Positions 1 to 64,000 of a stretch of DNA of 64,000 nt are shown in pieces (within the stretch, counting starts at the first letter, position 1; each line of letters begins with the position of its first letter). Origin of the DNA: Puniceicoccales bacterium (GTDB lineage Bacteria > Verrucomicrobiota > Verrucomicrobiia > Opitutales > UBA953); contig JAISZI010000046.1 of the NCBI GenBank assembly GCA_031269335.1, forward strand, positions 1-64,000. The letters run 5' to 3'. Made by a program: the position numbers and the translations under genes. Under the pieces are notes generated by a model. It was not told the DNA's origin and searched no databases. It saw only the letters and a list, made by a program, of their open reading frames with translations.

Positions 1-99
1 ACCGCGACCACAAGGCCGGGCGCGCCGCGCATGGAGGACATGGTCGCTCAGGCGCAAAAATCGGTTGTCATGGTCTTGACCTACGGCGACGCGGACTAA
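1..99 (+). CDS. C-terminal end of an unidentified protein (cut by window edge)
   Basis: An open frame runs from the first base to a TAA at 97-99, giving 32 residues that end in VLTYGDAD. The frame has no internal stop and contains a hydrophobic strand-like piece (KSVVMVLTY) near its end, so it looks like the tail of a real protein. I do not recognise the family from so short a piece. It converges on uppS, which ends 83 bp further on. Confidence 0.4.
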   Translation, partial: TATTRPGAPRMEDMVAQAQKSVVMVLTYGDAD

Positions 100-181
100 A
101 ACACGCCCGTAAACGCCCGCCGGCGAGAATCACGACCGGATGCGCCCGGATAAAAGCAATGTTCGTGAAAAATAGCGTCGA

Positions 182-973
182 TCAAGAAATTTCGGCTATT
201 TTTTGGGGCGGTTTTTTGGGGCGGTTGGGGGAAAGTTGTTCGGCGGTGCGGCCGAAGCGACGTTCGCGGGTGGAAAAGACGCGGACGGCTTCGATGAAGC
301 AATTTTCGTCGAAGTCCGGCCAGAGAGTTGGGGTGAAATACCATTCGGCGTAGGCGGATTGGAGGAGGAGGAAATTGCTCATGCGTGTTTCGCCGGAGGT
401 GCGGATGACGAGGTCGGGGTCGGGGATGTCGCGTGTGTCGAGGTAGGAGGCGAACGCGTTCCAGTCGAGTTTGTCAGGATTAAGCTGTCCGGATGCGATG
501 TCGTTGGCGCAGGTGCGCAGGGCGCGCAGGACTTCGTTGCGCGAGCCGTAGTTTAGGGCGAGGACGAGGCTTGTGCCGGTGAAATGGGCTGTGTCGCGGA
601 TTGCTTTTTCGAGCGGTTCTCGGGCATGGGCTGGCAGGGCGGCGGTATCGCCGATGGTGCGGAGGCGGATTTTTTTTTCGACGAGTTTGTCGTAATAACG
701 GTCGAGGTAGGTTTCGAGGAGGCGCATGAGAGCGTCCACTTCGTCGGCTGGGCGGTGCCAGTTTTCGACGGAAAAGGCGTAGAGGGTGAGGTAGCGCACG
801 CCGATTTTTCCGGCGGCTTCGAGGATGTGCAGGCTATTTTCGCTGCCTTTGCGGTGTCCCTCTGTGCGGGGGAGGTTTCGTTGCCCTGCCCAGCGTCCAT
901 TTCCGTCCATAATGATTGCGACATGGGTGGGAATGGGAGGGTTAATGGGGGTGAGGGCGGCGGCGGTGGACAT
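182..973 (-). CDS. uppS: Isoprenyl transferase (undecaprenyl diphosphate synthase family)
   Basis: Cis-prenyltransferase that adds isopentenyl units to farnesyl diphosphate to make the C55 lipid carrier for peptidoglycan and LPS synthesis; cytoplasmic, membrane-associated. The protein has 263 residues, normal for the family. The N-terminal motif HVAIIMDGNGRWA (about residues 17-29) carries the catalytic Asp23. The second signature is seen near residues 190-210 as RTSGETRMSNFLL followed by AEWYF. It lies 63 bp downstream of ribF on the same strand, probably in one transcript with ribF and lpxK. The last 20 or so residues (RPKKPPQKIAEIS) are a basic tail of no obvious function. Confidence 0.95.
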   Translation of the reverse strand: MSTAAALTPINPPIPTHVAIIMDGNGRWAGQRNLPRTEGHRKGSENSLHILEAAGKIGVRYLTLYAFSVENWHRPADEVDALMRLLETYLDRYYDKLVEKKIRLRTIGDTAALPAHAREPLEKAIRDTAHFTGTSLVLALNYGSRNEVLRALRTCANDIASGQLNPDKLDWNAFASYLDTRDIPDPDLVIRTSGETRMSNFLLLQSAYAEWYFTPTLWPDFDENCFIEAVRVFSTRERRFGRTAEQLSPNRPKKPPQKIAEIS

Positions 974-1036
974 TGTTGAAAAGTGGTGAAGTTATGCGTC
1001 GTGGAAACGCGTCGGAGAAATGAGAGGAGCCGTCTT

Positions 1037-2068
1037 CTACGGCGTGTGTCCGTGCTGGCAAGCGCACAATCGCGCGGGAGCGGCGGCCGGGGCAAAATCT
1101 TCGTTGCGGGAGGCGAACCATGCGCGGGCGGCGGTGATATCGCGTTCGATTTGGGAGCGGAGGGCGGATATGTCGGTGAATTTTTTTTCGGGGCGGAAAA
1201 AGTGCAGCCATTCTACGCGCAACCGGGCGCCCTCGTTAAAACCTGCGGCGGCGACGGCGGCGGTGTCTGCCAAGAGATGTGTTTCCAATAACGCGCTGGC
1301 GGGCGTGGCGGTTGAAGAAAAAATCGTCGGGCGCAGGCCGTAGTTGGCGATACCCGGAAACCATTTGCCGCGCTCGCCCCTTTGGGCGCGGACGGCGTAA
1401 ACGCCAGCGCGTGGGCGTGCTTCCGGTTCCCACGGCAAGTTCAACGTCGGTGCGCCGATTGTCCGCCCCAGTGCACGCCCGCCGACAACTACGCCCTCCG
1501 TCGTGTAGGCGCGTCCTAACAGGGCGGCGGCGCCGGCGACATCGCCCGTTTCGAGCAAGGCGCGGATGCGTGTGCTGCTCACGCGGGAGCCGTCCGCTAC
1601 GACGTCGGCGGTGGCGGTGACGTGCAAGCCGAGTGTTTTTGCCAAGGTGGCGAGTAGGGCGACATTTCCCCCGCGACCCCGTCCAAAACGAAAATCTGTT
1701 CCGACATGGATGCTCGTTAGGGAGCGCACGTGGCGAAGCAGCAGATTCAAAAATGCCTGCGCATCCATGGCGGCGAACTCCGGTGTAAATGGCTCATGGA
1801 CTACGCATTGCGCGCCTAACTCGGCGAACAGCCGATCTTTTTGCGCATCGTCGTAGATGCACGGCACGAGGCGTTTCGGGTGCAAGATGTGGCTCGGGTG
1901 CGGGGAAAAAGTGAGGATGGCAGCGGAGCCTCCAGAAGCGGCGGCGGCGGCAGCGGCGGCGCCGATGACGGCGCGGTGGCCGAGGTGAACACCGTCGAAT
2001 ACGCCAATGGCGAGGTGAACGGGCGGCGGCAGAGCGGGAAAAAGAGCGAGGGAATCGAAGCGAAGCAT
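1037..2068 (-). CDS. ribF: Bifunctional riboflavin kinase / FAD synthetase
   Basis: Makes FMN from riboflavin and then FAD. The N-terminal adenylyltransferase domain shows the nucleotidyl-transferase motif GVFDGVHLGH (about residues 22-31) and a second block around FRFGRGRGGN. The C-terminal riboflavin kinase domain has GAPTLNLP (the PTxN motif, about residue 205) and GVYAV. I place the start at the ATG beginning MLRFDSLAL because the conserved domain begins just after it; an in-frame ATG 11 codons upstream (2101) is also possible. It sits 48 bp after the lpxK stop and before uppS, all on the minus strand. The final 25 residues are alanine-rich and poorly conserved-looking. Confidence 0.94.
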   Translation of the reverse strand: MLRFDSLALFPALPPPVHLAIGVFDGVHLGHRAVIGAAAAAAAASGGSAAILTFSPHPSHILHPKRLVPCIYDDAQKDRLFAELGAQCVVHEPFTPEFAAMDAQAFLNLLLRHVRSLTSIHVGTDFRFGRGRGGNVALLATLAKTLGLHVTATADVVADGSRVSSTRIRALLETGDVAGAAALLGRAYTTEGVVVGGRALGRTIGAPTLNLPWEPEARPRAGVYAVRAQRGERGKWFPGIANYGLRPTIFSSTATPASALLETHLLADTAAVAAAGFNEGARLRVEWLHFFRPEKKFTDISALRSQIERDITAARAWFASRNEDFAPAAAPARLCACQHGHTP

Positions 2069-2116
2069 GTGAAGCGATATTACCGGTTCAAGCGGTGGCA
2101 ATTGTGGGGACGGTTT

Positions 2117-3352
2117 TCATTTTTCGGTTTCCGGAGGGGCGGCTTGGGCGGGTGCCGCCATACCTTCGCAGATGCGGGCGACGGCGGCGTTGAAGACGTC
2201 TTTGCCGGAGAGAATTTCAATTTCCATGCGCAAGAAATAGACAGGCAGCCGCCACTTTCGGGAGGGGTCCATGCGAACCGCGTCCTTTTCCGTCGTCACA
2301 ACAAGTTCGGCGTCGCTCTCTGCCGCCTCGTCGAACACGTCCACGAGTTCTTCTTCGGAGAAGCGGTGGTGGTCGAGGAAGCGTTTGTTGTAGAGCACAT
2401 GTGCGCCGTGGGTGCGCACCATTTCCTCAAAACTCTCCGGGGTGGCGATGCCGCTGAAAGTTGCCACGCGCTTTCCCCGCAAGTGTTCCAGCGGGAGCAT
2501 CGCCAATGTATCGAGCGTGCTCAACACACGCGGTCGGTGGGCGCATTCGATAACGCCGACGCCCGGGTTGTTTTTTTTGATGAGAGCCATCAATTCCGGG
2601 TTGGCGGTGCCGTCGGATTTTGTGAGGAAGATATAAGTGCCGCGCCGCAAGTTGGCGATAGGTTCGCGCAAAATACCCCGTGGCAACAGGGAGCCGTTTC
2701 CGAAGGGGTTTTTCTTATCGATGAGGAGCAGGTTTATCTGCCCGCGCAGGGCGAGATACTGCAGCCCGTCATCGAGCAAAATGGTATCGCAGCCAAATTT
2801 CTTGAGTGCGTATGCGCCGGCTTCGACACGGTTACGGTGCACGATGACGACGACGCCGAGCGGACACAGGTTGCGGGCGAGCATGTAAGGCTCGTCGCCC
2901 GCTTCATCGGAGTCGAGGAGCAGGGTTTTGCCATCGGAAACCACGCGCGGCACGGGCGTGTCGGTGTGCGCGCACCAGCGTTTGAATTTATGCCAGGGGG
3001 ACTCGGAGCGGCTTTTGTAGCCGCGGCTTAAAATGACCACTTTGCGCCCGCGCTCGGAAAGCACGCGTGCCATTTTTTCCGCGATGGGCGTTTTTCCCGT
3101 TCCGCCGACGGTGATATTGCCGATTACGACGACTTTGCATCCGAGCGGCGTGTCACTCATCAGCAATTTGTGTTCGTAGAGAAAGGTTCGGATGCTCACT
3201 CCTGCGCCGAAGAACAGGGAGAAGCCTTTCAACACTGCGGCGTAAAAGCGCGTGGCTGGGGTGGATTCTGCACGGTCATAAATTACTTCTGCGGTAAATT
3301 GCACGAAGTGGTCGCGGTAAATGCGGGCGGCGTGGAGAAATCGGGAAAACAC
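2117..3352 (-). CDS. lpxK: Tetraacyldisaccharide 4'-kinase (lipid A)
   Basis: Phosphorylates the 4' position of the lipid A disaccharide precursor at the inner membrane, the last kinase step before Kdo addition. The P-loop [12 protein letters not shown] lies at residues 78-89 after a hydrophobic N-terminal region. ILDD-like block [13 protein letters not shown] and the SRGYKSR segment are typical of LpxK. At 411 residues it is longer than the usual 320-350, with an N-terminal extension of about 40 residues and a C-terminal alanine/glutamate tail. The presence of kdsB at 59.7 kb fits a lipid A/Kdo-type outer membrane. It is first in a minus-strand run with ribF and uppS. Confidence 0.93.
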
Positions 3353-3457
3353 GGTGACGTAAAATCGCGAAAGGAATTGTTTTTCAATCCCGCAATCCTG
3401 CGGAAAGGCGTGGTGTTAAAAGACGTATGGCGCGTTCGCGGCGTCGAATTGGAGGCC

Positions 3458-4927
3458 TCACAGGCTGTCGCCGAAGTCTTCGCGGAATTTGGCGGCGAGT
3501 TTTTGAGGCCAGTTAGAGTTGGCGGCGAGGCGTCCGTTGAAGAAGCGGAGCACGGGCGGCTCTTCGACGAAGCGCAGGCCGCCGATGAGGGCGCGGTTTT
3601 GGTAAAGCCAGTTCAGGCGGTCGGCCACATACTTCGTTTGCGAGAGGGTGAAGACGCGGCGGGGGAAGGCGAGGCGGAGCAGTTCGACGTCGGAGAGGAT
3701 GTCGTTGCCGTGCACGTCGCGGATGCTGGACAGGGTGCCGCGCTCCATGCCGCGCGCGCCGGAGGCGATGTAGAAGGCTGCGGCGAGCGCGCCGGCGGGG
3801 TATTCTTTTTGCGGGATGTGGGGGACGAAGCCACCGGCGTCCACATGGCAGCCGAGGCCGCCGGCGGGGGTGACGACGGGGATGCCGAGGTGCTCCAGCT
3901 CGCCGACAAGGTATTCGATGAAGGAGGGGCTTTGGGAGATGACTGTCTCGTCCACGGTCTCGCGCAGGCCGACGGACATGGACTCGATTTCGCGCACGGA
4001 GATGCCGCCGTAGGTGAGGAAGCCTTCATACATGACGACGAGGTTTTTCATCGCGTCGAAGAGTTCCTTTTTGTCGGTGCAGATGCCGCCGCCGCGCGAG
4101 GAGCTGACTTTGCGGGCGGAGAAATAGACGAGGTCGGCGAGGTCGCACATCGTGCGGAGGATTTCGCCGATGGTGGCGTCTTTGAACTCGGCTTCGCGTT
4201 TTTTGACGAAGTAGGCGTTTTCGCCGATGAGGCTGGCGTCGAGCAGGAGCATGATGCCGTGTTTTTCGGCGATGCGGCGCACTTCGCGCATGTTGGCGAT
4301 GGAGAAGGGTTGGCCGCCGATGAGGTTGGTGGAGGCTTCCATGCGGATGAAGGGGATGTTGCGCGCGCCGTGCTCTTCGATGACGGCTTCGAGGCGGGCG
4401 GTGTCGATGTTGCCTTTGAAGGGGTTGGCGCTCTTGATTTGGAGGGCGTCGGGGTAGAGGATTTCGATGACTTTGCCGCCTTGCTCCATGATGTGCGCGA
4501 GGGTGGTGGTGAAGTGGTAGTTCATCGGGAGGATGTTGCCGGGTTTGATGAAGGCGCGGGCGATGATGTTTTCGGCGGCGCGGCCTTGGTGGGCGGGGAG
4601 GAGGTATTTTTTGCCGAACACTTCTTCGACGGCGTTGCGCAGGCGGGTGAAGCTCTGGGAGCCGGCGTAGGCGTCGTCGGCCTGGTGCATGGCGGCGGTC
4701 TGGTTGTCGCTCATGGCGTTGACGCCCGAGTCGGTGAGCATGTCGAGATAGACGTCCTTGGTGCCGAGCTGGAAGGTGTTGAAGCCCGCTTCCTGAATGG
4801 CGGCGAGGCGGCGTTCGACAGGGACGAGGTGGAGTTTCTGGACGACGCGCACTTTGTGCAGTTCGAGCGGGATGTTTTCGCCGCTGAAAAATTTTACGCG
4901 AGAAGAGTTGCCGGAGGCGTTTGGCAT
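3458..4927 (-). CDS. PLP-dependent beta-eliminating lyase (tyrosine phenol-lyase / tryptophanase family)
   Basis: Family enzymes split aromatic amino acids into phenol or indole plus pyruvate and ammonia. Start is the ATG of MPNASGNSS; an upstream in-frame ATG (5017) precedes a non-conserved stretch. At 489 residues it is slightly longer than E. coli TnaA. Family blocks are clear: QEAGFNTFQLGTKDVY, LTDSGVNAMSD, GGQPFSIANMREVR, LDASLIGENAYFVKK, EGFLTYGG, LRLAFPRRVFT. Substrate-side residues resemble tyrosine phenol-lyase more than tryptophanase: FTTT where TnaA has FDTT, MERG, and VLRFF where TnaA has VLRHF. The PLP-lysine loop (SARKVSSSRGGG) is unlike both, and the Arg that follows DAT in both is replaced (DASLIGENA). 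I therefore leave the substrate open. Divergent from the next gene. Confidence 0.85.
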   Translation of the reverse strand: MPNASGNSSRVKFFSGENIPLELHKVRVVQKLHLVPVERRLAAIQEAGFNTFQLGTKDVYLDMLTDSGVNAMSDNQTAAMHQADDAYAGSQSFTRLRNAVEEVFGKKYLLPAHQGRAAENIIARAFIKPGNILPMNYHFTTTLAHIMEQGGKVIEILYPDALQIKSANPFKGNIDTARLEAVIEEHGARNIPFIRMEASTNLIGGQPFSIANMREVRRIAEKHGIMLLLDASLIGENAYFVKKREAEFKDATIGEILRTMCDLADLVYFSARKVSSSRGGGICTDKKELFDAMKNLVVMYEGFLTYGGISVREIESMSVGLRETVDETVISQSPSFIEYLVGELEHLGIPVVTPAGGLGCHVDAGGFVPHIPQKEYPAGALAAAFYIASGARGMERGTLSSIRDVHGNDILSDVELLRLAFPRRVFTLSQTKYVADRLNWLYQNRALIGGLRFVEEPPVLRFFNGRLAANSNWPQKLAAKFREDFGDSL

Positions 4928-5160
4928 GGTGGTGGATTTAAGAGCGAGTTGAACGTTTTGCGAGTTGAACGTTTTGTTGGTAAGAGAAAAAGGGTGGAAG
5001 AGGTTGGCTGGTGGCAATTTTTTTCAACGCAAAAACACAGTTTTCGGGGTCTGGCGGGTGCGGTTTTCGGAGAATTTTGCTGCGGCGGGGGATCGCGGGA
5101 AAGCGGTGCGGCGGTTAATTCGGGTTGAAATCGCACGGGCGGGGGGCAGTCTTGCGGTAA

Positions 5161-5919
5161 ATGTTGACCGACATAGACAAGCTACAGGCGTTGGCACTCG
5201 CGGCGGCGGCGGAAGTTGCGCAAAAATTGCGCGTGGGGGGAGACAGGACGGTTAACCTCTTGAGCGCGAGTGATGTGAAGTTGCAAGCTGACGTGGATTC
5301 TGAGCGGACTGCCCGGGCGGCTCTTGCGCCGTCTGGCTTGCCGGTGATTGGGGAAGAGATGGGCGGGGAGGCGGCATTGTTTGAGGGAGACGGGCTTTAC
5401 TGGGTGGTGGATCCGCTTGATGGCACGTATAATTACCTGCGGGAGCAACCGGCGACTTGCGTGAGCATTGGGTTGATGCGCGGAAGCGAGCCGGTCGGCG
5501 GGGTGGTGCATGATTTTTGCACGGGGCGCGTCTATGCCGGCGTTGTCGGGCGGGGCGTTTTTCTCAACGGTGCGGCGGTTTCGCCCCGTTGGGCGGCGGT
5601 GCCCGAAGAAGGGTGTTTGATGACGGGGTTTCCCGCATTGGCGGAAAAATCGGTGGAAGCATTGGAGCGATTGGCGCGGCACGCACGGGTTTTCAAAAAA
5701 GTCCGCATGATCGGAAGCGCCGCGCTTGCAGTTGCTTATGTCGGCATGGGAATGGCGGATGTCTATTATGAGGACGGGACGAATTTGTGGGACGTAGCAG
5801 CCGGATTGGCATTGGTAAAAGCGGCGGGCGGCGTGTTCGACCTGCGTGCTTCGGGGAAAAGACCGCTAAATTTCAACCTCCGGGTTGCCGGGCGGCGCGA
5901 ATGGCTTGACGCGCTGTGA
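5161..5919 (+). CDS. Inositol monophosphatase family protein
   Basis: Metal-dependent sugar-phosphatase fold. The metal-binding motifs are intact: GEE at residues 64-66, DPLDGTYNY at about 84-92 and the C-terminal WDVAAGLALVKAAGG near residue 209. With 252 residues it has normal length. Possible substrates include inositol-1-phosphate, histidinol phosphate and 3'-phosphoadenosine 5'-phosphate; the sequence alone does not decide. Its stop codon overlaps a GTG, and aroB begins within 25 bp, so the two are probably co-transcribed. That neighbour hints at, but does not prove, a role in amino-acid synthesis. Confidence 0.9.
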   Translation: MLTDIDKLQALALAAAAEVAQKLRVGGDRTVNLLSASDVKLQADVDSERTARAALAPSGLPVIGEEMGGEAALFEGDGLYWVVDPLDGTYNYLREQPATCVSIGLMRGSEPVGGVVHDFCTGRVYAGVVGRGVFLNGAAVSPRWAAVPEEGCLMTGFPALAEKSVEALERLARHARVFKKVRMIGSAALAVAYVGMGMADVYYEDGTNLWDVAAGLALVKAAGGVFDLRASGKRPLNFNLRVAGRREWLDAL

Positions 5920-5942
5920 GGCGGTCTCGAAATAGGACGGTC

Positions 5943-7085
5943 ATGGAAGATTTCGTTAGTAAAAAAGAAGAAGCTGTGCCCCGTGATATTTCGGGAGATA
6001 GGGAGCTGGACGTCGTGCTGGGCGAGCGTTCGTATCGGATTCGCATTGGGGCGGGGCTGCGTGAATCCGTTGTGCGTGCGGTGGCTGAGCTGCGGCGGCA
6101 GGGGCGTCCCGTGTTTGTTGTCACCAGCCCAGCGATTTGGGCGGCGTGGGGTGGATTTTTCGAGGAAGTGGGGGAAGCCGGAGCCATTGTGCACCGGACG
6201 AGCTGCGACGGGGAACAGGCAAAGCGGGCGGGAGAATTGGAGCTGCTTTGGGAGGCATTGGCACAGAAGCGCGTGGATCGCGGCGGCGTTGTGCTGGCAG
6301 TGGGCGGCGGGGTGGTGGGCGATCTTGCGGGTTTTGCAGCAGCAAGCTATTTGCGCGGGGTGGATTTTATTCAGATGCCGACAACTTTGTTGGCGATGGT
6401 AGATAGTGCTGTCGGCGGCAAGACTGGGATTAACCTTGGGGCGGGAAAAAATCTGGCGGGTGCATTTTATCAGCCTGTGGCGGTTTATGCAGATACGGCT
6501 TTTCTTGAGACCTTGCCGCAGCGGGAATTTGCGTCGGGCGTTGCCGAAGTGATTAAATACGGATTGCTCGGCGATGCGGCACTTTTTGAGCAACTGCGGA
6601 GAGCCGGGACACTTCACTGGCAGCACGCGCAATTGGCGGAGATAATACGCCGGTGTTGCGAAATCAAGGCGAGCGTTGTGAGCGCGGACGAGCGGGAGAA
6701 GGCGGAGTCGGGAGGGCGGGCGTTACTCAATCTTGGGCACACCTTTGGGCACGCCATTGAGAATGTGGCGGGATACGGCACGTATCTTCATGGCGAGGCT
6801 GTGGCGATAGGGTTGATGCTTGCGGCTAAATTTTCGGCTAATCTTGGTTTTTTTGACGTGCGAGAAATTGGAGTGTTAGAAAATTTACTCCGTGTGAACG
6901 GGCTTCCCGTCGCGCTGCGCGAGCCGCTGCCGGTGGAGGCCTTGATGGAGGCGATGTTACGCGACAAAAAAGCCGGGGCGGCAGGAGTGAAATTCGTGTT
7001 GTTGCGCGGCGTTGGGAGTGCTTTCACGCATCGCGTCGCGGACATGGCAGCAGTTGCCGATTTTTGGCGCGGGAACTTGCCGTAA
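5943..7085 (+). CDS. aroB: 3-dehydroquinate synthase
   Basis: Second step of the shikimate pathway, converting DAHP to 3-dehydroquinate with NAD+ and a divalent metal. Signatures seen: GGGVVGDLAGFAAASYLRG, the MPTTLLAMVDSAVGGKTGIN block, KYGLLGD, and the metal-binding HTFGHAIEN. The start is set at the ATG of MEDFVSKKE; a GTG at 5916 overlapping the previous stop codon is an alternative that would add nine residues. About 380 residues long, slightly over the usual 350-370 because of an N-terminal extension. The 3' end meets rsmE on the opposite strand with three bases between them. Confidence 0.95.
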   Translation: MEDFVSKKEEAVPRDISGDRELDVVLGERSYRIRIGAGLRESVVRAVAELRRQGRPVFVVTSPAIWAAWGGFFEEVGEAGAIVHRTSCDGEQAKRAGELELLWEALAQKRVDRGGVVLAVGGGVVGDLAGFAAASYLRGVDFIQMPTTLLAMVDSAVGGKTGINLGAGKNLAGAFYQPVAVYADTAFLETLPQREFASGVAEVIKYGLLGDAALFEQLRRAGTLHWQHAQLAEIIRRCCEIKASVVSADEREKAESGGRALLNLGHTFGHAIENVAGYGTYLHGEAVAIGLMLAAKFSANLGFFDVREIGVLENLLRVNGLPVALREPLPVEALMEAMLRDKKAGAAGVKFVLLRGVGSAFTHRVADMAAVADFWRGNLP

Positions 7086-7088
7086 ATT

Positions 7089-7853
7089 TTAGCCGGAGAT
7101 TCGCTGGCGCAATTGGTCGAGGGCGGCGAGGGCGTAGAGAGCCGCAGTGGGGACGCGAAGTGTATTTTCGCCAAAGCGGACTGGAAGCGTGCCCTGTTGG
7201 CGGATAAGGGCGTATTCGTTCGGAGAGAAATCGCCTTCGGGACCGATGAGCAAGAGGAGTTTTTCCCAGCCAACCGCGCCCGGCGCGGCGGGGGAAGTTG
7301 GGATGCTTGACAGCGGTTTGGCAGTTGATTCGAGGCTGCCCGCCATGCGCAGGGTATTTTTCATGGGGCGAAGCAGCCATGTTTTTAACGGTTCTGGGCA
7401 CGCAATGCGGGGCGGAAAAGGGTTTCCCGACTGTTTGCAGGCTTCTATGGCGATGCTGTTCCAGCGTTTCATGCGAGCGGCAATTTTGGGGTCGTCGAGG
7501 TGTGTCTCGCAACGTTCTGAAAACAAAGGGTGTATTTCGGCGACGCCGATCTCCACGGAGGCGCGGACAATCTCGTCCATAACTCCGTATTTCGGAAGGA
7601 CTTGTGCGAGAACGAGGGCAGGAGTTTTCGGGGAATGCAGTTTGCGGGAATCGATGCGCATAGTCAGGGCGGCGGTGGTGGAGAGCACGATGCCGTGCCA
7701 GCTCTGACCGGTGCCGTTAAAAGCTTCAATTGGCTCACCCGGTCGGGCGCGGAGAGAACGGATAAGGTGGGCGCTTTCGCTGGGCGGAAGCGTGAGTTCG
7801 GTGGCGTCGGCAGAGACCGGAAATGGATAATAGGTGCGAAAGGCGGCAGCCAT
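7089..7853 (-). CDS. rsmE: 16S rRNA (uracil-1498-N3)-methyltransferase
   Basis: SPOUT-class methyltransferase that modifies U1498 in the small ribosomal subunit. The SAM-binding knot is seen near the C-terminus as LLLIGPEGDFSPNE followed by FGENTLRVPTAALYAL. The N-terminal PUA-like domain includes HLIRSLRARPGE. Length is 254 residues, normal. The usual GPEGGF has Asp in place of the second Gly here. It is transcribed alone, converging on aroB. Confidence 0.93.
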   Translation of the reverse strand: MAAAFRTYYPFPVSADATELTLPPSESAHLIRSLRARPGEPIEAFNGTGQSWHGIVLSTTAALTMRIDSRKLHSPKTPALVLAQVLPKYGVMDEIVRASVEIGVAEIHPLFSERCETHLDDPKIAARMKRWNSIAIEACKQSGNPFPPRIACPEPLKTWLLRPMKNTLRMAGSLESTAKPLSSIPTSPAAPGAVGWEKLLLLIGPEGDFSPNEYALIRQQGTLPVRFGENTLRVPTAALYALAALDQLRQRISG

Positions 7854-8184
7854 GCGGCAAGGGAAGGCGTTTGGGGTGATCGGGGCGAGATTTTTCAGGG
7901 GTCACACGTGCGGGCTGCATTGGTTGAAATGCCGACGTGTGCGCCTGGTTATTCGAATCAATGAAACAAGAATCGTTTGGACGCGTTACCATATCAAACA
8001 ATGGAACATTCAAGACATAAAAAACAGCACGGGGGCGTCGTTGTATGGTGTTTTCACCCATGGCGTCCTCAACCGTGCTGTGCCTGAGAAACGTGGCGAA
8101 TTTGTCACGTTTGTCAACACACTTTGCCGCGGCGGGCGGTTTTTCGGCTGACACTGCGCAAGAAAAGGTATGACCTGCTGCGGT
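7854..8184. other. Gene-free interval between rsmE and sppA
   Basis: About 330 bp divergent region that should hold promoters for rsmE (minus) and sppA (plus). I see no coding frame with a credible protein and no tRNA-like fold. The only distinct structure is the 9-bp inverted repeat listed at 8024-8081. Confidence 0.5.
8024..8081. repeat. Perfect 9-bp inverted repeat with 40-nt loop
   Basis: ACAGCACGG at 8024-8032 pairs with CCGTGCTGT at 8073-8081. Inside the loop a smaller GGTG-TTTT-CACC hairpin can form (8047-8058). The element lies about 100 bp upstream of sppA. It could be a structured leader, an operator or chance. Confidence 0.4.
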
Positions 8185-10047
8185 ATGAAGGATTTTTTCA
8201 AGAGTTTGCTGGCGGTCGTGATCGGAAATTTTCTCACTCTCGTAGTGGTATGCGTGGCGTTTTTCCTTTTTTTTGCCGCCTTCCTCGTGAGTGTGAGTGT
8301 CTTTTTTGACTCCGGGCGCACTTCGGTGATGGCGCGGCAAAAGGCATTTCTCGTGCTTGATTTGAACATGACCATCAGCGACACTCCCGAACAGACTCAT
8401 GCTTTTCGCAAATTAATCTCCAACAGCGGTTCGCACATCGGGCTTTGGGACCTCACTTCCGCACTCAACACCGCCGCCAAGGACAATCAGGTGGGCGGCA
8501 TCTTCATCACCGGCAATCTCGAATCCGAAAACTACGGTTCCGGCTTTGCCGCGCTCTCGGAAGTGCGCCGCGCTTTGCTTGATTTCAAAAAAACGAATAA
8601 GCCTATAATCGCCTATCTCGACTCGCCCACCCTCAAAAACTACTACCTCGCCAGCGTCGCCAACGAAGTGCTCATCCACCCCCACGCCGAATTGGCGGTG
8701 CACGGTCTCGCTTCTAATAATTTTTATTTGGGCAACGCTTTGAAAAAACACGGCATCGGCGTGCAAACCACAAAGGTCGGTGAATATAAAGCCGCCGTCG
8801 AAATTTTCACCTCCGATAAAATGAGCGACGCCGACCGCGGGCAACGCCAGGCCTTTCTTAACAATGTCTGGGGCGACATCACCGCCGCCATTACCACCAG
8901 CCGCAATTTGCCCGCGGGAACCTTTGCCGCCCTCGCCAACGAGCACGGTTTGATGGACGCAGAATTAGCTAAAAAATTAAAACTCGTCGATAAAATTGCC
9001 TATCGCGACGAAGTCATAGAATTCATGAAAAAGACGGGCACCTTCGATCCTGAAAACAACAGCTTCGCCCAGATTAACATACGCGATTATGCGCGTGCTA
9101 ATCTTCCGAAGGGTTCTCACGGTAATCCCGTGATAGCAATTGTTTACGCCGAAGGCGAAATTGTGGATGGACCCGCCGATGCGATGGAAACATTGGGCGT
9201 TGTGAACGGCGACGCCTTGTCCGCGCAGTTGCGGGAACTGCGCAACAACGGCAATGTCGCCGCCGTGGTTTTGCGCGTGAACAGCCCGGGCGGCTCTGCC
9301 TTTGCGTCCGAGGTTATACAACGCGAAGTGCGTCTCTTTGCGCGCTCAGGCCGCCCACTTGTAGTTTCGATGGGTTCGCTCGCTGCCAGCGGCGGATACT
9401 GGATTTCTACTTATGCGGACAAAATTTTTGCCGAGAAAAACACCCTCACCGGTTCCATCGGCGTCTTCGGTCTCATGTTCAACATTGAAGAAATCGCCCG
9501 CAACATAGGCATTAGTTTCGACTCCGTAAAAACGTCACGTTTCGCCGACATCATGACACTTACCCGCCCGAAGTCGCCGGAGGAACTTGCGTTGCTCCAA
9601 GGCATTACGGATAAAATTTACACGCTATTCATCGAAAAAGTCGCCGAGGGGCGCAAGTTGGAGCGTGCGCAGGTGGAAAAAATCGCCAAGGGGCGAATCT
9701 GGAGCGGCGGTGACGCGGTAGGGGTAGGCTTGGTTGACGCCGAGGGCGGTTTGCGCGACGCCGTGAATCACGCCATAGTGCTCGCGGCAAAGGGAAAGGA
9801 CAGGAAGCAGTTCGTCGTCCGGCAATATCCGGAACAGCAAACGGTGCTGGAAGCACTCTCTGCGACATTGCACCAATCCGAACGCAAGCCACCGATTGGC
9901 AGCGTGTTGGCACCGATTCCGTCTGCTTCCGGACGCAGCGTTGCCTCAAAAATAGTGCATCACTTTGACAATCTTCTGCGGCATCTTGAAAAAACCCACG
10001 ACCGCAACGGTGTTTACGCCCGTTTGCCTTGGTGGGAAATGGAATGA
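8185..10047 (+). CDS. sppA: Signal peptide peptidase SppA, 67 kDa type
   Basis: Membrane-anchored serine protease that degrades cleaved signal peptides. An N-terminal transmembrane helix (about residues 9-42, very hydrophobic) is followed by two tandem peptidase S49 domains, about 620 residues as in E. coli SppA. The first domain carries the likely general-base lysine in VGEYKAAVEIF; the second carries NSPGGSAFASE and the nucleophile region MGSLAASGGYW. Start chosen at the ATG giving MKDFFKSLL; an ATG five codons upstream (8170) has an AAAAGG too close to act as a ribosome site. The last 34 bp overlap the convergent epimerase gene. Confidence 0.93.
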   Translation: MKDFFKSLLAVVIGNFLTLVVVCVAFFLFFAAFLVSVSVFFDSGRTSVMARQKAFLVLDLNMTISDTPEQTHAFRKLISNSGSHIGLWDLTSALNTAAKDNQVGGIFITGNLESENYGSGFAALSEVRRALLDFKKTNKPIIAYLDSPTLKNYYLASVANEVLIHPHAELAVHGLASNNFYLGNALKKHGIGVQTTKVGEYKAAVEIFTSDKMSDADRGQRQAFLNNVWGDITAAITTSRNLPAGTFAALANEHGLMDAELAKKLKLVDKIAYRDEVIEFMKKTGTFDPENNSFAQINIRDYARANLPKGSHGNPVIAIVYAEGEIVDGPADAMETLGVVNGDALSAQLRELRNNGNVAAVVLRVNSPGGSAFASEVIQREVRLFARSGRPLVVSMGSLAASGGYWISTYADKIFAEKNTLTGSIGVFGLMFNIEEIARNIGISFDSVKTSRFADIMTLTRPKSPEELALLQGITDKIYTLFIEKVAEGRKLERAQVEKIAKGRIWSGGDAVGVGLVDAEGGLRDAVNHAIVLAAKGKDRKQFVVRQYPEQQTVLEALSATLHQSERKPPIGSVLAPIPSASGRSVASKIVHHFDNLLRHLEKTHDRNGVYARLPWWEME

Positions 10048-11036
10048 ACTAACGCCTCAAAGGCGGCGTCCGTAGAAACGGCGGGAGAATAGGCGAGATT
10101 GCGGCGGGCGGCAGAAATATCAAACCATTGATCTTCGGCAAGTTGTGCGGCGATAAAGCGCGTCAACGGCGGAGCGGTGTTGTTCAAGGGAATCACTTTC
10201 CAAAGAATTTCCGTGAGTGTGCCTGCGAAAAATGCTCTGCCGGTGCTGATGCGGCGCGTCACTGGCGGCATGTCTAAGCGGCGCAACAAGTTATTAATCC
10301 ATTGCCACAGGAGAACGGGGGCGCCGTCGGAAATAAAATAGGCGCGACCGGCGGCGGCATCTGCTTTTTCGCCACCGGCACACAAGACGTCGAGTGCGCA
10401 CAAATGGGCGTGGACGGCGTTGTCGATATGGGTCAGGTCAACACGATTTTTGCCGGCGCCAATCATGCGCAACTTACCCGATCGAGCCAGGTTCAGCACG
10501 CGGGGGACGAGGTGGGGATCGCCCACGCCCCAAATCAGGTGGGGGCGCAGGGCAATTGTTCGCAAGGCTGCATTTTCGTTGGCAGCGAGCACGATACGTT
10601 CGGCGGCGGCCTTTGTGAGGGGATACGCGCAAGAGCATTTTTCGACGAGCGGCAATGACTCGTCACCGCCCGCGATAGATTTCCCGGAATAGACCACGCT
10701 GGGAGTGCTCGTGTGAACAAGAAACGGGACGCCCGCCGCACGGCACCCATCAATCACATTGCGGGTGCCATTAATGTTTGTGGAAACAAATCCGGCGTAG
10801 GCGCCCCACAAGTCGGTTTTTGCGGCGGTATGGAAAACGGCGTCGCAACCCGCGCAAGCACCACGCACACAGGCGGCGTCGGCGATGTCGCCGCGCAAGC
10901 ATTCGCAACCTTCGCGGGCGAGTTCGGGCTGGGGCGTGCGCATGAGGGCGCGGACAATGTCGCCGCGGGCGAGAAGTTTCCGCACGAGAGTGCGCCCGAG
11001 AAACCCGCTGCCGCCGGTGACAAGTATTTTCATCAA
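10014..11036 (-). CDS. NAD(P)-dependent epimerase/dehydratase, 3-beta-hydroxysteroid dehydrogenase-like
   Basis: Extended short-chain dehydrogenase. The N-terminal Rossmann motif is GGSGFLGRTL, the catalytic Tyr-Lys pair is in YPLTKAAAER, and the following RPHLIWGVGDPHLVPR block is typical of the 3-beta-HSD/OleD-like branch, as is DLTHIDNAVHAH. With 340 residues it is full length. Members reduce or epimerise sugars, sterols or 2-alkyl-3-oxo acids; the substrate cannot be read from the sequence and no OleABC genes are near. The C-terminus overlaps sppA tail to tail by 34 bp. An ATG two codons in (MKIL) is equally possible as the start. Confidence 0.85.
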   Translation of the reverse strand: MMKILVTGGSGFLGRTLVRKLLARGDIVRALMRTPQPELAREGCECLRGDIADAACVRGACAGCDAVFHTAAKTDLWGAYAGFVSTNINGTRNVIDGCRAAGVPFLVHTSTPSVVYSGKSIAGGDESLPLVEKCSCAYPLTKAAAERIVLAANENAALRTIALRPHLIWGVGDPHLVPRVLNLARSGKLRMIGAGKNRVDLTHIDNAVHAHLCALDVLCAGGEKADAAAGRAYFISDGAPVLLWQWINNLLRRLDMPPVTRRISTGRAFFAGTLTEILWKVIPLNNTAPPLTRFIAAQLAEDQWFDISAARRNLAYSPAVSTDAAFEALVHSISHQGKRA

Positions 11037-11099
11037 TGCCCCCTTTTGTTGATAATTTCCGCGTTAGGGCTGGGCAGGTGAAAGAAATGGGCGGACGGG

Positions 11100-11366
11100 T
11101 CAAAACAGGTTGCTGTTGTCAGCGACGCCGTCCGTGGCGATTTCCCGCAGGTCGAAGTGTGGTTTCCCATTCGCGAGACGCAGTTCCTCGATGCGCAATT
11201 CGGCACTGCGCAATGCCTGCTGGCATTCGGCGTGGAGCTTCATGCCTTGCTCATATTTTTCCATTAACACTTCGAGCGGCATCGTGCCTTTTTCGATGGC
11301 GGCTACGATCTCCTCCAATTCGCGAAGAGCGACGTCAAAAGGTTTTTTTCCACTATCGTTATCCAT
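11100..11366 (-). CDS. xseB: Exodeoxyribonuclease VII small subunit
   Basis: Small coiled-coil subunit that joins XseA to form the ATP-independent single-strand exonuclease VII. The 88-residue protein matches the family closely: FDVALRELEEIVAAIEKG near the N-terminus, then PLEVLMEKYEQGM and a long helix ending IEELRL. The large subunit gene xseA is not in this window. It starts 9 bp after the efflux lipoprotein stop on the same strand, so the two are probably on one transcript. Confidence 0.92.
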   Translation of the reverse strand: MDNDSGKKPFDVALRELEEIVAAIEKGTMPLEVLMEKYEQGMKLHAECQQALRSAELRIEELRLANGKPHFDLREIATDGVADNSNLF

Positions 11367-11375
11367 TGGCGAGAA

Positions 11376-12833
11376 CTACTTACCTTTGTTTTCGGTCGAG
11401 TTTGGGGCACCGGCTATTTGTCCGTCGGAGGCAACCAATGGCTTTTTCAAGTCGTTGGTCCGCCAGCCGCCGCCGAGTGCTTTGTAGAGGCGCACGCCAG
11501 CCGTTAACTCGGTGGCTTGTGCTTCGGCGAGGGTGAGTTTGACGGAGAAAAGGTTACGGTCTGCGTCAAGGACGGGGAGGAGGGCGACTTTGCCGGCTTC
11601 GTAGGCGCGGCGCGTTTTTTCGAGAGCGGAGGTGAGGACACCGGCTTCGCGGCGCAGGAGGGCGACACGTTCGCGGGCAGCGCGCAGGGAAGAGAGTGCG
11701 TCGTTGACCTCGCGGAAGGCGTTCAGCGCGGTTTGCTCGTAGTTCAACACGGCTTCGCGGGTGCGTGCTTCGGCGGCTTTGACGGAGTAGTAGGTTGTCC
11801 CGCCGTCAAAAATCGGACCGAGGAGGCTGCCGCCTGCCTGCGACTGCCTGTTGCCACCTTCCAACAAATGACCGAGCTGGGGATGGACGAAGCCAAGCAC
11901 GCCGGTCAGGGAGATTTTTGGGAAATAGTTGGCGACGGCGGCACCGATTTGCGCATTGGCAGCATGGACGTTTTGCACGGCAGCCCGCAGATCGGGGCGA
12001 TTAAGGAGAATGTCCGAGGGAAGCCCGGCGGGGATAGGGGGAAGCGCGGCATTGGATTCGGCAACCGCTTTGCGGGCAACGCTTTTAGGAAGCTCGCCCA
12101 GCAAGAGGGACAAGGCATTTTCCTGCACGACAATAGCGTTTTTGAGGCTAACGACGGATGTCTGCGCCGCAATCATGTCCGCCTCGAACTGCAATGCGTC
12201 AATGGCGTTGCCCACATCCTTTTCGAGCCGATCCTTGGCAAGTTTCCACGCCGCTTCGCGTGTCCACGCTGTCTGCTCGGCAATGGCGACCTGCGCGTCG
12301 AGCATGCGCAGGTTGAAATAGCCAACGGCGATTTCTGCGACGAGCGCGAGCACGACGGCGTTCTTGTTCTCGTTGCTCGCGAAATACTGCGCCCTTGCAC
12401 TTTCATTCAAACGGCGGACGCGCCCCCAAAGGTCAACCTCCCATTGGACGCTGCCGCCGAGCATATAACCATGCGGACCAGCAAGTTGCGTGGTCTTCGG
12501 ATCGCCGTGCAGGGCGGTGCCGTTATAGCCAACGGAAGGGAGAAAGGCGGCATTGGAAACGCCTAATGCCGCGCGCCCTTGCTCAATGCGGGCGAGAGCG
12601 GCGCGGATTTCCCTGTTTTGTTCGAGACCGGTGCGGATGAGCCGTTGCAAATCCTCGTCTTTGAAAACCTCCCACCACGGCAAATTCGCCGCCGAAGGGG
12701 CATCCATAGGCACATCAACCCGCCATTTTTCAGGAGAATTGACAGGCGGTTCCTTGAAATCGGGACCAACTGCCGAACAACCGCCGAGCACCAGCGGAAA
12801 AAGGATAAGTGTGCTAATGTGTCGTTTTAACAT
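11376..12833 (-). CDS. Outer-membrane efflux lipoprotein (TolC/NodT family)
   Basis: Outer-membrane channel of a tripartite efflux pump. The N-terminus is a lipoprotein signal with lipobox LGGC (Cys at about residue 19) followed by SAVGPDFKEPP, a hallmark of the NodT/OprM group. Two repeated outer-membrane efflux domains follow, with RPDLRAA and the usual AVLNYEQTALNAFREVNDAL near the C-terminus. At 485 residues it has standard length. No inner-membrane RND pump or periplasmic adaptor is in the window, so its partners must be encoded elsewhere. Confidence 0.93.
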   Translation of the reverse strand: MLKRHISTLILFPLVLGGCSAVGPDFKEPPVNSPEKWRVDVPMDAPSAANLPWWEVFKDEDLQRLIRTGLEQNREIRAALARIEQGRAALGVSNAAFLPSVGYNGTALHGDPKTTQLAGPHGYMLGGSVQWEVDLWGRVRRLNESARAQYFASNENKNAVVLALVAEIAVGYFNLRMLDAQVAIAEQTAWTREAAWKLAKDRLEKDVGNAIDALQFEADMIAAQTSVVSLKNAIVVQENALSLLLGELPKSVARKAVAESNAALPPIPAGLPSDILLNRPDLRAAVQNVHAANAQIGAAVANYFPKISLTGVLGFVHPQLGHLLEGGNRQSQAGGSLLGPIFDGGTTYYSVKAAEARTREAVLNYEQTALNAFREVNDALSSLRAARERVALLRREAGVLTSALEKTRRAYEAGKVALLPVLDADRNLFSVKLTLAEAQATELTAGVRLYKALGGGWRTNDLKKPLVASDGQIAGAPNSTENKGK

Positions 12834-12905
12834 GAGGAAAGAGAGGAGTCTCCAGTGAACATATCTGCATCAGAAAAAGGAACTACAAAGGAGGCACCCG
12901 CGCGC

Positions 12906-13670
12906 CTAAAAACGCAACGTCAAAGCGACCTCGACGGATTGGTGCACAATGTCCACCGAGCGATAGTCAACGAGGTCTGCCCTCACGACGGGCGTGATAA
13001 ATCCGAACCGATAGACACCGGATAAACTCAAGTTGTCCGTAATATGAAATGTGAGCGAAGGCTTGACGTGCATGGAAAGGTTCACGTTGCCATTGCGATC
13101 CGTATCTCCCCCGGCACGCGTTTCCCCATACGTTCCCGCCAAACCCAATCCCAGAAGAACGCCAAGCTCCACCCGATCTTGAAAGGTGTAACTCGCTCCA
13201 CCAACCACAGTTAACGCACCCGCATCAATGCTGTCTTTCGCAGAAAATCGCCGCGAGTTGACATAAGACCGCGTGGCATGAAACACGAACAGGTCGCCGC
13301 CGAACTTAAGTTGCCAGTTGGGATACTCCGGCGAACGTTCCGGCATGAGCAAAAACGTCAGCACCCCGCCCCACCCTTCATGCCCTCTAACGTCCTCGCC
13401 AAGGTGGTAAACCCACGCCGCGGAAAAATCGAGGTGGAGGTGTTTTGTTTTAGGCTGGCTCAGCCACCTTCCAGCAGCGCCTTCGGGAAGCGGCGCTATC
13501 CCGTGCACAGGCAATTTTGCCGGCTCTTCCGCCGCCGCACCGCACGCCAACGGCGCCGCCAACATCGCCAGCAACACCCCTGTCGCCCACCAACGCGAAA
13601 AACCGCCGCCGCAAACACGCGCCGGTGAAACTATCGTTGTGCCTGAAACAGGCGTTTGAAAAGCCTTCAT
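12906..13670 (-). CDS. Predicted outer-membrane beta-barrel protein of unknown function
   Basis: I do not recognise a named family. The start is taken at the ATG giving MKAFQTPV, because the upstream part of the open frame looks non-coding. Residues 1-48 form a long N-terminal signal (WWATGVLLAMLAAPLACGAAA). The rest shows alternating hydrophobic strands such as LHLDFSAAWVYHLG, WQLKFGGDLFVFHA and ELGVLLGLGLAG, and ends in a C-terminal strand VEVALTLRF with terminal Phe, the usual barrel-assembly signal. It stands divergent from exbB and just upstream of the efflux lipoprotein on the minus strand. Confidence 0.7.
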   Translation of the reverse strand: MKAFQTPVSGTTIVSPARVCGGGFSRWWATGVLLAMLAAPLACGAAAEEPAKLPVHGIAPLPEGAAGRWLSQPKTKHLHLDFSAAWVYHLGEDVRGHEGWGGVLTFLLMPERSPEYPNWQLKFGGDLFVFHATRSYVNSRRFSAKDSIDAGALTVVGGASYTFQDRVELGVLLGLGLAGTYGETRAGGDTDRNGNVNLSMHVKPSLTFHITDNLSLSGVYRFGFITPVVRADLVDYRSVDIVHQSVEVALTLRF

Positions 13671-13867
13671 GTGTGTTCTGCCCTTTCGCTTCTGATGCGT
13701 TCGGTTCGACCCAATTAAACAGCACGGCAACCATCTCGTTCGTGTAAAAAAGGAAGTCTCCCCGCCGCCGCCCAGCTTTCTCAACCACCCCTGTCTGTCA
13801 ACCCGCCGTTTTTTCCGCGTCCAGCAACAATGCAAAACTTCGGTCTTGAAACGCACCCGCCGTCTCT

Positions 13868-14515
13868 ATGTCCTCAACGCGAATGAAGGCATTTATAGAA
13901 GGCACAGGAGTGTTCATCTGGCCGTTGGGGGCATGCTCAATCCTCGCGGCGTTCATCATCCTCGAACGTTTGTTCGCATTGCGCACAAACCGCGTGGCGC
14001 CGAGTGCTCTCCTGAATTTTCTCTCAAGCGAAAATTTGCCCGCGCTCCCGCCCAAACTCGCCAAGTCGCTGGGCGGTCGCATCGTGCTCTTCTTTCAAAA
14101 AAACAACGCCGACCCCGACACCCTTAAAGCCTTCGCACAAATAGAATTAACGCGCCTCGAACGCGGTCTTTTTCTGCTGGATACCATCGTCGGCATCGCC
14201 CCGTTGATTGGGCTGCTCGGCACTGTTTACGGCTTGTTCAGCCTCTTCCCCGGCGACGGTTTGCCAAATGCGGCTGTGCTCACCCGAGGCGTCGGGATAG
14301 CCCTCTCTACCACCATTCTCGGCTTGCTCATCGCCATTCCAGCACTCGTTTGCAGCAACTACATCGCCCGCCGCCTCGAACTCCTATCGGCCCAGATCAA
14401 TATGGCGGTCGAACGCCTCTGCACCTTCTCCCCCGGACCTCCCCAACCCGAAAAATTGGAGTTCGTCCTCAAACCACTCGTCCTCCCGAGTAAGCCAACC
14501 ACCCCCAGAAAATGA
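13868..14515 (+). CDS. MotA/TolQ/ExbB proton channel family protein
   Basis: Inner-membrane subunit of a proton-driven energy-transducing complex. Three hydrophobic segments are visible: around residues 14-33 (FIWPLGACSILAAFIILERLF), about 98-118 (IVGIAPLIGLLGTVYGLF, the signature block) and about 138-160 (ALSTTILGLLIAIPALVCSNY). At 215 residues it is in the normal range. Its stop codon overlaps the ATG of the ExbD gene (ATGA), so translation is probably coupled. An ATG five codons downstream is an alternative start. It heads a three-gene unit with the ExbD and lipoprotein genes. Confidence 0.92.
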   Translation: MSSTRMKAFIEGTGVFIWPLGACSILAAFIILERLFALRTNRVAPSALLNFLSSENLPALPPKLAKSLGGRIVLFFQKNNADPDTLKAFAQIELTRLERGLFLLDTIVGIAPLIGLLGTVYGLFSLFPGDGLPNAAVLTRGVGIALSTTILGLLIAIPALVCSNYIARRLELLSAQINMAVERLCTFSPGPPQPEKLEFVLKPLVLPSKPTTPRK

Positions 14516-14919
14516 GCCTCTTCCGCCCCAGAAAACGCCGCACCGACATCAACATCGTTCCGTTGATTGACGTAATGACGGTGTTGATCTTCTTCTTCCT
14601 CATGACGATGCGCTTCGACGAAACACAGGCACTCGCCATCACGCCGCCACGGGCAGAAAGCGCAGATCGTGAATTTTCAAAAAATCCAGGCGAACTCGTC
14701 GTAGCTGTTACGAAAGCCGGCGTTTTTTACATCAACGGCAAACAAGCAGACATCCCCGCCCTCAAACAACAACTCGCGCAAACGAGCAAAGCCGCCCCAG
14801 GAAGTTCCATTTTAGTTGTTGCAGACGAGCAAGCGCTCACCAAGGATACCATCTACGTCGTGGATCAGGTAAACAAACAGAAATTAGTTCCGCGCTTGAT
14901 TACACGTCCGTCACGATAA
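14512..14919 (+). CDS. ExbD/TolR family protein
   Basis: Partner of the preceding ExbB-type channel. A basic N-terminus is followed by one transmembrane helix at about residues 17-36 (IVPLIDVMTVLIFFFLMTM), which carries the conserved Asp needed for proton flow (LIDVMTVL). The periplasmic domain contains GVFYINGKQ and ILVVADEQA, the typical ExbD fold. 135 residues, normal. The four-base overlap with exbB and the following lipoprotein 48 bp downstream point to one operon. Confidence 0.92.
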   Translation: MSLFRPRKRRTDINIVPLIDVMTVLIFFFLMTMRFDETQALAITPPRAESADREFSKNPGELVVAVTKAGVFYINGKQADIPALKQQLAQTSKAAPGSSILVVADEQALTKDTIYVVDQVNKQKLVPRLITRPSR

Positions 14920-14967
14920 CCGCCTCCGGCTCAACTCTCTTCTCTCAATCCTCAACAAACGACAAAC

Positions 14968-15750
14968 ATGCGATTAGTTCCTGTTCTCTCTCTCTGCGTC
15001 CTCGCCTCCCTGCTGCTGTCAGGGTGCGGCGAATCGCCCTTCGCTCTCGCCCCGCGACCAAACCCAGACTCCGTCATCGTCGAAATCAGAGACGACGACA
15101 AAGTGTTTGTGAATTACAAGCCGGTCCCGTCCGCCCGCCTCGTAGAGGTGCTGAACGACTTCGGCAAAAAATACAGCGGTCGCCCAGTCACACTGGTCGT
15201 TCACGAAAAAACACACCCCAACGCCATTCCCTACGCAAAGGAAGCGGCAAAGGGTGCCGGTCTGGGCAAAGTAACCGTGATGCAACGTAACCCAAAGGGA
15301 CTTTACCGCGCACGCCCTGCAAAAAAACAAGAAGACGCCGCGCCAGTGCCAGCACCCGAAGAAAAACCCGCCGCACCAGTCGCGCCAGTGCCTGCACCAG
15401 CAGCACCCGCGCCGGAACCAGCACCAGTCGCGCCAGCGCCAGCGCCAGTCGCACCCGCGCCTGCGCCTGCTCCCACACCGGTTGCGCCCGCCGCACCTGC
15501 GCCAATTTCTATTCACGCAACCCACGGCACGGGTGCCGCACCGTCACCGGAAAACACCCTGTTCATCGTCAACGGCAAAACCGTTGCACGAGCCGACCTC
15601 CACGCCGCACTCCGCGAACTCGGCACCGCAACACCGGGCAGAAATGTCGAGTTCTCCCGCGACGCCCAAGTCGGCACCCAGACCCTCCTCTTTATCCACG
15701 AAGCCGTCCGCGCTGCAGGTCTCGGAACCCTTTCCTCAAAAGCAAAATAA
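14968..15750 (+). CDS. Lipoprotein with two ExbD-like periplasmic domains and an Ala-Pro linker
   Basis: The 260-residue protein begins with a lipoprotein signal and lipobox LLSGC (Cys at residue 20). Residues about 35-110 (IVEIRDDDKVFVNYKPV through VTLVVHE to GLGKVTVM) and about 185-258 (TLFIVNGKTVARADLHAAL to GTQTLLFIHEAVRAAGLGTL) both have the strand-helix-strand-helix pattern and the GK/NYKP turn of ExbD periplasmic domains, but no transmembrane helix. Between them lies a linker of about 60 residues made almost only of Ala, Pro, Val and Glu. It follows ExbB and ExbD directly. The domain reading is my inference by eye; the function, perhaps linking the Exb motor to an outer component, is not established. 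Confidence 0.65.
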   Translation: MRLVPVLSLCVLASLLLSGCGESPFALAPRPNPDSVIVEIRDDDKVFVNYKPVPSARLVEVLNDFGKKYSGRPVTLVVHEKTHPNAIPYAKEAAKGAGLGKVTVMQRNPKGLYRARPAKKQEDAAPVPAPEEKPAAPVAPVPAPAAPAPEPAPVAPAPAPVAPAPAPAPTPVAPAAPAPISIHATHGTGAAPSPENTLFIVNGKTVARADLHAALRELGTATPGRNVEFSRDAQVGTQTLLFIHEAVRAAGLGTLSSKAK

Positions 15751-15771
15751 CGCACAAGCCTCCCGCCCGTT

Positions 15772-16086
15772 ATGCGCCCCTCACACCGAGTGCCGCCTAC
15801 CGCGCCACCGCCTTCTTGCGGGTTACAAATAAAGGTTGTGCCAAATGCGGCAAATAACGCCGTCGTCGGGCGCGTCGGCAATGCGTGGAAACTCCGTGTC
15901 CACGCTCCGCCCGAAGACGGAAAGGCAAACAAAGCACTGGTAGCCTTCCTCGCCACCACGCTCAACCTGCCACAAAATGCCATAACATTAACCGCCGGAA
16001 CCGCCTCCAGAGAAAAACGCTTCCGCATAACAGGCATCACCGACATCGAAGCCGATGCCCGCTTGCAAACACATCAAACATCTTGA
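15772..16086 (+). CDS. DUF167 (YggU/UPF0235) family protein
   Basis: Small conserved protein of unknown biochemical role. The core is easy to recognise: LQIKVVPNAANNAVVG, then LRVHAPPEDGKANKALVAFLA, and TLTAGTASREKRFRI. 104 residues, normal for the family, with an extra proline-rich N-terminus. The 3' end comes 43 bp before the recombinase start, so the two may share a transcript. Confidence 0.9.
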   Translation: MRPSHRVPPTAPPPSCGLQIKVVPNAANNAVVGRVGNAWKLRVHAPPEDGKANKALVAFLATTLNLPQNAITLTAGTASREKRFRITGITDIEADARLQTHQTS

Positions 16087-16129
16087 AGTTTTTAGGAATA
16101 AACACCGCCTATCAAAAACATTATCACCA

Positions 16130-17089
16130 ATGAAAAAAATAGCTTCAAAAATCAAAAGCCCCACATCCAACTCCTACCCAGGCGAAAAAGAAGTCACCAA
16201 ATTTATCGTGACCCTGCGCGACGAACGCCGGATGTCCCCGCTCACCGTGCGCAACTACGAACAAGCACTACGCGACTTTTGCATTTGGGCAAAAAAATAC
16301 AACGGATTCGCCGGAGAATTTCTCCAAATTTCACAACGCCTTGCACGCGACTTTATTATCGAAAAACAACGCACCCACTCCCGCGCCACCGTTCACCTCC
16401 ACCTCGCCGCCCTCCGCGCCTTTTACCGCTACCGCCAAAGAAACGACGAAACATCAAAATCTCCATTCATCGGAATCCATTCCCCAAAATTACCCAAAAA
16501 ACTACCGCGCTTCCTCAACGAAACACAAATGGCAACCCTGCTCTCCGCCCCAGCTTTCATGCAAAAAAGCGGATGGATCGACGAATGGACACGGCTGCGC
16601 GACGAAGCCATTCTCGAATGCCTCTACGGCGCAGGCCTGCGCGTCTCCGAATTGTGCGGAATCGACAATTCCCATGTAGATTTCTCAACAGGCCTCCTCC
16701 GCGTCCTCGGCAAAGGAAATAAAGAACGCATCGTCCCCACCGGCATGACCGCAATCAAAGCCATCAAACGCATGCAAGAAAAACATTCTCCCAACGCACA
16801 CGGCGACGCCCCAGTGTTCACAACAAAAAAAGAAAATTCAAAACGCATTAACCCCCGCGCCGTGCAATTAATCCTGAAACGCTGCCTCGCCTCCGTCAAC
16901 CTCCCGCCAGACCTCACCCCCCATAAACTCCGCCACACCTGCGCCACCCACCTCCTCAACAACGACGCCGATTTACGCCTCATCCAAGAACAACTCGGCC
17001 ACGCCTCCCTCTCCTCCACCCAAATCTACACCCACGTCTCTCTCAAACGCCTCAAATCCGCCCATTCCCGTTCCCACCCACGCGCCTAA
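16130..17089 (+). CDS. xerC: Site-specific tyrosine recombinase, XerC type
   Basis: Probably resolves chromosome dimers together with a XerD. The N-terminal SAM-like DNA-binding domain spans about residues 20-110. The catalytic set is complete: Arg in GAGLRVSEL, Lys in GKGNKERIVP, His-Arg in HKLRHTCATHLL, and the C-terminal LGHASLSSTQIYTHV with the second His and the nucleophilic Tyr. 319 residues, normal. The start is the ATG of MKKIASKI; an in-frame ATG at 16055 lies inside the DUF167 gene. There is no nearby phage or integron cassette, which supports a housekeeping role over an integrase role. Confidence 0.88.
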   Translation: MKKIASKIKSPTSNSYPGEKEVTKFIVTLRDERRMSPLTVRNYEQALRDFCIWAKKYNGFAGEFLQISQRLARDFIIEKQRTHSRATVHLHLAALRAFYRYRQRNDETSKSPFIGIHSPKLPKKLPRFLNETQMATLLSAPAFMQKSGWIDEWTRLRDEAILECLYGAGLRVSELCGIDNSHVDFSTGLLRVLGKGNKERIVPTGMTAIKAIKRMQEKHSPNAHGDAPVFTTKKENSKRINPRAVQLILKRCLASVNLPPDLTPHKLRHTCATHLLNNDADLRLIQEQLGHASLSSTQIYTHVSLKRLKSAHSRSHPRA

Positions 17090-17120
17090 TTTCACCCGTG
17101 CGCGTAAATACGCAAATAGT

Positions 17121-17214
17121 TGCGCCCCTTCGGGGCGCGGGGGAAAGGGGGCGCGTTGTCCGGCAGTTTCGCTACGCTCCACTGCCGGTTATTCACGTTA
17201 TCCCCCTTCGGGGG
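17121..17214 (+). repeat. Dispersed palindromic repeat, copy A
   Basis: Three palindromes in a row: GCGCCCC-ttc-GGGGCGC (17122-17138), CCGGCAGT ... ACTGCCGG (17160-17188) and CCCCC-ttc-GGGGG (17202-17214), joined by the constant link GTTATTCACGTTAT. The same parts in the same order or reverse order recur at 39079-39171, 39399-39430 and 41929-42079. It lies between the ends of xerC and purM, two convergent genes. Confidence 0.8.
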
Positions 17215-17294
17215 ATTTTCAATCCTACTTTTCAAGCACAAACAACGAAGTTTCTTGGCGGCAAATTTTTTAACAGGATAAAAAATTATAGAGT

Positions 17295-18515
17295 TTATGC
17301 GTAGTGCAAGACTGATCCTGTCGTTGTTTTTAGGGTGAGGTGATTTTTTTTCGAGGGAAGACAAGAGGGTTCGACGTGGCCGATTACACGTGCCTCGATT
17401 TCGAGTTCTTTTGCGATTGCGATCACGGAGTCGGTGTGCGCGGGTTCGCAAAAAACTTCGAGGCGGTGTCCCATGTTATAGACGCGGTGCATTTCGTGGT
17501 CACTTGTGTTGCCAGCTTTTTGGATGGCGCGAAAAACCGGCGGGGGCGGAAATAAATTGTCTTTAATAAAATGCACGCCCGTGCCGAAACGGAGGCATTT
17601 TGTCTGTGCGCCGCCGCTGCAATGCACGAGACCGGCAAGGTGCGAAACGCCCAGCTCGCGCAGGAGGCGCGTCACGAACGGCGCGTAAGTGCGCGTTGGG
17701 CTGAGCAGGGCGCGTCCCACCGAAAGTGACGAATCTTCCAGGGGGTCTTCCAGCCGGTGTGGTCCGCAATAAACGAGTTCGGGGTTGGTGGCGTGGTCAA
17801 AGGTTTCGGGGTATTTTTGCGCGTAGTGGCGGCAGAGCAATTCGTGGCGAGCACTTGTGAGGCCGTTGGAGCCGATGCCGCTATTTTCGTCGCGTTCATA
17901 GGAGCAGAACCCGCCCGATGCGAGGCCGATGATGGCGAGACCCGGGCGGATTCGCGAGGCGTCCACTACGGCGTTGCGGGCGAGGACGGCGGTGGCGCAG
18001 GAGTCCACGGTAAGCGTGGGCGTGAGGTCGCCCACGTCGGCGGTTTCGCCGCCGCCGCTGTGGATGTCAAAGCCGTGGTCGCGCAGTGATTGGAGAACTT
18101 CTTCTGTGCCGCTAATTAATTCGGCGAGCACTTCGCCTGGGATGTTGCGTGCGTTGCGGTTGATGGTGCTGGAGAGCAGGACCTGCCCTGTGACGCCGAC
18201 GCACAACAAATCGTCTATGTTCATGGCGATGCTATCTTGCGCGATGCCGCGGAAGACGGAGGCGTCGCCTGTTTCGCGCCACCACAACCAGGCGAGCACC
18301 GCCTTGGTGCCGGAGCCGTCGCTGTGTGTTACGTTGCACAGCAACGGGTTGCCGGTGAGCGTATCGGCGGTGATTTTGCAAAAAGCACCGGGGAAAATAC
18401 CCGGGTCGAGCTTGTCCACGGCGGCGTGGACTTCGTGCTTGCTTGCGGAGACGCCGCGTCTGGCGTAACGCCCGAGTTCTTTGGGCGGCGGGTTGGTAGC
18501 GGTGGTGTCGCTCAT
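17295..18515 (-). CDS. purM: Phosphoribosylformylglycinamidine cyclo-ligase, Bacteroidetes type
   Basis: AIR synthetase of purine synthesis, closing the imidazole ring of FGAM with ATP. The sequence follows the longer form known from Bacteroidetes: [72 protein letters not shown] and [12 protein letters not shown]. Length is 406 residues, longer than the 340-350 of the E. coli type. The start is the ATG of MSDTTATN; there is no clear Shine-Dalgarno sequence before it. No other purine gene is adjacent. Converges with xerC across repeat copy A. Confidence 0.88.
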
Positions 18516-18584
18516 ATTGTCAGGGGAGGGTTTTGAAAAAAAGTGCGACGGACGCCACAAGAAAACCGCGCACGTGTGGCGTGA

Positions 18585-19562
18585 TCACGGCGCGGTCTGC
18601 GAAATTTTCGTGACGGTGATTTCGTAACGCAGCCGAAGCGTTTCACCTCGCTTTAAGGTAAGCGGTCGGTGAAAGACCGGTGCGGAACCGAGAACGTAGT
18701 AGCCGCGTCCTTTGAGGGCACCGGGCTGGTCTCGCACAAACCACACTGGCGGCGGCGGTGAAACACTGGCGGCAACGGCTTTGCCGGCGGCGGCGGCGGA
18801 CAAATCGCGAATGCTTACCTGTGCCTGCGCGCCGTTTTTTGCGGTGATTTTTGCAGTGATAAATTCGCTCGCCAAACCGCACGACTTCGCGCCTTTGACG
18901 CCCTCGGCGTTGGTGAACTCGTAGCGGAACGCCGGTTCATCTGCGAACCGAAAGTTTAGCCCCGCGTAGCCGCCGCTCGTCCAGGCGCCTTTCTTGTCGC
19001 GTCCAGGCTTTGTGCGTTCAAAAACCACTTTTTCAGCTTCGGCGGTAAAGGAGGCGTCCCAATTAATCGTGTAACTATTTCCATTTTTCGCCGTGCAGAC
19101 TGCGACTGTCCGCGTCTCGCGGAGCATGGGTTTGAAGCCACCGGCGGCGCGTTTGTCGGCAACTTCGTAGAGAATGGTCAAGTCAAACCTCGGCGAATCC
19201 CTGTTTTCATCAGCGGAGTCAAAAGCTATCTGGCTCTGTTCCGTCCGTATCCGCGCCCGTTTATCCGGTTCCCAAAAGTTGACGCCGTTGAGGTATTTCC
19301 ACGAAAACCACAGCCCGAGATGCCACTTGTGGTCGGCGGGGCGGAACGCCGTAAAAGCGCCAGCCGACGGTGCGTTGGGGATTTCAAGCGGGTGAAAATA
19401 CGCTTTCCCTTCGCCGCTCGACCGGTGAAACGTCCAGGCTTTGCCGACGACGCTCGCGGGCAAGTCGCCCTGCGGAGCCGCTACCGACGCCGTGTTTGCC
19501 GCAACACTGCACGCCGTCGCCGCAAACACCAGCGGCGTCAAAAGAGAAAAGCACGTTTTCAT
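18585..19562 (-). CDS. Exported DUF6807 (PmoA-family) protein
   Basis: The start is the ATG of MKTCFSLLTP, which gives a Sec signal peptide (hydrophobic core FSLLTPLVFAATACSVAA) and 325 residues. The mature part has the family blocks YFHPLEIPNAP, DHKWHLGLWFSWKYLNGVNFWE, and FRYEFTNAEG. This family is common in Verrucomicrobiota and Planctomycetota, often beside sugar oxidoreductases, and its biochemical role is not known to me. A second member lies inside the sdh operon at 30.5 kb. It is divergent from a secreted esterase, with a paired repeat between them. Confidence 0.8.
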   Translation of the reverse strand: MKTCFSLLTPLVFAATACSVAANTASVAAPQGDLPASVVGKAWTFHRSSGEGKAYFHPLEIPNAPSAGAFTAFRPADHKWHLGLWFSWKYLNGVNFWEPDKRARIRTEQSQIAFDSADENRDSPRFDLTILYEVADKRAAGGFKPMLRETRTVAVCTAKNGNSYTINWDASFTAEAEKVVFERTKPGRDKKGAWTSGGYAGLNFRFADEPAFRYEFTNAEGVKGAKSCGLASEFITAKITAKNGAQAQVSIRDLSAAAAGKAVAASVSPPPPVWFVRDQPGALKGRGYYVLGSAPVFHRPLTLKRGETLRLRYEITVTKISQTAP

Positions 19563-19624
19563 CGGCTCATTCAGGAAAGCCGCCGCCCGCGAAAGTTCCA
19601 AATCCGCCGGGCGTGTCAGCGGGT

Positions 19625-19666
19625 TTGCGCAACGCGTTGCGGCAAGAGAACCATTGCGCAACGCGT
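19625..19666. promoter_or_regulatory. Paired 13-bp direct repeat, candidate operator in a divergent promoter
   Basis: TTGCGCAACGCGT occurs at 19625-19637 and again at 19654-19666, 29 bp apart. The first copy extends into the perfect palindrome GCAACGCGTTGC. The pair sits in the 114-bp gap between the divergent DUF6807 gene and the esterase gene, so one regulator could act on both. The regulator is not known. Confidence 0.5.
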
Positions 19667-19676
19667 AGCAAGTGTC

Positions 19677-20465
19677 ATGCTGCCGTTCATGCGTCATTTC
19701 TTTTTCTTTTCGCAAATTCCACTTCTTGCCCTGTGCGCCCTTGTTTTCGTCTTCGGCGCAGCCGGTTCTTCAGCCGCTCTTGTGGACAGCTTTGAACCGG
19801 GCGTCCATACGAAGGGCAAGGCCACCTTGCCTTACCGCTTGTTAAAGCCGGAGAAAATTGAGCGCGGGAAAAAATACCCCATTGTCCTCTTTCTTCACGG
19901 CGCGGGCGAATGCGGCAAAGACAACCAGAAACAGCTCCACAACGGAGTCGGGTATCTCGCAACACCGCAGATGCGCGCCAAGCACCCGTGCTTTATCCTC
20001 GTGCCCCAATGCCCTTCCACCAGCGTCGCCTGGCGCGCGGGACGCTCGGCGGACGCGCCGCTCACCACCGCGCTCGCGTTGCTCGACGAACTCATCAAAA
20101 AGCACCCCGTGGACAAGCAGCGCGTCTATATCTCGGGGCTTTCCATGGGCGGCATGGGGACATTCAAGGCACTCGAGCTGCGCCCGCGCTTTTTCGCCGC
20201 CGCCATACCGATTTGCGGCGCGGGCAACGCCGTTGCCGCCAAGGCATACAGCCGCACGCCCGTTTGGATCTTCCACGGCGCAAAGGACAACGTAGTCCCG
20301 CCCGGCAGCTCGAAGGCCATTGCCGAAGCGTTAAAAAAAGCCTCCCCCAAAACACCGCACAAGATCACGCTCTTCCCTAACGTCGGGCATAATGCGTGGG
20401 ACCCCGCCCTGCGCGACCCTGCGACTTGGGAATGGCTGTTCGCGCAAAAGCGCGGCGGCTCCTGA
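19677..20465 (+). CDS. Secreted carboxylesterase / PHB-depolymerase-like alpha/beta hydrolase
   Basis: 262 residues starting with a signal peptide (hydrophobic FFFFSQIPLLALCALVFVFG, likely cleaved near SSA-A). The oxyanion block is LFLHGAGECGKDN, the nucleophile elbow GLSMGGMG (Ser), the acid is in WIFHGAKDNVVP and the His in GHNAWDPAL, so the catalytic triad is complete. Such enzymes cleave ester bonds in polymers or acetylated sugars. The start at 19677 (MLPF) or 19689 (MRHF) is uncertain by four codons. Divergent from the DUF6807 gene with a shared candidate operator. Confidence 0.85.
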   Translation: MLPFMRHFFFFSQIPLLALCALVFVFGAAGSSAALVDSFEPGVHTKGKATLPYRLLKPEKIERGKKYPIVLFLHGAGECGKDNQKQLHNGVGYLATPQMRAKHPCFILVPQCPSTSVAWRAGRSADAPLTTALALLDELIKKHPVDKQRVYISGLSMGGMGTFKALELRPRFFAAAIPICGAGNAVAAKAYSRTPVWIFHGAKDNVVPPGSSKAIAEALKKASPKTPHKITLFPNVGHNAWDPALRDPATWEWLFAQKRGGS

Positions 20466-20542
20466 CACAAAACGCAGAAGCGGAACACGCACCAGAAGCA
20501 GCGGCAACCCATGCGTCCCGCTTTTTCCCATTTTCTTGCCCC

Positions 20543-21178
20543 ATGAGTTCGCGTTTGCAACACCGAGCACTTGTGCTCAACCAAGCCTGGCAACCCGTCA
20601 ACATCGTCGGAGTGCGCCGCGCATTTTCGCTCCTCTTTCAAGGGCACGCCAAAGCCATTTTCCCCGTCCCCGACGGCTCTTACTCCGTATTGAATGTGGA
20701 AGAATGGATGGAGTTTTCGCAAAAAAACCCCGATCCGAGCCACTCCCTACGCTCCGTCAATCTCGCCCTCCTCGCACCGCCCGTCCTCTTGCTCACCTCC
20801 TACGACCGAGTCCCGCGGCGCGAAGTCCGCTTCTGCCGCCGCAACGTCTATTTGCGCGACGCCTACCGTTGCCAATACTGCGGACGCAAGTTTAGCGAAA
20901 GCGAACTGACCCTCGACCACGTCGTCCCACGCGACCGCAACGGAAAAACCAACTGGGAAAACATCGTCACCGCTTGCGCCCGCTGCAACGCACGCAAGGC
21001 AAACCGCCTCCCGCATCAGGCGGGCATGGTGCTGCGCCGTGCCCCTACCCGCCCCCGATGGCAATCCTTTATGTCCATTCTCGCAATGGACGCCGACGCA
21101 AGCCCCTGGCACCCCTTTCTTGGAATATCCGATGAACAACACGGAACAAAAAACACCAAGCCTTCCCTCATAAAATAA
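20543..21178 (+). CDS. HNH endonuclease family protein
   Basis: A 211-residue protein of the widespread stand-alone HNH group. The zinc-binding HNH module is YRCQYCGRKFSESEL, then LDHVVPRDRNGKTNWENIV and CARCNARKANR, with two CxxC pairs and the catalytic His in DHV. An N-terminal domain of about 110 residues (LVLNQAWQPVNIVGVRRAF) is conserved in this group. Start is the ATG of MSSRLQHR. Close relatives are usually chromosomal and single-copy; their biological role is unclear. No partner restriction or modification gene is adjacent. Confidence 0.88.
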   Translation: MSSRLQHRALVLNQAWQPVNIVGVRRAFSLLFQGHAKAIFPVPDGSYSVLNVEEWMEFSQKNPDPSHSLRSVNLALLAPPVLLLTSYDRVPRREVRFCRRNVYLRDAYRCQYCGRKFSESELTLDHVVPRDRNGKTNWENIVTACARCNARKANRLPHQAGMVLRRAPTRPRWQSFMSILAMDADASPWHPFLGISDEQHGTKNTKPSLIK

Positions 21179-21270
21179 CCCTTGACTCTATTGTTAAAAG
21201 CAAGAGCTTCCCGCCCGTCTGTGGGTGTCCACAGCATAAAACATAAACGAAATCAACTAACACTACTCTC

Positions 21271-22314
21271 ATGAAGAAATACTTCCTTGTCGCAAGCGCC
21301 GTCCTTGCCACCTCGTTCACCGCCCTCGCGGGCACACTCAGCACCAAAGGCATCCCGACTTCTGCCGGTGTTATCTTTCATCTTGATCTTGAAGCTGTTG
21401 AGAAATCAAAAATCAGTCAAGTTGCCGACTCCGAAGAGTCTCGGGGAAAAATAAAGAAATCCATCGCCCGCCTTTTCGGAAGAGCCTCCGCCGATGCCCC
21501 GGAAAATGCCGACATCAGCTCAATAGGAAGCATTGCCGACATTACCGTCGCCGTCACAACGCCGGAAAACGGCGCGCTGGATCCCAACTACGTCATTGCG
21601 CCCGACATCGTTATTGTGCGCGGCAATTTTAATTTGGAAAAATTCGACAATTTTGCCAAATCGCGCCACGCCGCAACAACCAGTGTCATTAAGAATCGCA
21701 CCTTCTACAAACTTCAAGGCAGGCTGCCATGGGGAAACCCATTCGCTTCCTTTGCCACGCTGATTGACGCAAATACAATTCTCTTCGCCGCAGACGAAGC
21801 TGCCACTACGGCGGCGCTGGCAACACTCACCGGCAACGCCAAATCCTACACAGCCCCGACTCCACTGCTCTCATACGGACGAAACATCGGCGCACCTTTC
21901 GCCTTTTTTTATCTCAACGGAAAAATTCTCCCAAAACAAAGAACTGATTCAAGCGCGAAGCAAATGACCCCGCTCCCGCCCAACCCTGCCCACGTCTTTC
22001 TCGTGTTAGGCGAAAAAGCAGGAGACATCAAGTTACGCTTATCAGCGACATATCCCACAGCTTCAGACCAACAAAGCGTGCAGGCATTCATGCAAATGGG
22101 ACTCGCAATGATACAAGGCAGAATTGCCAACACGAATGATTCCGACGGGAATCCCGACCCCAAAAAGGTCAAACGATCCGCACGGCTAAAAAGCCTCCTC
22201 GACGCGATAAAAATAACCACGTCCGAACCAAATTACGTCTCGCTCGCCTTTGATTATTCCTCCGAAAAAATTATCCAGTTCGCCAAAGAAGCCTCCGCCG
22301 CGAACAACCCTTAA
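21271..22314 (+). CDS. Exported protein of unknown function, first of a tandem paralog pair
   Basis: 347 residues with a clear Sec signal (MKKYFLVASAVLATSFTALAG). I recognise no named family. The mature part alternates strands and helices; blocks shared with the next gene are TKG(I/V)P(T/A)SA at the mature start, KSYTAP, PFAFFYLNGKILPKQ, PPNPAHVFLVLGE and a C-terminal ITTSEPNYVSLAFDYS. It lies 69 bp upstream of its paralog, so the pair is probably one operon created by duplication. Likely periplasmic or outer-membrane facing. Confidence 0.75.
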   Translation: MKKYFLVASAVLATSFTALAGTLSTKGIPTSAGVIFHLDLEAVEKSKISQVADSEESRGKIKKSIARLFGRASADAPENADISSIGSIADITVAVTTPENGALDPNYVIAPDIVIVRGNFNLEKFDNFAKSRHAATTSVIKNRTFYKLQGRLPWGNPFASFATLIDANTILFAADEAATTAALATLTGNAKSYTAPTPLLSYGRNIGAPFAFFYLNGKILPKQRTDSSAKQMTPLPPNPAHVFLVLGEKAGDIKLRLSATYPTASDQQSVQAFMQMGLAMIQGRIANTNDSDGNPDPKKVKRSARLKSLLDAIKITTSEPNYVSLAFDYSSEKIIQFAKEASAANNP

Positions 22315-22383
22315 AAAGCCCCGTCGCCCCGTAACGCAAACCACAAACACGTAACACAAACAAACACTGCAAACACTACTCAC

Positions 22384-23451
22384 ATGAAAAAATGTCTCTT
22401 CGGTGCGGGAATCTTTCTCGCTTCTTCATTCGTCGCCTTCGCGGGCGCACTCAATACCAAGGGCGTTCCGGCTTCTGCCGCAGGCGTCGTTCACATTGAC
22501 TTCGACGCGGTCTCAAAGTCCAAAATCGGACAGACCGTCAAAGAAAATTCCAATGCAAGTATTCCCGGCGAACCGGATGCGAATCTTTTAGCGGAATTGA
22601 AAAAAGAACTGACCGCCGGTGGCGTCTCTTTGGAAGACATTGCCGACCTCACCGTCGCCTTAGTGCCACGGAAGGAAGGCGAACCAGAGACGGTTATCCT
22701 TGTGCGCGGCAAATTTGACCCGGCGAAAATCGCGGATGCCGCCAAAAAGGAAAATCTAAAAGCCATCACCATTGGCGAACATACATTTTTCGTCGAGAAA
22801 CTCAAAAGTGAAAAACAGCCGAAAGGCGGTTTGAAACTGGACTCTGATGTTTACTTCAGCCCGCTCGACGCAAACACGCTTCTTCTTGCTGAAAACAAAA
22901 CCATCGCCGCAGCGGCACTCGACGCGTTCTCCGGCAAAGCCAAGTCTTACACCGCCCCCTCTTCGCTATCCGCTTATGGCAAGGTCGTCGGCACACCTTT
23001 TGTTCTTGTTTACGTCAACGGGAAAATTTTCCCGAAACAAGCCCCTGCTAAGAAAAACGCCGAACCAGATGCGCTTTCGCTCGATGCGAACATGACTCCG
23101 CCCAATCCCGCCCACCTCTTTTTCGCACTGGGCGAAGACACAAAAAATTTCAAAACACGCCTCGCGATGACCTACGCGAATGCAGCGGATGTTCAAAAAA
23201 CACAGGCAATTGCGCAAATGATGCTCGGGATGGTAGCCATGTTTACCAACCCCGCCGGTCCCGACGGCAAGCCCGATCCGAAAAAAGCGGCGGACGCGGC
23301 AAAAATAAACAAAATAGTCAGCTCGTTGAAGATCACCACCGCCGAGCCGAATTATCTCATTTTTTCGTTGGACTATCCCGTTGACGAAATTGTCTCGTTT
23401 CTCAAGGAAGCAGCACCTGCGCAAAATAACGCCGCCACCGCCGACAAATAA
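22384..23451 (+). CDS. Exported protein of unknown function, second of a tandem paralog pair
   Basis: 355 residues, with signal peptide MKKCLFGAGIFLASSF and cleavage probably after AFA. It matches the preceding gene along its whole length (LNTKGVPASAAGVVHIDFDAVSKSKIGQ, GKAKSYTAP, VYVNGKIFPKQ, PPNPAHLFFALGED, ITTAEPNYLIFSLDYP). The two differ most in the first third, where this copy lacks the repeat of the first gene's ARLFGRASADAP insert. No catalytic motif is evident. The adenine deaminase gene starts 42 bp later but has no clear functional link. Confidence 0.75.
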   Translation: MKKCLFGAGIFLASSFVAFAGALNTKGVPASAAGVVHIDFDAVSKSKIGQTVKENSNASIPGEPDANLLAELKKELTAGGVSLEDIADLTVALVPRKEGEPETVILVRGKFDPAKIADAAKKENLKAITIGEHTFFVEKLKSEKQPKGGLKLDSDVYFSPLDANTLLLAENKTIAAAALDAFSGKAKSYTAPSSLSAYGKVVGTPFVLVYVNGKIFPKQAPAKKNAEPDALSLDANMTPPNPAHLFFALGEDTKNFKTRLAMTYANAADVQKTQAIAQMMLGMVAMFTNPAGPDGKPDPKKAADAAKINKIVSSLKITTAEPNYLIFSLDYPVDEIVSFLKEAAPAQNNAATADK

Positions 23452-23493
23452 GGCGCACGCCTTTTGTTTTTCTGCGGGGCAAGACATTCCAAC

Positions 23494-25143
23494 ATGTCAA
23501 CCTTCTCACACCAAGGAATTGTTGCCGATGTTGTCGCAGGAGAATTTTTCCCAGGGGAAGTTTTTGTAGAAAACGGGCGCGTCGCACGGATTGAACGCCG
23601 TAGCGACGCACCGGGCAACCGTGTGATAACGCCCGGGTTCGTTGACGCCCATGTCCATGTCGAAAGTTCTCTGCTTACGCCCGCCGCTTTCGGGCGCGCC
23701 GCCAGCGTCCACGGCACGGTGGCGACGGTGAGCGACCCTCACGAAATCGCCAATGTGCTCGGTTTGGACGGCGTGCGCTGGATGATTGAAGACGCGAAAC
23801 GCAGTCCGGTGAAAATCTATTTTGGCGCGCCCTCGTGCGTCCCTGCGACGCCGTTTGAGACGGCGGGAGCGCGTTTTAGGGCGGCGGAGGTGGAAGTGCT
23901 GCTTTCGTTGCCGGAGGTAAAATATCTCGCCGAGGTGATGAATTATCCGGGCGTCATTTTCCGCGATGCGGAGATGATGTCCATTGTCGAGGTGGCGCGT
24001 CGCCTCGGCAAACACATTGACGGGCACGCGCCCGGAGTCGTCGGCGCGGATTTAGAGCGGTATGTTTCCGCCGGAATTGAGACCGACCACGAGTGCGTAA
24101 CACTCGACGAGGCGCGCCAGCGTACCGCGCTCGGCATGTTCGTCGCCATTCGCGAAGGCTCCGCCGCACGCAACTTCGACGCCCTCGCCCCGCTCCTGCG
24201 CGAACGCCCCGAAATGTGTTTCTTGTGCTCGGACGACAAGCACCCCGACGACCTGTTGCTCGGCCACATTAACCGCCTCATCTCCCGCGCCATCGCCGCC
24301 GGTGCCGCTCCGATGGACGCGCTGCGCGCCGCCACCCTCAACCCGGTGCGTCACTACGGGTTGGACACGGGCTTGCTCCAAGCGGGCGACCCGGCAGATT
24401 TCGCCGTGTTGACGAGCCTCGAAGAGGGGCGCGTGTTGGAAACCTGGGTCGGCGGCGTGCGCGCAGCGGCTCACGGCAAATGCCTCCTGCCCGCGCCCGC
24501 CCCGATAGCGATGGCGGATTGCCCGAACAATTTTTCCCGCGCCCCCTGTTCGCCGGCGGATTTCGCCACGCCTGCTCCCGCCGACGGCAAAGAAATCCGC
24601 GTGATCACCGCACTGGACGGGCAGCTCGTCACCGGCACCGAAACGGTGCGCCCGCGGGTGCGCGACGGTCAAATCATCGCCGACACGGAACGCGATTTGC
24701 TAAAAATCGCCGTCGTGAACCGCTATTCGCCTGCACCAGTGGCAACGGGTTTCATCAAAAACTTCGGGCTGAAATCGGGTGCCCTCGCATCGAGCGTCGC
24801 CCACGACTCACACAATATCGTCGCTGTGGGCGCGGACGACGCGGCACTGTGCGCGGCGGTCAACGCCGTTATCGCCCACCGTGGCGGTCTGAGCGGAGTC
24901 TTCGGCGGCGAGACGCTCGTGCTGCCCCTGCCGGTGGCGGGGCTGATGAGCACGGGTTCCTGCGAAACGGTTGGCGCGGCGTTCTCCCGCCTGAGCGCGG
25001 CGGCGAAGGTCGCAGGCTGCCCCCTGCGCTCGCCTTACATGACGCTTTCGTTCATGGCTCTGCTCGTGATACCTCACCTGAAAATCGGCGACCGCGGCTT
25101 GTTCGACGTCGGTGCATTTTCGCCGGTTCCGCTCATCGTTTGA
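23494..25143 (+). CDS. ade: Adenine deaminase
   Basis: Hydrolyses adenine to hypoxanthine in purine salvage; amidohydrolase superfamily. The metal-binding HVHVESS and the following GTVATVSDPHEIANVLG are characteristic of the Ade family, as are DGHAPG and CSDDKHPDDLL. The C-terminal domain carries HDSHNIVAVGADD and GGLSGV. 549 residues, normal. The start is the ATG of MSTFSHQG; the upstream open part is non-conserved. Gene follows the tandem paralog pair on the same strand. Confidence 0.93.
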   Translation: MSTFSHQGIVADVVAGEFFPGEVFVENGRVARIERRSDAPGNRVITPGFVDAHVHVESSLLTPAAFGRAASVHGTVATVSDPHEIANVLGLDGVRWMIEDAKRSPVKIYFGAPSCVPATPFETAGARFRAAEVEVLLSLPEVKYLAEVMNYPGVIFRDAEMMSIVEVARRLGKHIDGHAPGVVGADLERYVSAGIETDHECVTLDEARQRTALGMFVAIREGSAARNFDALAPLLRERPEMCFLCSDDKHPDDLLLGHINRLISRAIAAGAAPMDALRAATLNPVRHYGLDTGLLQAGDPADFAVLTSLEEGRVLETWVGGVRAAAHGKCLLPAPAPIAMADCPNNFSRAPCSPADFATPAPADGKEIRVITALDGQLVTGTETVRPRVRDGQIIADTERDLLKIAVVNRYSPAPVATGFIKNFGLKSGALASSVAHDSHNIVAVGADDAALCAAVNAVIAHRGGLSGVFGGETLVLPLPVAGLMSTGSCETVGAAFSRLSAAAKVAGCPLRSPYMTLSFMALLVIPHLKIGDRGLFDVGAFSPVPLIV

Positions 25144-25434
25144 CGCCGCTTGAAACTTTTTCGCCCCTTTCGCAATTTTTTCAAAAACCTCTCTTGACAT
25201 TTTTTCGCATGCACGTTTTTCTGTGTTAAACCGAATCATTTTTGGTGATCGCACGAACCTGCAAAACGGCATGCGAGCTTCTCTCCAACTCGGGGGAAGA
25301 TGATGTTGTTTTTACTTGGGTATCCCTTCCGCCAGGTCGGCGGTTTTGGCATCTGCGAAAAATACTAACAAGCTCCTGCCAAGAGGCAGGACTCTAAACA
25401 ATAGGACGCCTTTGTCCGCCAACTTCTCCAATCT
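25144..25434. other. Upstream region of the first PEP-CTERM gene
   Basis: About 290 bp without a gene. A TTGACA is seen at 25194-25199 but no convincing -10 box at normal spacing. Near the gene lie the hairpin CCTGCC-aaga-GGCAGG (25375-25390) and a smaller GGAC-GCCTTT-GTCC (25404-25417). Confidence 0.45.
25375..25390 (+). promoter_or_regulatory. Hairpin in the leader of the first PEP-CTERM gene
   Basis: Six-base perfect stem with the loop AAGA, 44 bp before the ATG. The paralogous gene at 39486-41546 has a seven-base stem at a similar distance before its own ATG (41578-41598), and the two leaders end alike (CTTTCT/CTTCTC then CCTATG/TCTATG). This could be a shared control element. Confidence 0.4.
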
Positions 25435-27441
25435 ATGAAAAAACATCCGTCAAATTCACTCTCGCCCATCTTCGCCCGTGCTGCCCGTTCCACTAAGCGT
25501 AGCCTTCTTAGTGCACGCCTCCTCGTCTTCGCCGCCGCAAGCCTCGCCTGCTTCTTGCCCGCCGCACAGGGTGCTATCTTCACCGTCCCCGCACCGGATA
25601 ATCCAGCAATGTATGATGACTTCGGGTGGTCTGTGGGAATATCCGGTAGCACAGCCCTTGTCGGGGCAGCCGGAAAAAACACTGGCACAGGAGCGACTTA
25701 TTTCTACACAGGGGTATATTCTGACACTCCAACAGGAACTAAACTCACCACTTCGGATACGGCAACAACGGGAGATTCCTTCGGGTCTTCTGTGGGAATA
25801 TCCGGCACCACAGCCATTGTCGGAGCATACGGAAAAGATTCTCAAAGAGGAGCGGCTTACATTTACACTGGAGTAGATTCAGGCACCCCGACAGTAATAC
25901 TCAAACTCACAGCTTCGGATAGAGCAGCGTACGATTATTTCGGGTACTCTGTAGGCATATCCGGCACCACAGCCATTGTCGGAACATGGGGCAAAGGAAT
26001 AGCTTATATCTACACTGGGGTAAATTCAGTTACCCCAACAGAAATCAAACTCACTACATCGGATAATCCAACAGCGAGCGATTACTTCGGGCGTTCCGTA
26101 GGCATATCCGGCACCATAGCCATTGTCGGGGCATACGGGAAAAATTCTAACAGAGGAGCGGCTTATATTTACACTGGGGTGGATTCAGTTACCCCAACAG
26201 AAATCAAACTCACTGCATCGGATAATCCAACAGCGAGCGATTACTTCGGGAGTTCCGTGGGCATATCCGGCACCACAGCCATTGTCGGGGCATACGGAAA
26301 AAATTCCACCAGAGGAGCTGCTTATATTTACACTGGGATAGGGTTAGGTACTCCGGTAGAAACTAAACTCACTACATCGGATAATCTAACAGCGTATGAT
26401 AACTTCGGGTATTCCGTGGGCATATCCGGCACCATAGCCATTGTCGGAGCACCCGGGAAAAATTCTACCAGAGGAGCAGTTTACCTCTATGCAGGCGTAG
26501 ATTTAGGCACCCCGACAGAAATACTCAAACTCAGTGCTTCGGATGAGGAGCAGGGTAGTTACCTTGGTAATTCCGTGAGCATGGATGGCGACAACTTTAT
26601 TGCGGGCGCATATCGCGCTGCGAGCGGCACAACCTCCTACGGCGGCAAAGCCTACGCGGGGCAAGTGAGCACTTTTACAACAGTGGACTCGGGAAATGTC
26701 ACCCGCGAAACGGGAGGGCTGAGTTTTGTTTCGCAAACGGACTGGATAATCGGCGACACTACCGGCAACAACACCGTCACTCTCAGCAAACTCGCCAGTG
26801 GCGCGTGGTATCCCGACATCGCTGTTGTAACAGCACCAGGAAAAGCGGTCTATATCGGCAAAAGAAACGGCGTGAGCAGTAACACGCTCATTGTAGAAGG
26901 AAATTTAACGGCGAATAAAATTTATATTGGCTCAGTCAGCGGCGCGAACAACAACACCCTCGTTGTCAGCGCGAACACCTTGAAAGGCGGTGTGAGCGGG
27001 CTAATAACGGCGGGCGAAATTCACATCGGCTCGAAATTTTCGCAGGGAAACGTGTTGAAATTGGATGGGGCGGTGAGTGTTGCATTGGCTACAGGCACAA
27101 CGGTCTGGCTGCACAGGGACAATATGCTGATAATAAAGGGAGTTAGTGCGGGCAGCGGTCCTGAAGGCAAAGAGTTGCCGCTGACACCCACGAAAGTCGC
27201 GGAAGAGCTGACAGCGGCTGGCGTCCAATTAAAAGCCGGATGGCTGACTGAAGGCGAAACCCTCGTCAGTACCGCAAACGCCGAGCAGCTCATCAGCACG
27301 CGCACCAGCCCTGACTTGACCGGCTACACGATTGTCCTCGCCGCTGGCGTCATCCCCGAACCCTCCACTTACGCCCTCTGGGGTAGCGGTCTGCTCGCCG
27401 GCTTGGTCTTCCTGCGCCACCGCCGCCGGCGCAAGGGGTGA
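25435..27441 (+). CDS. PEP-CTERM protein with FG-GAP-like repeats
   Basis: 668 residues. A long signal peptide ends near AAQG. Residues about 60-415 consist of seven units of about 53 residues with the pattern FGxSVGISGTTAIVGAYGK ... GAAYIYTGVDS.TPTE..KLTASD, which reads as an FG-GAP/integrin-type beta-propeller. Residues about 430-610 hold shorter repeats of the form YIG...NNTL(I/V)V. The C-terminus is a PEP-CTERM sorting signal: PEPSTYALW, a hydrophobic helix GLLAGLVFL, then RHRRRRKG. Such proteins are exported, cleaved by an exosortase and attached at the surface; no exosortase gene is in the window. A close paralog lies at 39.5 kb. Confidence 0.85.
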   Translation: MKKHPSNSLSPIFARAARSTKRSLLSARLLVFAAASLACFLPAAQGAIFTVPAPDNPAMYDDFGWSVGISGSTALVGAAGKNTGTGATYFYTGVYSDTPTGTKLTTSDTATTGDSFGSSVGISGTTAIVGAYGKDSQRGAAYIYTGVDSGTPTVILKLTASDRAAYDYFGYSVGISGTTAIVGTWGKGIAYIYTGVNSVTPTEIKLTTSDNPTASDYFGRSVGISGTIAIVGAYGKNSNRGAAYIYTGVDSVTPTEIKLTASDNPTASDYFGSSVGISGTTAIVGAYGKNSTRGAAYIYTGIGLGTPVETKLTTSDNLTAYDNFGYSVGISGTIAIVGAPGKNSTRGAVYLYAGVDLGTPTEILKLSASDEEQGSYLGNSVSMDGDNFIAGAYRAASGTTSYGGKAYAGQVSTFTTVDSGNVTRETGGLSFVSQTDWIIGDTTGNNTVTLSKLASGAWYPDIAVVTAPGKAVYIGKRNGVSSNTLIVEGNLTANKIYIGSVSGANNNTLVVSANTLKGGVSGLITAGEIHIGSKFSQGNVLKLDGAVSVALATGTTVWLHRDNMLIIKGVSAGSGPEGKELPLTPTKVAEELTAAGVQLKAGWLTEGETLVSTANAEQLISTRTSPDLTGYTIVLAAGVIPEPSTYALWGSGLLAGLVFLRHRRRRKG

Positions 27442-27471
27442 GGGCGCAGAGGTCGCGAATTTTTCATGACA

Positions 27472-27495
27472 GCAATAAGAAGCACGCCTTATTGC
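27472..27495 (+). repeat. 8-bp perfect hairpin downstream of the first PEP-CTERM gene
   Basis: GCAATAAG at 27472-27479 pairs with CTTATTGC at 27488-27495. No T-run follows, so it is not a typical terminator by itself, but it may protect the 3' end of the message. The stronger terminator lies 40 bp further on. Confidence 0.4.
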
Positions 27496-27536
27496 CGCGA
27501 TTGTCTCCGCTAATGAGTTTCAGTTTGGATGGCGTG

Positions 27537-27559
27537 CGCCGCTCCGACGGCGGTTTTTT
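27537..27559 (+). terminator. Rho-independent terminator after the first PEP-CTERM gene
   Basis: Stem CGCCG / CGGCG (27537-27541 with 27548-27552) with a six-base loop, followed by six T (27554-27559). It separates the PEP-CTERM gene from the sdh operon, which starts 68 bp later. Confidence 0.6.
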
Positions 27560-27627
27560 CTTCTCCAAAATGAGAAAAAAACTCTTACTCCGCTTCTTCT
27601 TCAAACTTTCACGCACACGCCACACAC

Positions 27628-28536
27628 ATGCCCGACTCGTGTAAAAACTACGCAGGGAGCCTTTCGTCATTAGTAAAAAAATACCTGATGGCGATCAGCG
27701 GTCTTGTATTAGCCAGCTTCGCTTTCGTCCACATGATTGGAAACTTACAAATGTTCCAGTCGCCGGAGCACATAAACGTCTATGCGCATTTTCTGCAGCA
27801 CCTGCCCCCGCCCGCGCTGTGGGGATTTCGCGCCGTGATGCTTGCCTGCGTGCTCGTCCATGCCGCTACGGGCATCCTGCTCGCCCTTGAAAACCGCGCC
27901 GCCCGCGGCTTCGAGCAATACGCGGTCAAAAAATCCCGCGCTGCGACATTGTTTGCGAAGACGATGCCTTACACGGGACTCGTGCTGCTGGCGTTCATCG
28001 CATTCCACATCGCCCATTTCACGGTAAAAGCACCCGCGAGCCTCGGGACCGGCGCCTTTCACGCTGAGATCGCGGCAGATGTCCACAGCAAGCTCTTCGG
28101 AGTGTTCGACTACCCTATTTTCAAAGGCGAGACCGTGAACGACTGCTACAACATGGTCGTCACCGGATTCGGAAGTCCCGTGATCGGCGGCTTTTACATA
28201 CTCGCCATGTTTCTCGTCGCGCTTCACCTAAGCCACGGCATCGCCAGTGCTTTCCAAACCTTCGGACTGCGCAACGAAAAATGGCGCGCCCTGCTCGACT
28301 TCGTCGCCTTCGCTTACGGCACGGTGCTCTTCCTCGGTCTCGCCGCCGTCCCCGCCGCCGTTTTTACGGGGAGAATCGGTCCCGAATACGATGCCGAGGG
28401 TAAGGCCATTTTCACTCACACACAACCGCGTGAAGGCAAGGGGAAAGAATCCCCCCGCAAACACAACATCGACCCCGCTGCGCCCGCCCGACCCGAACCT
28501 CCGCCCGCCCCCGTTCCCGCCGTTCCCGCCAAATAA
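27628..28536 (+). CDS. sdhC: Succinate dehydrogenase / fumarate reductase cytochrome b subunit
   Basis: Membrane anchor with haem b, joining the SdhAB catalytic part to the quinone pool. Of the single-subunit type (b558, as in Bacteroidetes and epsilon-proteobacteria), with five predicted membrane helices: around residues 17-40, 65-90, 110-132, 180-205 and 225-250. Candidate haem ligands are the His residues in [26 protein letters not shown] and ALHLSHGI. The 302-residue protein carries an extra C-terminal tail of about 45 residues rich in Pro and Lys, which is unusual. First gene of sdhC-sdhA-(DUF6807)-sdhB. Confidence 0.93.
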
Positions 28537-28600
28537 TCGCCTGCACGCACAAAACGCCACCGACAACACACACGTCCACCAACTAACTGCCTTTGCACCA

Positions 28601-30547
28601 ATGAGTTTTGACCTAAATGCCAGAGTCCCCGCCGGTCCCCTCGCCGAAAAATGGAGTTCCCACAAAGCGCATCTGCGCCTCGTTAATCCCGCCAACCGCC
28701 GCAAATACCACGTCATCGTCGTCGGCTCCGGTCTCGCCGGTGGTGCCGCTGCCGCATCTCTCGGCGAAATGGGCTTTAACGTAAGCTGTTTTTGTTACCA
28801 AGACAGCCCCCGCCGCGCCCACTCCATCGCCGCCCAAGGCGGCATCAACGCCGCCAAAAATTACCAAAATGACGGCGATAGCGTTTACCGCCTCTTTTAC
28901 GACACAATCAAAGGCGGCGACTTCCGCGCCCGCGAAGCCAACGTTTACCGCCTCGCCGAAGTCTCCGGCAATATCATAGACCAAGCCGTCGCCACCGGCG
29001 TCCCCTTCGCTCGCGAATACGGCGGCCTCCTCGACAACCGCTCCTTCGGCGGCGCACAAGTCTCCCGCACCTTCTACGCCCGCGGTCAAACCGGTCAGCA
29101 ACTCCTCCTCGGCGCCTACTCCGCCCTCTCGCGCCAGATCGGCATCGGCACCGTTAAAATGTATAACCGCCACGAAATGCTCGACCTCGTCCTCGTCGAA
29201 GGACACGCGAAAGGCATCATTACCAGAAATATGATAAGCGGCGAAATTAAAGCATGGAACGCCGACGCCGTCGTCGTCTGCACGGGCGGCTACGGCAATG
29301 TCTTCTTCCTCTCCACCAACGCCCAAGGCTGTAATGTCACCGCCGCCTACCGCTGTTACAAACACGGCGCCGGCTTCGCCAACCCCTGTTTCACGCAAAT
29401 TCACCCCACCTGCATCCCCGTCCACGGAGACCAGCAATCCAAACTCACCCTCATGTCCGAATCCCTCCGCAACGACGGGCGAGTCTGGGCGCCAAATAGC
29501 CGCGAACTCGCCGCCCGCGTTCTCGCCGGACAACTCAAACCCGCCGACATCACCGAAGCCGACCGCGACTATTATCTTGAACGCAAATACCCCAGCTTCG
29601 GCAATCTCGCCCCGCGTGACATCTCCTCCCGCGCCGCCAAAGAAGCCTGCGACGACAAACGCGGCATCGCCCCCGGCTCCGGCCTCGGCGTCTATCTCGA
29701 CTTCCGCGACGCCATTAACCGCCTCGGCGAAAGCAAAATCCGCGAACGCTACGGCAACCTTTTCGACATGTATGAATGTATCACCGGAGAAAATCCCTAC
29801 AAGGTGCCCATGATGATTTTCCCAGCCGTCCACTACACCATGGGCGGTCTCTGGGTTGACTATAACCTCCAAAGCACCATCCCCGGCCTCTTCGTTGGCG
29901 GCGAAGCAAACTTCTCCGACCACGGCGCAAACCGCCTCGGTGCCTCCGCCCTCATGCAAGGTCTCGCCGACGGCTATTTTGTCCTCCCCTCCACCGTCCC
30001 CGATTATCTCGCCTCCACCGGCCTCGGCGGCGCTCCCTCCATCGAAAACCCCGCCTACAAAGAAGCCTGCGAACAAGCCCGCGAACGCACCGCCAAACTC
30101 CTCGCCATCAAGGGCAATGCAAGCCCACGCGCCCTCCACCAAAAACTCGGTAATATCATGTGGGAAAAATGCGGTATGGCCCGCACTAAACAAGGCCTCA
30201 CTGCGGCAATTGAAGAAATCAAAGAACTCCGCGAAGAATTTTGGAAAAATGTCTGTGTCGTCGGCGAAAATGACACCATCAATCCAGAACTCGAACGCGC
30301 CGGACGCGTCGCCGACTTCCTCGAATTTAGCGAAATCATGTGCCGCGACGCTCTTCTGCGCGAAGAATCCTGCGGCGGCCACTTCCGCAGCGAACACCAA
30401 ACTGACGATGGTGAAGCCAAACGCGACGACACCAACTTCGCCCACGTCGCCGTCTGGGAATTTCAAGGCAGCGACACCCCGCCCGTCCGCCACCAAGAAG
30501 AATTAAAATACGAAGAAGTAAAACTCGCTACAAGAAGTTATAAATAA
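28601..30547 (+). CDS. sdhA: Succinate dehydrogenase / fumarate reductase flavoprotein subunit
   Basis: Oxidises succinate to fumarate (or the reverse) with covalent FAD. The dinucleotide motif [17 protein letters not shown] is at about residues 38-54; the FAD-linked His is in [14 protein letters not shown]; the substrate region [20 protein letters not shown] and the GANRLGAS block are present. About 648 residues, the length of the Bacteroidetes/epsilon form. The start is the ATG of MSFDLNARV; an open frame extends upstream through sdhC in another register but is not coding. Its stop codon overlaps the next gene's start (TAATG). Confidence 0.95.
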
Positions 30548-31608
30548 TGCGTTACAATATCATGAAAACGTTCGACCGCTCTTTGATTTCTCTTCTGTCC
30601 AAGAAGATTTCTTTCGCGGCGATAATTGTCGCGGCGATGGTTTGTTTTAGCGGCTATGTTCACGCGAAAAAAGCGGCTGAAAACCCTGTGCAGCCATTGA
30701 AGTGGGAAGTGAAATCTGAGCGACAAATCGCTCTGCTCTCCGGAGGCAAAACGGTTTGGCGTTTTCACGCCGATCCCGCTAAAAACTGCAAACCCTATTT
30801 CGACCCGCTGGGCGTCGTAGGAGGTCCGTCGCTCGTGTTACCAAAACCAGCCGATCATCCCTGGCATCTCGCCCACTGGTTTTCGTGGAAATATATCAAC
30901 GGCGTAAACTATTGGGAAGAAGACAAAAGAGGCGTCGCACGGGGCGAAACATTTTGGGAAACGCCGGAAAAAGAACTGCGCCCCGATGGCTCTGCGATAA
31001 TCACAATAAAACTCGGCTACCGCCCGCGTAACAAAAAATCAACCCCGGCATCGTTCTTGTTAAAAGAACAACGCACGATCGCTATTTCCGCACCGGCGCC
31101 GGATGGTTCCTATTATTTGGATTGGACTCAACTTTTTACTGCCGAAAAAGATGTAAAACTTGATCGCACGCCCATCCCCGGCGAAAAAGGCGGCGTCTCC
31201 TTCGGCGGGTATGCCGGTCTGGCCGTCCGCTTCTCCAATAAATTAAAAGATGTGCGAACTGTATTAACCAACACCGAAAAAGTCCGAAACCGTGACCGCG
31301 AGCACGCTTTTGTTGACGTGAAGGGAGCGGAGGGAGCGGAACAAAATGGCGTAATCGACGGAAAAGAATATGGCATCGCCATTTTCCCCCATCCCAACAT
31401 CCCACGCTCCGGCGATTGGTATATAATCCAACAGAAAAATTTCACCTACCTCAACCCGGCCTTCCTTTTGTCCGGACCCTTTACGTTGAAAGCAGGAGAA
31501 ACGTTAACGCTCCGCCACCGCGTCTATGTCCACAACGGACGTTGGGACAAAGAAACGCTGAAAAAAGCAGCGTTGGATTACACACAAACTACGCCGGCTA
31601 AAAAGTGA
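30547..31608 (+). CDS. Exported DUF6807 (PmoA-family) protein inside the sdh operon
   Basis: 353 residues if read from the ATG overlapping the sdhA stop codon; an ATG at 30562 (MKTFDRSL) is an alternative. A signal peptide or anchor lies at about residues 20-40 (FAAIIVAAMVCFSGYVHA). Family blocks are CKPYFDPLG, DHPWHLAHWFSWKYINGVNYWEED, FGGYAGLAVRF and GIAIFPHPNIPRSGDWYII. It resembles the protein at 18.6 kb in order of motifs but is clearly diverged. It lies between sdhA and sdhB, all on one strand with only a 90-bp gap before sdhB, so it is likely transcribed with them. No role in succinate oxidation is known to me. Confidence 0.85.
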   Translation: MRYNIMKTFDRSLISLLSKKISFAAIIVAAMVCFSGYVHAKKAAENPVQPLKWEVKSERQIALLSGGKTVWRFHADPAKNCKPYFDPLGVVGGPSLVLPKPADHPWHLAHWFSWKYINGVNYWEEDKRGVARGETFWETPEKELRPDGSAIITIKLGYRPRNKKSTPASFLLKEQRTIAISAPAPDGSYYLDWTQLFTAEKDVKLDRTPIPGEKGGVSFGGYAGLAVRFSNKLKDVRTVLTNTEKVRNRDREHAFVDVKGAEGAEQNGVIDGKEYGIAIFPHPNIPRSGDWYIIQQKNFTYLNPAFLLSGPFTLKAGETLTLRHRVYVHNGRWDKETLKKAALDYTQTTPAKK

Positions 31609-31698
31609 AACCGCTGTTAACAACGCCAAATCTAAAAACTTTTCTTTTAACAATCAGTTACGAACCACTCAAAACGCCATACAAGCACACAGATCACC

Positions 31699-32511
31699 AT
31701 GTCTAACGAAACCAATGCGCACGACCAAACACTCAACCTGACGATTCGCGTCTGGCGCCAACCCACGCGCCTTGCGAAAGGCAGTTTCAAAGAATACAAA
31801 GTGAGCAATATCTCGACGGGTTCTTCTTTCCTCGAAATGTTGGACATCCTCAATGAGCAGCTTGTCGCCCAGAAGGAGGAACCCATCGCATTTGATCACG
31901 ATTGTCGCGAAGGTATTTGCGGCATGTGTTCCATGACCATCAACGGAGTGCCCCACGGACCATTGCAAGGAGTCACAACATGTCAGGTTCACATGCGCCA
32001 CTTCAAAGATGGCGAGACGATTACGATTGAGCCTTGGCGGGCGCGCCCCTTTCCCGTCATCAAAGACATTGTGGTGGACCGCACGCCGTTGGACAGCATT
32101 ACGCAGGCGGGCGGGTTCATTAGCATTCGCACTGGATCGGCGATAGACGCCAACATCATACCCATTCCGAAGCCGGTGGCGGACAGGGCGATGGACGCCG
32201 CTGAATGTATTGGCTGCGGTGCTTGTGTGGCAGCTTGCCCGAATGCTGCGGCGATGTTGTTCGTCGGCTCTAAGGTTGCCCACTTCAACAGCTTACCGCA
32301 GGGGAAGGCGGAAAAGGAACAGCGCACGCTTGCCATGGTGAAAGTGATGGACGAAGCGGGATTCGGGAGTTGCACGAATTACGGGGAGTGCCAAGCCGTT
32401 TGCCCGAAGGGAAACACCTTGGACTTTATCGCGCAACTGAATCGTGATTACGCAGTTGCAAAAATTAAACGCTTCTTCCAGAGCACGGGCAAGAAGCGCG
32501 CCGGAGCATGA
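31699..32511 (+). CDS. sdhB: Succinate dehydrogenase / fumarate reductase iron-sulfur subunit
   Basis: Carries electrons from FAD to the membrane subunit through three clusters. The [2Fe-2S] ligands are in [12 protein letters not shown] with a fourth Cys in TTCQVH. The ferredoxin-type clusters are ligated by [12 protein letters not shown] and by [14 protein letters not shown]. 270 residues, of the longer Bacteroidetes/epsilon-proteobacterial type that goes with the single cytochrome b subunit. Separated from sdhA by the DUF6807 gene, an unusual arrangement. Confidence 0.94.
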
Positions 32512-32530
32512 TGCGCGGTCGCGTATCGTT

Positions 32531-33865
32531 TCACAACGCCCACGGGGAACGGTAGTTAGGGAGTAACAGGGCGGAAGCCGCCGGATCGTCTTTGATTGTT
32601 TCCGCAAAGGGGTCCCAGCGAATTGTCCGCCCCGTTTGCGAAGCGATGCGGCCGAGGTGCGCGATGCTTGCCGAACGGTGCCCCGCTTCGGCTGGGGCGA
32701 CGGTTTCGACGCGTTTTTTTATGCCATCAATAAAGTTTCGCCAGTGGTCGGCACTGTCATATGCGTGAAATTCTTCTTCGCCGATATATTCGTTCAAAAT
32801 TTCGGGGTTTGAAGCGGAAAGGTGGTTGAGGTCAACGCGGAGCCAGCCGCGTTCGCCGTAAAATCTCACGCCGCCCGCGAGAGCCGGTCCTGCGGTGAGG
32901 ACTAAGCCGTCGGCATAGACACACCGGCAAAGGTAACTCACCTCGCAGTCCCACGGTGCAATCGTCGTATGGCGGGCGTCGCAGGCAATTTTCACCGGAC
33001 CGTCGTTGTCTCGCCCTAACGCCCAGTGGACAATGTCGAGGTGTCGCCCCATCCAATCGTGCATGAGACCTCCGCCATAATTGAGCACCCAACGCCAATT
33101 GTAATGGGTGACGCGGGCGTCGTAAGGCGTCCACGCAGCGGGACCAACCCATGCTTCGTAGTCAAGATGCGGCGGCGGACGTGTCGCGCCAGCGGCGGGG
33201 GCAGATTTAAGGGCATGCCAGAGGGTGCCTTGGACACCGCCTGTGCCAGTTTCGATGTGCGTGACATGTCCGAGACGCCCGTTGCGCACTAACTCGACCG
33301 CCCTGCGGAAAACGCCGACGGAACGTTGCCAGTTTCCCATTTGCAAAATGCGCCCGTGCTGGCGCACCGCCTCGACTATGGCGCGTCCTTCAACGAGGGT
33401 ATGCGCGAGGGGCGTTTCGCAATAAATGTCCAGTCCGACCCGTGCCGCTGCTATCGCCATAATGGCGTGCCAATGGTCGGGCGCGGCGATGACTACGGCG
33501 TCCAACCCGCCGTTTTCAAACATGTTGTGAAAATTTCCGTATTCGCGGGCGACCTCTCCTGCGTAATGTTTATTGACGCGCCGCAAGGCATTTTCCCGTC
33601 GCCGTGCGTCCACATCACACAATGCGATCACGCGAACGTCTGCGAAGGGGAGCAGGTGCGCTGCCACAATCATGCCTTGCGCGAGGCCTACGATGCCGAC
33701 GGCGATGCGGTTTGAGGGAGCCACAGCGCCGCTTCGCCCGAGTGCCCTTGCTGGGATAATTGCCGGAAAAGCAGCCGATCCGGCAAGAAGCGCGGCGGTA
33801 TTTTTCAAGAAACGCCGCCGGTGTAATCGAGTTCTTACGGTGGCAATGGGCGAGCGTGGCGGCAT
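32531..33865 (-). CDS. Gfo/Idh/MocA family oxidoreductase with Tat signal
   Basis: NAD(P)-dependent sugar oxidoreductase fold, predicted to be exported folded. The N-terminus has a twin-arginine motif HRRRFLKNTAALLAG; the Rossmann part follows (VGIVGLAQGMIVAAHLL, about residue 55), then the family blocks AAPDHWHAIMAIAAA and YCETPLAHTL, where the usual EKP is ETP. Start at the ATG of MPPRSPIA, 11 bp after the carA stop codon; an ATG 13 codons further up overlaps carA. 444 residues, typical. Members often work on oxidised sugars with TIM-barrel or DUF6807 partners. The substrate is unknown. Confidence 0.87.
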   Translation of the reverse strand: MPPRSPIATVRTRLHRRRFLKNTAALLAGSAAFPAIIPARALGRSGAVAPSNRIAVGIVGLAQGMIVAAHLLPFADVRVIALCDVDARRRENALRRVNKHYAGEVAREYGNFHNMFENGGLDAVVIAAPDHWHAIMAIAAARVGLDIYCETPLAHTLVEGRAIVEAVRQHGRILQMGNWQRSVGVFRRAVELVRNGRLGHVTHIETGTGGVQGTLWHALKSAPAAGATRPPPHLDYEAWVGPAAWTPYDARVTHYNWRWVLNYGGGLMHDWMGRHLDIVHWALGRDNDGPVKIACDARHTTIAPWDCEVSYLCRCVYADGLVLTAGPALAGGVRFYGERGWLRVDLNHLSASNPEILNEYIGEEEFHAYDSADHWRNFIDGIKKRVETVAPAEAGHRSASIAHLGRIASQTGRTIRWDPFAETIKDDPAASALLLPNYRSPWAL

Positions 33866-33875
33866 AGCGACGGGA

Positions 33876-35048
33876 TTAGGCGGCGGCGGCGCGTTTGTGC
33901 GCATCTACCATTTGATAAAATTTCTCGAAAAGAGACACAGCGTCATTCGGTCCCGGTCCGGCTTCGGGGTGGTATTGCACCGAAAAGACAGCTTTGTCCC
34001 GCAGGCGCAACCCCGCGACTGTGCCGTCGTTAAGGTTGATTTCGGTGACCACGGCACCCGCTTTTTCGAGAGTTTCCGCACTCGCCGCAAACCCATGATT
34101 TTGGGCGGTGATGCTCACGAGGTCGGTCTCAAGATTTTTGACGGGTTGGTTGCCGCCGCGATGCCCAAACTTCAGCTTGTAGGTGCTCGCGCCGATGGCG
34201 TGTGCGATGATTTGGTGACCGAGACAAATTCCAAAAATGGGATATCCGTCTGCGATTAATTCCCGCACAGCCTTGTGCGCATAGACAAGAGCGGCTGGGT
34301 CGCCGGGTCCATTGGAGAGGAAAACGCCGTCGGGATTGTATTGCTTAATTTCCGCCGCAGGCGTTTCCGCCGAGAACACCCGCACGTCGAACCCAGTGTG
34401 GCGGAGTCTCTTAAAAATGGACGCCTTGGCTCCGAAATCGTAGGCGGCAATGCGGTAAGCTGGGCGCGGCGAAGGGATTGCGTTTTGCGCCAATGCCGTG
34501 CCTGGAACCGTGAACGGTGCCACCGGCGCACCGGGCGCAAGGCTTGTCGCCCCGCAGCCCGTCACCTCGCGCACAAAATCGCGCCCGGCGACACCCGTCC
34601 ATTCGCGGGCACGCCGCAGTGCCTCGGCGTCGCTCATGCCAATTTCCGTCGAAAGACACGCCTTCATGACGCCATGCACGCGCAATTTTTTGGTAATGGC
34701 ACGCGTGTCCACGCCTTCAATTCCGGGCAACTGGTATTTTTCCAAATACTCGCCGAGCGAAAGTGTAGCGCGCCAGTTACTTGCGACCGGACTGGTTTTG
34801 CGCACGACAAGACCGACGCACTTCGGCGAGTCTGCCTCACCATCGGCGGCGTTGACCCCGTAATTGCCAATTTCGGGAAAAGTCAGCGTAACAATCTGCC
34901 CGTGATAAGAAGGATCGGTCAGAATTTCCTGATATCCAGTCATGCTGGTGTTGAAAACCGCTTCCCCAGCGACCGTCACCGTCGCGCCAAAAGCACGTCC
35001 GCGGAAGACACTGCCGTCTTCAAGAGCCAAAACTGCGTTGGATGACAT
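33876..35048 (-). CDS. carA: Carbamoyl-phosphate synthase small (glutaminase) subunit
   Basis: Supplies ammonia from glutamine to CarB for pyrimidine and arginine synthesis. The N-terminal domain has [21 protein letters not shown] and [12 protein letters not shown]; the C-terminal class I amidotransferase shows the nucleophile elbow FGICLGHQ and later GHRGGNQPV and [14 protein letters not shown]. 390 residues from the ATG of MSSNAVLAL, standard. carB is not in this window, so the two subunits are not encoded together. Followed closely by the Gfo/Idh gene on the same strand. Confidence 0.95.
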
Positions 35049-35116
35049 GAGGGCGGCATTGAAAGGCGTTGTCGCAAAAGTGGGAAGTAAAAACATACCA
35101 CCCCGCCACTATGGCA

Positions 35117-35926
35117 CTATTGGCGCAGCGCGTTAAGTGCGCCAAGAGAGCCGTATTCCAACGCGGAATGGCTAATATGCCCGCGACGCAGGCAGGCGGC
35201 ATCGGATTTTTCGGGCAGGGGAACGGCGGCTCCACCCTTGTTCCAATGAAAACGGAAGACGCCGGGTGTTTTTTCCTGAAAAAGAGAGCCGAGGGGAACT
35301 GACAGGGGAAAGGTCTTCTCTACCGGCGTGTCCGCCGTGACAATGCGGGGAAAATTGATGTTGTGGACGCAAATTCGCTCCGTTTCCCAGTCAAGCAAGC
35401 TCGCCTGAGTGAGGGACGCGGCGCGGGCGGCAGCGGCATGGAGATTCTGCTGCGTTTCGACTGAAATTTCCCCACGGTTGCGCTGCGCGTGGAGGTATTC
35501 CTCGTCGTGCAATTCGATGGAGAACGCTATCGCGGCAAGCCCCCACGCCGCGCCTTCAATCGCGCCCGCGAGCGTGCCCGAACTCAGGCTGAGCGGCATT
35601 GTGATATTGCTGCCAATGTTAATGCCAGCGACAACCACGTCGGGTCTTTCCCCCGCGAGCAGATGACCGAGGGCGATGTTGACGCAGTCGGACGGCGTGC
35701 CGTCGATCGCCCACTCTGCGCCACCGCGTTGTTCGACGCGCACGTCGCGCAACCGGTTGAACGCCCGCCCTGTCCAACTTTGTTCGTTGACGGGTGCCGC
35801 CACGCTTACGCGAAACCAAGGGCGGAGTGCTTCGACAAAGACGCGCAAAAAATACGAGTCGATCCCATCATCGTTGGTGATAAGCACATGCGGGAAATGC
35901 CCATCGGAAAAAGAAGGTTTAACCAT
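35117..35926 (-). CDS. surE: 5'/3'-nucleotidase SurE
   Basis: Metal-dependent nucleoside monophosphatase, often active in stationary phase. The N-terminal motif LITNDDGID holds the metal-binding Asp pair; GTPSDCVNIAL and GINIGSNI follow, and SGTLAGAIEGAAWG is the conserved SGTVxAA-like block. 269 residues, normal. It lies 68 bp upstream of carA on the same strand and 46 bp after the pseudouridine synthase gene, so these may form one transcript. Confidence 0.93.
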   Translation of the reverse strand: MVKPSFSDGHFPHVLITNDDGIDSYFLRVFVEALRPWFRVSVAAPVNEQSWTGRAFNRLRDVRVEQRGGAEWAIDGTPSDCVNIALGHLLAGERPDVVVAGINIGSNITMPLSLSSGTLAGAIEGAAWGLAAIAFSIELHDEEYLHAQRNRGEISVETQQNLHAAAARAASLTQASLLDWETERICVHNINFPRIVTADTPVEKTFPLSVPLGSLFQEKTPGVFRFHWNKGGAAVPLPEKSDAACLRRGHISHSALEYGSLGALNALRQ

Positions 35927-35972
35927 CTGAAAAAGAGGACGTTAAAATCTGGCGGACGAGTGCGGCGGCGGT

Positions 35973-36695
35973 TCAGGAAAAAATTAGGGCAATTTCTTTT
36001 TGAGAGAGTTTTCGGCAATCGCCCGGGGGCATTTTACGCATGAGCAGGGCGCCGATTTGGAAGCGAAAAAGCGTTTTTACGAAAAACCCAAACACCTCGA
36101 GCAGGCGACGAATCTCGCGTTTTCGCCCTTGGTCAAGGTGGATTTCGAGGCGTTCGGGTTCACTTTTGTTCCAGAGGACGCGCTTAAATTTGAGAAAATC
36201 TTCCCCGTCCTTCACCCCTTTGAGAAGCCGCGGAAGGAGCACAGGGTCAAAGGGGCGGTTAAGCGTGACCTGGTAGCGTTTTACCACACCACCAGAGGGA
36301 TGCGTAACACGGTTGGCAAAATCGCCGTCATCCGTGATAAGAAGCATTCCTTCGCTATTTTTATCAAGACGACCCACGCAAAAAAGTTTTCGTTCGTTAA
36401 ATTCTGGCGGGACTAATGCAAAAACGGTTTGTCCGTGGTGCGGGTCGGCATTTGTGCATAAAAACCCGGAAGGTTTGTTGAGCAAAAGCACGATGCGTTT
36501 CCCCGATCCCGCACGGATGCGCTGCCCGTTGACAAGCACGACGTCTTTCCCTGCCAAAATCGTTTGACCGAGCGAAGCTACCTGCCCGTTGACCGACACA
36601 ACGCCCTCAAGTATCAACGCCTCGGCGGCGCGGCGTGAACACACGCCGGCTTGGGAAAGAAATTTTTGCAGGCGCAACGGCTCGCTTTCTGGCAT
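35973..36695 (-). CDS. Pseudouridine synthase, RsuA/RluB family
   Basis: Converts uridine to pseudouridine in rRNA. An S4 RNA-binding domain (LQKFLSQAGVCSRRAAEALI, VVSVNGQVA) is followed by the catalytic domain with the active-site Asp in VGRLDKNSEGMLLITDDG. The start is the ATG of MPESEPLRL; the longer open frame upstream reads backwards through tRNA-Phe and is not coding. 240 residues, normal. The precise target (RsuA versus RluB/E/F) cannot be assigned by eye. Confidence 0.92.
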   Translation of the reverse strand: MPESEPLRLQKFLSQAGVCSRRAAEALILEGVVSVNGQVASLGQTILAGKDVVLVNGQRIRAGSGKRIVLLLNKPSGFLCTNADPHHGQTVFALVPPEFNERKLFCVGRLDKNSEGMLLITDDGDFANRVTHPSGGVVKRYQVTLNRPFDPVLLPRLLKGVKDGEDFLKFKRVLWNKSEPERLEIHLDQGRKREIRRLLEVFGFFVKTLFRFQIGALLMRKMPPGDCRKLSQKEIALIFS

Positions 36696-36851
36696 AGGCG
36701 GGGGAAGTTGTTCAAATTTGCCCGCACTGAAAAGCGGAAAAGTGCCCGCTCCCGCAGCGGCTCCGCTGTGCGCCAATGAAAAACGCTTACCTCCCAAAAA
36801 AAGGCATTGACTTGGGCGGCACGAACGGGCTTCCTGCCGCTTTCTTTTTTT

Positions 36852-36927
<76 letters not shown>

Positions 36928-36952
36928 TTCTTCAAAAAGTTTTTCCGCCTCA

Positions 36953-38944
36953 ATGCCCGTTTGCGAACTCAACGAAGACCAGATCAAAACATGGACTCGC
37001 ACCGAAAAAGATAAGTGGTGGCTTGAAAATGTTTTCCGAGGTAATTTGCCCCAGCTCACATGGCGTTCTGCATTAACAGGTTTCCTACTCGGCGGAGTGC
37101 TCTCCGCCACCAACCTCTACATCGGTGCCAAAAGCGGCGTCACCCTCGGTGTCGGGCTTACTTCCGTGATCCTCGCGTTCGCCTTGTTCAAAATGCTCGT
37201 GAAGGCAGGCATCACCAGCGAGTTTTCAATTCTCGAAAACAATGCCATGCAGTCCATCGCCACCGCAGCGGGCTACATGACATCGCCTCTCATCTCCAGC
37301 CTCGCCGCACTTATGCTTATGACGGATCGCATTATTCCTTGGTGGCAAATGATTTTGTGGAACTGCGTCATCTCCATCCTCGGCGTTCTCGTCGCCTTCC
37401 CCATGAAACGCCGCTTCATCAATGACGACCAAATGCCCTTCCCCGAAGGGCGCGCCTGCGGCGTCGTGCTCGACACCCTCTACACAAGCAACGCCGGAAG
37501 CGGCATCTTCAAAGCGAAAGTGCTCGCCACCGCCGCCGCCATCTCCGCCGTCTGGCAATTTCTCATCAGCGAAGGCTGGATGCGCCTCGTGCAGTTCAAG
37601 CTGCTCGCCCTTGATAAAGGCAGCCTCGCCCTAAAAGCACCTTGGTATATCAGAGAACGCCTCGACGAGTATTACTATCTCCTCGCCGAAAAATATAACC
37701 TCTGGACGCCCCGCATCCTCGGCACCGATGCCCGCGACATGGGGCTGCGCGTCAGCGTCGATGCCGCCATGATCGGCGTCGGCGGTCTCATGGGTCTGCG
37801 CACGTCGAGCGGCGTGCTCATTGGCGCATTGCTCAATTTCGCGCTGCTCGGTCCGTTGATGATCCACCTCGGCGAAGTCATCCCTGGTTCGGGAGGCAAA
37901 ATTTCACGCGGAGAATTTGTGAACCAATGGGGACTTTGGTGGGCGGTTACCGCAATGGTGATCGGCTCCGTGTTCAGCCTGTTCGCCAAGCCAAAAATGT
38001 TCACCAGTGCGTTTTCCACGATATTCCGCCGTCGAGCGAGTTCCGGAAAACCCGACTTAAAAAAAGAGCCGGACGTGCTCGCCCGCATCGAACTCCCCTT
38101 GTGGGTGTCCTATGTCGGCATTCCCATTTTCGGCTTCCTCGGCGCATGGATGGCGCACGAGTTCTTCGGGGCAAACTGGTGGCTGGTCGCCGCATCTGTT
38201 CCCCTCACCTTCATTCTCAGCATCATCGCCGCCAACGCAATGGCACTCACCGCTTGGACCCCCATCGGAGCACTCAGCAAAATCACCCAATTCACAATGG
38301 GCGCCATTGACCACACCAACGCCGCCACCAATCTCAGCACCGCCGGCATGACAGGCGAAGTCGCCGGTAACGCCGCCAACCTCCTCTCCGACATCAAACC
38401 CGGCTACATGCTCGGAGCCAAACCCCGCCAACAAGCCATCGGGCACATCATCGGCATTCTCTCCGGCGCCATTGCCTCAACCCCCATTTTCTACATCCTC
38501 TTTCTCCCCAAAGGAAACGACGGCACCCGTAGCCTCAGCACCCTTGTCAGCGAACAATTCCCCATGCCCGGCGCAAAGCAATGGGAGGGAGTCGCAAGAC
38601 TCATCGAAAAAGGTCTTTCCGCCCTCCCGCCCTCTGTTCTCATCTCCATGCTCGTCGCCGCCGTCATCGCCCTCGTCTTTGAAGTGCTGCGCATCACCAC
38701 CCGCGGACGTTTCCCCCTCTCCGGCATCACCGTCGGTCTCGGCGCCGTCCTCCCTCCCGACGCCGCCCTGTGCATGTTCGTCGGCGCACTCGCATTCCAT
38801 TTCGCCGGAAACCGCAGCCAGACACCCGGCACCCGCCGCCACCTCATCTGGGTAGAATGCCTCGAACCCATTTGCGCCGGTCTCATCACCGGTGCCGCCC
38901 TCATCGGTATCGGCAACGCCATCTGCAACGTGCTCCTCGGGTAA
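36953..38944 (+). CDS. OPT family oligopeptide/metal-chelate transporter
   Basis: Polytopic inner-membrane permease of about 663 residues, with around 14-16 hydrophobic segments. The conserved N-terminal block is ATNLYIGAKSGVTLGVGLTS; others are NNAMQSIATAAGYMTSP, FPEGRACG and the C-terminal VGLGAVLPPD. The start is the ATG of MPVCELNE, just after tRNA-Phe; the longer open frame reads from within the tRNA. Bacterial OPT proteins import small peptides or metal-peptide chelates; no binding partner is needed. Downstream begins a 540-bp repeat block. Confidence 0.92.
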   Translation: MPVCELNEDQIKTWTRTEKDKWWLENVFRGNLPQLTWRSALTGFLLGGVLSATNLYIGAKSGVTLGVGLTSVILAFALFKMLVKAGITSEFSILENNAMQSIATAAGYMTSPLISSLAALMLMTDRIIPWWQMILWNCVISILGVLVAFPMKRRFINDDQMPFPEGRACGVVLDTLYTSNAGSGIFKAKVLATAAAISAVWQFLISEGWMRLVQFKLLALDKGSLALKAPWYIRERLDEYYYLLAEKYNLWTPRILGTDARDMGLRVSVDAAMIGVGGLMGLRTSSGVLIGALLNFALLGPLMIHLGEVIPGSGGKISRGEFVNQWGLWWAVTAMVIGSVFSLFAKPKMFTSAFSTIFRRRASSGKPDLKKEPDVLARIELPLWVSYVGIPIFGFLGAWMAHEFFGANWWLVAASVPLTFILSIIAANAMALTAWTPIGALSKITQFTMGAIDHTNAATNLSTAGMTGEVAGNAANLLSDIKPGYMLGAKPRQQAIGHIIGILSGAIASTPIFYILFLPKGNDGTRSLSTLVSEQFPMPGAKQWEGVARLIEKGLSALPPSVLISMLVAAVIALVFEVLRITTRGRFPLSGITVGLGAVLPPDAALCMFVGALAFHFAGNRSQTPGTRRHLIWVECLEPICAGLITGAALIGIGNAICNVLLG

Positions 38945-39078
38945 AACGCAATAAAAAGTGGACGGTGCCCAAAGGGAATGGACCGTAAGTAAGCACAGCA
39001 GAGGCGCAGCAGGCGAGCAGCCACCGGAGGGGCAGCGAAGGCACGGCGGGCAAGCACCGGAGGCGTGCGTATCACTAC

Positions 39079-39171
39079 TCCCCCGAAGGGAGATAACGTG
39101 AATAACCGGCAGTGAAGCGCAGCGGAACTGCCGGACATTACTCCCCCCACCCTCCGCGCCCCAAAGGGGCA
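39079..39171 (-). repeat. Dispersed palindromic repeat, copy B
   Basis: Same parts as copy A in reverse order: CCCCC-gaa-GGG, the link ATAACGTGAATAA, CCGGCAGT ... ACTGCCGG (39106-39134), then GCGCCCC-aaa-GGGGC. The orientation is opposite to copy A. Confidence 0.75.
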
Positions 39172-39352
39172 GCACCAATATAGCCCAGGGCAACGCCCTG
39201 GGTATTGAATATCATTAACACCATAAGCCCCCAAGGGGCGGCCCCAATTACGGCATAGGGAGGTGCACCCCGCCCCTTTGGGGCTCTTTTTTATTGGTTC
39301 CCAGATACCCAGGGCGTTGCCCTGGGCTATGTTAGAGCCGCCCCTTTGGGGC
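39158..39352. repeat. Long inverted repeat with internal palindromes
   Basis: The left arm (about 39158-39207: GCCCC-aaa-GGGGC, then ATAGCCCAGGGC-aac-GCCCTGGGTAT) returns reversed as the right arm (about 39304-39352: ATACCCAGGGC-gtt-GCCCTGGGCTAT, then GCCCC-ttt-GGGGC in reverse). Each arm is about 48 bp and itself palindromic. The roughly 97 bp between them contain more CCCCTTTGGGG-type palindromes and a six-T run (39287-39292). Confidence 0.7.
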
Positions 39353-39398
39353 TTTAATTTTGTAGCCGGTCCCGCGCTCGTTGCACTCGCGCTCCACC

Positions 39399-39430
39399 AG
39401 CGGTTATTCACGTTATCCCCCTTCGGGGGA
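39399..39430 (+). repeat. Dispersed palindromic repeat, partial copy C
   Basis: Contains only the link CGGTTATTCACGTTAT and CCCCC-ttc-GGGGG in the orientation of copy A. In front of it, in place of the usual CCGGCAGT palindrome, there is a different stretch (GCGCTCGTTGCACTCGCGCTCC). It lies about 55 bp beyond the stop codon of the second PEP-CTERM gene. Confidence 0.65.
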
Positions 39431-39485
39431 AGAGGGGCAGAGACATAGGAGATAGGCTTGATCTTCGTGTGAGACCGGAGGCTAC

Positions 39486-41546
39486 TCACCCCTTGCGTCG
39501 GCGGCGGCGGCGGAGGAAGACCAAGCCGGCGAGCAGGCTGCTGCCCCAGAGGGCGTAAGTGGAGGGTTCGGGGGTGCTGCCAGCGGCGAGGACAATTGTG
39601 TAGCCGGGCATGTCCGGGCTGGTGCTCGTGCTGATGAGCTGCTCGGCGTTTGCGGCGATTATGCTGCTTTCGCTGTCAGGCAGCCACCCGGCTTTTAATT
39701 GGACACCCGCCAGCGCGGTCACAGCTTCCGTGGGTGTCAGCGGCAAATCCTCGCCTTCAGGACCGGCACCTGCATGAATTTCCTGTATTATCAGCATATT
39801 GCCTCGGTGCAGCCAAACCGTTGTTGGAGCAACCAATGCAACACTCACCGCCCCCTCCAATTGCAGCACGTTTCCGTGGGAAGATTCCGAGCCGATGTAA
39901 ATTTCGTCCGCCTTTATTTGCCCGCTCGTACCGCCTTTCGAGGCGTTTGCGCTGACAATGAGGGTGTTGTTGTTCGCTCCGTTAGCCGAGCCGATGTAAA
40001 TTTTGTTTGTTCTTAAAATTCCTTCTACAACGAGCGTGTTGCTACGTGCGCTGGCACTTTTGCCGATATAGACCGCTTTCCCCGTTGCCGTCACAGTAGC
40101 GATGTCAGAATGCCACGCATAACCAACATTTTTGAATTTGCTGAGGATGACCGTGTTGTCGCTGGTGGTGTCGCCGATTATCCAGTCCGTTTTTGAAACA
40201 AAACTCAGCCCCTCCGTTAAGCGGGTGACATTTCCCACGTTCACTGTCGTGAAAGTGCTCACTTGCCCCACGTAGGCTCTGCCTCCGCCATAGACAACAG
40301 TGCCGTCAACAGTGCGGCTCGCAGCGTAGTTCGCGCCCACAATAAAGTTATCGCCGTCCACGCTCACGGAACGACCAAACGAATCACCCGACACCCCATC
40401 CGAAGCGGAGAGTTTGAGTATTTCTGTCGGGGTCCCTGAATCTACCCCTGTGTAGAAGTAAGCCGCTCCTTTGTAAGAATCTTTTGCGAATGCTCCGATA
40501 ATGGCTGTGGTGCCGGATATGCCCACGGAATTACCGAAGTAACCCACCTCTGCTGGATTATCCGAAGCGGTGAGTTTGGTTTGTGTTGGGTTGTCAGAAC
40601 CAACCCCCGTGTAAATGTAAGCCGCTCCTGCGTTAGAATCTTTTGCGCGTGCCCCGACAATGGCTGTGGTGCCGGATATGCCCACGGAACAACCGAAGCC
40701 ATCACCCACTGCCCCATCCGAAGCGGTGAGTTTGTGTTTTTCTATCGGATTATCTGATCCTACCCCCGTGTAGATATAAGCCGCTCCTTGAATATTAGGA
40801 GATCCTTGATTTCCGTATGCCCCGACAATGGCTGTGGTGCCGGATATGCCCACGGAATAACCGAATTGAGCACCACTTACCGCATCCGTAGCGATGAGTT
40901 TTGTTTTTTGTGTCGGGGTGACAGAATCAACCCCTGTGTAAACATAAACCGCTCCTTTGTTAGAATCTTTTCTGTATGCTCCGACAATGGCTGTGGTGCC
41001 GGATATGCCCACGGACCACCCGAAGTTATCCTCATGTGCCGCATCCGAAGCAGTGAGTTTGGTTTCTATCGGGTCATTTGACCCTACGCCCGTGTAGATA
41101 TAAGCCGCTCCTGTGTCCTTAGGCAAGATCGATGGGTTCACCTCCTTTCCGTATGCCCCAACAATGGCTATGGTGCCGGATATGCCTGCGGAATTGAAAT
41201 AACCGAACTGATCGTACTCTGCTCTATCCGAAGCTGTGAGTTTGAGTATTTCTGTCGGGGTGCCTGAATCTACTCCAGTGTAAATGTAAGCCGCTCCTCT
41301 TTGAGAATCTTTTACGTATGCCCCGACAATGGCTGTGGTGCCGGATATGCCCACGGAAGAACCGAAGAGATCATTCGTTACTGGATCAGGATCAGAGGCG
41401 ATGAGGATGGCACCCTGTGCGGTGGGCAAGCAGACAAGACTTGCGGCGGCGAGGACGAGGAAACGCTTGTCGAAAATGCGGAGCTTGGCGGAGCAAGTGG
41501 CACGGGCGAAGGCGGGCGAGAGTGAATTTGGCGAGTGTGTTTTCAT
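39486..41546 (-). CDS. PEP-CTERM protein with FG-GAP-like repeats, second paralog
   Basis: 686 residues, with the same plan as the protein at 25.4 kb: signal peptide ending near AQG, seven propeller-type units of about 53 residues (FGxSVGISGTTAIVGAY ... GAAYIYTGV ... KLTASD), a stretch of YIG...NNTLIV repeats, and a PEP-CTERM tail (PEPSTYALWGSSLLAGLVFL then RRRRRRKG). The units differ in spacer text and some have insertions (for example NPSILPKDTG in unit 2). The N-terminal 20 residues are nearly identical to the paralog. Flanked on both sides by dispersed repeats, unlike the first copy, so it may be the transposed or duplicated one. Confidence 0.85.
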   Translation of the reverse strand: MKTHSPNSLSPAFARATCSAKLRIFDKRFLVLAAASLVCLPTAQGAILIASDPDPVTNDLFGSSVGISGTTAIVGAYVKDSQRGAAYIYTGVDSGTPTEILKLTASDRAEYDQFGYFNSAGISGTIAIVGAYGKEVNPSILPKDTGAAYIYTGVGSNDPIETKLTASDAAHEDNFGWSVGISGTTAIVGAYRKDSNKGAVYVYTGVDSVTPTQKTKLIATDAVSGAQFGYSVGISGTTAIVGAYGNQGSPNIQGAAYIYTGVGSDNPIEKHKLTASDGAVGDGFGCSVGISGTTAIVGARAKDSNAGAAYIYTGVGSDNPTQTKLTASDNPAEVGYFGNSVGISGTTAIIGAFAKDSYKGAAYFYTGVDSGTPTEILKLSASDGVSGDSFGRSVSVDGDNFIVGANYAASRTVDGTVVYGGGRAYVGQVSTFTTVNVGNVTRLTEGLSFVSKTDWIIGDTTSDNTVILSKFKNVGYAWHSDIATVTATGKAVYIGKSASARSNTLVVEGILRTNKIYIGSANGANNNTLIVSANASKGGTSGQIKADEIYIGSESSHGNVLQLEGAVSVALVAPTTVWLHRGNMLIIQEIHAGAGPEGEDLPLTPTEAVTALAGVQLKAGWLPDSESSIIAANAEQLISTSTSPDMPGYTIVLAAGSTPEPSTYALWGSSLLAGLVFLRRRRRRKG

Positions 41547-41577
41547 AGGTTAGAGAAAGTGGGCAGGCAAAAGTAAC

Positions 41578-41598
41578 CCGCAGGGTGTTGTCCTGCGG
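41578..41598 (-). promoter_or_regulatory. Hairpin in the leader of the second PEP-CTERM gene
   Basis: CCGCAGG (41578-41584) pairs with CCTGCGG (41592-41598), about 30 bp before the ATG. A second hairpin GTTGCC-ttttc-GGCAAC stands at 41609-41625. Compare 25375-25390 before the paralog. Confidence 0.4.
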
Positions 41599-41629
41599 TT
41601 AGAAAGAAGTTGCCTTTTCGGCAACAGAA

Positions 41630-41913
41630 ATGAACTGCGGATTATTGCGTAACTACTTGATATTACGCAAGTTGGGGGGGGGGGGGGTAACGAACTACAG
41701 ACAAAAGACATCGACGAAGCAGTCCTCGCCGCCAGTTTGGCGGGAAAAGCATACATGGCATTGACCTTTGATGTCTTCATGGGATTGATTCGTGAAAAGG
41801 AGAATCGATTTACGAAAGCGAGAAATGCGCGGACGGTGAAAATTGTCAAGGGGGGAATTGAATTTTTTTTGAAAAAATGCGGCGGCGCGGCAGATGTGCA
41901 ACGGAAGGCGTAG
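41630..41913 (+). pseudogene. Small open reading remnant split by a run of 14 G
   Basis: From 41689 to the TAG at 41911 an open frame reads like real protein (DIDEAVLAASLAGKAYMAL, then FDVFMGLIREKENRF and KIVKGGIEFFLKKCGG). An ATG at 41630 opens a frame into the G14 tract (41674-41687), but with 14 G it is out of register with the downstream frame; 15 or 12 G would join them into about 94 codons. An 8-bp hairpin TTGCGTAA / TTACGCAA (41645-41652, 41663-41670) lies just before the tract. It may be a decayed gene, a phase-variable gene or, less likely, a sequencing error. I recognise no family. Confidence 0.4.
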
Positions 41914-41928
41914 CGGGAACCTTGCGCT

Positions 41929-42079
41929 CCCCCGAAGGGGGACAACGTGAATAACCGGCAGTGGAGCGTAGCGGAACTGCCGGACAGCGACTCCTCCCTG
42001 CCTGCGCCCCGACGGGGCGCGACCACAAGGAGCATTGGCGAAGTCAGAAGTCGTTGTAGTCGCGCCCCTTCAGGGCGCG
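41929..42079 (-). repeat. Dispersed palindromic repeat, copy D (extended)
   Basis: CCCCC-gaa-GGGGG (41929-41941), link ACGTGAATAA, CCGGCAGT ... ACTGCCGG (41955-41983), GCGCCCC-gac-GGGGCGC (42004-42020), then another GCGCCC-cttca-GGGCGC (42062-42079). Same orientation as copy B, opposite to A. It lies beyond the nuoH stop codon. Confidence 0.75.
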
Positions 42080-42138
42080 TTTTCCCGCGCCACTCTGGCG
42101 AACGGGTCCCTGCACAGTGCCGTGGATTCGCGTCAGCG

Positions 42139-43227
42139 TTACCCGAAGATGCTGTAGAAGCCGAGGTAGAGGGCGAGGTTAGCGAGGGCGAGGGGGAGAA
42201 AGCGTTGCCAGCCGAGTCGCATCACTTGGTCGTAGCGGAAACGCGGGAGTGTCCAGCGCACCCACACGAAGAAAAAGACCATGAGGAAGAGTTTGGCCAA
42301 AAAGACTATTACGCCGATGGCAGAGGCGGTGATCCCGTCTCCGAGAATAGAATTTGGGAGGAGTGGCAGGTTCCAACCTCCGAGAAAAAACAGGATAAAG
42401 AGGGCACTTCCGATTATCATGTGAGCATATTCTCCGACAAAAAAGAGACCGAATTTGAAGCTCCCGTATTCCGTGTGAAATCCGCCCACGAGGTCGGTCT
42501 CGGATTCTGGCATGTCAAAGGGCTGGCGGTTTGCCTCGGCGAATACGGCGATGAGAAACAACAGCGCCCCAATAGGTTGCGTAAAAACATTCCAGAAAGA
42601 ACCTTGCTCTTCGACAATCGTGAAGAGGTTGAGGGGACTTTCTACGCCCGGGCGGGCGGTGGCGAGGATGACGGGAACGATAGCCAGACCGAGCGTCAAT
42701 TCGTAGGAAATGAGTTGTGCTGCTCCGCGAATCGCTCCGAGGAAGGGATACTTGGAATTAGCCGCCCATCCGGCGAGGATTATGCCGTGAACGCCGAGAG
42801 AGGAGACGGCAAACATGAACAGAAAACCGGTATCAACATTGCATAACACCAACGGCACCGTCGCCCCTTCGGCGGTGGTATATTGACCGAAGGGGAGCAT
42901 GACGAGGGCGACGAGCGGCGGTGCCAAAGCGACGCAAGGGGCGACAAAATACCAGAACTTGCGGACGTGGGCTGGGACAGGGTCTTCTTTGAGGAGAAAT
43001 TTCGCGCCGTCGGCGGGCAATTGGATGATGCCGAGGCGTTGGACGAGGGAGCCGAAGATGGGGATCGCGGCGAGGAAGGGAAGTGTCGTGAGGTTGGGAC
43101 CGTGGCGCCCTTGAATCCATGCGGCGACTTTGCGTTCGAGCACCACCGAGTAGCCCGCGAAGGTCATGACGACGACGACGAGCGCGAGGGCGTAGATGAA
43201 ACGGAGAGCGATTTCAGGACTGTCCAC
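42139..43227 (-). CDS. nuoH: NADH-quinone oxidoreductase subunit H
   Basis: Membrane subunit of complex I that forms the quinone-site corner of the membrane arm. Eight or so hydrophobic helices are visible. Signatures: VLERKVAAWIQGRHGPN near the N-terminus, LQLPADGAKFLLKED-like block (QLPADGAKFLLKED), GWAANSKYPFLGAIRGAAQLISYEL, and AEANRQPFDMPESETDLVGGFHTEY. 362 residues, full length, with a 'PRFRYDQ' quinone-side loop intact. No other nuo gene is within 20 kb on either side, so it is not part of a normal nuo operon here. It is the last gene of a minus-strand run from rpmJ. Confidence 0.95.
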   Translation of the reverse strand: MDSPEIALRFIYALALVVVVMTFAGYSVVLERKVAAWIQGRHGPNLTTLPFLAAIPIFGSLVQRLGIIQLPADGAKFLLKEDPVPAHVRKFWYFVAPCVALAPPLVALVMLPFGQYTTAEGATVPLVLCNVDTGFLFMFAVSSLGVHGIILAGWAANSKYPFLGAIRGAAQLISYELTLGLAIVPVILATARPGVESPLNLFTIVEEQGSFWNVFTQPIGALLFLIAVFAEANRQPFDMPESETDLVGGFHTEYGSFKFGLFFVGEYAHMIIGSALFILFFLGGWNLPLLPNSILGDGITASAIGVIVFLAKLFLMVFFFVWVRWTLPRFRYDQVMRLGWQRFLPLALANLALYLGFYSIFG

Positions 43228-43286
43228 GGGAAAAAAGATGCGTAACCCCGCCGGTATTATGTGCTTAAGCGGGCGGCGGAATCATA

Positions 43287-44054
43287 TTAGACGCCACGGT
43301 AGTCGGGAACGCCGAGGCCATCGCCGATGCGGCGCGGGGTATCGCGCAGGCGGCGGTTTTCTTTTTCGAGGTCTTCGTTTTGTTTTTTCAACGCAGCGGT
43401 TTCTTCCTCCAACGCCTTCACCTTGGCTTGCAATGCGGCGATTGTCTCATCGCGTTCTTTGAGCTGTTTTTGCAAACCGCCGATGCCGCTGGCGCGGATT
43501 TTTTCGAGTTCCGTTTGCAGTTCGGCAATGCGTGCCATGAGGGTGTTGACTCCGCTTTCTTCGCGCAGGACAGAGAGTTCGGTGACAGTCGTTTCGACAA
43601 GCGCGCGGGCATCGGTGAGCTTTTTCTCGAGTTCGGCGGCTTCGCTTTTGAGGGTTTTGATCTCGGCGTTGGCTGTGTTCAACTCGGTTTTAGTGGATTC
43701 GAGATTGCTTTTGAGGGGACCGGTCTCGCGTTTGGATTCGTCGAGTTGCCGCGTTAGTTCGTTAATTTTGCTGGTGCTGCTCGCGCTGATTTCGGCGGCG
43801 GCGGCCTTGGTGTCGGCGAGTTGGCTCGAAAGCTCTTTTTTCTCTCTTTCTTGTGTTTTAACGGTTTCGGTGAGTTCTCGTGATTTTTTCAGGGCGGCAC
43901 CTCTTTCCGCACTGACGTTTTGGAGGCGCACGTCCATTTCGCTACGAAATGCGGCAGTCTGCACGGAAAGATTCTCATATTCCCACCACAGCAGTGCCGA
44001 GGTGGCGATAAAGAGCACGGAAACGAAACCGGACAGGATAACGGATTTATTCAT
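43287..44054 (-). CDS. Membrane-anchored coiled-coil protein of unknown function
   Basis: 255 residues: an N-terminal transmembrane helix (about 5-25, VILSGFVSVLFIATSALLWW), then almost entirely heptad-type coiled coil rich in Glu, Lys, Leu and Ala to about residue 235, ending in a short basic tail (RRIGDGLGVPDYRGV). No enzymatic motif. The topology would place the coiled coil in the periplasm or the cytoplasm depending on orientation; the few N-terminal charges do not settle this. Lies between nspC and nuoH, same strand. Confidence 0.8.
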   Translation of the reverse strand: MNKSVILSGFVSVLFIATSALLWWEYENLSVQTAAFRSEMDVRLQNVSAERGAALKKSRELTETVKTQEREKKELSSQLADTKAAAAEISASSTSKINELTRQLDESKRETGPLKSNLESTKTELNTANAEIKTLKSEAAELEKKLTDARALVETTVTELSVLREESGVNTLMARIAELQTELEKIRASGIGGLQKQLKERDETIAALQAKVKALEEETAALKKQNEDLEKENRRLRDTPRRIGDGLGVPDYRGV

Positions 44055-44171
44055 GGTGTTGTTGGCGAAGAGTCAAAGTGGTAAGGCGCACAGACCGTGG
44101 GCGGGCAAGAGGAGACAGGGAAAGCGTAGATGCCGCAACGGTCAAGGGCGGTTTCTCGCCTTCTGTTCATA

Positions 44172-45332
44172 TCAAGAGAGGCGGTTTTTGTAATCGGCGT
44201 AGCCGAAGCGGCGTATCACGCGGGTGCCTTCTTCGGGGTCAAAACTGGCAATGGCGGGCAAGTTCACGCCGTTGAAAGCGGTGTTCTTGACCATGGTGTA
44301 GTGCGACATGTCGAGGAAGACTACCTTGTCGCCGCGTGTCAACGGTGCGGGGAAGGAGTAGTCACCCATGACGTCACCCGCGAGGCAGGTCGGACCGCCG
44401 AGGCGGTAGGTATGGGGAAACTCGCCCGGGTTGCCTGCACCGAGAATTTCCGCCCGATAAGGCATTTCGAGCGTGTCTGGCATATGTGCAGAGGCGGAAG
44501 CATCGAGGATGGCGAGCGGCATTTTGTTGTGGATAACGTCAAGCACGGTGGAAACGAGCACGCCCGTGCCGAGGACAACGGCTTCGCCGGGTTCGAGGTA
44601 AAGATCGAGATGCCTGCCCCAGCGGCTGCGAAAACCGTCGAGCGTAACGCACAGCAAATCAACGTCATAGCCTGCACGGGTGATGTGGTGACCGCCCCCG
44701 AAGTTGATCCAGCGCATACGGGGGATAAACTCGCCGAATTTTTCCTCAAAATGGGGCAAGGTGCGTGCAAATGCGCCGCTGTCCTGTTCGCACAAGGTGT
44801 GGAAATGCAGCCCTTCTATCCCGTCCAATTGCGCGGCGGATTTTATTTCGGACCGTGGCGTGCCGAGGCGTGAAAACGGGGCACAGGGATCGTAAAGCGG
44901 GACAGCCACTTCGGAGTATTCGGGATTGACGCGCAATCCGCACGAGACGCGCCGCGCCGCTGTTGCCGCCCGGCGGCGGTGGCGTTGCCATTGTTCGGGG
45001 CGGTTAAAAGAAATGTGGTCGGCAAGCCCGAACAATTCCTCGGCATCTGCTTCTGAAAACGCCGGGGCGTGCGCGTGCACTTCTCCGCCAAATTCTTCGC
45101 GCCCAAGCCGCGCCTCATGCACGCCGCTGGCTGTGACCCCAGCCAGGTAACGCCGAATGAGGGGAAATTCGCTGAATTGAGCGAACCCCTTCAATGCCAA
45201 CAAAATCTTACACCCCGAACGATCGGCAACAGTGCGCAAAAGGCGGCAATTACGCTCAAGCAACCCGCAGTGAATCAAGTGACACGGACTGGGTAGCCCC
45301 GAAAAATCGAATTTTGAAAACGCCTCGCGCAT
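44172..45332 (-). CDS. nspC: Carboxynorspermidine/carboxyspermidine decarboxylase
   Basis: PLP enzyme of the alanine-racemase-like fold that decarboxylates carboxy(nor)spermidine to (nor)spermidine. The PLP-lysine region LLALKGFAQFS is at about residue 45, the family block HFHTLCEQDSGAF follows, WINFGGGHHITRAGYD and YLEPGEAVV are typical, and the C-terminal MSHYTMVKNTAFNGV closes the active site. 386 residues. Start taken at the ATG of MREAFSKF; one five codons upstream is possible. speA lies on this same window, which fits polyamine synthesis through a carboxylated intermediate; the carboxyspermidine dehydrogenase is not here. Confidence 0.93.
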   Translation of the reverse strand: MREAFSKFDFSGLPSPCHLIHCGLLERNCRLLRTVADRSGCKILLALKGFAQFSEFPLIRRYLAGVTASGVHEARLGREEFGGEVHAHAPAFSEADAEELFGLADHISFNRPEQWQRHRRRAATAARRVSCGLRVNPEYSEVAVPLYDPCAPFSRLGTPRSEIKSAAQLDGIEGLHFHTLCEQDSGAFARTLPHFEEKFGEFIPRMRWINFGGGHHITRAGYDVDLLCVTLDGFRSRWGRHLDLYLEPGEAVVLGTGVLVSTVLDVIHNKMPLAILDASASAHMPDTLEMPYRAEILGAGNPGEFPHTYRLGGPTCLAGDVMGDYSFPAPLTRGDKVVFLDMSHYTMVKNTAFNGVNLPAIASFDPEEGTRVIRRFGYADYKNRLS

Positions 45333-45389
45333 GTCCCTTTCCTTCAAAAATTACGGCGGCTGCGCACACGCGCCAAATTAGGGCGGGCA

Positions 45390-45635
45390 CTATGCTCGAC
45401 GGCGAAACTTCGAGTTGAACCGTTCGACGCGCCCCGCGCTGTCAACAAAGCGTTTTTCGCCGGTGTATGCCGGGTGCGAGTCGGATGTCACTTCACGGGG
45501 AAAGACAAAGTATTCCACACCCTCAATGACTTCGGTCTCCTTGGAGCGAAGTGTGGACTTGGTGAGAAACTTGCGTCCGGTCGAAACGTCGCGGAAACAG
45601 GCGGGATAAAACGCTGGATGGATTTCTTTTTTCAC
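45390..45635 (-). CDS. rpmE: 50S ribosomal protein L31, type B
   Basis: 81 residues: MKKEIHPAFYPACFRDVSTG start, REVTSDSHPAYTGEKRFVDSAGRVERF end. It lacks the CxxC pairs of the zinc-binding L31, so it is the zinc-independent (type B, YkgM-like) form. Its single Cys (position 13) does not form a metal site by pattern. Directly downstream of rpmJ on the same strand, 45 bp apart. Confidence 0.93.
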   Translation of the reverse strand: MKKEIHPAFYPACFRDVSTGRKFLTKSTLRSKETEVIEGVEYFVFPREVTSDSHPAYTGEKRFVDSAGRVERFNSKFRRRA

Positions 45636-45680
45636 GATGAGAATCTGTTGAAAGAGTTGGCGGATTGGTGCGCGAAGTAC

Positions 45681-45806
45681 TTAACCCTGACGGGCTTTGA
45701 AACGCGGGTGTGTTTTGTTAATCACATAGACACGCCCTCTCCGGCGCACGACCTGGCAGTTGGGATGGCGCTTCTTGAGCGATTTGAGTGACGGACTGAC
45801 TTTCAT
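45681..45806 (-). CDS. rpmJ: 50S ribosomal protein L36 (type B-like)
   Basis: Only 41 codons, so easily missed. The product begins [20 protein letters not shown] and continues [21 protein letters not shown], which is the L36 pattern. The Cys/His set of the zinc form is incomplete (one Cys in NCQVV, and INKTHP where the zinc form has ICxxPxH), so it resembles E. coli YkgO. The start is the ATG at 45804-45806, the stop is TAA at 45681. A TTGACA lies about 60 bp upstream (45865-45870 on the complement). Forms a likely operon with rpmE. Confidence 0.9.
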
Positions 45807-45960
45807 TGGCGTCGGATGGTTTTGTTAAAAAGAAGGACGGGCAGGGAAATTGTCTGATACCGTCTGTCAACGGACAAATTCATGTTTTTTTGAATTTTTA
45901 TTGCGAAAGTGCCCCGACGCACTTGCCGAAACGCTCCCGCTTTGGCAAGTTGCCGCCCTC

Positions 45961-46572
45961 ATGTCTGCGGCACAACAGTTCACCATCCGTCCCGCCCGTG
46001 TCAGCGACGCCGCTGCACTGGCGCGCATCTACAACGTCAGTGTGCTCCACAGTGTTGCCACCTTTCAGACTTCGCACGAAACCGAGACGCGGCGGCGCGA
46101 ATGGCTCCTGACGCGCAGCACTTTTCACCCCGCGTTTGTGGCTGAGACTCTCGACGGCGCCGTAATGGGCTGGGGCGCACTAAGCCCCTATTGCCTCAAC
46201 GGAGCGTGGAGCCACACCGTAGAAGATTCCATTTACCTGGACGCAATAGCTCAACGGCAGGGTCTCGGCGCACGCCTTTTGGCACGACTGATCACCACCG
46301 CCCGGACGGTCGGACACCGCATCATCCTTGCGCGAATCGTCGCCGGACACTCGGCAAGCATCGGTTTGCACGCGAAACTCGGCTTCTCCGAAGTCGGCAG
46401 ACTCCGCAACGTCGGCTACAAATTCGACCAGTGGCACGACGTCGTCTATATGCAACTCGACTTGGGGGTGCCGCCTGCAATGCACCCAAAAACTTCTTCC
46501 GAAAAAAGTTTTTGCGCTGGGGGAAAACATGAAGGAAGCTCCCACACAGACACACCACCCATCTTGCGATGA
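45961..46572 (+). CDS. GNAT family N-acetyltransferase (phosphinothricin-acetyltransferase type)
   Basis: The N-terminal block TIRPARVSDAAALARIYN and the acetyl-CoA binding block DAIAQRQGLGARLLARLI are typical of GNAT enzymes; HSASIGLHAKLGFSEVGRL and KFDQWHDVVYMQL match the PAT/MnaT branch, which acetylates amino-acid analogues such as methionine sulfone. From the ATG of MSAAQQFT the protein has 203 residues; the last 35 are low-complexity (SSEKSFCAGGKHEGSSHT) and go beyond the family, overlapping the next gene by four bases (ATGA). Divergent from rpmJ. Confidence 0.88.
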   Translation: MSAAQQFTIRPARVSDAAALARIYNVSVLHSVATFQTSHETETRRREWLLTRSTFHPAFVAETLDGAVMGWGALSPYCLNGAWSHTVEDSIYLDAIAQRQGLGARLLARLITTARTVGHRIILARIVAGHSASIGLHAKLGFSEVGRLRNVGYKFDQWHDVVYMQLDLGVPPAMHPKTSSEKSFCAGGKHEGSSHTDTPPILR

Positions 46573-47762
46573 AGTCTCAAACACTCGCCGAAATTTCCGG
46601 TCTCTATGGCCCCGTTTGCGTCCATGAACGCGTCCTCCAAAAAATTTGGCTTCGCGGCGATTTTCGCCAAGGCGAAGCACATCTGCTTTCGGGCAAAAAA
46701 ATACGCCGCGTCAAATCTGGTCGCTGGAATCACGAGGGCGGTCCCGACTTCATAGACGCTATTCTTGAGATTGACGGGCAGATCGTCTGCGGCGACGTCG
46801 AGGTGCATTTCTACGCCGAAGATTGGCATTCGCACGGGCACACCGGCGACCCCGCATTCTCCAACGTCATCTTGCACTTAGTTCTCTTTCCGCCAAGGTC
46901 TTCCGTCATACGAAAAACGCACACCGGCCGCCCCCTTGAAACACTCGTCCTCCTCTCTTTGCTCAACGAGGACATCGAAGATTACGCCAACCGCGAAGCC
47001 CTGCTCGCCCTCGAATCGCGCGAACAGTCGGGCTGGAACGACGCCCTGCTCGCCCGCGACGAAGCCGAACGCCTGCCGCTATTGCGTGAAAAAGCTGCCC
47101 GCCGCTGGCAACAAAAAGTCAGCTTCGCTTCCCTGCGCGTTAAAAAGCACGGTTGGGACGAAGCCTGCCACCAGTTTGCCCTCGAAACGCTTGGCCTCCA
47201 CCGCAACCGCGCCCCAATGTCCGCCCTCTCCCTGCGTTTTCCCCTCGAAAACATGCGCACCGCCACCGCTCCGGCTCTCTTCGCCGAACAACGCGACGCG
47301 TGGCATCTCTCCGGTCTGCGCCCCGCCAGCCACCCCTTACGCCGTATCCAGCAATACCTTGTGCTTCTCGCCGCTTACCCGGATTGGCCAACCCGCTTCT
47401 TTCAATGGGGGTGCTCCCTCGCCATTGCCGCCATCGCCCCGGATATCGACACCGCCCGTTTCCGCAAAACGCACCGCTTTTCCTCAACCGCAAAAAAACT
47501 CCAACATGATATCCTCGCCGACGCCATCGGAGGAACTCGCCTGAACACGCTCGCCGTGGACGCCCTCATGCCCCTGCTCGCCGCCAACGGTATCGATCAA
47601 GAAACCTGCGAACGCTACTGGTTTCACTGGCGCATAGGCGACGTCCCCGAACGCCTCGCCAACGCCCTACGCAGTCAACTTCCGCCAGAAGAAGGCAAGA
47701 TACCCGTTGTCTGCAACGGCCTCTTCCAGGGATTACTCCAACTCAGCCGCGAACATGGCTAA
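46569..47762 (+). CDS. DUF2851 family protein
   Basis: 397 residues. The recognisable core is near the N-terminus: [31 protein letters not shown], and [20 protein letters not shown]; similar proteins are found in Bacteroidetes and Verrucomicrobiota and have no known role. The GGPDF...GDVEVH arrangement of acidic and His residues resembles a nuclease-like metal site, but that is inference. Start overlaps the GNAT stop, so the pair is probably translated from one message. Confidence 0.85.
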
Positions 47763-47816
47763 AAAAACATTTTCATCCCCGCCCATGCCAACACATTTCC
47801 CCGCCCGCACCTTGCC

Positions 47817-48803
47817 ATGCCACTGCTTTCCGTCAAAGACCTGAAAATGTATTTTCCCGTGCGAAGCGGGTTTTTTTCTGTGCGCCCCGCACAGTGCAAG
47901 TCCGTGGACGGCGTTTCCTTTTCCCTCGAAAAAGGCGAGACACTCGGCCTCGTCGGCGAATCAGGTTGCGGCAAAACCACACTCGGCAAAGTCATCGCCG
48001 GTCTCTACGCACCCACCGCCGGCACCGTCACTCTCGACGGAGTCGAAGTCTCCGCGCTTTCTCGACGCCAACGTTTTCCGTGGCGACGTCACCTGCAAAT
48101 GATATTTCAAGACCCCGCCGAATCGCTCAATCAACGCCACACCATCGGCGAAATCCTCGAAGAACCCTTCATCATCCACCGCATCGGCAAACGCCCGGAA
48201 CGCCGCCGCCACGTCGAAGAACTCCTCACCAAAGTCGGACTCGACCCCAGCGCCGCCTCACGTTACCCGTTTGAATTTTCCGGCGGCCAACGCCAACGCA
48301 TCGGCATTGCCCGCGCCATCGCCCTCAAACCAAACCTCGTAATCTGCGACGAACCCGTCTCCGCCCTTGACGTCTCAATCCAAGGTCAAGTTCTCAACCT
48401 CCTAATGGAACTCCAGCGCGAAATGCACCTCGCCTGCCTCTTCATCGCCCACGACCTCGCCGTCGTAAAACATGTCAGCGACCGCGTAGCCATCATGTAT
48501 TTAGGAAAGATCGTCGAACTCGGTCCCGCCGCCGAAGTCTTTCGCAATCCGCTCCACGCCTACACAAAAGCACTCATTTCCGCCATCCCGCGCCACAATC
48601 CCAGCGAACGCACCCAACGCATCCTCATCCCAGGCGACGTCCCATCCCCCATTAATCCGCCCGCTGGCTGCGCCTTCGGTCACCGCACCCGCCACCCGCT
48701 TTACCCGGAATCCATCTCCACCCCGCCAACCTTCCGCGAAGCACTCCCAAACCATTGGGTGCTCTCCTGCCCCTGTTGCTGCCAACCAGATGCCCGCCAA
48801 TGA
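47817..48803 (+). CDS. Oligopeptide-type ABC transporter ATP-binding protein
   Basis: OppF/DppF-like ATPase of 328 residues. Walker [10 protein letters not shown] (about residues 45-53), Q-loop [11 protein letters not shown], signature [15 protein letters not shown], Walker [13 protein letters not shown] and H-loop IAHDLAVV are all intact. The C-terminal OppF extension is present ([20 protein letters not shown], then [18 protein letters not shown]). In Opp proteins this usually has two Cys and several His around GCxFHxRC; here the second Cys is absent (FGHRTRHP) and a CCC run ends the protein. There is no permease, binding protein or second ATPase next to it. Convergent with speA. Confidence 0.87.
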
Positions 48804-48865
48804 ATTGGCGCTCGCGCAAACCTTCCTTAATAGCCTTTGGCGGTGCTCCTTGCGATTAGTCTGCT

Positions 48866-50917
48866 TCAATTCTTTTTTGGGAAAAGGACGGGCGGCGGGG
48901 TTGTTTCGGTAGTTTCGCCTTTGATCGGGCGGGTTTTCTTTTCGTCGGGTTTATTGCGTGCGAGGTAAGTTTTGGAGTGCATGAGTTTTTCATACATTTC
49001 GAGCATAGCGACGCCTTCGCGCGGGCGGACTTGGTCGGCACGGGTGGCGCGGTCTATTTGCCGTTTTACCATACGGCAGAGGTCGTCGGCTGTGTATTGG
49101 ATCATGCCGAGGATTTTATCCGTGGTGGAGCCGGGGATAGTTTCCTCGATGTAGAATCCGTCTTCTTCGTCGTCTTCGAGGAAGACGTGGGCTTCGTTGA
49201 CGCGTCCGAAAAGGTTATGCAAGTCGCCCATGATGTCTTGGTAGGCGCCGACGAGGAATGCGCCGAGGTAGTAGCGTTTGTTTGATTGGAGCGGGTGGAG
49301 GCGCAGGGTGCTCTTGATATCTTCGAGGTCGATGAAGGCGGAGACTTTGCCGTCGCTGTCGCAAGTGATGTCAACGAGGGTGGCGGGGACGGTCGGTTTC
49401 TCGTTGAGGCGGTGAATGGGGGCGATGGGGAAGAGTTGGTCGAGCGCCCAGTGGTCGAGGAGTGATTGGAAGACGGAGAAGTTGCAAACGTATTGGGCGG
49501 CAAGGAGTTTATCCAGTTCACCCAGCTCGTCGGGGATTTCGCCTCCGGCGGGAAGTTTGTCGTGGATATCGCGGCAGACACACCAAAAGAGGCGGTCAAC
49601 AGCGGCGCGTTCTTCGAGGCCGAGGTAACCGAGGTTAAAAAGGGAATGCGCTTCTTCCTTTTTTTGTTTCGCATCGTGGAAGCGTTCCAATGCGTCAAGG
49701 CGGCTGGGGTTTTGGTTTATGTCTTCCATTTCGCGCACGATCATGGGGCGTTTTCCGCGAAGCGGCGGGATATCGCCGTCGGCTCCGCGGGCGATATGGT
49801 CAACGGCTTCAAAAATAAGAATGGAATGGGGCGCGACAAGGGCGCGACCGCTCTCTGACGTAATATCGGGCGGTTGGACGGAGCACTGGACGCAGACATT
49901 TTTGACATTGGCGATGATGTCGCGGGCGTAGGCTTCCATGCTGTAATTCATTGAGCTTTCGTAATTACTGCGGCTGCCATCGTAGTCCACGCCGAGACCG
50001 CCGCCGACGTCGAGTATGCCCATGGGGAAACCGAGGCGGACGAGTTCGCAATAGTAACGAGCGGCTTCCGTGACCGCTTTTTTTATGGTGCTGATGTTCG
50101 GCACCTGGGAGCCGATGTGGAAGTGGACGAGGCGCAGGGCGTTCCCGAGGCGGGCGCGTTTGAGTTTGCGTCCGGCGGCGAGAATTTCGCTGGCGGTGAG
50201 GCCGAATTTGGCGTTTTCGCCCGTGGATTCAGCCCATTTGCCCTCGCCCGCTGTGGTAAGTTTGATGCGCAGCCCGATGCAGGGTTCCACGCCCATTTCG
50301 CGGGAAAGGCGAATGATGGCGTCTATTTCCGAAAGTTGTTCGACGACGATGACGGTTTGTTTGCCGATGCGCCGCCCCATGAGGGCAAGGCGGATGTACT
50401 CGTCATCTTTGTATCCGTTGCAAATGAGGAGGGCGTTCTTGTTTTCGAGCAAAGCGAGCGCGACAAGGAGTTCGGGTTTGCTTCCCGCTTCGAGACCGAA
50501 GTCATATTTTTCCCCGGCATCTAAAATTTCTTCTACGACCTCGCGGAGCTGATTAACCTTTATCGGAAAAACGCCCCGGTAAGTCCCTTCGTATTCCTCA
50601 CCGCTGATGGCTGCCCGAAAAGCTTCGTTAAGCTGGGTAACTCGTTGCCGGAGCATATCTTGCACACGGATAGTAAGCGGCGGGCGAAGGCCGGCTTGCG
50701 CCGCCTGTTCGACAATGTCGAGGATGCGGATGCTCCGTTGGTCGCCCAAGGGGTGGACGCATAGGCAACCGGAATCATCTACGGAAAAATGTCCGCTGCC
50801 CCAGCGGCGGAAACCATAATAGTCCTCAGCCTCGCGGCGAGACCATGTTTGGGAGGAGGTGTTGCTGCTCACTGCTTGCGGTGTTTGCTGTGGTGGTGTG
50901 TTTGCGCTGCGGGGCAT
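48866..50917 (-). CDS. speA: Biosynthetic arginine decarboxylase
   Basis: Large PLP enzyme converting arginine to agmatine, the first step of agmatine-route polyamine synthesis. The N-terminal block WSRREAEDYYGFRRWGSGHF, PLP-lysine block GVFPIKVNQLREVVEEI, GLEAGSKPELLVAL and the catalytic HFHIGSQVPN are typical, as is FDVGGGLGVDYDGSRS (here LDVGGGLGVDYDG). About 683 residues from the ATG of MPRSANTP; a further ATG (50953) lies 12 codons upstream. The C-terminal 25 residues are a low-complexity tail. nspC is on the same strand some 3.5 kb away. An ATP-dependent agmatine step gene is not in the window. Confidence 0.93.
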   Translation of the reverse strand: MPRSANTPPQQTPQAVSSNTSSQTWSRREAEDYYGFRRWGSGHFSVDDSGCLCVHPLGDQRSIRILDIVEQAAQAGLRPPLTIRVQDMLRQRVTQLNEAFRAAISGEEYEGTYRGVFPIKVNQLREVVEEILDAGEKYDFGLEAGSKPELLVALALLENKNALLICNGYKDDEYIRLALMGRRIGKQTVIVVEQLSEIDAIIRLSREMGVEPCIGLRIKLTTAGEGKWAESTGENAKFGLTASEILAAGRKLKRARLGNALRLVHFHIGSQVPNISTIKKAVTEAARYYCELVRLGFPMGILDVGGGLGVDYDGSRSNYESSMNYSMEAYARDIIANVKNVCVQCSVQPPDITSESGRALVAPHSILIFEAVDHIARGADGDIPPLRGKRPMIVREMEDINQNPSRLDALERFHDAKQKKEEAHSLFNLGYLGLEERAAVDRLFWCVCRDIHDKLPAGGEIPDELGELDKLLAAQYVCNFSVFQSLLDHWALDQLFPIAPIHRLNEKPTVPATLVDITCDSDGKVSAFIDLEDIKSTLRLHPLQSNKRYYLGAFLVGAYQDIMGDLHNLFGRVNEAHVFLEDDEEDGFYIEETIPGSTTDKILGMIQYTADDLCRMVKRQIDRATRADQVRPREGVAMLEMYEKLMHSKTYLARNKPDEKKTRPIKGETTETTPPPVLFPKKN

Positions 50918-51093
50918 GGCGCGTCTGCGGGGGAGTGTCAACTCTATCAACAATACTTTCCTTTGCCCCCTCGGAACAAAGCCTCCTTTTCTCGGTCACT
51001 ATCTCCCCGAAGATGACGCCTGCATAATGTTTCATGCGGCGAAAAGTTCTTCCTCATGCTTCAACCAAACTAAAAACTAACTACACTGTTCTC

Positions 51094-52374
51094 ATGTCAG
51101 ACAACAACACCATCACCCTTGGCGGAAAATCGCGCCGAGATTTTATCACAAACTGCGCTGCCATCGCCAGCGTCCCGCTTCTTGCCGGCCTGCCCATCAA
51201 CGCTTTTGCAGCGGGCGCGAACGACCGCCTCAAAGTCGGTCTCATCGGCGCAGGTGGACGTGGAAACGGCGCGGTGACCGATATCCTCAATGCGGACAAA
51301 AACGTCGAACTCTGGGCAATCGGCGACGTTTTCGCCGACCAAGCCAAATCTTCCCAAAGAAGATTTGCCAAAAACCAACGCGCCAAAGTTCCCGACGAAC
51401 GCGTTTTCTCCGGTTTCGACAACTACAAGGAAGTCCTCAATTCCGGAATTGACATCGCCATCCTCACCACGCCCCCGGGCTTCCGCCCGTTGCACCTCGA
51501 AGCCGCCATCGAAAAAGGGGTGCACGTCTTCGCCGAAAAACCTGTCGCAGTTGACCCTGTCGGCGCACGCCGCGTCATCGCCGCTGGCGAACTCGCCGCC
51601 AAAAAAGGCCTCTCCATCGTAGCCGGCACACAACGCCGCCACGATTTCGCCTATATCGAAACCCTCAAACGCGTGCGCGACGGCGCCATCGGAGAAATCG
51701 TCGGAGGTCAGGTCTATTGGGTGCAGGGCGGTCTCTGGCACAAGGGACGCAATCCCAAGTGGACTGACATTGAATATCAAATCCGCAACTGGCTCTATTT
51801 CACGTGGGTAAGCGGCGACCATATCGTCGAACAACATGTCCACAACATAGACGTCGCCAACTGGGCGTTTGGAGGTCCCCCCGTAAAAGCCTTTGGCATG
51901 GGCGGACGCCAATCACGCACCGACAAAAAATACGGGGACGCGTGGGACCACTTCGCCATCGAATACGAATATGCCAACGGCGCCCGCGTGCAGAGCTTCT
52001 GCCGCCAAGTAGTCGGAGCCTCCCACCGTGTCGGAGAACGCATAGTCGGCACAAAGGGTGTCGCCACCAGCGGCAGAATCGTCGGCGAAGGCAAAAATTG
52101 GCATTACAGCGGAAGATCCTCCAATGCCTACGTCCAGGAACACGTGAACCTCGTCAAAGCCATCCGCACGGGGAAACCCATCAACGAAGCGCGCAATGTC
52201 GCCGAATCCACACTGACCGGCATCCTCGGGCGCATCTCCGCATATACCGGAAAAGAAGTTAGTTACAAATGGGCACTGGAAGCATCCAAACTCGACCTCG
52301 CCCCGGCTAAATACGAGCTTGGTCCCGGTCCAAAAGTCGAAGTGCCGATCCCCGGAAGCAAAAATCTGGTCTGA
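51094..52374 (+). CDS. Gfo/Idh/MocA family oxidoreductase with Tat signal
   Basis: 426 residues from the ATG of MSDNNTIT. The twin-arginine signal is SRRDFITNCAAIA, with the cleavage region near NAFAA. The NAD-binding motif GLIGAGGRGNGAV comes at about residue 49, the catalytic-side EKP is in VFAEKPVAVDP, and HIVEQHVHNIDVANW carries the substrate-side His pair. Related enzymes oxidise or epimerise sugars or act in 3-keto-glycoside breakdown; the actual substrate is unknown. The gene ends at a strong terminator. Divergent from speA. Confidence 0.87.
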   Translation: MSDNNTITLGGKSRRDFITNCAAIASVPLLAGLPINAFAAGANDRLKVGLIGAGGRGNGAVTDILNADKNVELWAIGDVFADQAKSSQRRFAKNQRAKVPDERVFSGFDNYKEVLNSGIDIAILTTPPGFRPLHLEAAIEKGVHVFAEKPVAVDPVGARRVIAAGELAAKKGLSIVAGTQRRHDFAYIETLKRVRDGAIGEIVGGQVYWVQGGLWHKGRNPKWTDIEYQIRNWLYFTWVSGDHIVEQHVHNIDVANWAFGGPPVKAFGMGGRQSRTDKKYGDAWDHFAIEYEYANGARVQSFCRQVVGASHRVGERIVGTKGVATSGRIVGEGKNWHYSGRSSNAYVQEHVNLVKAIRTGKPINEARNVAESTLTGILGRISAYTGKEVSYKWALEASKLDLAPAKYELGPGPKVEVPIPGSKNLV

Positions 52375-52414
52375 TTTTTGACGAAGGCTAAAAGTCACAA
52401 AAATAACGCGAAAA

Positions 52415-52451
52415 GGCACGCCACGGAAATTTCTGTGGCGTGTCTTTTTTT
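52415..52451 (+). terminator. Rho-independent terminator after the Gfo/Idh gene
   Basis: GGCACGCCAC on the left and GTGGCGTGTC on the right form a nearly perfect stem (52415-52444) with a loop around GAAATTTC, followed by seven T (52445-52451). It also lies close to the end of trpF on the other strand, 22 bp further on. Confidence 0.9.
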
Positions 52452-52473
52452 GGCAAATTTTCGCCGCCCGATT

Positions 52474-53124
52474 TTACGCCGCAAAGCACCGCCGCAAAAC
52501 ACGCAACGCTTGCGCCAGCTTTTGCGCATTTTTGATACCCGGTGCATCTTCCACCCCGCTGTTAAGATCAAAAAAATCCGCACCGGATGCCGCCGCCGTT
52601 TCGAGCGTGTCCGGACCTAACCCGCCCGCAAGAATCCAGTGCTTTTCCGGATGCGCGCATTTCAACGCCGCAAAAGCTGCCTTGTCCGCCATGCGCCCGG
52701 TGCCTCCAAAACTCCCAACTTTATGCCCATCAAAAAGAAAAGTATCCGCGTATTCAAGCACCCACACCGGCCACTCGGCGCCGATTGCCACCCGGGGCGC
52801 AAGCCAGAGCCGCCCACGCCCAATTTGCTCCGCCCAGCTCGCGACACGCTCCCGCACCCCAGACGTAAACGGATCAAAATGGAGCTGAACAAAATCAAAT
52901 TGCGAAACAACTCCCCCCGCAATCCTCCTCGCCTGCGGCTCAACATCCACGAAAACCCGCCGCCCCAACGGAATCGCTTCCAACAACGCCCCAACATGCT
53001 CATCAGCAACGAAACGCGGCGAAAACTGCCACCCGTTAATCCCCAAAAAATCAACCCCAAGCGCAAGCGCACTAACCGCGTCCGCCGAACGCGTGATCCC
53101 GCATACCTTGACTCTGAAAGACAT
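52474..53124 (-). CDS. trpF: Phosphoribosylanthranilate isomerase
   Basis: Amadori rearrangement of tryptophan synthesis, converting PRA to CdRP. The TIM-barrel start VKVCGITR holds the catalytic Cys; the phosphate-binding end ILAGGLGPDT and GSFGGTGRM are present, as is NSGVEDAPG. 216 residues, normal. No other trp gene is adjacent. The C-terminal half has several Arg and Leu beyond the usual family length. Divergent from rpsB at about 220 bp. Confidence 0.92.
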   Translation of the reverse strand: MSFRVKVCGITRSADAVSALALGVDFLGINGWQFSPRFVADEHVGALLEAIPLGRRVFVDVEPQARRIAGGVVSQFDFVQLHFDPFTSGVRERVASWAEQIGRGRLWLAPRVAIGAEWPVWVLEYADTFLFDGHKVGSFGGTGRMADKAAFAALKCAHPEKHWILAGGLGPDTLETAAASGADFFDLNSGVEDAPGIKNAQKLAQALRVLRRCFAA

Positions 53125-53344
53125 ACAACGCCCATGAAACCGCTGAACAACGCTTTTGAAACACTATTTCTCAAAAAAAATGCTTGCGATTCCCCTGCCA
53201 ACCCCTTCCCTCCCGCCCCCTTCGATGGATGCTTCGCCGGCGCACCCGTCACGACTACACAAAAAAACAACAAACTGCAAAGCGCACAAAATCCAAGGTT
53301 TCCCGCACCACCGGCAGCGGAAAATACGGAGCCAAATCACCAGT

Positions 53345-54214
53345 ATGAACTTCACGGTAAAAGACTTGCTCGACGCCGGTGTCCACTTCGGACACCAAAG
53401 ACGTCGGTGGAACCCAAAATCTCGCCCCTATGTGTTTGATCACCGCGACGGCGTTTCGATCATAGACCTCGAAAAGACACACGCCTGTCTCGAAAACGCC
53501 ACGAGATTTGTCGAAGATCTCGTCGCCACCGGCAAAGACATCCTCTTCATCGCCACAAAACGCCAGGCTCAAGAACTCATGCGCGAAGCCGCACGTGCCA
53601 GCAACATGCCCTTCTCCGTTAATCGCTGGATGGGCGGCGGCCTGACCAATTTCGCCACGATTAAAAATTCCCTCGAGAAATACCGCCGTTACCTCCGCAT
53701 GGAAAGCGATGGCACCCTCGCCAAAATGCACAAAAAGGAGTCCTCCGCGATAAAACGCCAGGTCGCCCGCATGAATCGCAACTTCGAGGGCATGATCGAA
53801 GTCCGCTCCCTCCCCGGCGCAGTCTTCATCATAGACACAAAAACCGAAGCCAACGCCGTCAACGAAGCCAATAAGCTCGGCATCCCCGTTATCGGGCTTG
53901 TGGACACCAATGCCGACCCGTCCAAAGTGGATTACCCCATCCCAGGCAACGACGATGCCGTGAAATCCGTCCGCCTCATCATCGAAATTATCAGCGAAGC
54001 CATCCAAGCCGGCCTCGTCCGCCGCGACGTCTTGCGCGGTGAACGCCGCACCGTTGACCCCGTCCAAAACGACACCGGACAGACGAGCCAGCCAGAAGTC
54101 ACCATCGACCCCGCAATCGATACTTCTCTCCTGCGTGATGACGACGACGGCGGCAGAAAGAAGTCCCGCCCGCGCTCCCGTTCCGCTCGCCCACGCTCCG
54201 CAAAACCAGACTAA
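53345..54214 (+). CDS. rpsB: 30S ribosomal protein S2
   Basis: Core blocks: LLDAGVHFGHQRRRWNPK at the N-terminus, DILFIATKRQAQ, NRWMGGGLTNFATIKNSL and PVIGLVDTNADPSKVDYPIPGNDDA. About 289 residues, 40 longer than E. coli S2 because of a charged, Arg/Ser-rich C-terminal tail (DDDDGGRKKSRPRSRSA). The start is the ATG of MNFTVKDL; the longer open frame upstream is non-coding. Followed 36 bp later by tsf, the usual pair. The 220 bp upstream contain no clear leader RNA that I could identify. Confidence 0.96.
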   Translation: MNFTVKDLLDAGVHFGHQRRRWNPKSRPYVFDHRDGVSIIDLEKTHACLENATRFVEDLVATGKDILFIATKRQAQELMREAARASNMPFSVNRWMGGGLTNFATIKNSLEKYRRYLRMESDGTLAKMHKKESSAIKRQVARMNRNFEGMIEVRSLPGAVFIIDTKTEANAVNEANKLGIPVIGLVDTNADPSKVDYPIPGNDDAVKSVRLIIEIISEAIQAGLVRRDVLRGERRTVDPVQNDTGQTSQPEVTIDPAIDTSLLRDDDDGGRKKSRPRSRSARPRSAKPD

Positions 54215-54250
54215 CCCTCTCCCCCCGCACACATCATCATCACACGAACA

Positions 54251-55090
54251 ATGGCAAATATCACCGCACAACAAGTGAATAACCTGCGTGCCCGCACCGG
54301 CGTCGGCCTCATGGATTGTAAAAAGGCTCTCGTCGAAACAAACGGAGACGAAGACGCCGCCATCGAGCTGCTCCGCAAAAAAGGTGCCGCCACGCAGATC
54401 AAACGCGCCGACAAAGAATCCAACGAAGGCATTGTCGCCGTCCACCTCAGCGACGACGGCAAAACCGCCGCCATCGCCGAGGTCAACACCGAGACCGATT
54501 TCGTCGCCAAAACCGACAATTTCAAGGCATTCGCCGCCACCGTGGTCCGCCGCGTCTTCGACTCCGGCGAAAATTCCACCGCCAGCCTCGCAGAAGAACT
54601 CTCCACCATCGTCGCCCAAACCGGCGAAAATGTGAAAATCAGCCGCTCCGCCCGCTTCATCCGCGACGGTTACGGCATCCTCGCCTCATACGTCCACAAC
54701 GGCGGAAAAATCGGCGTCCTCGTCGAATTTGCGACATCAGCCGAACCGCCGCCTGCCCTCGCAGCGTTTTCTCGGCAAGTAGCGATGCATATCGCCGCTG
54801 CCGCCCCGCGTTACTTGACCCGAGACGATGTCCCCGCCGACATTATCGCCAAAGAACGCGAAATCGCCATCGCGCTATCAGTGGGAAAACCCGAAGCCGC
54901 GGTAAACAAGCTCGTTTTGGGAAAAATAGAAAAGTATTTCGGCGAAACTTGTCTCCTCGACCAAAAGTTCGTCATAGATAATTCCGGGAAAACAATCAGC
55001 GAACTTCTTGCCGGACAGGCAACGCAAGCAGGGCAAACGGTTAGCATCACGCGCTTCAAACGCTTCCAAGTCGGCGTCCCGCCAGAGTAA
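54251..55090 (+). CDS. tsf: Translation elongation factor Ts
   Basis: Nucleotide exchange factor for EF-Tu. The family signature LRARTGVGLMDCKKALVE is at about residues 12-29, with IVAVHLSDDGK and VNTETDFVAKTDNF following. The C-terminal domain shows the INKFVLG-like block (VNKLVLGKIEKYF) and the ENCLLDQ-type end. 279 residues, normal. Adjacent to rpsB on the same strand. Confidence 0.96.
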   Translation: MANITAQQVNNLRARTGVGLMDCKKALVETNGDEDAAIELLRKKGAATQIKRADKESNEGIVAVHLSDDGKTAAIAEVNTETDFVAKTDNFKAFAATVVRRVFDSGENSTASLAEELSTIVAQTGENVKISRSARFIRDGYGILASYVHNGGKIGVLVEFATSAEPPPALAAFSRQVAMHIAAAAPRYLTRDDVPADIIAKEREIAIALSVGKPEAAVNKLVLGKIEKYFGETCLLDQKFVIDNSGKTISELLAGQATQAGQTVSITRFKRFQVGVPPE

Positions 55091-55220
55091 TCCCCCGTTC
55101 TGTTCCCCTTAACACCACTACCACCGTTTCCAGCAGGAGACGGTGGTGGTTGCGCTTAAAAGCCCCTCCCCCGAAACATCGCACGGAACCCTTTTTCCCC
55201 GCCGGTTTCCTCATCGATGT

Positions 55221-57419
55221 ATGTCCGCTAAAAAACCTTTTTTTCGCCTGACCGCCAGCCTCGCGCATCTCCTTTTTTCTGGCTCCCTCGCGGCTATTCT
55301 CTGCACAGCCGCAAGCGCAGCTAATGATAACAGCAACCGCGACGACCCGCCCCCCTCGCGCTGGCAAATCGCCCCCGACGGCAACGGAATCGTGTGGGAT
55401 GTCCCTGCCAACCCCGCTGACATTGCCGCCGCCAAAAGCGGCCGCCGACCCAGACGCAATGCATCCTGCTTGTCCTGCCACCAAGACACCTTCGAAATGA
55501 GCGGCTTACACATCTCGCCAATTATTACCTACGGCACCTACGGCCTCAGAAACCGCGCCGGCCTCGTCCTTAAACGCAAAATCGTTTGGCCTCTCCTGCG
55601 TAAAAAAAACCCACATACCAACAAAACACATGACCATTGGACGGAGAACTTTGAAAAAAAGGAAGATTCTCCCCGCTTTTGGTTAAATGGCAAAGAGTTG
55701 CGCGACGAAGATGTCCGCCGCTTCCGCCACAGCGACGGCACGCTCACCATCGAAAGCTCCCTCGGCGCCAAGGGAGAAATTGCCCTCAAACGCACCCTCT
55801 TTCCCTCGCCAGACAAACCTGCCTACTTCGAGGAATACAACTTCACGAACACCAGTGCCAACCCCGTTAAACTCCACGTCCCAGCCATTCAGCTAAAAAA
55901 AACCTCAAGACCGGATCAAGGTGTCTATGGAGCGTATGTCATTGAAACCCAATTTAATGAAATCCCAGAAACCACTCTCGCCCCCAACGCCTCCCTCTCC
56001 TCCTGCCTCATCATTAGCGGACGCCGCGCCGATGTTCCGCTCCCACCCCTCAACGCCGCCGCCGAAAAAGCACGCCGCGTCGCCCTCGCCCGCAGCTGGC
56101 AAAACAATATCCGCCTTGAAACCCCCGACGCCATTCTCAACACCGCCTTCGCCTTCGCAAAAATCCGCACGACCGAAAGCATCTTTGACACCGCCGCAGG
56201 TCCCCTCCACAGCCCAGGCGGCGACGCTTACTACGCCGCAGTCTGGGCAAACGACCAAGCCGAATACGCCAACCCATGGTTCGCTTTCACCGGTGACAAA
56301 ATTGCTATCCTCTCGGCTATTAACTGCTTCCAATTATACGCCGCCCGCATGAACCCAGAATGGAACCCCTTGCCAAGTTCCATCATCGACGAGGGGCGCG
56401 GCCACTGGGACGGAGCCGGTGACCGCGGCGACATGGCTATGCTCGCATACGGCGCAACACGTTTCGCCCTCGCACAAGGCGATAAAGCCGTCGCAGAAAA
56501 ACTCTGGCCTCTCATCGAATGGTGCCTCGAATACTCCCGCCGTAAAATAGACCACCGCGGCGTTGTCGCCTCCGATTGCGACGAACTCGAAAACCGCCTC
56601 CCCGCCGGAAAGGCAAATCTTTGCACCTCCTCCCTCCTCTACGACGCTTTGCTTTCCGCCGTCTTCCTCGGACGCGACCTTGGCAAGCCCGCCCCACAAC
56701 TTGACGCCTATTCCTCACAAGCATCCGCCCTCGCTTCCGCCATTGAAAAACACTTTGGCTCCCAAGTCGCTAACTTCCACACCTACCGCTATTTCGACAA
56801 AACCGACATCGCCCAAAACTCAAATTTCAAAGCCTATATAAAGCGACCCGACGCCCTGCGCGCATGGATTTGCATCCCCTTAACCTGCGGAATCCTCCAA
56901 CGCGCAAAAGGCACCACCGACGCGCTTTTCTCGCCTCTCCTCTGGACAAACGATGGCCTCGCAAGCGAAGCAGGTCAGAAAACCTTCTGGGACAGGGCGA
57001 CCCTTTACGCCTTGCGCGGGGTGTTTTCTGCCGGCGAAACCGAACGCGCCCTCGAATTTCTCTCAAAATACAGCCGCCGCCGCTTGCTCGGCGAACATGT
57101 CCCCTACCCGGTCGAATCTTTTCCAGAAGGAAACCAACGCCACCTCGCAGCTGAAAGTGCCCTCTATTGCCGCATTTTCTCCGAAGGCGTTTTCGGCATC
57201 CGCCCCACAGGCCTGCGCTCTTTCGCCTGCACGCCCCGCCTCCCCAAGGCATGGCAATCCATGGCTCTGCGCCGCATTCACGCTTTCGGCGAAATTTTTG
57301 ATGTGGAAATCTCCCGCGCCGCCGACACCGAAACAATTAACATCGGCATAACGCCCGCCGGCAAAAAGAAACAAGAATACACCGCCAAGCCCGGCAAAAC
57401 CGTGCACGTAAAGTTTTGA
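55221..57419 (+). CDS. Exported glycosidase-like protein (alpha-L-rhamnosidase-type six-hairpin fold)
   Basis: From the ATG of MSAKKPFF the protein has 732 residues with a signal peptide (LAHLLFSGSLAAILCTAASA). After a beta-rich domain (about 90-290) with ITYGTYGLRNRAG and FEEYNFTNTSANP comes an (alpha/alpha)6-type barrel with PGGDAYYAAVWANDQAEY, RGHWDGAGDRGDMAMLAYG and WTNDGLASEAGQKTFWDRA, patterns found in GH78/GH63-like and glycogen-debranching-like enzymes. I cannot fix the GH family. A CLSCH sequence near residue 68 would fit a haem motif but lies in the conserved N-terminal block and is probably chance. Its neighbours, two TIM-barrel isomerases, suggest a sugar pathway. Confidence 0.75.
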   Translation: MSAKKPFFRLTASLAHLLFSGSLAAILCTAASAANDNSNRDDPPPSRWQIAPDGNGIVWDVPANPADIAAAKSGRRPRRNASCLSCHQDTFEMSGLHISPIITYGTYGLRNRAGLVLKRKIVWPLLRKKNPHTNKTHDHWTENFEKKEDSPRFWLNGKELRDEDVRRFRHSDGTLTIESSLGAKGEIALKRTLFPSPDKPAYFEEYNFTNTSANPVKLHVPAIQLKKTSRPDQGVYGAYVIETQFNEIPETTLAPNASLSSCLIISGRRADVPLPPLNAAAEKARRVALARSWQNNIRLETPDAILNTAFAFAKIRTTESIFDTAAGPLHSPGGDAYYAAVWANDQAEYANPWFAFTGDKIAILSAINCFQLYAARMNPEWNPLPSSIIDEGRGHWDGAGDRGDMAMLAYGATRFALAQGDKAVAEKLWPLIEWCLEYSRRKIDHRGVVASDCDELENRLPAGKANLCTSSLLYDALLSAVFLGRDLGKPAPQLDAYSSQASALASAIEKHFGSQVANFHTYRYFDKTDIAQNSNFKAYIKRPDALRAWICIPLTCGILQRAKGTTDALFSPLLWTNDGLASEAGQKTFWDRATLYALRGVFSAGETERALEFLSKYSRRRLLGEHVPYPVESFPEGNQRHLAAESALYCRIFSEGVFGIRPTGLRSFACTPRLPKAWQSMALRRIHAFGEIFDVEISRAADTETINIGITPAGKKKQEYTAKPGKTVHVKF

Positions 57420-57497
57420 CCGCCCCCGCCCCTTTTTTTCCGCCTTTTTCAAAAAAACGTTGCTTTTGCGCCTTCGTCAAAAAATCTACCATCCTCC

Positions 57498-58547
<1,050 letters not shown>

Positions 58548-58598
58548 TTACCCCGCGAACACAAATAAAAATCCGCTAACACCCAACTCGCGACAAAT

Positions 58599-59444
58599 AT
58601 GCCAACAAAAATCAAGTTCGGTTCCGAAGTTTACACGTGGTTCATGCAAAACGGCGGAGCCGCCTACGATAACAAACTCGATCACATCGTAGAAGTTATT
58701 GCCCGTGCAGGCTTTGAAGGTGTCGAACCAATGGTGTTGGAACACCTTCCAAACTACTGGCTCGGCAATTTCAAAGACCCAGCCAAGCTGAAAGACACAC
58801 TGGCAAAATACAACCTGCGCCTCTGTGGCCTCTCCCTCACTTGCGGCTGGCGCGAGGAACGCGAAACAGACGCCGAACGCACCGCCGCCGATTACGCAAT
58901 TTCCGTCCTGAAACACTTCCCAAACGCCCTGCTCGGAACAGTCCAGCTCCCCTCCGGCCGCAAAAACTTGCAAGAACGCCGCCTCAACCTCGCCAAAAAC
59001 GTCAACGCCGTCTCGCGCCGCGCCCACGACGCTGGCGTCACTTGCAGCTTCCACCCAAACAGCCCCCCCCACTCCATCATCCGCACCCAAGAAGATTACA
59101 ACGTAGTGCTAAATAGCCTCGACCCCGCAGTCACAGGCTGGACACCGGACGTCGGTCATATCATCCGCGGCGGAATGAACATCATCGCGACCCTGAACCA
59201 ATGGCATCACCTCGTAAATCACGTCCACTACAAGGACTTCTCCGGCAACGGTGCCGAGCCATGGGCACAAATGGGTTCCGGCAAAGTTGACTTCCACCAA
59301 ATAACAGAGTGGCTTGTCGCCCATGATTACGCAGGCTGGATCGTCTGCGAAGACGAATGCCACGACGCCATCTACGACCCCGACAAGGTCACACTCCAAA
59401 ACGGCGCATGGTGCAGCGAACAACTCCAACCGCTCTTAAGCTGA
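58599..59444 (+). CDS. Sugar phosphate isomerase/epimerase family protein (IolE-like TIM barrel)
   Basis: 281 residues. GFEGVEPMVLEHL lies in strand two of the barrel, SFHPNSPPHSIIRT and the metal-binding ADVGHIIRGG-like block (TPDVGHIIRGGMNI) follow, then HVHYKDF near the C-terminus and IVCEDECHDAIYDP with the last metal ligand. It resembles IolE/xylose-isomerase-like proteins of inositol and sugar metabolism. It is the third gene in a putative sugar unit with the glycosidase-like and the other TIM-barrel gene. Confidence 0.83.
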   Translation: MPTKIKFGSEVYTWFMQNGGAAYDNKLDHIVEVIARAGFEGVEPMVLEHLPNYWLGNFKDPAKLKDTLAKYNLRLCGLSLTCGWREERETDAERTAADYAISVLKHFPNALLGTVQLPSGRKNLQERRLNLAKNVNAVSRRAHDAGVTCSFHPNSPPHSIIRTQEDYNVVLNSLDPAVTGWTPDVGHIIRGGMNIIATLNQWHHLVNHVHYKDFSGNGAEPWAQMGSGKVDFHQITEWLVAHDYAGWIVCEDECHDAIYDPDKVTLQNGAWCSEQLQPLLS

Positions 59445-59674
59445 CACGCAACACGCCCCCATAAAAGAACATTGCCAAAGAAATTTTTGCGCTGCGCTGC
59501 GATGAGATGCCCCAGCCTGTGCCCTTTGCAGAAACGCGCCCCGACGGCATCTCCGCATTTTGATACGGGTTCCTACGAAGCTCTTTTCAGTCCGTCTGTT
59601 CATGCAAAATCCCTTTTCCCTAAAAATGGTTTCAGCAAAAACGCTGAACGACCAAGGGCGGTAGCTGCAACACT

Positions 59675-59696
59675 GTGAAAATACCGTGAAAATACC
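59675..59696. repeat. Tandem 11-bp repeat upstream of kdsB
   Basis: GTGAAAATACC appears twice without a gap (59675-59685 and 59686-59696), just before a GCCCCGCCC stretch and 38 bp before the kdsB start. The rest of the roughly 290-bp gap (59445-59734) shows no gene. It could be a binding site or a slipped-strand duplication. Confidence 0.5.
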
Positions 59697-59734
59697 GCCC
59701 CGCCCGCCATTCACCGCCTTCAAAAAAAACACCA

Positions 59735-60496
59735 ATGAGCGTCACCGTCGTCATCCCAGCCCGTCTCGCCTCCACCCGCCTGCCGCGAAAAGTCCTCCTC
59801 GACCTCTGCGGAAAACCCGTCATCCAGCACGTCTGGGAACGCGCCAAAAAAATGCGATCCGCCGACCGCATCGTGATTCTCGCCGATGGCGCAGAGATCG
59901 CGCAAGTCGCGCACGCATTCGGCGCAGAAGTCATTTTGACTCCACCGGAATGCCCCTCCGGCACCGCCCGCCTCGCCGCTGCATTGGAAAAATTACCCGG
60001 CGATTTCTTCCTCAATATCCAAGGCGATGAACCTTGCATCCCCCCGGAACTCCTCGACGCCATCGTAACCCGTTGGCAACAAACACACTGCGAATTAGTC
60101 ACCGCCGTCGCCCGCCTGCTCGACCCCGAAAAACTCGCCAGCCCCAATGTCGTAAAAGTCGTCCGCGACAAAAACGACCGCGCCATCTACTTCTCCCGCA
60201 GCCCCGTCCCTTTCCGCCGCGGATTGCCAATCACAGAATGGCTCGCCGACGGCTCCGTAAGCTACTTTTCCCACATCGGCGTCTATGGATACACCCGCGA
60301 CAGCGTCGTCACCTACGCTTCCCTGCCAATATCACGCCTCGAACAAATCGAATCCCTCGAACAACTTCGTTTCATCGAACACGGCAAAACCTTCCAAACC
60401 GTCGAAACCGACTACCACCCCGTCTCTATTGACACCCCGGACGACATGGAAAAAGCACGCCAATTATTCACACGCGGAACACGCGATTTTCCGTAA
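59735..60496 (+). CDS. kdsB: 3-deoxy-manno-octulosonate cytidylyltransferase
   Basis: Activates Kdo as CMP-Kdo for lipopolysaccharide synthesis. The nucleotide-binding start VVIPARLASTRLPRKVLLDL, DFFLNIQGDEPCIPPE, FSRSPVPFRRG and the ending YHPVSIDTPDDMEKA are all standard. 253 residues, normal. Together with lpxK at 2-3 kb it shows that the organism makes a Kdo-containing lipid A. Convergent with the WYL regulator across a long hairpin. Confidence 0.96.
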   Translation: MSVTVVIPARLASTRLPRKVLLDLCGKPVIQHVWERAKKMRSADRIVILADGAEIAQVAHAFGAEVILTPPECPSGTARLAAALEKLPGDFFLNIQGDEPCIPPELLDAIVTRWQQTHCELVTAVARLLDPEKLASPNVVKVVRDKNDRAIYFSRSPVPFRRGLPITEWLADGSVSYFSHIGVYGYTRDSVVTYASLPISRLEQIESLEQLRFIEHGKTFQTVETDYHPVSIDTPDDMEKARQLFTRGTRDFP

Positions 60497-60545
60497 AAAA
60501 ACCCGCAATCACAGAGCATTCCCCCAAATTACCCCAAAACAGAAC

Positions 60546-60590
60546 CGCCCGCCCCCCAGGTGTCCGGAGACACCCAGGCGGCGGGCGGGC
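60546..60590. terminator. Long GC-rich hairpin between convergent kdsB and the WYL gene
   Basis: GGTGTC-cgga-GACACC at the tip (60559-60574) is extended by CCGCCCGCC on the left and GGCGGGCGGG on the right. There is no T-run on either side, so it is a terminator by position and stem strength only. Confidence 0.55.
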
Positions 60591-60610
60591 AATCTTGCTA
60601 AACCAGAAGG

Positions 60611-61429
60611 TTACGCTGCTTCAGCTGGTTTCTCGCGAGAGACCTTGAACAAGACCTTCCCTTCTTCCGGCGACCAAAGCGACTTGAAATACTTCTCCGC
60701 ATACGGAGCCATCACTTCATTAACCGTCACCCGTAACACGCCGTTTTCCGTATGGTAGTCCAACTCCAGCTCGCGGCGAAGTAACTCGCTCAGCTCTGGG
60801 TTGATCTCCACACGAAGCACCACGAAGGTCTTCCATGCGACATCTTCCGACAATGGACTTTCCAACGGCAGTGGCTTGCCAGCCCGTTCTATGCGAGCCA
60901 AGGCAAAGTCGCCAAACTTCGCGCCGTCAAAATCCCATGCCCTCACATGCCAACGGTGTCCGTCATGCGCCCATGCCCGCGGAGCAATCCGTAGTTCACG
61001 CGCCGCACCTTTTTCTGGCGAGCGGTAAGTAACCTGCACGGAACGTTCCTGTGCGATCGCTTGAAAAAGTGCCTGTTGCACCGCCAACGGAGCCGTCCTC
61101 ACCGGAAACTCGAAACGCTCCACTGGCGCCGCAAGCCCTACCGCACTCGACGCAGAAAACGTTTTCACCGCCTCCGCCAAATCCGGCGTGTGCACCGCTG
61201 GTTTTGCTCCAGCTGCCCACCGGTAACACTTTACACCCAAGTCATATGCCAACGCACTCGGATTCGCTTGTTGGTATAACTTTAGGTCAGCCGTCGCTTG
61301 CGCCAGGGACAAACCAAACTCGCCAGCGATATCATTACGGTTCACCAGCCCGCGCCAGAACAATGCCTGTTCCATGAAGCGCAGACGCCTCTTTGTCTTG
61401 AAAAAAGACATTTTTGTTAGATTTCCCAT
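60611..61429 (-). CDS. WYL-domain transcriptional regulator, BrxR/CapW-like
   Basis: The protein starts with a winged helix containing RLRFMEQALFWRGLVNRNDI, then FGLSLAQATADLKLYQ and YDLGVKCYRW, a pattern typical of the BrxR/CapW regulators that control defence loci. A WYL domain follows at about residues 120-200 (VQVTYRSPEKG, RAWAHDGHRWHVRAWDFD, FALARIERA), and the last third has the WCX-type end. Start is the ATG of MGNLTKMS (272 residues); ATGs at 61411 and 61477 are also open. It is divergent from an AlkD-type repair gene with about 350 bp between them. No BREX, CBASS or Retron genes are near. Confidence 0.85.
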   Translation of the reverse strand: MGNLTKMSFFKTKRRLRFMEQALFWRGLVNRNDIAGEFGLSLAQATADLKLYQQANPSALAYDLGVKCYRWAAGAKPAVHTPDLAEAVKTFSASSAVGLAAPVERFEFPVRTAPLAVQQALFQAIAQERSVQVTYRSPEKGAARELRIAPRAWAHDGHRWHVRAWDFDGAKFGDFALARIERAGKPLPLESPLSEDVAWKTFVVLRVEINPELSELLRRELELDYHTENGVLRVTVNEVMAPYAEKYFKSLWSPEEGKVLFKVSREKPAEAA

Positions 61430-61776
61430 GCCCACACCCCAACAGAATAAAACAGGGTTTGCAACAATTTTTATCACAATTCTTTTTTCAAATTTCCCAA
61501 CAGACCTTTTTCAGGAAGAATACCACCATGCCTCACAGAATTGTCTTCCTCCATCTTCCCTCGCATAGACCATTTTTGCCGGACGTCAGGAACCTACCGC
61601 CCCTCCGCCGCATTTTCCCCACCAGCATCCCCCAAAAAAACCGCCGACGCTCCCGCGCCAGCGCTTGCCTCGCCGCCAGGTGCCCTTTTTGACCAAAAAC
61701 AAGAAGATTGCCTCCGCCACGCCATCCCGCATGACTCCAACTCAAAGCCGCTTTCAATGCGGCGCGTAAAAATACC
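61430..61776. promoter_or_regulatory. Divergent control region between the WYL and AlkD-type genes
   Basis: About 350 bp without a gene. The first 80 bp are AT-rich (61441-61500), suiting a WYL promoter. CCCAACAGA occurs twice (61438-61446 and 61496-61504), which could be operator halves. A GCCGC-tttcaat-GCGGC hairpin lies near 61749-61765, just before the AlkD start. Confidence 0.4.
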
Positions 61777-62481
61777 ATGCCCGCCGAAATCATCCTACAA
61801 AAACTCTTTTTGGTGTCCGATCCCGAAAGGGCTGCAACCCAGCAATGTTACTTCAAGACGGGCAAGGGGCAGTATGCGGAAGGCGATGTCATGCTTGGCG
61901 TCACCACCCCCCTCGTCAAAAAAATCGTCAAGGAAACTTCCCCGCTTTCTTTCGCTGAAATTCAGACGCTTCTTGATTCCCGTTATCACGAGGCGCGGAT
62001 GGTCGGGCTGCAGCTGTTGGTCAAACAATTTCAAAAGACGCAGGACGAGAATGGACAACAAAAGGTCTTTGATTTCTACTTGAAGAACGCCCGCAAAGCA
62101 AACAACTGGGATTTGGTAGATGCAAGTTGCCCGAAAATTGTGGGAGCGTGGTTGTTGGATAAAACGGACAGAAGCGTTTTGTATCACATGGCGAAAAGCG
62201 ATAATTTGTGGGAACAACGAATTGCCATTGTCGCGACATGGATGTTTATCAAACACGGGCAGCTCGACGATACTTTGCATATCGCAGAAAAACTGCTCTC
62301 CCATAAACACGACTTGATACATAAAGCTACCGGTTGGATGCTGCGCGAAGTAGGAAAGAAAAATAAAGCGGTTTTGATTGGGTTTCTTGACGTTCACCGG
62401 AGTAAAATGCCGCGCACAATGCTCCGCTACGCCATAGAGCGTTTTTCAGCAGCGGAACGGTCGCATTTCATGCGAAAATAA
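61777..62481 (+). CDS. DNA alkylation repair protein, AlkD type
   Basis: 234 residues of helical HEAT-like repeats, the fold of AlkC/AlkD DNA glycosylases that remove alkylated purines. Typical blocks are LGVTTPLVKKIVKE, HEARMVGLQLLVKQF, NNWDLVDASCPKIVGAW (with the conserved Trp-Asp) and WMLREVGKKN near the end. Start is the ATG of MPAEIILQ. Cytoplasmic. Divergent from the WYL regulator, suggesting control by it. Confidence 0.9.
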   Translation: MPAEIILQKLFLVSDPERAATQQCYFKTGKGQYAEGDVMLGVTTPLVKKIVKETSPLSFAEIQTLLDSRYHEARMVGLQLLVKQFQKTQDENGQQKVFDFYLKNARKANNWDLVDASCPKIVGAWLLDKTDRSVLYHMAKSDNLWEQRIAIVATWMFIKHGQLDDTLHIAEKLLSHKHDLIHKATGWMLREVGKKNKAVLIGFLDVHRSKMPRTMLRYAIERFSAAERSHFMRK

Positions 62482-62608
62482 TGTCTGCCCAGCAATGCCA
62501 CAGAAGAAGAAATTGCTTGCCAATAAACGGGTTACGTCAAACCGCTGTTCTTGGCGGGCATTCTTTCCAATTTGACAAGTTGGACGAAAAAGGTAAAAAA
62601 ACGTTAAA

Positions 62609-62881
62609 ATGAAAAAGTTACTTTCTGCTTCGTTCTGGATTGTTATGCTGGTGCACATTGTTGTTTTCACCGGAATTGGTTTATTTACGGAGCGCGGCTG
62701 GCAATTACTGGCTATTTTTCTCGCAGGCCTGACCTTGCTCTTAGTTCTGTTTTGGGGCACTAAGTTGTATTCCAAACGACACCCAGAAAAACGGCGGCTC
62801 GCGGCACTAATTGCGTTTTTTCAATCACGCGGCAAAAAGCGAGAAAATATTCCGATAAAAAAATGCGAAAGGAAAGAATAA
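62609..62881 (+). CDS. Small membrane protein of unknown function
   Basis: 90 residues. Two transmembrane helices are plain: about 8-26 (SFWIVMLVHIVVFTGIGLF) and about 32-50 (LLAIFLAGLTLLLVLFWGTKLY), followed by a basic tail with KRHPEKRRL and a run of Lys/Arg/Glu. No family recognised. The 127-bp gap from the AlkD-type gene and the AT-rich start suggest its own promoter. Confidence 0.65.
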   Translation: MKKLLSASFWIVMLVHIVVFTGIGLFTERGWQLLAIFLAGLTLLLVLFWGTKLYSKRHPEKRRLAALIAFFQSRGKKRENIPIKKCERKE

Positions 62882-63182
62882 TGCAGACATCTTTTCCCGC
62901 AAAGATGGCGCATTTTTTTACAAGCTCACCTTAGTCCGACGCCGGTTAAGATGCTTTCCTGTCGATTTCGCCAAGCGAAAACCGCGCCCTTGCCGCGCAT
63001 GACGCCAGCGCGGGACGGTTTTTGCGGGAACTTTTTTTGATTTGCATTGTTTCCCCCGCCGTGGAAAATGTATCGCACAAATCGTCCTTTGTTCGCTTTG
63101 AGCGAAACGTATTCCGCATCAAGGAGATCCGTATCACTGGCGCAAGCAGCGCAAAAGTCACCACAAACCAAACCAGAACACC
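62882..63182. other. Interval before the HzsA-related gene
   Basis: About 300 bp without a full gene. A stop-free frame at 62950-63186 (see below) ends by overlapping the next start codon; otherwise I see no promoter, hairpin or RNA gene. Confidence 0.45.
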
Positions 63183-63186
63183 ATGA
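62950..63186 (+). pseudogene. Stop-free frame resembling the end of a discoidin-type domain
   Basis: The frame is open for 78 codons with no ATG and ends in a TGA that overlaps the ATG of the next gene (ATGA at 63183-63186). Its last third reads SSFVRFERNVFRIKEIRITG, which is reminiscent of the closing strand of F5/8 type C (discoidin) domains. It may be the remnant of a gene once coupled to the HzsA-related gene, or chance. Weak evidence. Confidence 0.25.
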
Positions 63187-64000
63187 GAGCGTTTTTCTTT
63201 TTCCTTTTTTTCGTCAGCACTTTTTCGCTCCCGTCACAGGCGGCGGAAATTTCACACTCGGCGCAAGCACAGGCGCAGTTGGCTGGGAAACAAATACTCT
63301 ATGTTGAGCGTGCCCAATACGCCTCAGACCATCATAACACGGCCACGATTTTTCAACCGGGCGAAATAAACGAACGCAGTTTTGCCCCCGGCGGCGCGAT
63401 GCGCGTTTATGACGTAGATTCAAAAACAACACGCACACTCATCGAATCCAAAGACGGGGTCGTCCGGGACCCGGAAGTTTCGTTCGACGGAAAGAAAATA
63501 ATTTTCTCTATGCGCAAGAATCGGGCAGACAGCTATCACATCTACGAAATTAACAGCGATGGGACGGGCTTGCGGCAGTTAACTTTCGCACCGGGCGTAT
63601 CCGATATCGACCCGTTGTATTTACCGGACGGGGACATCATTTTCAGCTCTACGCGCCAGCCAAAATACTGCATGTGCAACCGGCATATCATGGCAAATCT
63701 TCATCGTATGGAAGCAGACGGCGCAAACGTCACGCAAATCGGTGTAAGCACTTTGTTCGAGGGACACGCTTCGCTGATGAATGATGGGCGAATCCTTTAC
63801 GATCGCTGGGAATATGTTGACCGCAATTTTGGCGATGCACAGGGGCTTTGGACGGTCAATCCCGACGGGACAAAACACAGCATTTATTACGGCAACAACA
63901 CGGCTTCGCCAGGGGCGGTTATAGATGCGCGGCAAATTCCCGGAAGCGACTTGGTAATTTGCATTTTTGGTTCCTGCCATGACCGCCCTCGGGGCGCATT
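63183..64000 (+). CDS. HzsA-related exported beta-propeller protein (cut by window edge)
   Basis: The first 272 residues are visible. A signal peptide (MRAFFFFLFFVSTFSLPSQA) is followed by ILYVERAQYASDHHNTAT, a start typical of proteins related to the hydrazine synthase alpha subunit, with SFAPGGAMRVYDVD next. TolB/WD40-like units follow: DPEVSFDGKKIIFSMR, DPLYLPDGDIIFSSTRQ and the Cys-containing YCMCNRHIMANLHRM. The part with possible haem sites would lie beyond the window. Such proteins are common in Planctomycetes and Verrucomicrobiota without hydrazine metabolism; the function is unknown. Not a sign of anammox. Confidence 0.8.
   Translation, partial: MRAFFFFLFFVSTFSLPSQAAEISHSAQAQAQLAGKQILYVERAQYASDHHNTATIFQPGEINERSFAPGGAMRVYDVDSKTTRTLIESKDGVVRDPEVSFDGKKIIFSMRKNRADSYHIYEINSDGTGLRQLTFAPGVSDIDPLYLPDGDIIFSSTRQPKYCMCNRHIMANLHRMEADGANVTQIGVSTLFEGHASLMNDGRILYDRWEYVDRNFGDAQGLWTVNPDGTKHSIYYGNNTASPGAVIDARQIPGSDLVICIFGSCHDRPRGA

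Follow-up and report, generated by a model that had tools for sequence, protein, structure and literature searches.

Switching of reading frame by slippage in homopolymers is known chiefly from host-associated pathogens. In the opa genes of Neisseria, slipped-strand mispairing alters the number of CTCTT repeats in the region coding for the leader peptide and so shifts the reading frame, and opc, an outer-membrane protein gene of Neisseria, carries a poly-C tract at its promoter (PMC3960869). A poly-G tract in pmpG of Chlamydia trachomatis has been proposed to underlie phase variation (PMC4488443). Among the Verrucomicrobiota, long mononucleotide repeats near gene ends have been proposed for phase variation in Akkermansia muciniphila, which has 21 PEP-CTERM proteins (PMC3048395). 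Invertons of Akkermansia (group 138) have genes with PEP-CTERM sorting domains enriched nearby, and one lies near two autotransporter-domain genes (PMC11892184). Random switching of PEP-CTERM genes is therefore not new in the phylum, whereas leaders that switch by slippage would be. No description of poly-C leaders of PEP-CTERM genes was recognised in the open-licence PMC literature, and nothing was found there on slipped-strand mispairing in Opitut-, homopolymeric tracts in Puniceicocc- or phase variation in termite Verrucomicrob- names.

Here we describe a homopolymer in a 64,000-nucleotide stretch of DNA from a Puniceicoccales bacterium (the window), whose genome (G000) comprises 2.5 Mb in 113 contigs. 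The closest named relatives of the neighbouring NuoH are from Puniceicoccales and Opitutae MAGs (best 79% identity), several of which presumably come from termite guts, going by their isolate names. The tract occupies positions 41674-41687 and reads as 14 C on the minus strand (14 G on the plus strand). It is the sole run of 14 G in the window when both strands are searched, and a run of this kind was seen in 0 of 100 dinucleotide shuffles, the tract being longer than expected by chance. On the minus strand it ends 127 nt upstream of the ATG of a PEP-CTERM surface protein gene, and it holds the same position in paralogs. We estimate the probability at roughly 60% that this poly-C run serves as a contingency tract and that it lies in a transcribed 5′ leader of that gene. 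From their sequence context, this tract and the related ones described below are probably slipped-strand contingency loci, here placed on N-terminal leader cassettes in what would be a variant of the Opa scheme.

Downstream of the tract, the gene at 39486-41546 (minus strand) encodes 686 amino acids with FG-GAP_2 repeats (PF14312, E=2.3e-88), and has its own ATG and signal peptide, both downstream of the leader stop. The protein is predicted to be exosortase-sorted, of the type marked by a C-terminal PEP motif, a hydrophobic stretch and a basic end; its C-terminus scores 19.1 bits against TIGR02595, above the cut-off of 16, and the protein scores 19.8 bits against PF07589, slightly below the cut-off of 20.7. 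A search of the genome contig collection found no relative of it. A repeat, CCGAAGGGGG...AACGTGAATAACCGGCAGTG, occurs on both sides of the gene and in both orientations (41927-41990, 39082-39136 and 39399-39432). An RNA family search of 39000-43000 gave seven listed matches, none of which overlaps the tract or its leader. Sub-threshold matches to the Acido-Lenti-1 RNA (RF01687) lie at 39308-39353 on the plus strand and 39157-39202 on the minus strand; contig C45 is densely occupied by similar copies (L080, 3190-3737), so these matches look like a dispersed repeat.

The tract forms part of a dispersed element (41551-41880) that is present, whole or in part, in nine places in the genome; 37 relatives gave only matches of 21-37 bases, in six genomes. 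On the minus strand the order is a TTGACA block, a leader frame beginning MKTSK..., the poly-C tract, three hairpins and then the gene. The block, CCTTGACAATTTTCACCG (41834-41851), contains a perfect TTGACA (41844-41849), a candidate -35 sequence 63 nt upstream of the leader ATG. No -10 sequence is evident near the block, and a consensus promoter scan around the window tract reports none. Since TTGACA is intact in all seven copies examined, including copy C17, the promoter more likely lies upstream of the leader, which would place the tract within the transcript. The putative leader frame (41550-41780, minus strand; 76 aa, MKTSKVNAMYAF...SSL-PPPPP-TCVISSS...HFL*) crosses the tract at C14 and ends at a TAA 3 nt before the PEP-CTERM ATG. 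Its MKTSK... start is shared by the window and copies C74, C58, C10, C109, C77 and C41, and the first 28 codons are free of stops in 6/6 copies compared.

The length of the tract differs among the own-genome copies that carry it, being 14 in the window, 16 in copy C74, 17 in copy C10 and 27 in copy C58, whereas over the 130 nt that follow it these four are 92-97% identical. The leader of copy C74 reads through like that of the window (78 aa); those of copies C10 and C58 lose the register and terminate after 47 and 45 aa, respectively, the sequence of copy C58 being damaged and smeared after its 27 C. Copy C41 has no tract, and the closing TGA of its 63-aa leader overlaps the ATG of the gene. 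In copy C17 the paralogous gene is intact (672 aa), the leader ATG has become ACG, and both tract and hairpins are missing. Copies C109, C77, C27 and C17 are truncated, some by contig ends, with C109 and C77 cut off by noise there. Two further loci of the same genome, on contigs C45 and C87, each have a tract of 20 C ahead of a large secreted-type protein; at this length the C45 leader frame ends 81 nt short of the gene, which is reached instead by a frame with no ATG ahead of the tract. Stretches related to the CCGAAGGGGG...AACGTGAATAACCGGCAGTG repeat also lie near copies C17, C41 and C77. Near another copy of the element, at L077 (G000:C74, 4829-5262), the PEP-CTERM gene is found as a deletion derivative, its start joined to its end and most FG-GAP repeats gone.

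Three hairpins lie between the tract and the gene on the minus strand, and the post-tract RNA folds into them with -36.4 kcal/mol (z -5.25 against shuffles). H1 (41645-41671) directly follows the tract, and in the other two registers the leader meets a stop inside it, 11 or 21 nt past the tract. H2 (GTTGCC-GAAAA-GGCAAC, 41609-41625) and H3 (CCGCAGG...CCTGCGG, 41578-41598) have T-rich tails and are terminator-like. In copy C41, H2 reads GTTGTC...GACAAC, a two-sided change that preserves the pair, and H3 is missing; the H3 stem is constant and its loop variable in copies C99, C74, C58 and C10. A terminator scan of 41480-42100 returned three minus-strand sites, one of them upstream of the tract, where shuffles average 1.0 (sd 0.9). 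The layout is that expected of a translation-dependent transcription attenuator, with a leader frame, two terminator-like hairpins and then the gene. The H1 palindrome was also considered as a dispersed site in its own right, and was set aside when a search of the own genome found the exact pattern in the window copy only.

Under the mechanism we propose, slipped-strand mispairing would alter the number of C and hence the reading frame of the leader that begins at 41780. At C14 this frame would cross the tract and the hairpins and end just short of the surface-protein ATG, whereas in the other registers translation would stop inside the first hairpin. Expression of the surface protein could then be switched by re-initiation, ribosomes that reach its start codon beginning again there. 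As an alternative step, translating ribosomes could prevent the two terminator-like hairpins from forming. We infer that the tract slips in living cells, that the leader is transcribed and translated, and that expression is affected as a result. For the window copy, action through the frame by coupling or attenuation is put forward more tentatively, because an open frame from tract to gene is common both by chance and in controls: per-locus shuffles give p 0.32-0.69, with a six-locus product of about 0.02, and such a frame was found for 9/10 control starts over 127 nt and 6/9 over 202 nt, a crude comparison in which some starts are doubtful. It is conceivable, if rather doubtful, that the element is a phase-variable attenuator, in which tract length would set whether ribosomes run through the tandem terminator-like hairpins to the start codon of the surface protein or fall off in the first. 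Leader, homopolymer and hairpins would then make up a mobile unit, a portable 5′ cassette of which this verrucomicrobial lineage has placed copies before several secreted proteins, beside a protein-fused form.

The protein-fused form is found in G002, a genome of the window's genus in which 46 PEP-CTERM matches and, counting contig-end noise, 49 poly-C runs of at least 12 were found. Here a repeated leader is followed by a poly-C tract of 11-23 and then by signal peptide and body. The effect of slippage would be direct in this form, and a wrong length would halt translation early, because the tract lies within the coding sequence. Tract length in the window changes the frame of the leader only, whereas in G002 it changes that of the body. 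A query with the G002 leader gave 21 matches, all in G002 and none in the other eight genomes of the genus. Eighteen of these 21 loci were read, and in all 14 that could be measured the stretch between the ATG and a conserved anchor is free of stops and has a length divisible by three. Leader, tract and a body of secreted type are combined in eight copies, where the frame of the body stays open to the end of the sequence examined (27-493 codons). No in-frame ATG occurs within the first 50 codons after the tract in five of the eight, and in the other three it is found at codon 18-19. All eight bodies have in-frame GTG or TTG codons 45-162 nt past the tract, so a weak downstream start is possible.

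As assembled, three of these eight copies are in frame (L215, L219 and L220) and five are out (L211, L212, L213, L214 and L217), which is about the split expected from free slippage. Among paralogs of this draft assembly, L213 and L217 are identical over 82/82 nt after tracts of 18 and 17 C, and L219 and L220 over 173/175 nt after tracts of 11 and 19 C. Loci L150 and L141 have PATR repeats and a PEP-CTERM end, one scoring above and one just under the PEP-CTERM cut-off. In another form, poly-C lies 110-274 nt upstream of the own ATG of further secreted-type genes, and at L172, L188 and L296 it follows a short leader starting M[SP]RR. A ninth copy, at L228 (G002:C108, about 1500-3033), has leader and poly-C before a gene unlike a surface protein, which we take by eye to resemble a GHKL-type ATPase. 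The 49 matches were reduced to 25 usable loci, the rest being contig-end G/C noise or the same loci again. Reading these by eye, on the strand that carries poly-C, showed a protein of signal-peptide or PEP-CTERM type after the tract in 18/25; three had leader-like sequence only or a leader before another gene, and four had neither. Homology between the window leader and those of G002 is not claimed, the score being reached by 221/500 shuffles for one leader and 16/500 for another.

Similar arrangements occur in other relatives. On the minus strand of L164 (G008:C42), 18 G lie in frame between a leader, MNMNSRNRFPKK..., and a signal peptide; the protein of this locus (leader MNMNSRNRFPKKGQ...) is Pmp-like, has more than 1000 aa and GGAI repeats, and scores 20.4 bits against PF02415, just below the cut-off of 20.6. 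In G005, 142 nt separate a tract of 14 C from the downstream ATG of a gene whose product has GGAI-type repeats and a length of at least 860 aa. At L247 (G040:C1, positions 93-105) in a sister genus, 12 C lie between TTGACA and TACAAA with a signal-peptide gene downstream, possibly as a promoter-spacer tract.

Poly-C runs of 12 or more were found in at least one place in 26/79 genomes of the family. They occur in 9/9 genomes of the window's genus (189 runs, noise included), in 1/1 of genus g4 (4 runs), in 7/8 of g3 (38 runs, half in one genome), in 9/55 of g2 (10 runs) and in 0/6 of g5. The counts per genome, again with noise included, are highest in G003 (63), followed by G002 (49), G008 (32), G004 (20) and the window's own genome (16). 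In an automated count over six genomes, a signal-peptide gene lay downstream of 20/61 clean internal tracts on the poly-C strand and of 6/61 on the poly-G strand, or 19 and 5 without one tract positive on both (sign test, p 0.007); the test is crude, the 20 including one noise tract of 75 C and two tracts that share a gene. It left out tracts less than 150 nt from the end of a locus and set aside five with nearby G/C runs. The association varies between species. With 20 regions examined in each of G003 and G008, mostly A/T-preceded ones in the latter, a signal-peptide gene on the poly-C strand was found for 4/18 clean tracts in G003, which has the most tracts of all, and for 0/4 in G008. The expectation that each tract in the genus should stand before a surface gene fails in these two genomes, and G006, with 47 PEP-CTERM matches, has just one tract of at least 12. 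As G003, G008 and G006 fit poorly, a tract before a surface gene is a trait of some species and not of all.

The tract could act otherwise than through the frame of a leader. If it lay in or beside the promoter of the PEP-CTERM gene, its length could set transcription by spacing, for which opc is a precedent (PMC3960869) and to which the upstream G002 tracts and the spacer-like tract of L247 lend some colour. This we think unlikely, as the TTGACA block is upstream of the leader and is retained in copy C17, which has neither leader start nor tract, the consensus scan places no promoter around the window tract, and other G002 loci hold theirs inside coding sequence. Just as improbable, in our judgement, is that the element is a decaying or inert dispersed repeat and the tract a slippery remnant without influence on the gene, even though several copies are truncated and the paralog of copy C17 is intact with no tract. 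Consistent with such decay, no purifying selection is detectable on the leader codons, pN/pS being 0.91 in the own genome and 0.94 in G002, where the first of two anchor sites was taken as the end of four leaders. An alternative minus-strand frame with pN/pS 0.35 was rejected, having a stop in 1/6 copies and stopping before the tract in the window; its variable columns by codon position (8, 14 and 7 of 28) are too few to weigh. What argues against an inert repeat is the similar placement of tracts before secreted-type genes, behind unrelated leaders, in four genomes of the genus (the own genome, G002, G005 and G008), together with the frame preserved in all 14 measured G002 leaders. Tracts of such length are also unstable and would be expected to shrink unless renewed.

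Assembly quality bears on the lengths given above. The assemblies are damaged near long G/C tracts (copies C58, C77, C108 and C109, and many G002 contig ends), so that lengths may be off by one or more. Contigs C77, C108 and C109 of G000 and C44, C51 and C127 of G002 end in long G or C noise, several of them at copies of leader and tract, and such ends may conceal further members of the family. The turn to G noise straight after leaders, which we take to be dark-cycle base calling, and the smearing after the tract of copy C58 would fit a tract, or a length, produced by two-colour base calling or homopolymer error. We regard this as very unlikely for the tract itself, which is internal to a contig of 79,863 bases, has clean flanks matching those of other copies and recurs in similar places at independent loci and in other genomes; its length could nevertheless be wrong. 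Least probable of all is a small plus-strand gene, out of frame, running from an ATG at 41630 through the tract to 41911, as put forward in the preliminary description. That ATG and the 14 G behind it are present in the sequence, and in the window itself an open frame follows the tract (41737-41913, plus strand). The ATG is kept, however, in 2/5 covering copies (the window and copy C41) and is ACG in copies C74, C58 and C10; an in-frame TGA interrupts the frame in 4/7 aligned copies (C74, C58, C109 and C77); and most variable columns map to first codon positions. The relatives that the preliminary description had suggested looking for did not appear, the 58-aa frame having no Pfam or NCBIfam match at E 0.1, and we reject it as a gene. 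The idea of a homopolymer acting as a frame switch fares better, being backed by paralogs and by relatives in the same genus, but it had been placed on the wrong strand and given the wrong product; the switched product is more likely the minus-strand surface protein downstream. The proximity of the PEP-CTERM gene, also pointed out there, proved a useful clue, the tract preceding that gene on the minus strand. The proposed "off" state had rested on the frame that is not conserved; with a leader frame that reaches its stop 3 nt before the PEP-CTERM ATG, the minus-strand C14 register would, if anything, be "on".

If the tract is indeed a contingency tract in a transcribed leader and its relatives act likewise, an uncultured lineage of the Puniceicoccales/Opitutae would randomise much of its (exosortase-)sorted surface, with a dense set of tracts where surface proteins of the PEP-CTERM, PATR-repeat and Pmp-like kinds begin. 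A role would thereby suggest itself for the PEP-CTERM genes that occur in many near-duplicates. Should the window's combination of leader and hairpins function in the proposed way, slippage would there be acting in a less common manner, on a gene whose own coding sequence stays intact.

Compared with the described systems, the fused G002 copies are closest to opa, sharing with it a repeat in the 5′ leader region of a surface-protein gene, but the repeat unit is a single C (or G) and not a pentamer, and the leader is common to different bodies. The window gene differs further, its leader frame being separate from the surface-protein gene and followed by hairpins; it lacks the defining feature of the Opa type because the tract lies outside its coding sequence, whereas the fused G002 copies have it. 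With opc (PMC3960869) the window shares poly-C upstream of a surface gene, although here the tract is apparently in a transcribed leader and not in the promoter. The 18 G in the leader of the Pmp-like protein of G008 recall pmpG (PMC4488443), which belongs to another phylum, while the tracts of G002 accompany numerous genes, from other protein families as well. For A. muciniphila, also of the Verrucomicrobiota, homopolymer phase variation has been suggested, but the repeats described in the portion of that paper at hand are (G)8 and (C)10 in two capsule-synthesis genes, with no link made there to PEP-CTERM proteins or to a shared leader (PMC3048395). The Akkermansia invertons resemble the system proposed here in that surface genes of this kind are switched at random, again within the Verrucomicrobiota; they are invertible promoters, working by DNA inversion and not homopolymer slippage, and the available part of that report does not mention tracts (PMC11892184). 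One phylum would then have come to the same end by two mechanisms, slippage in the lineage described here and DNA inversion in Akkermansia.
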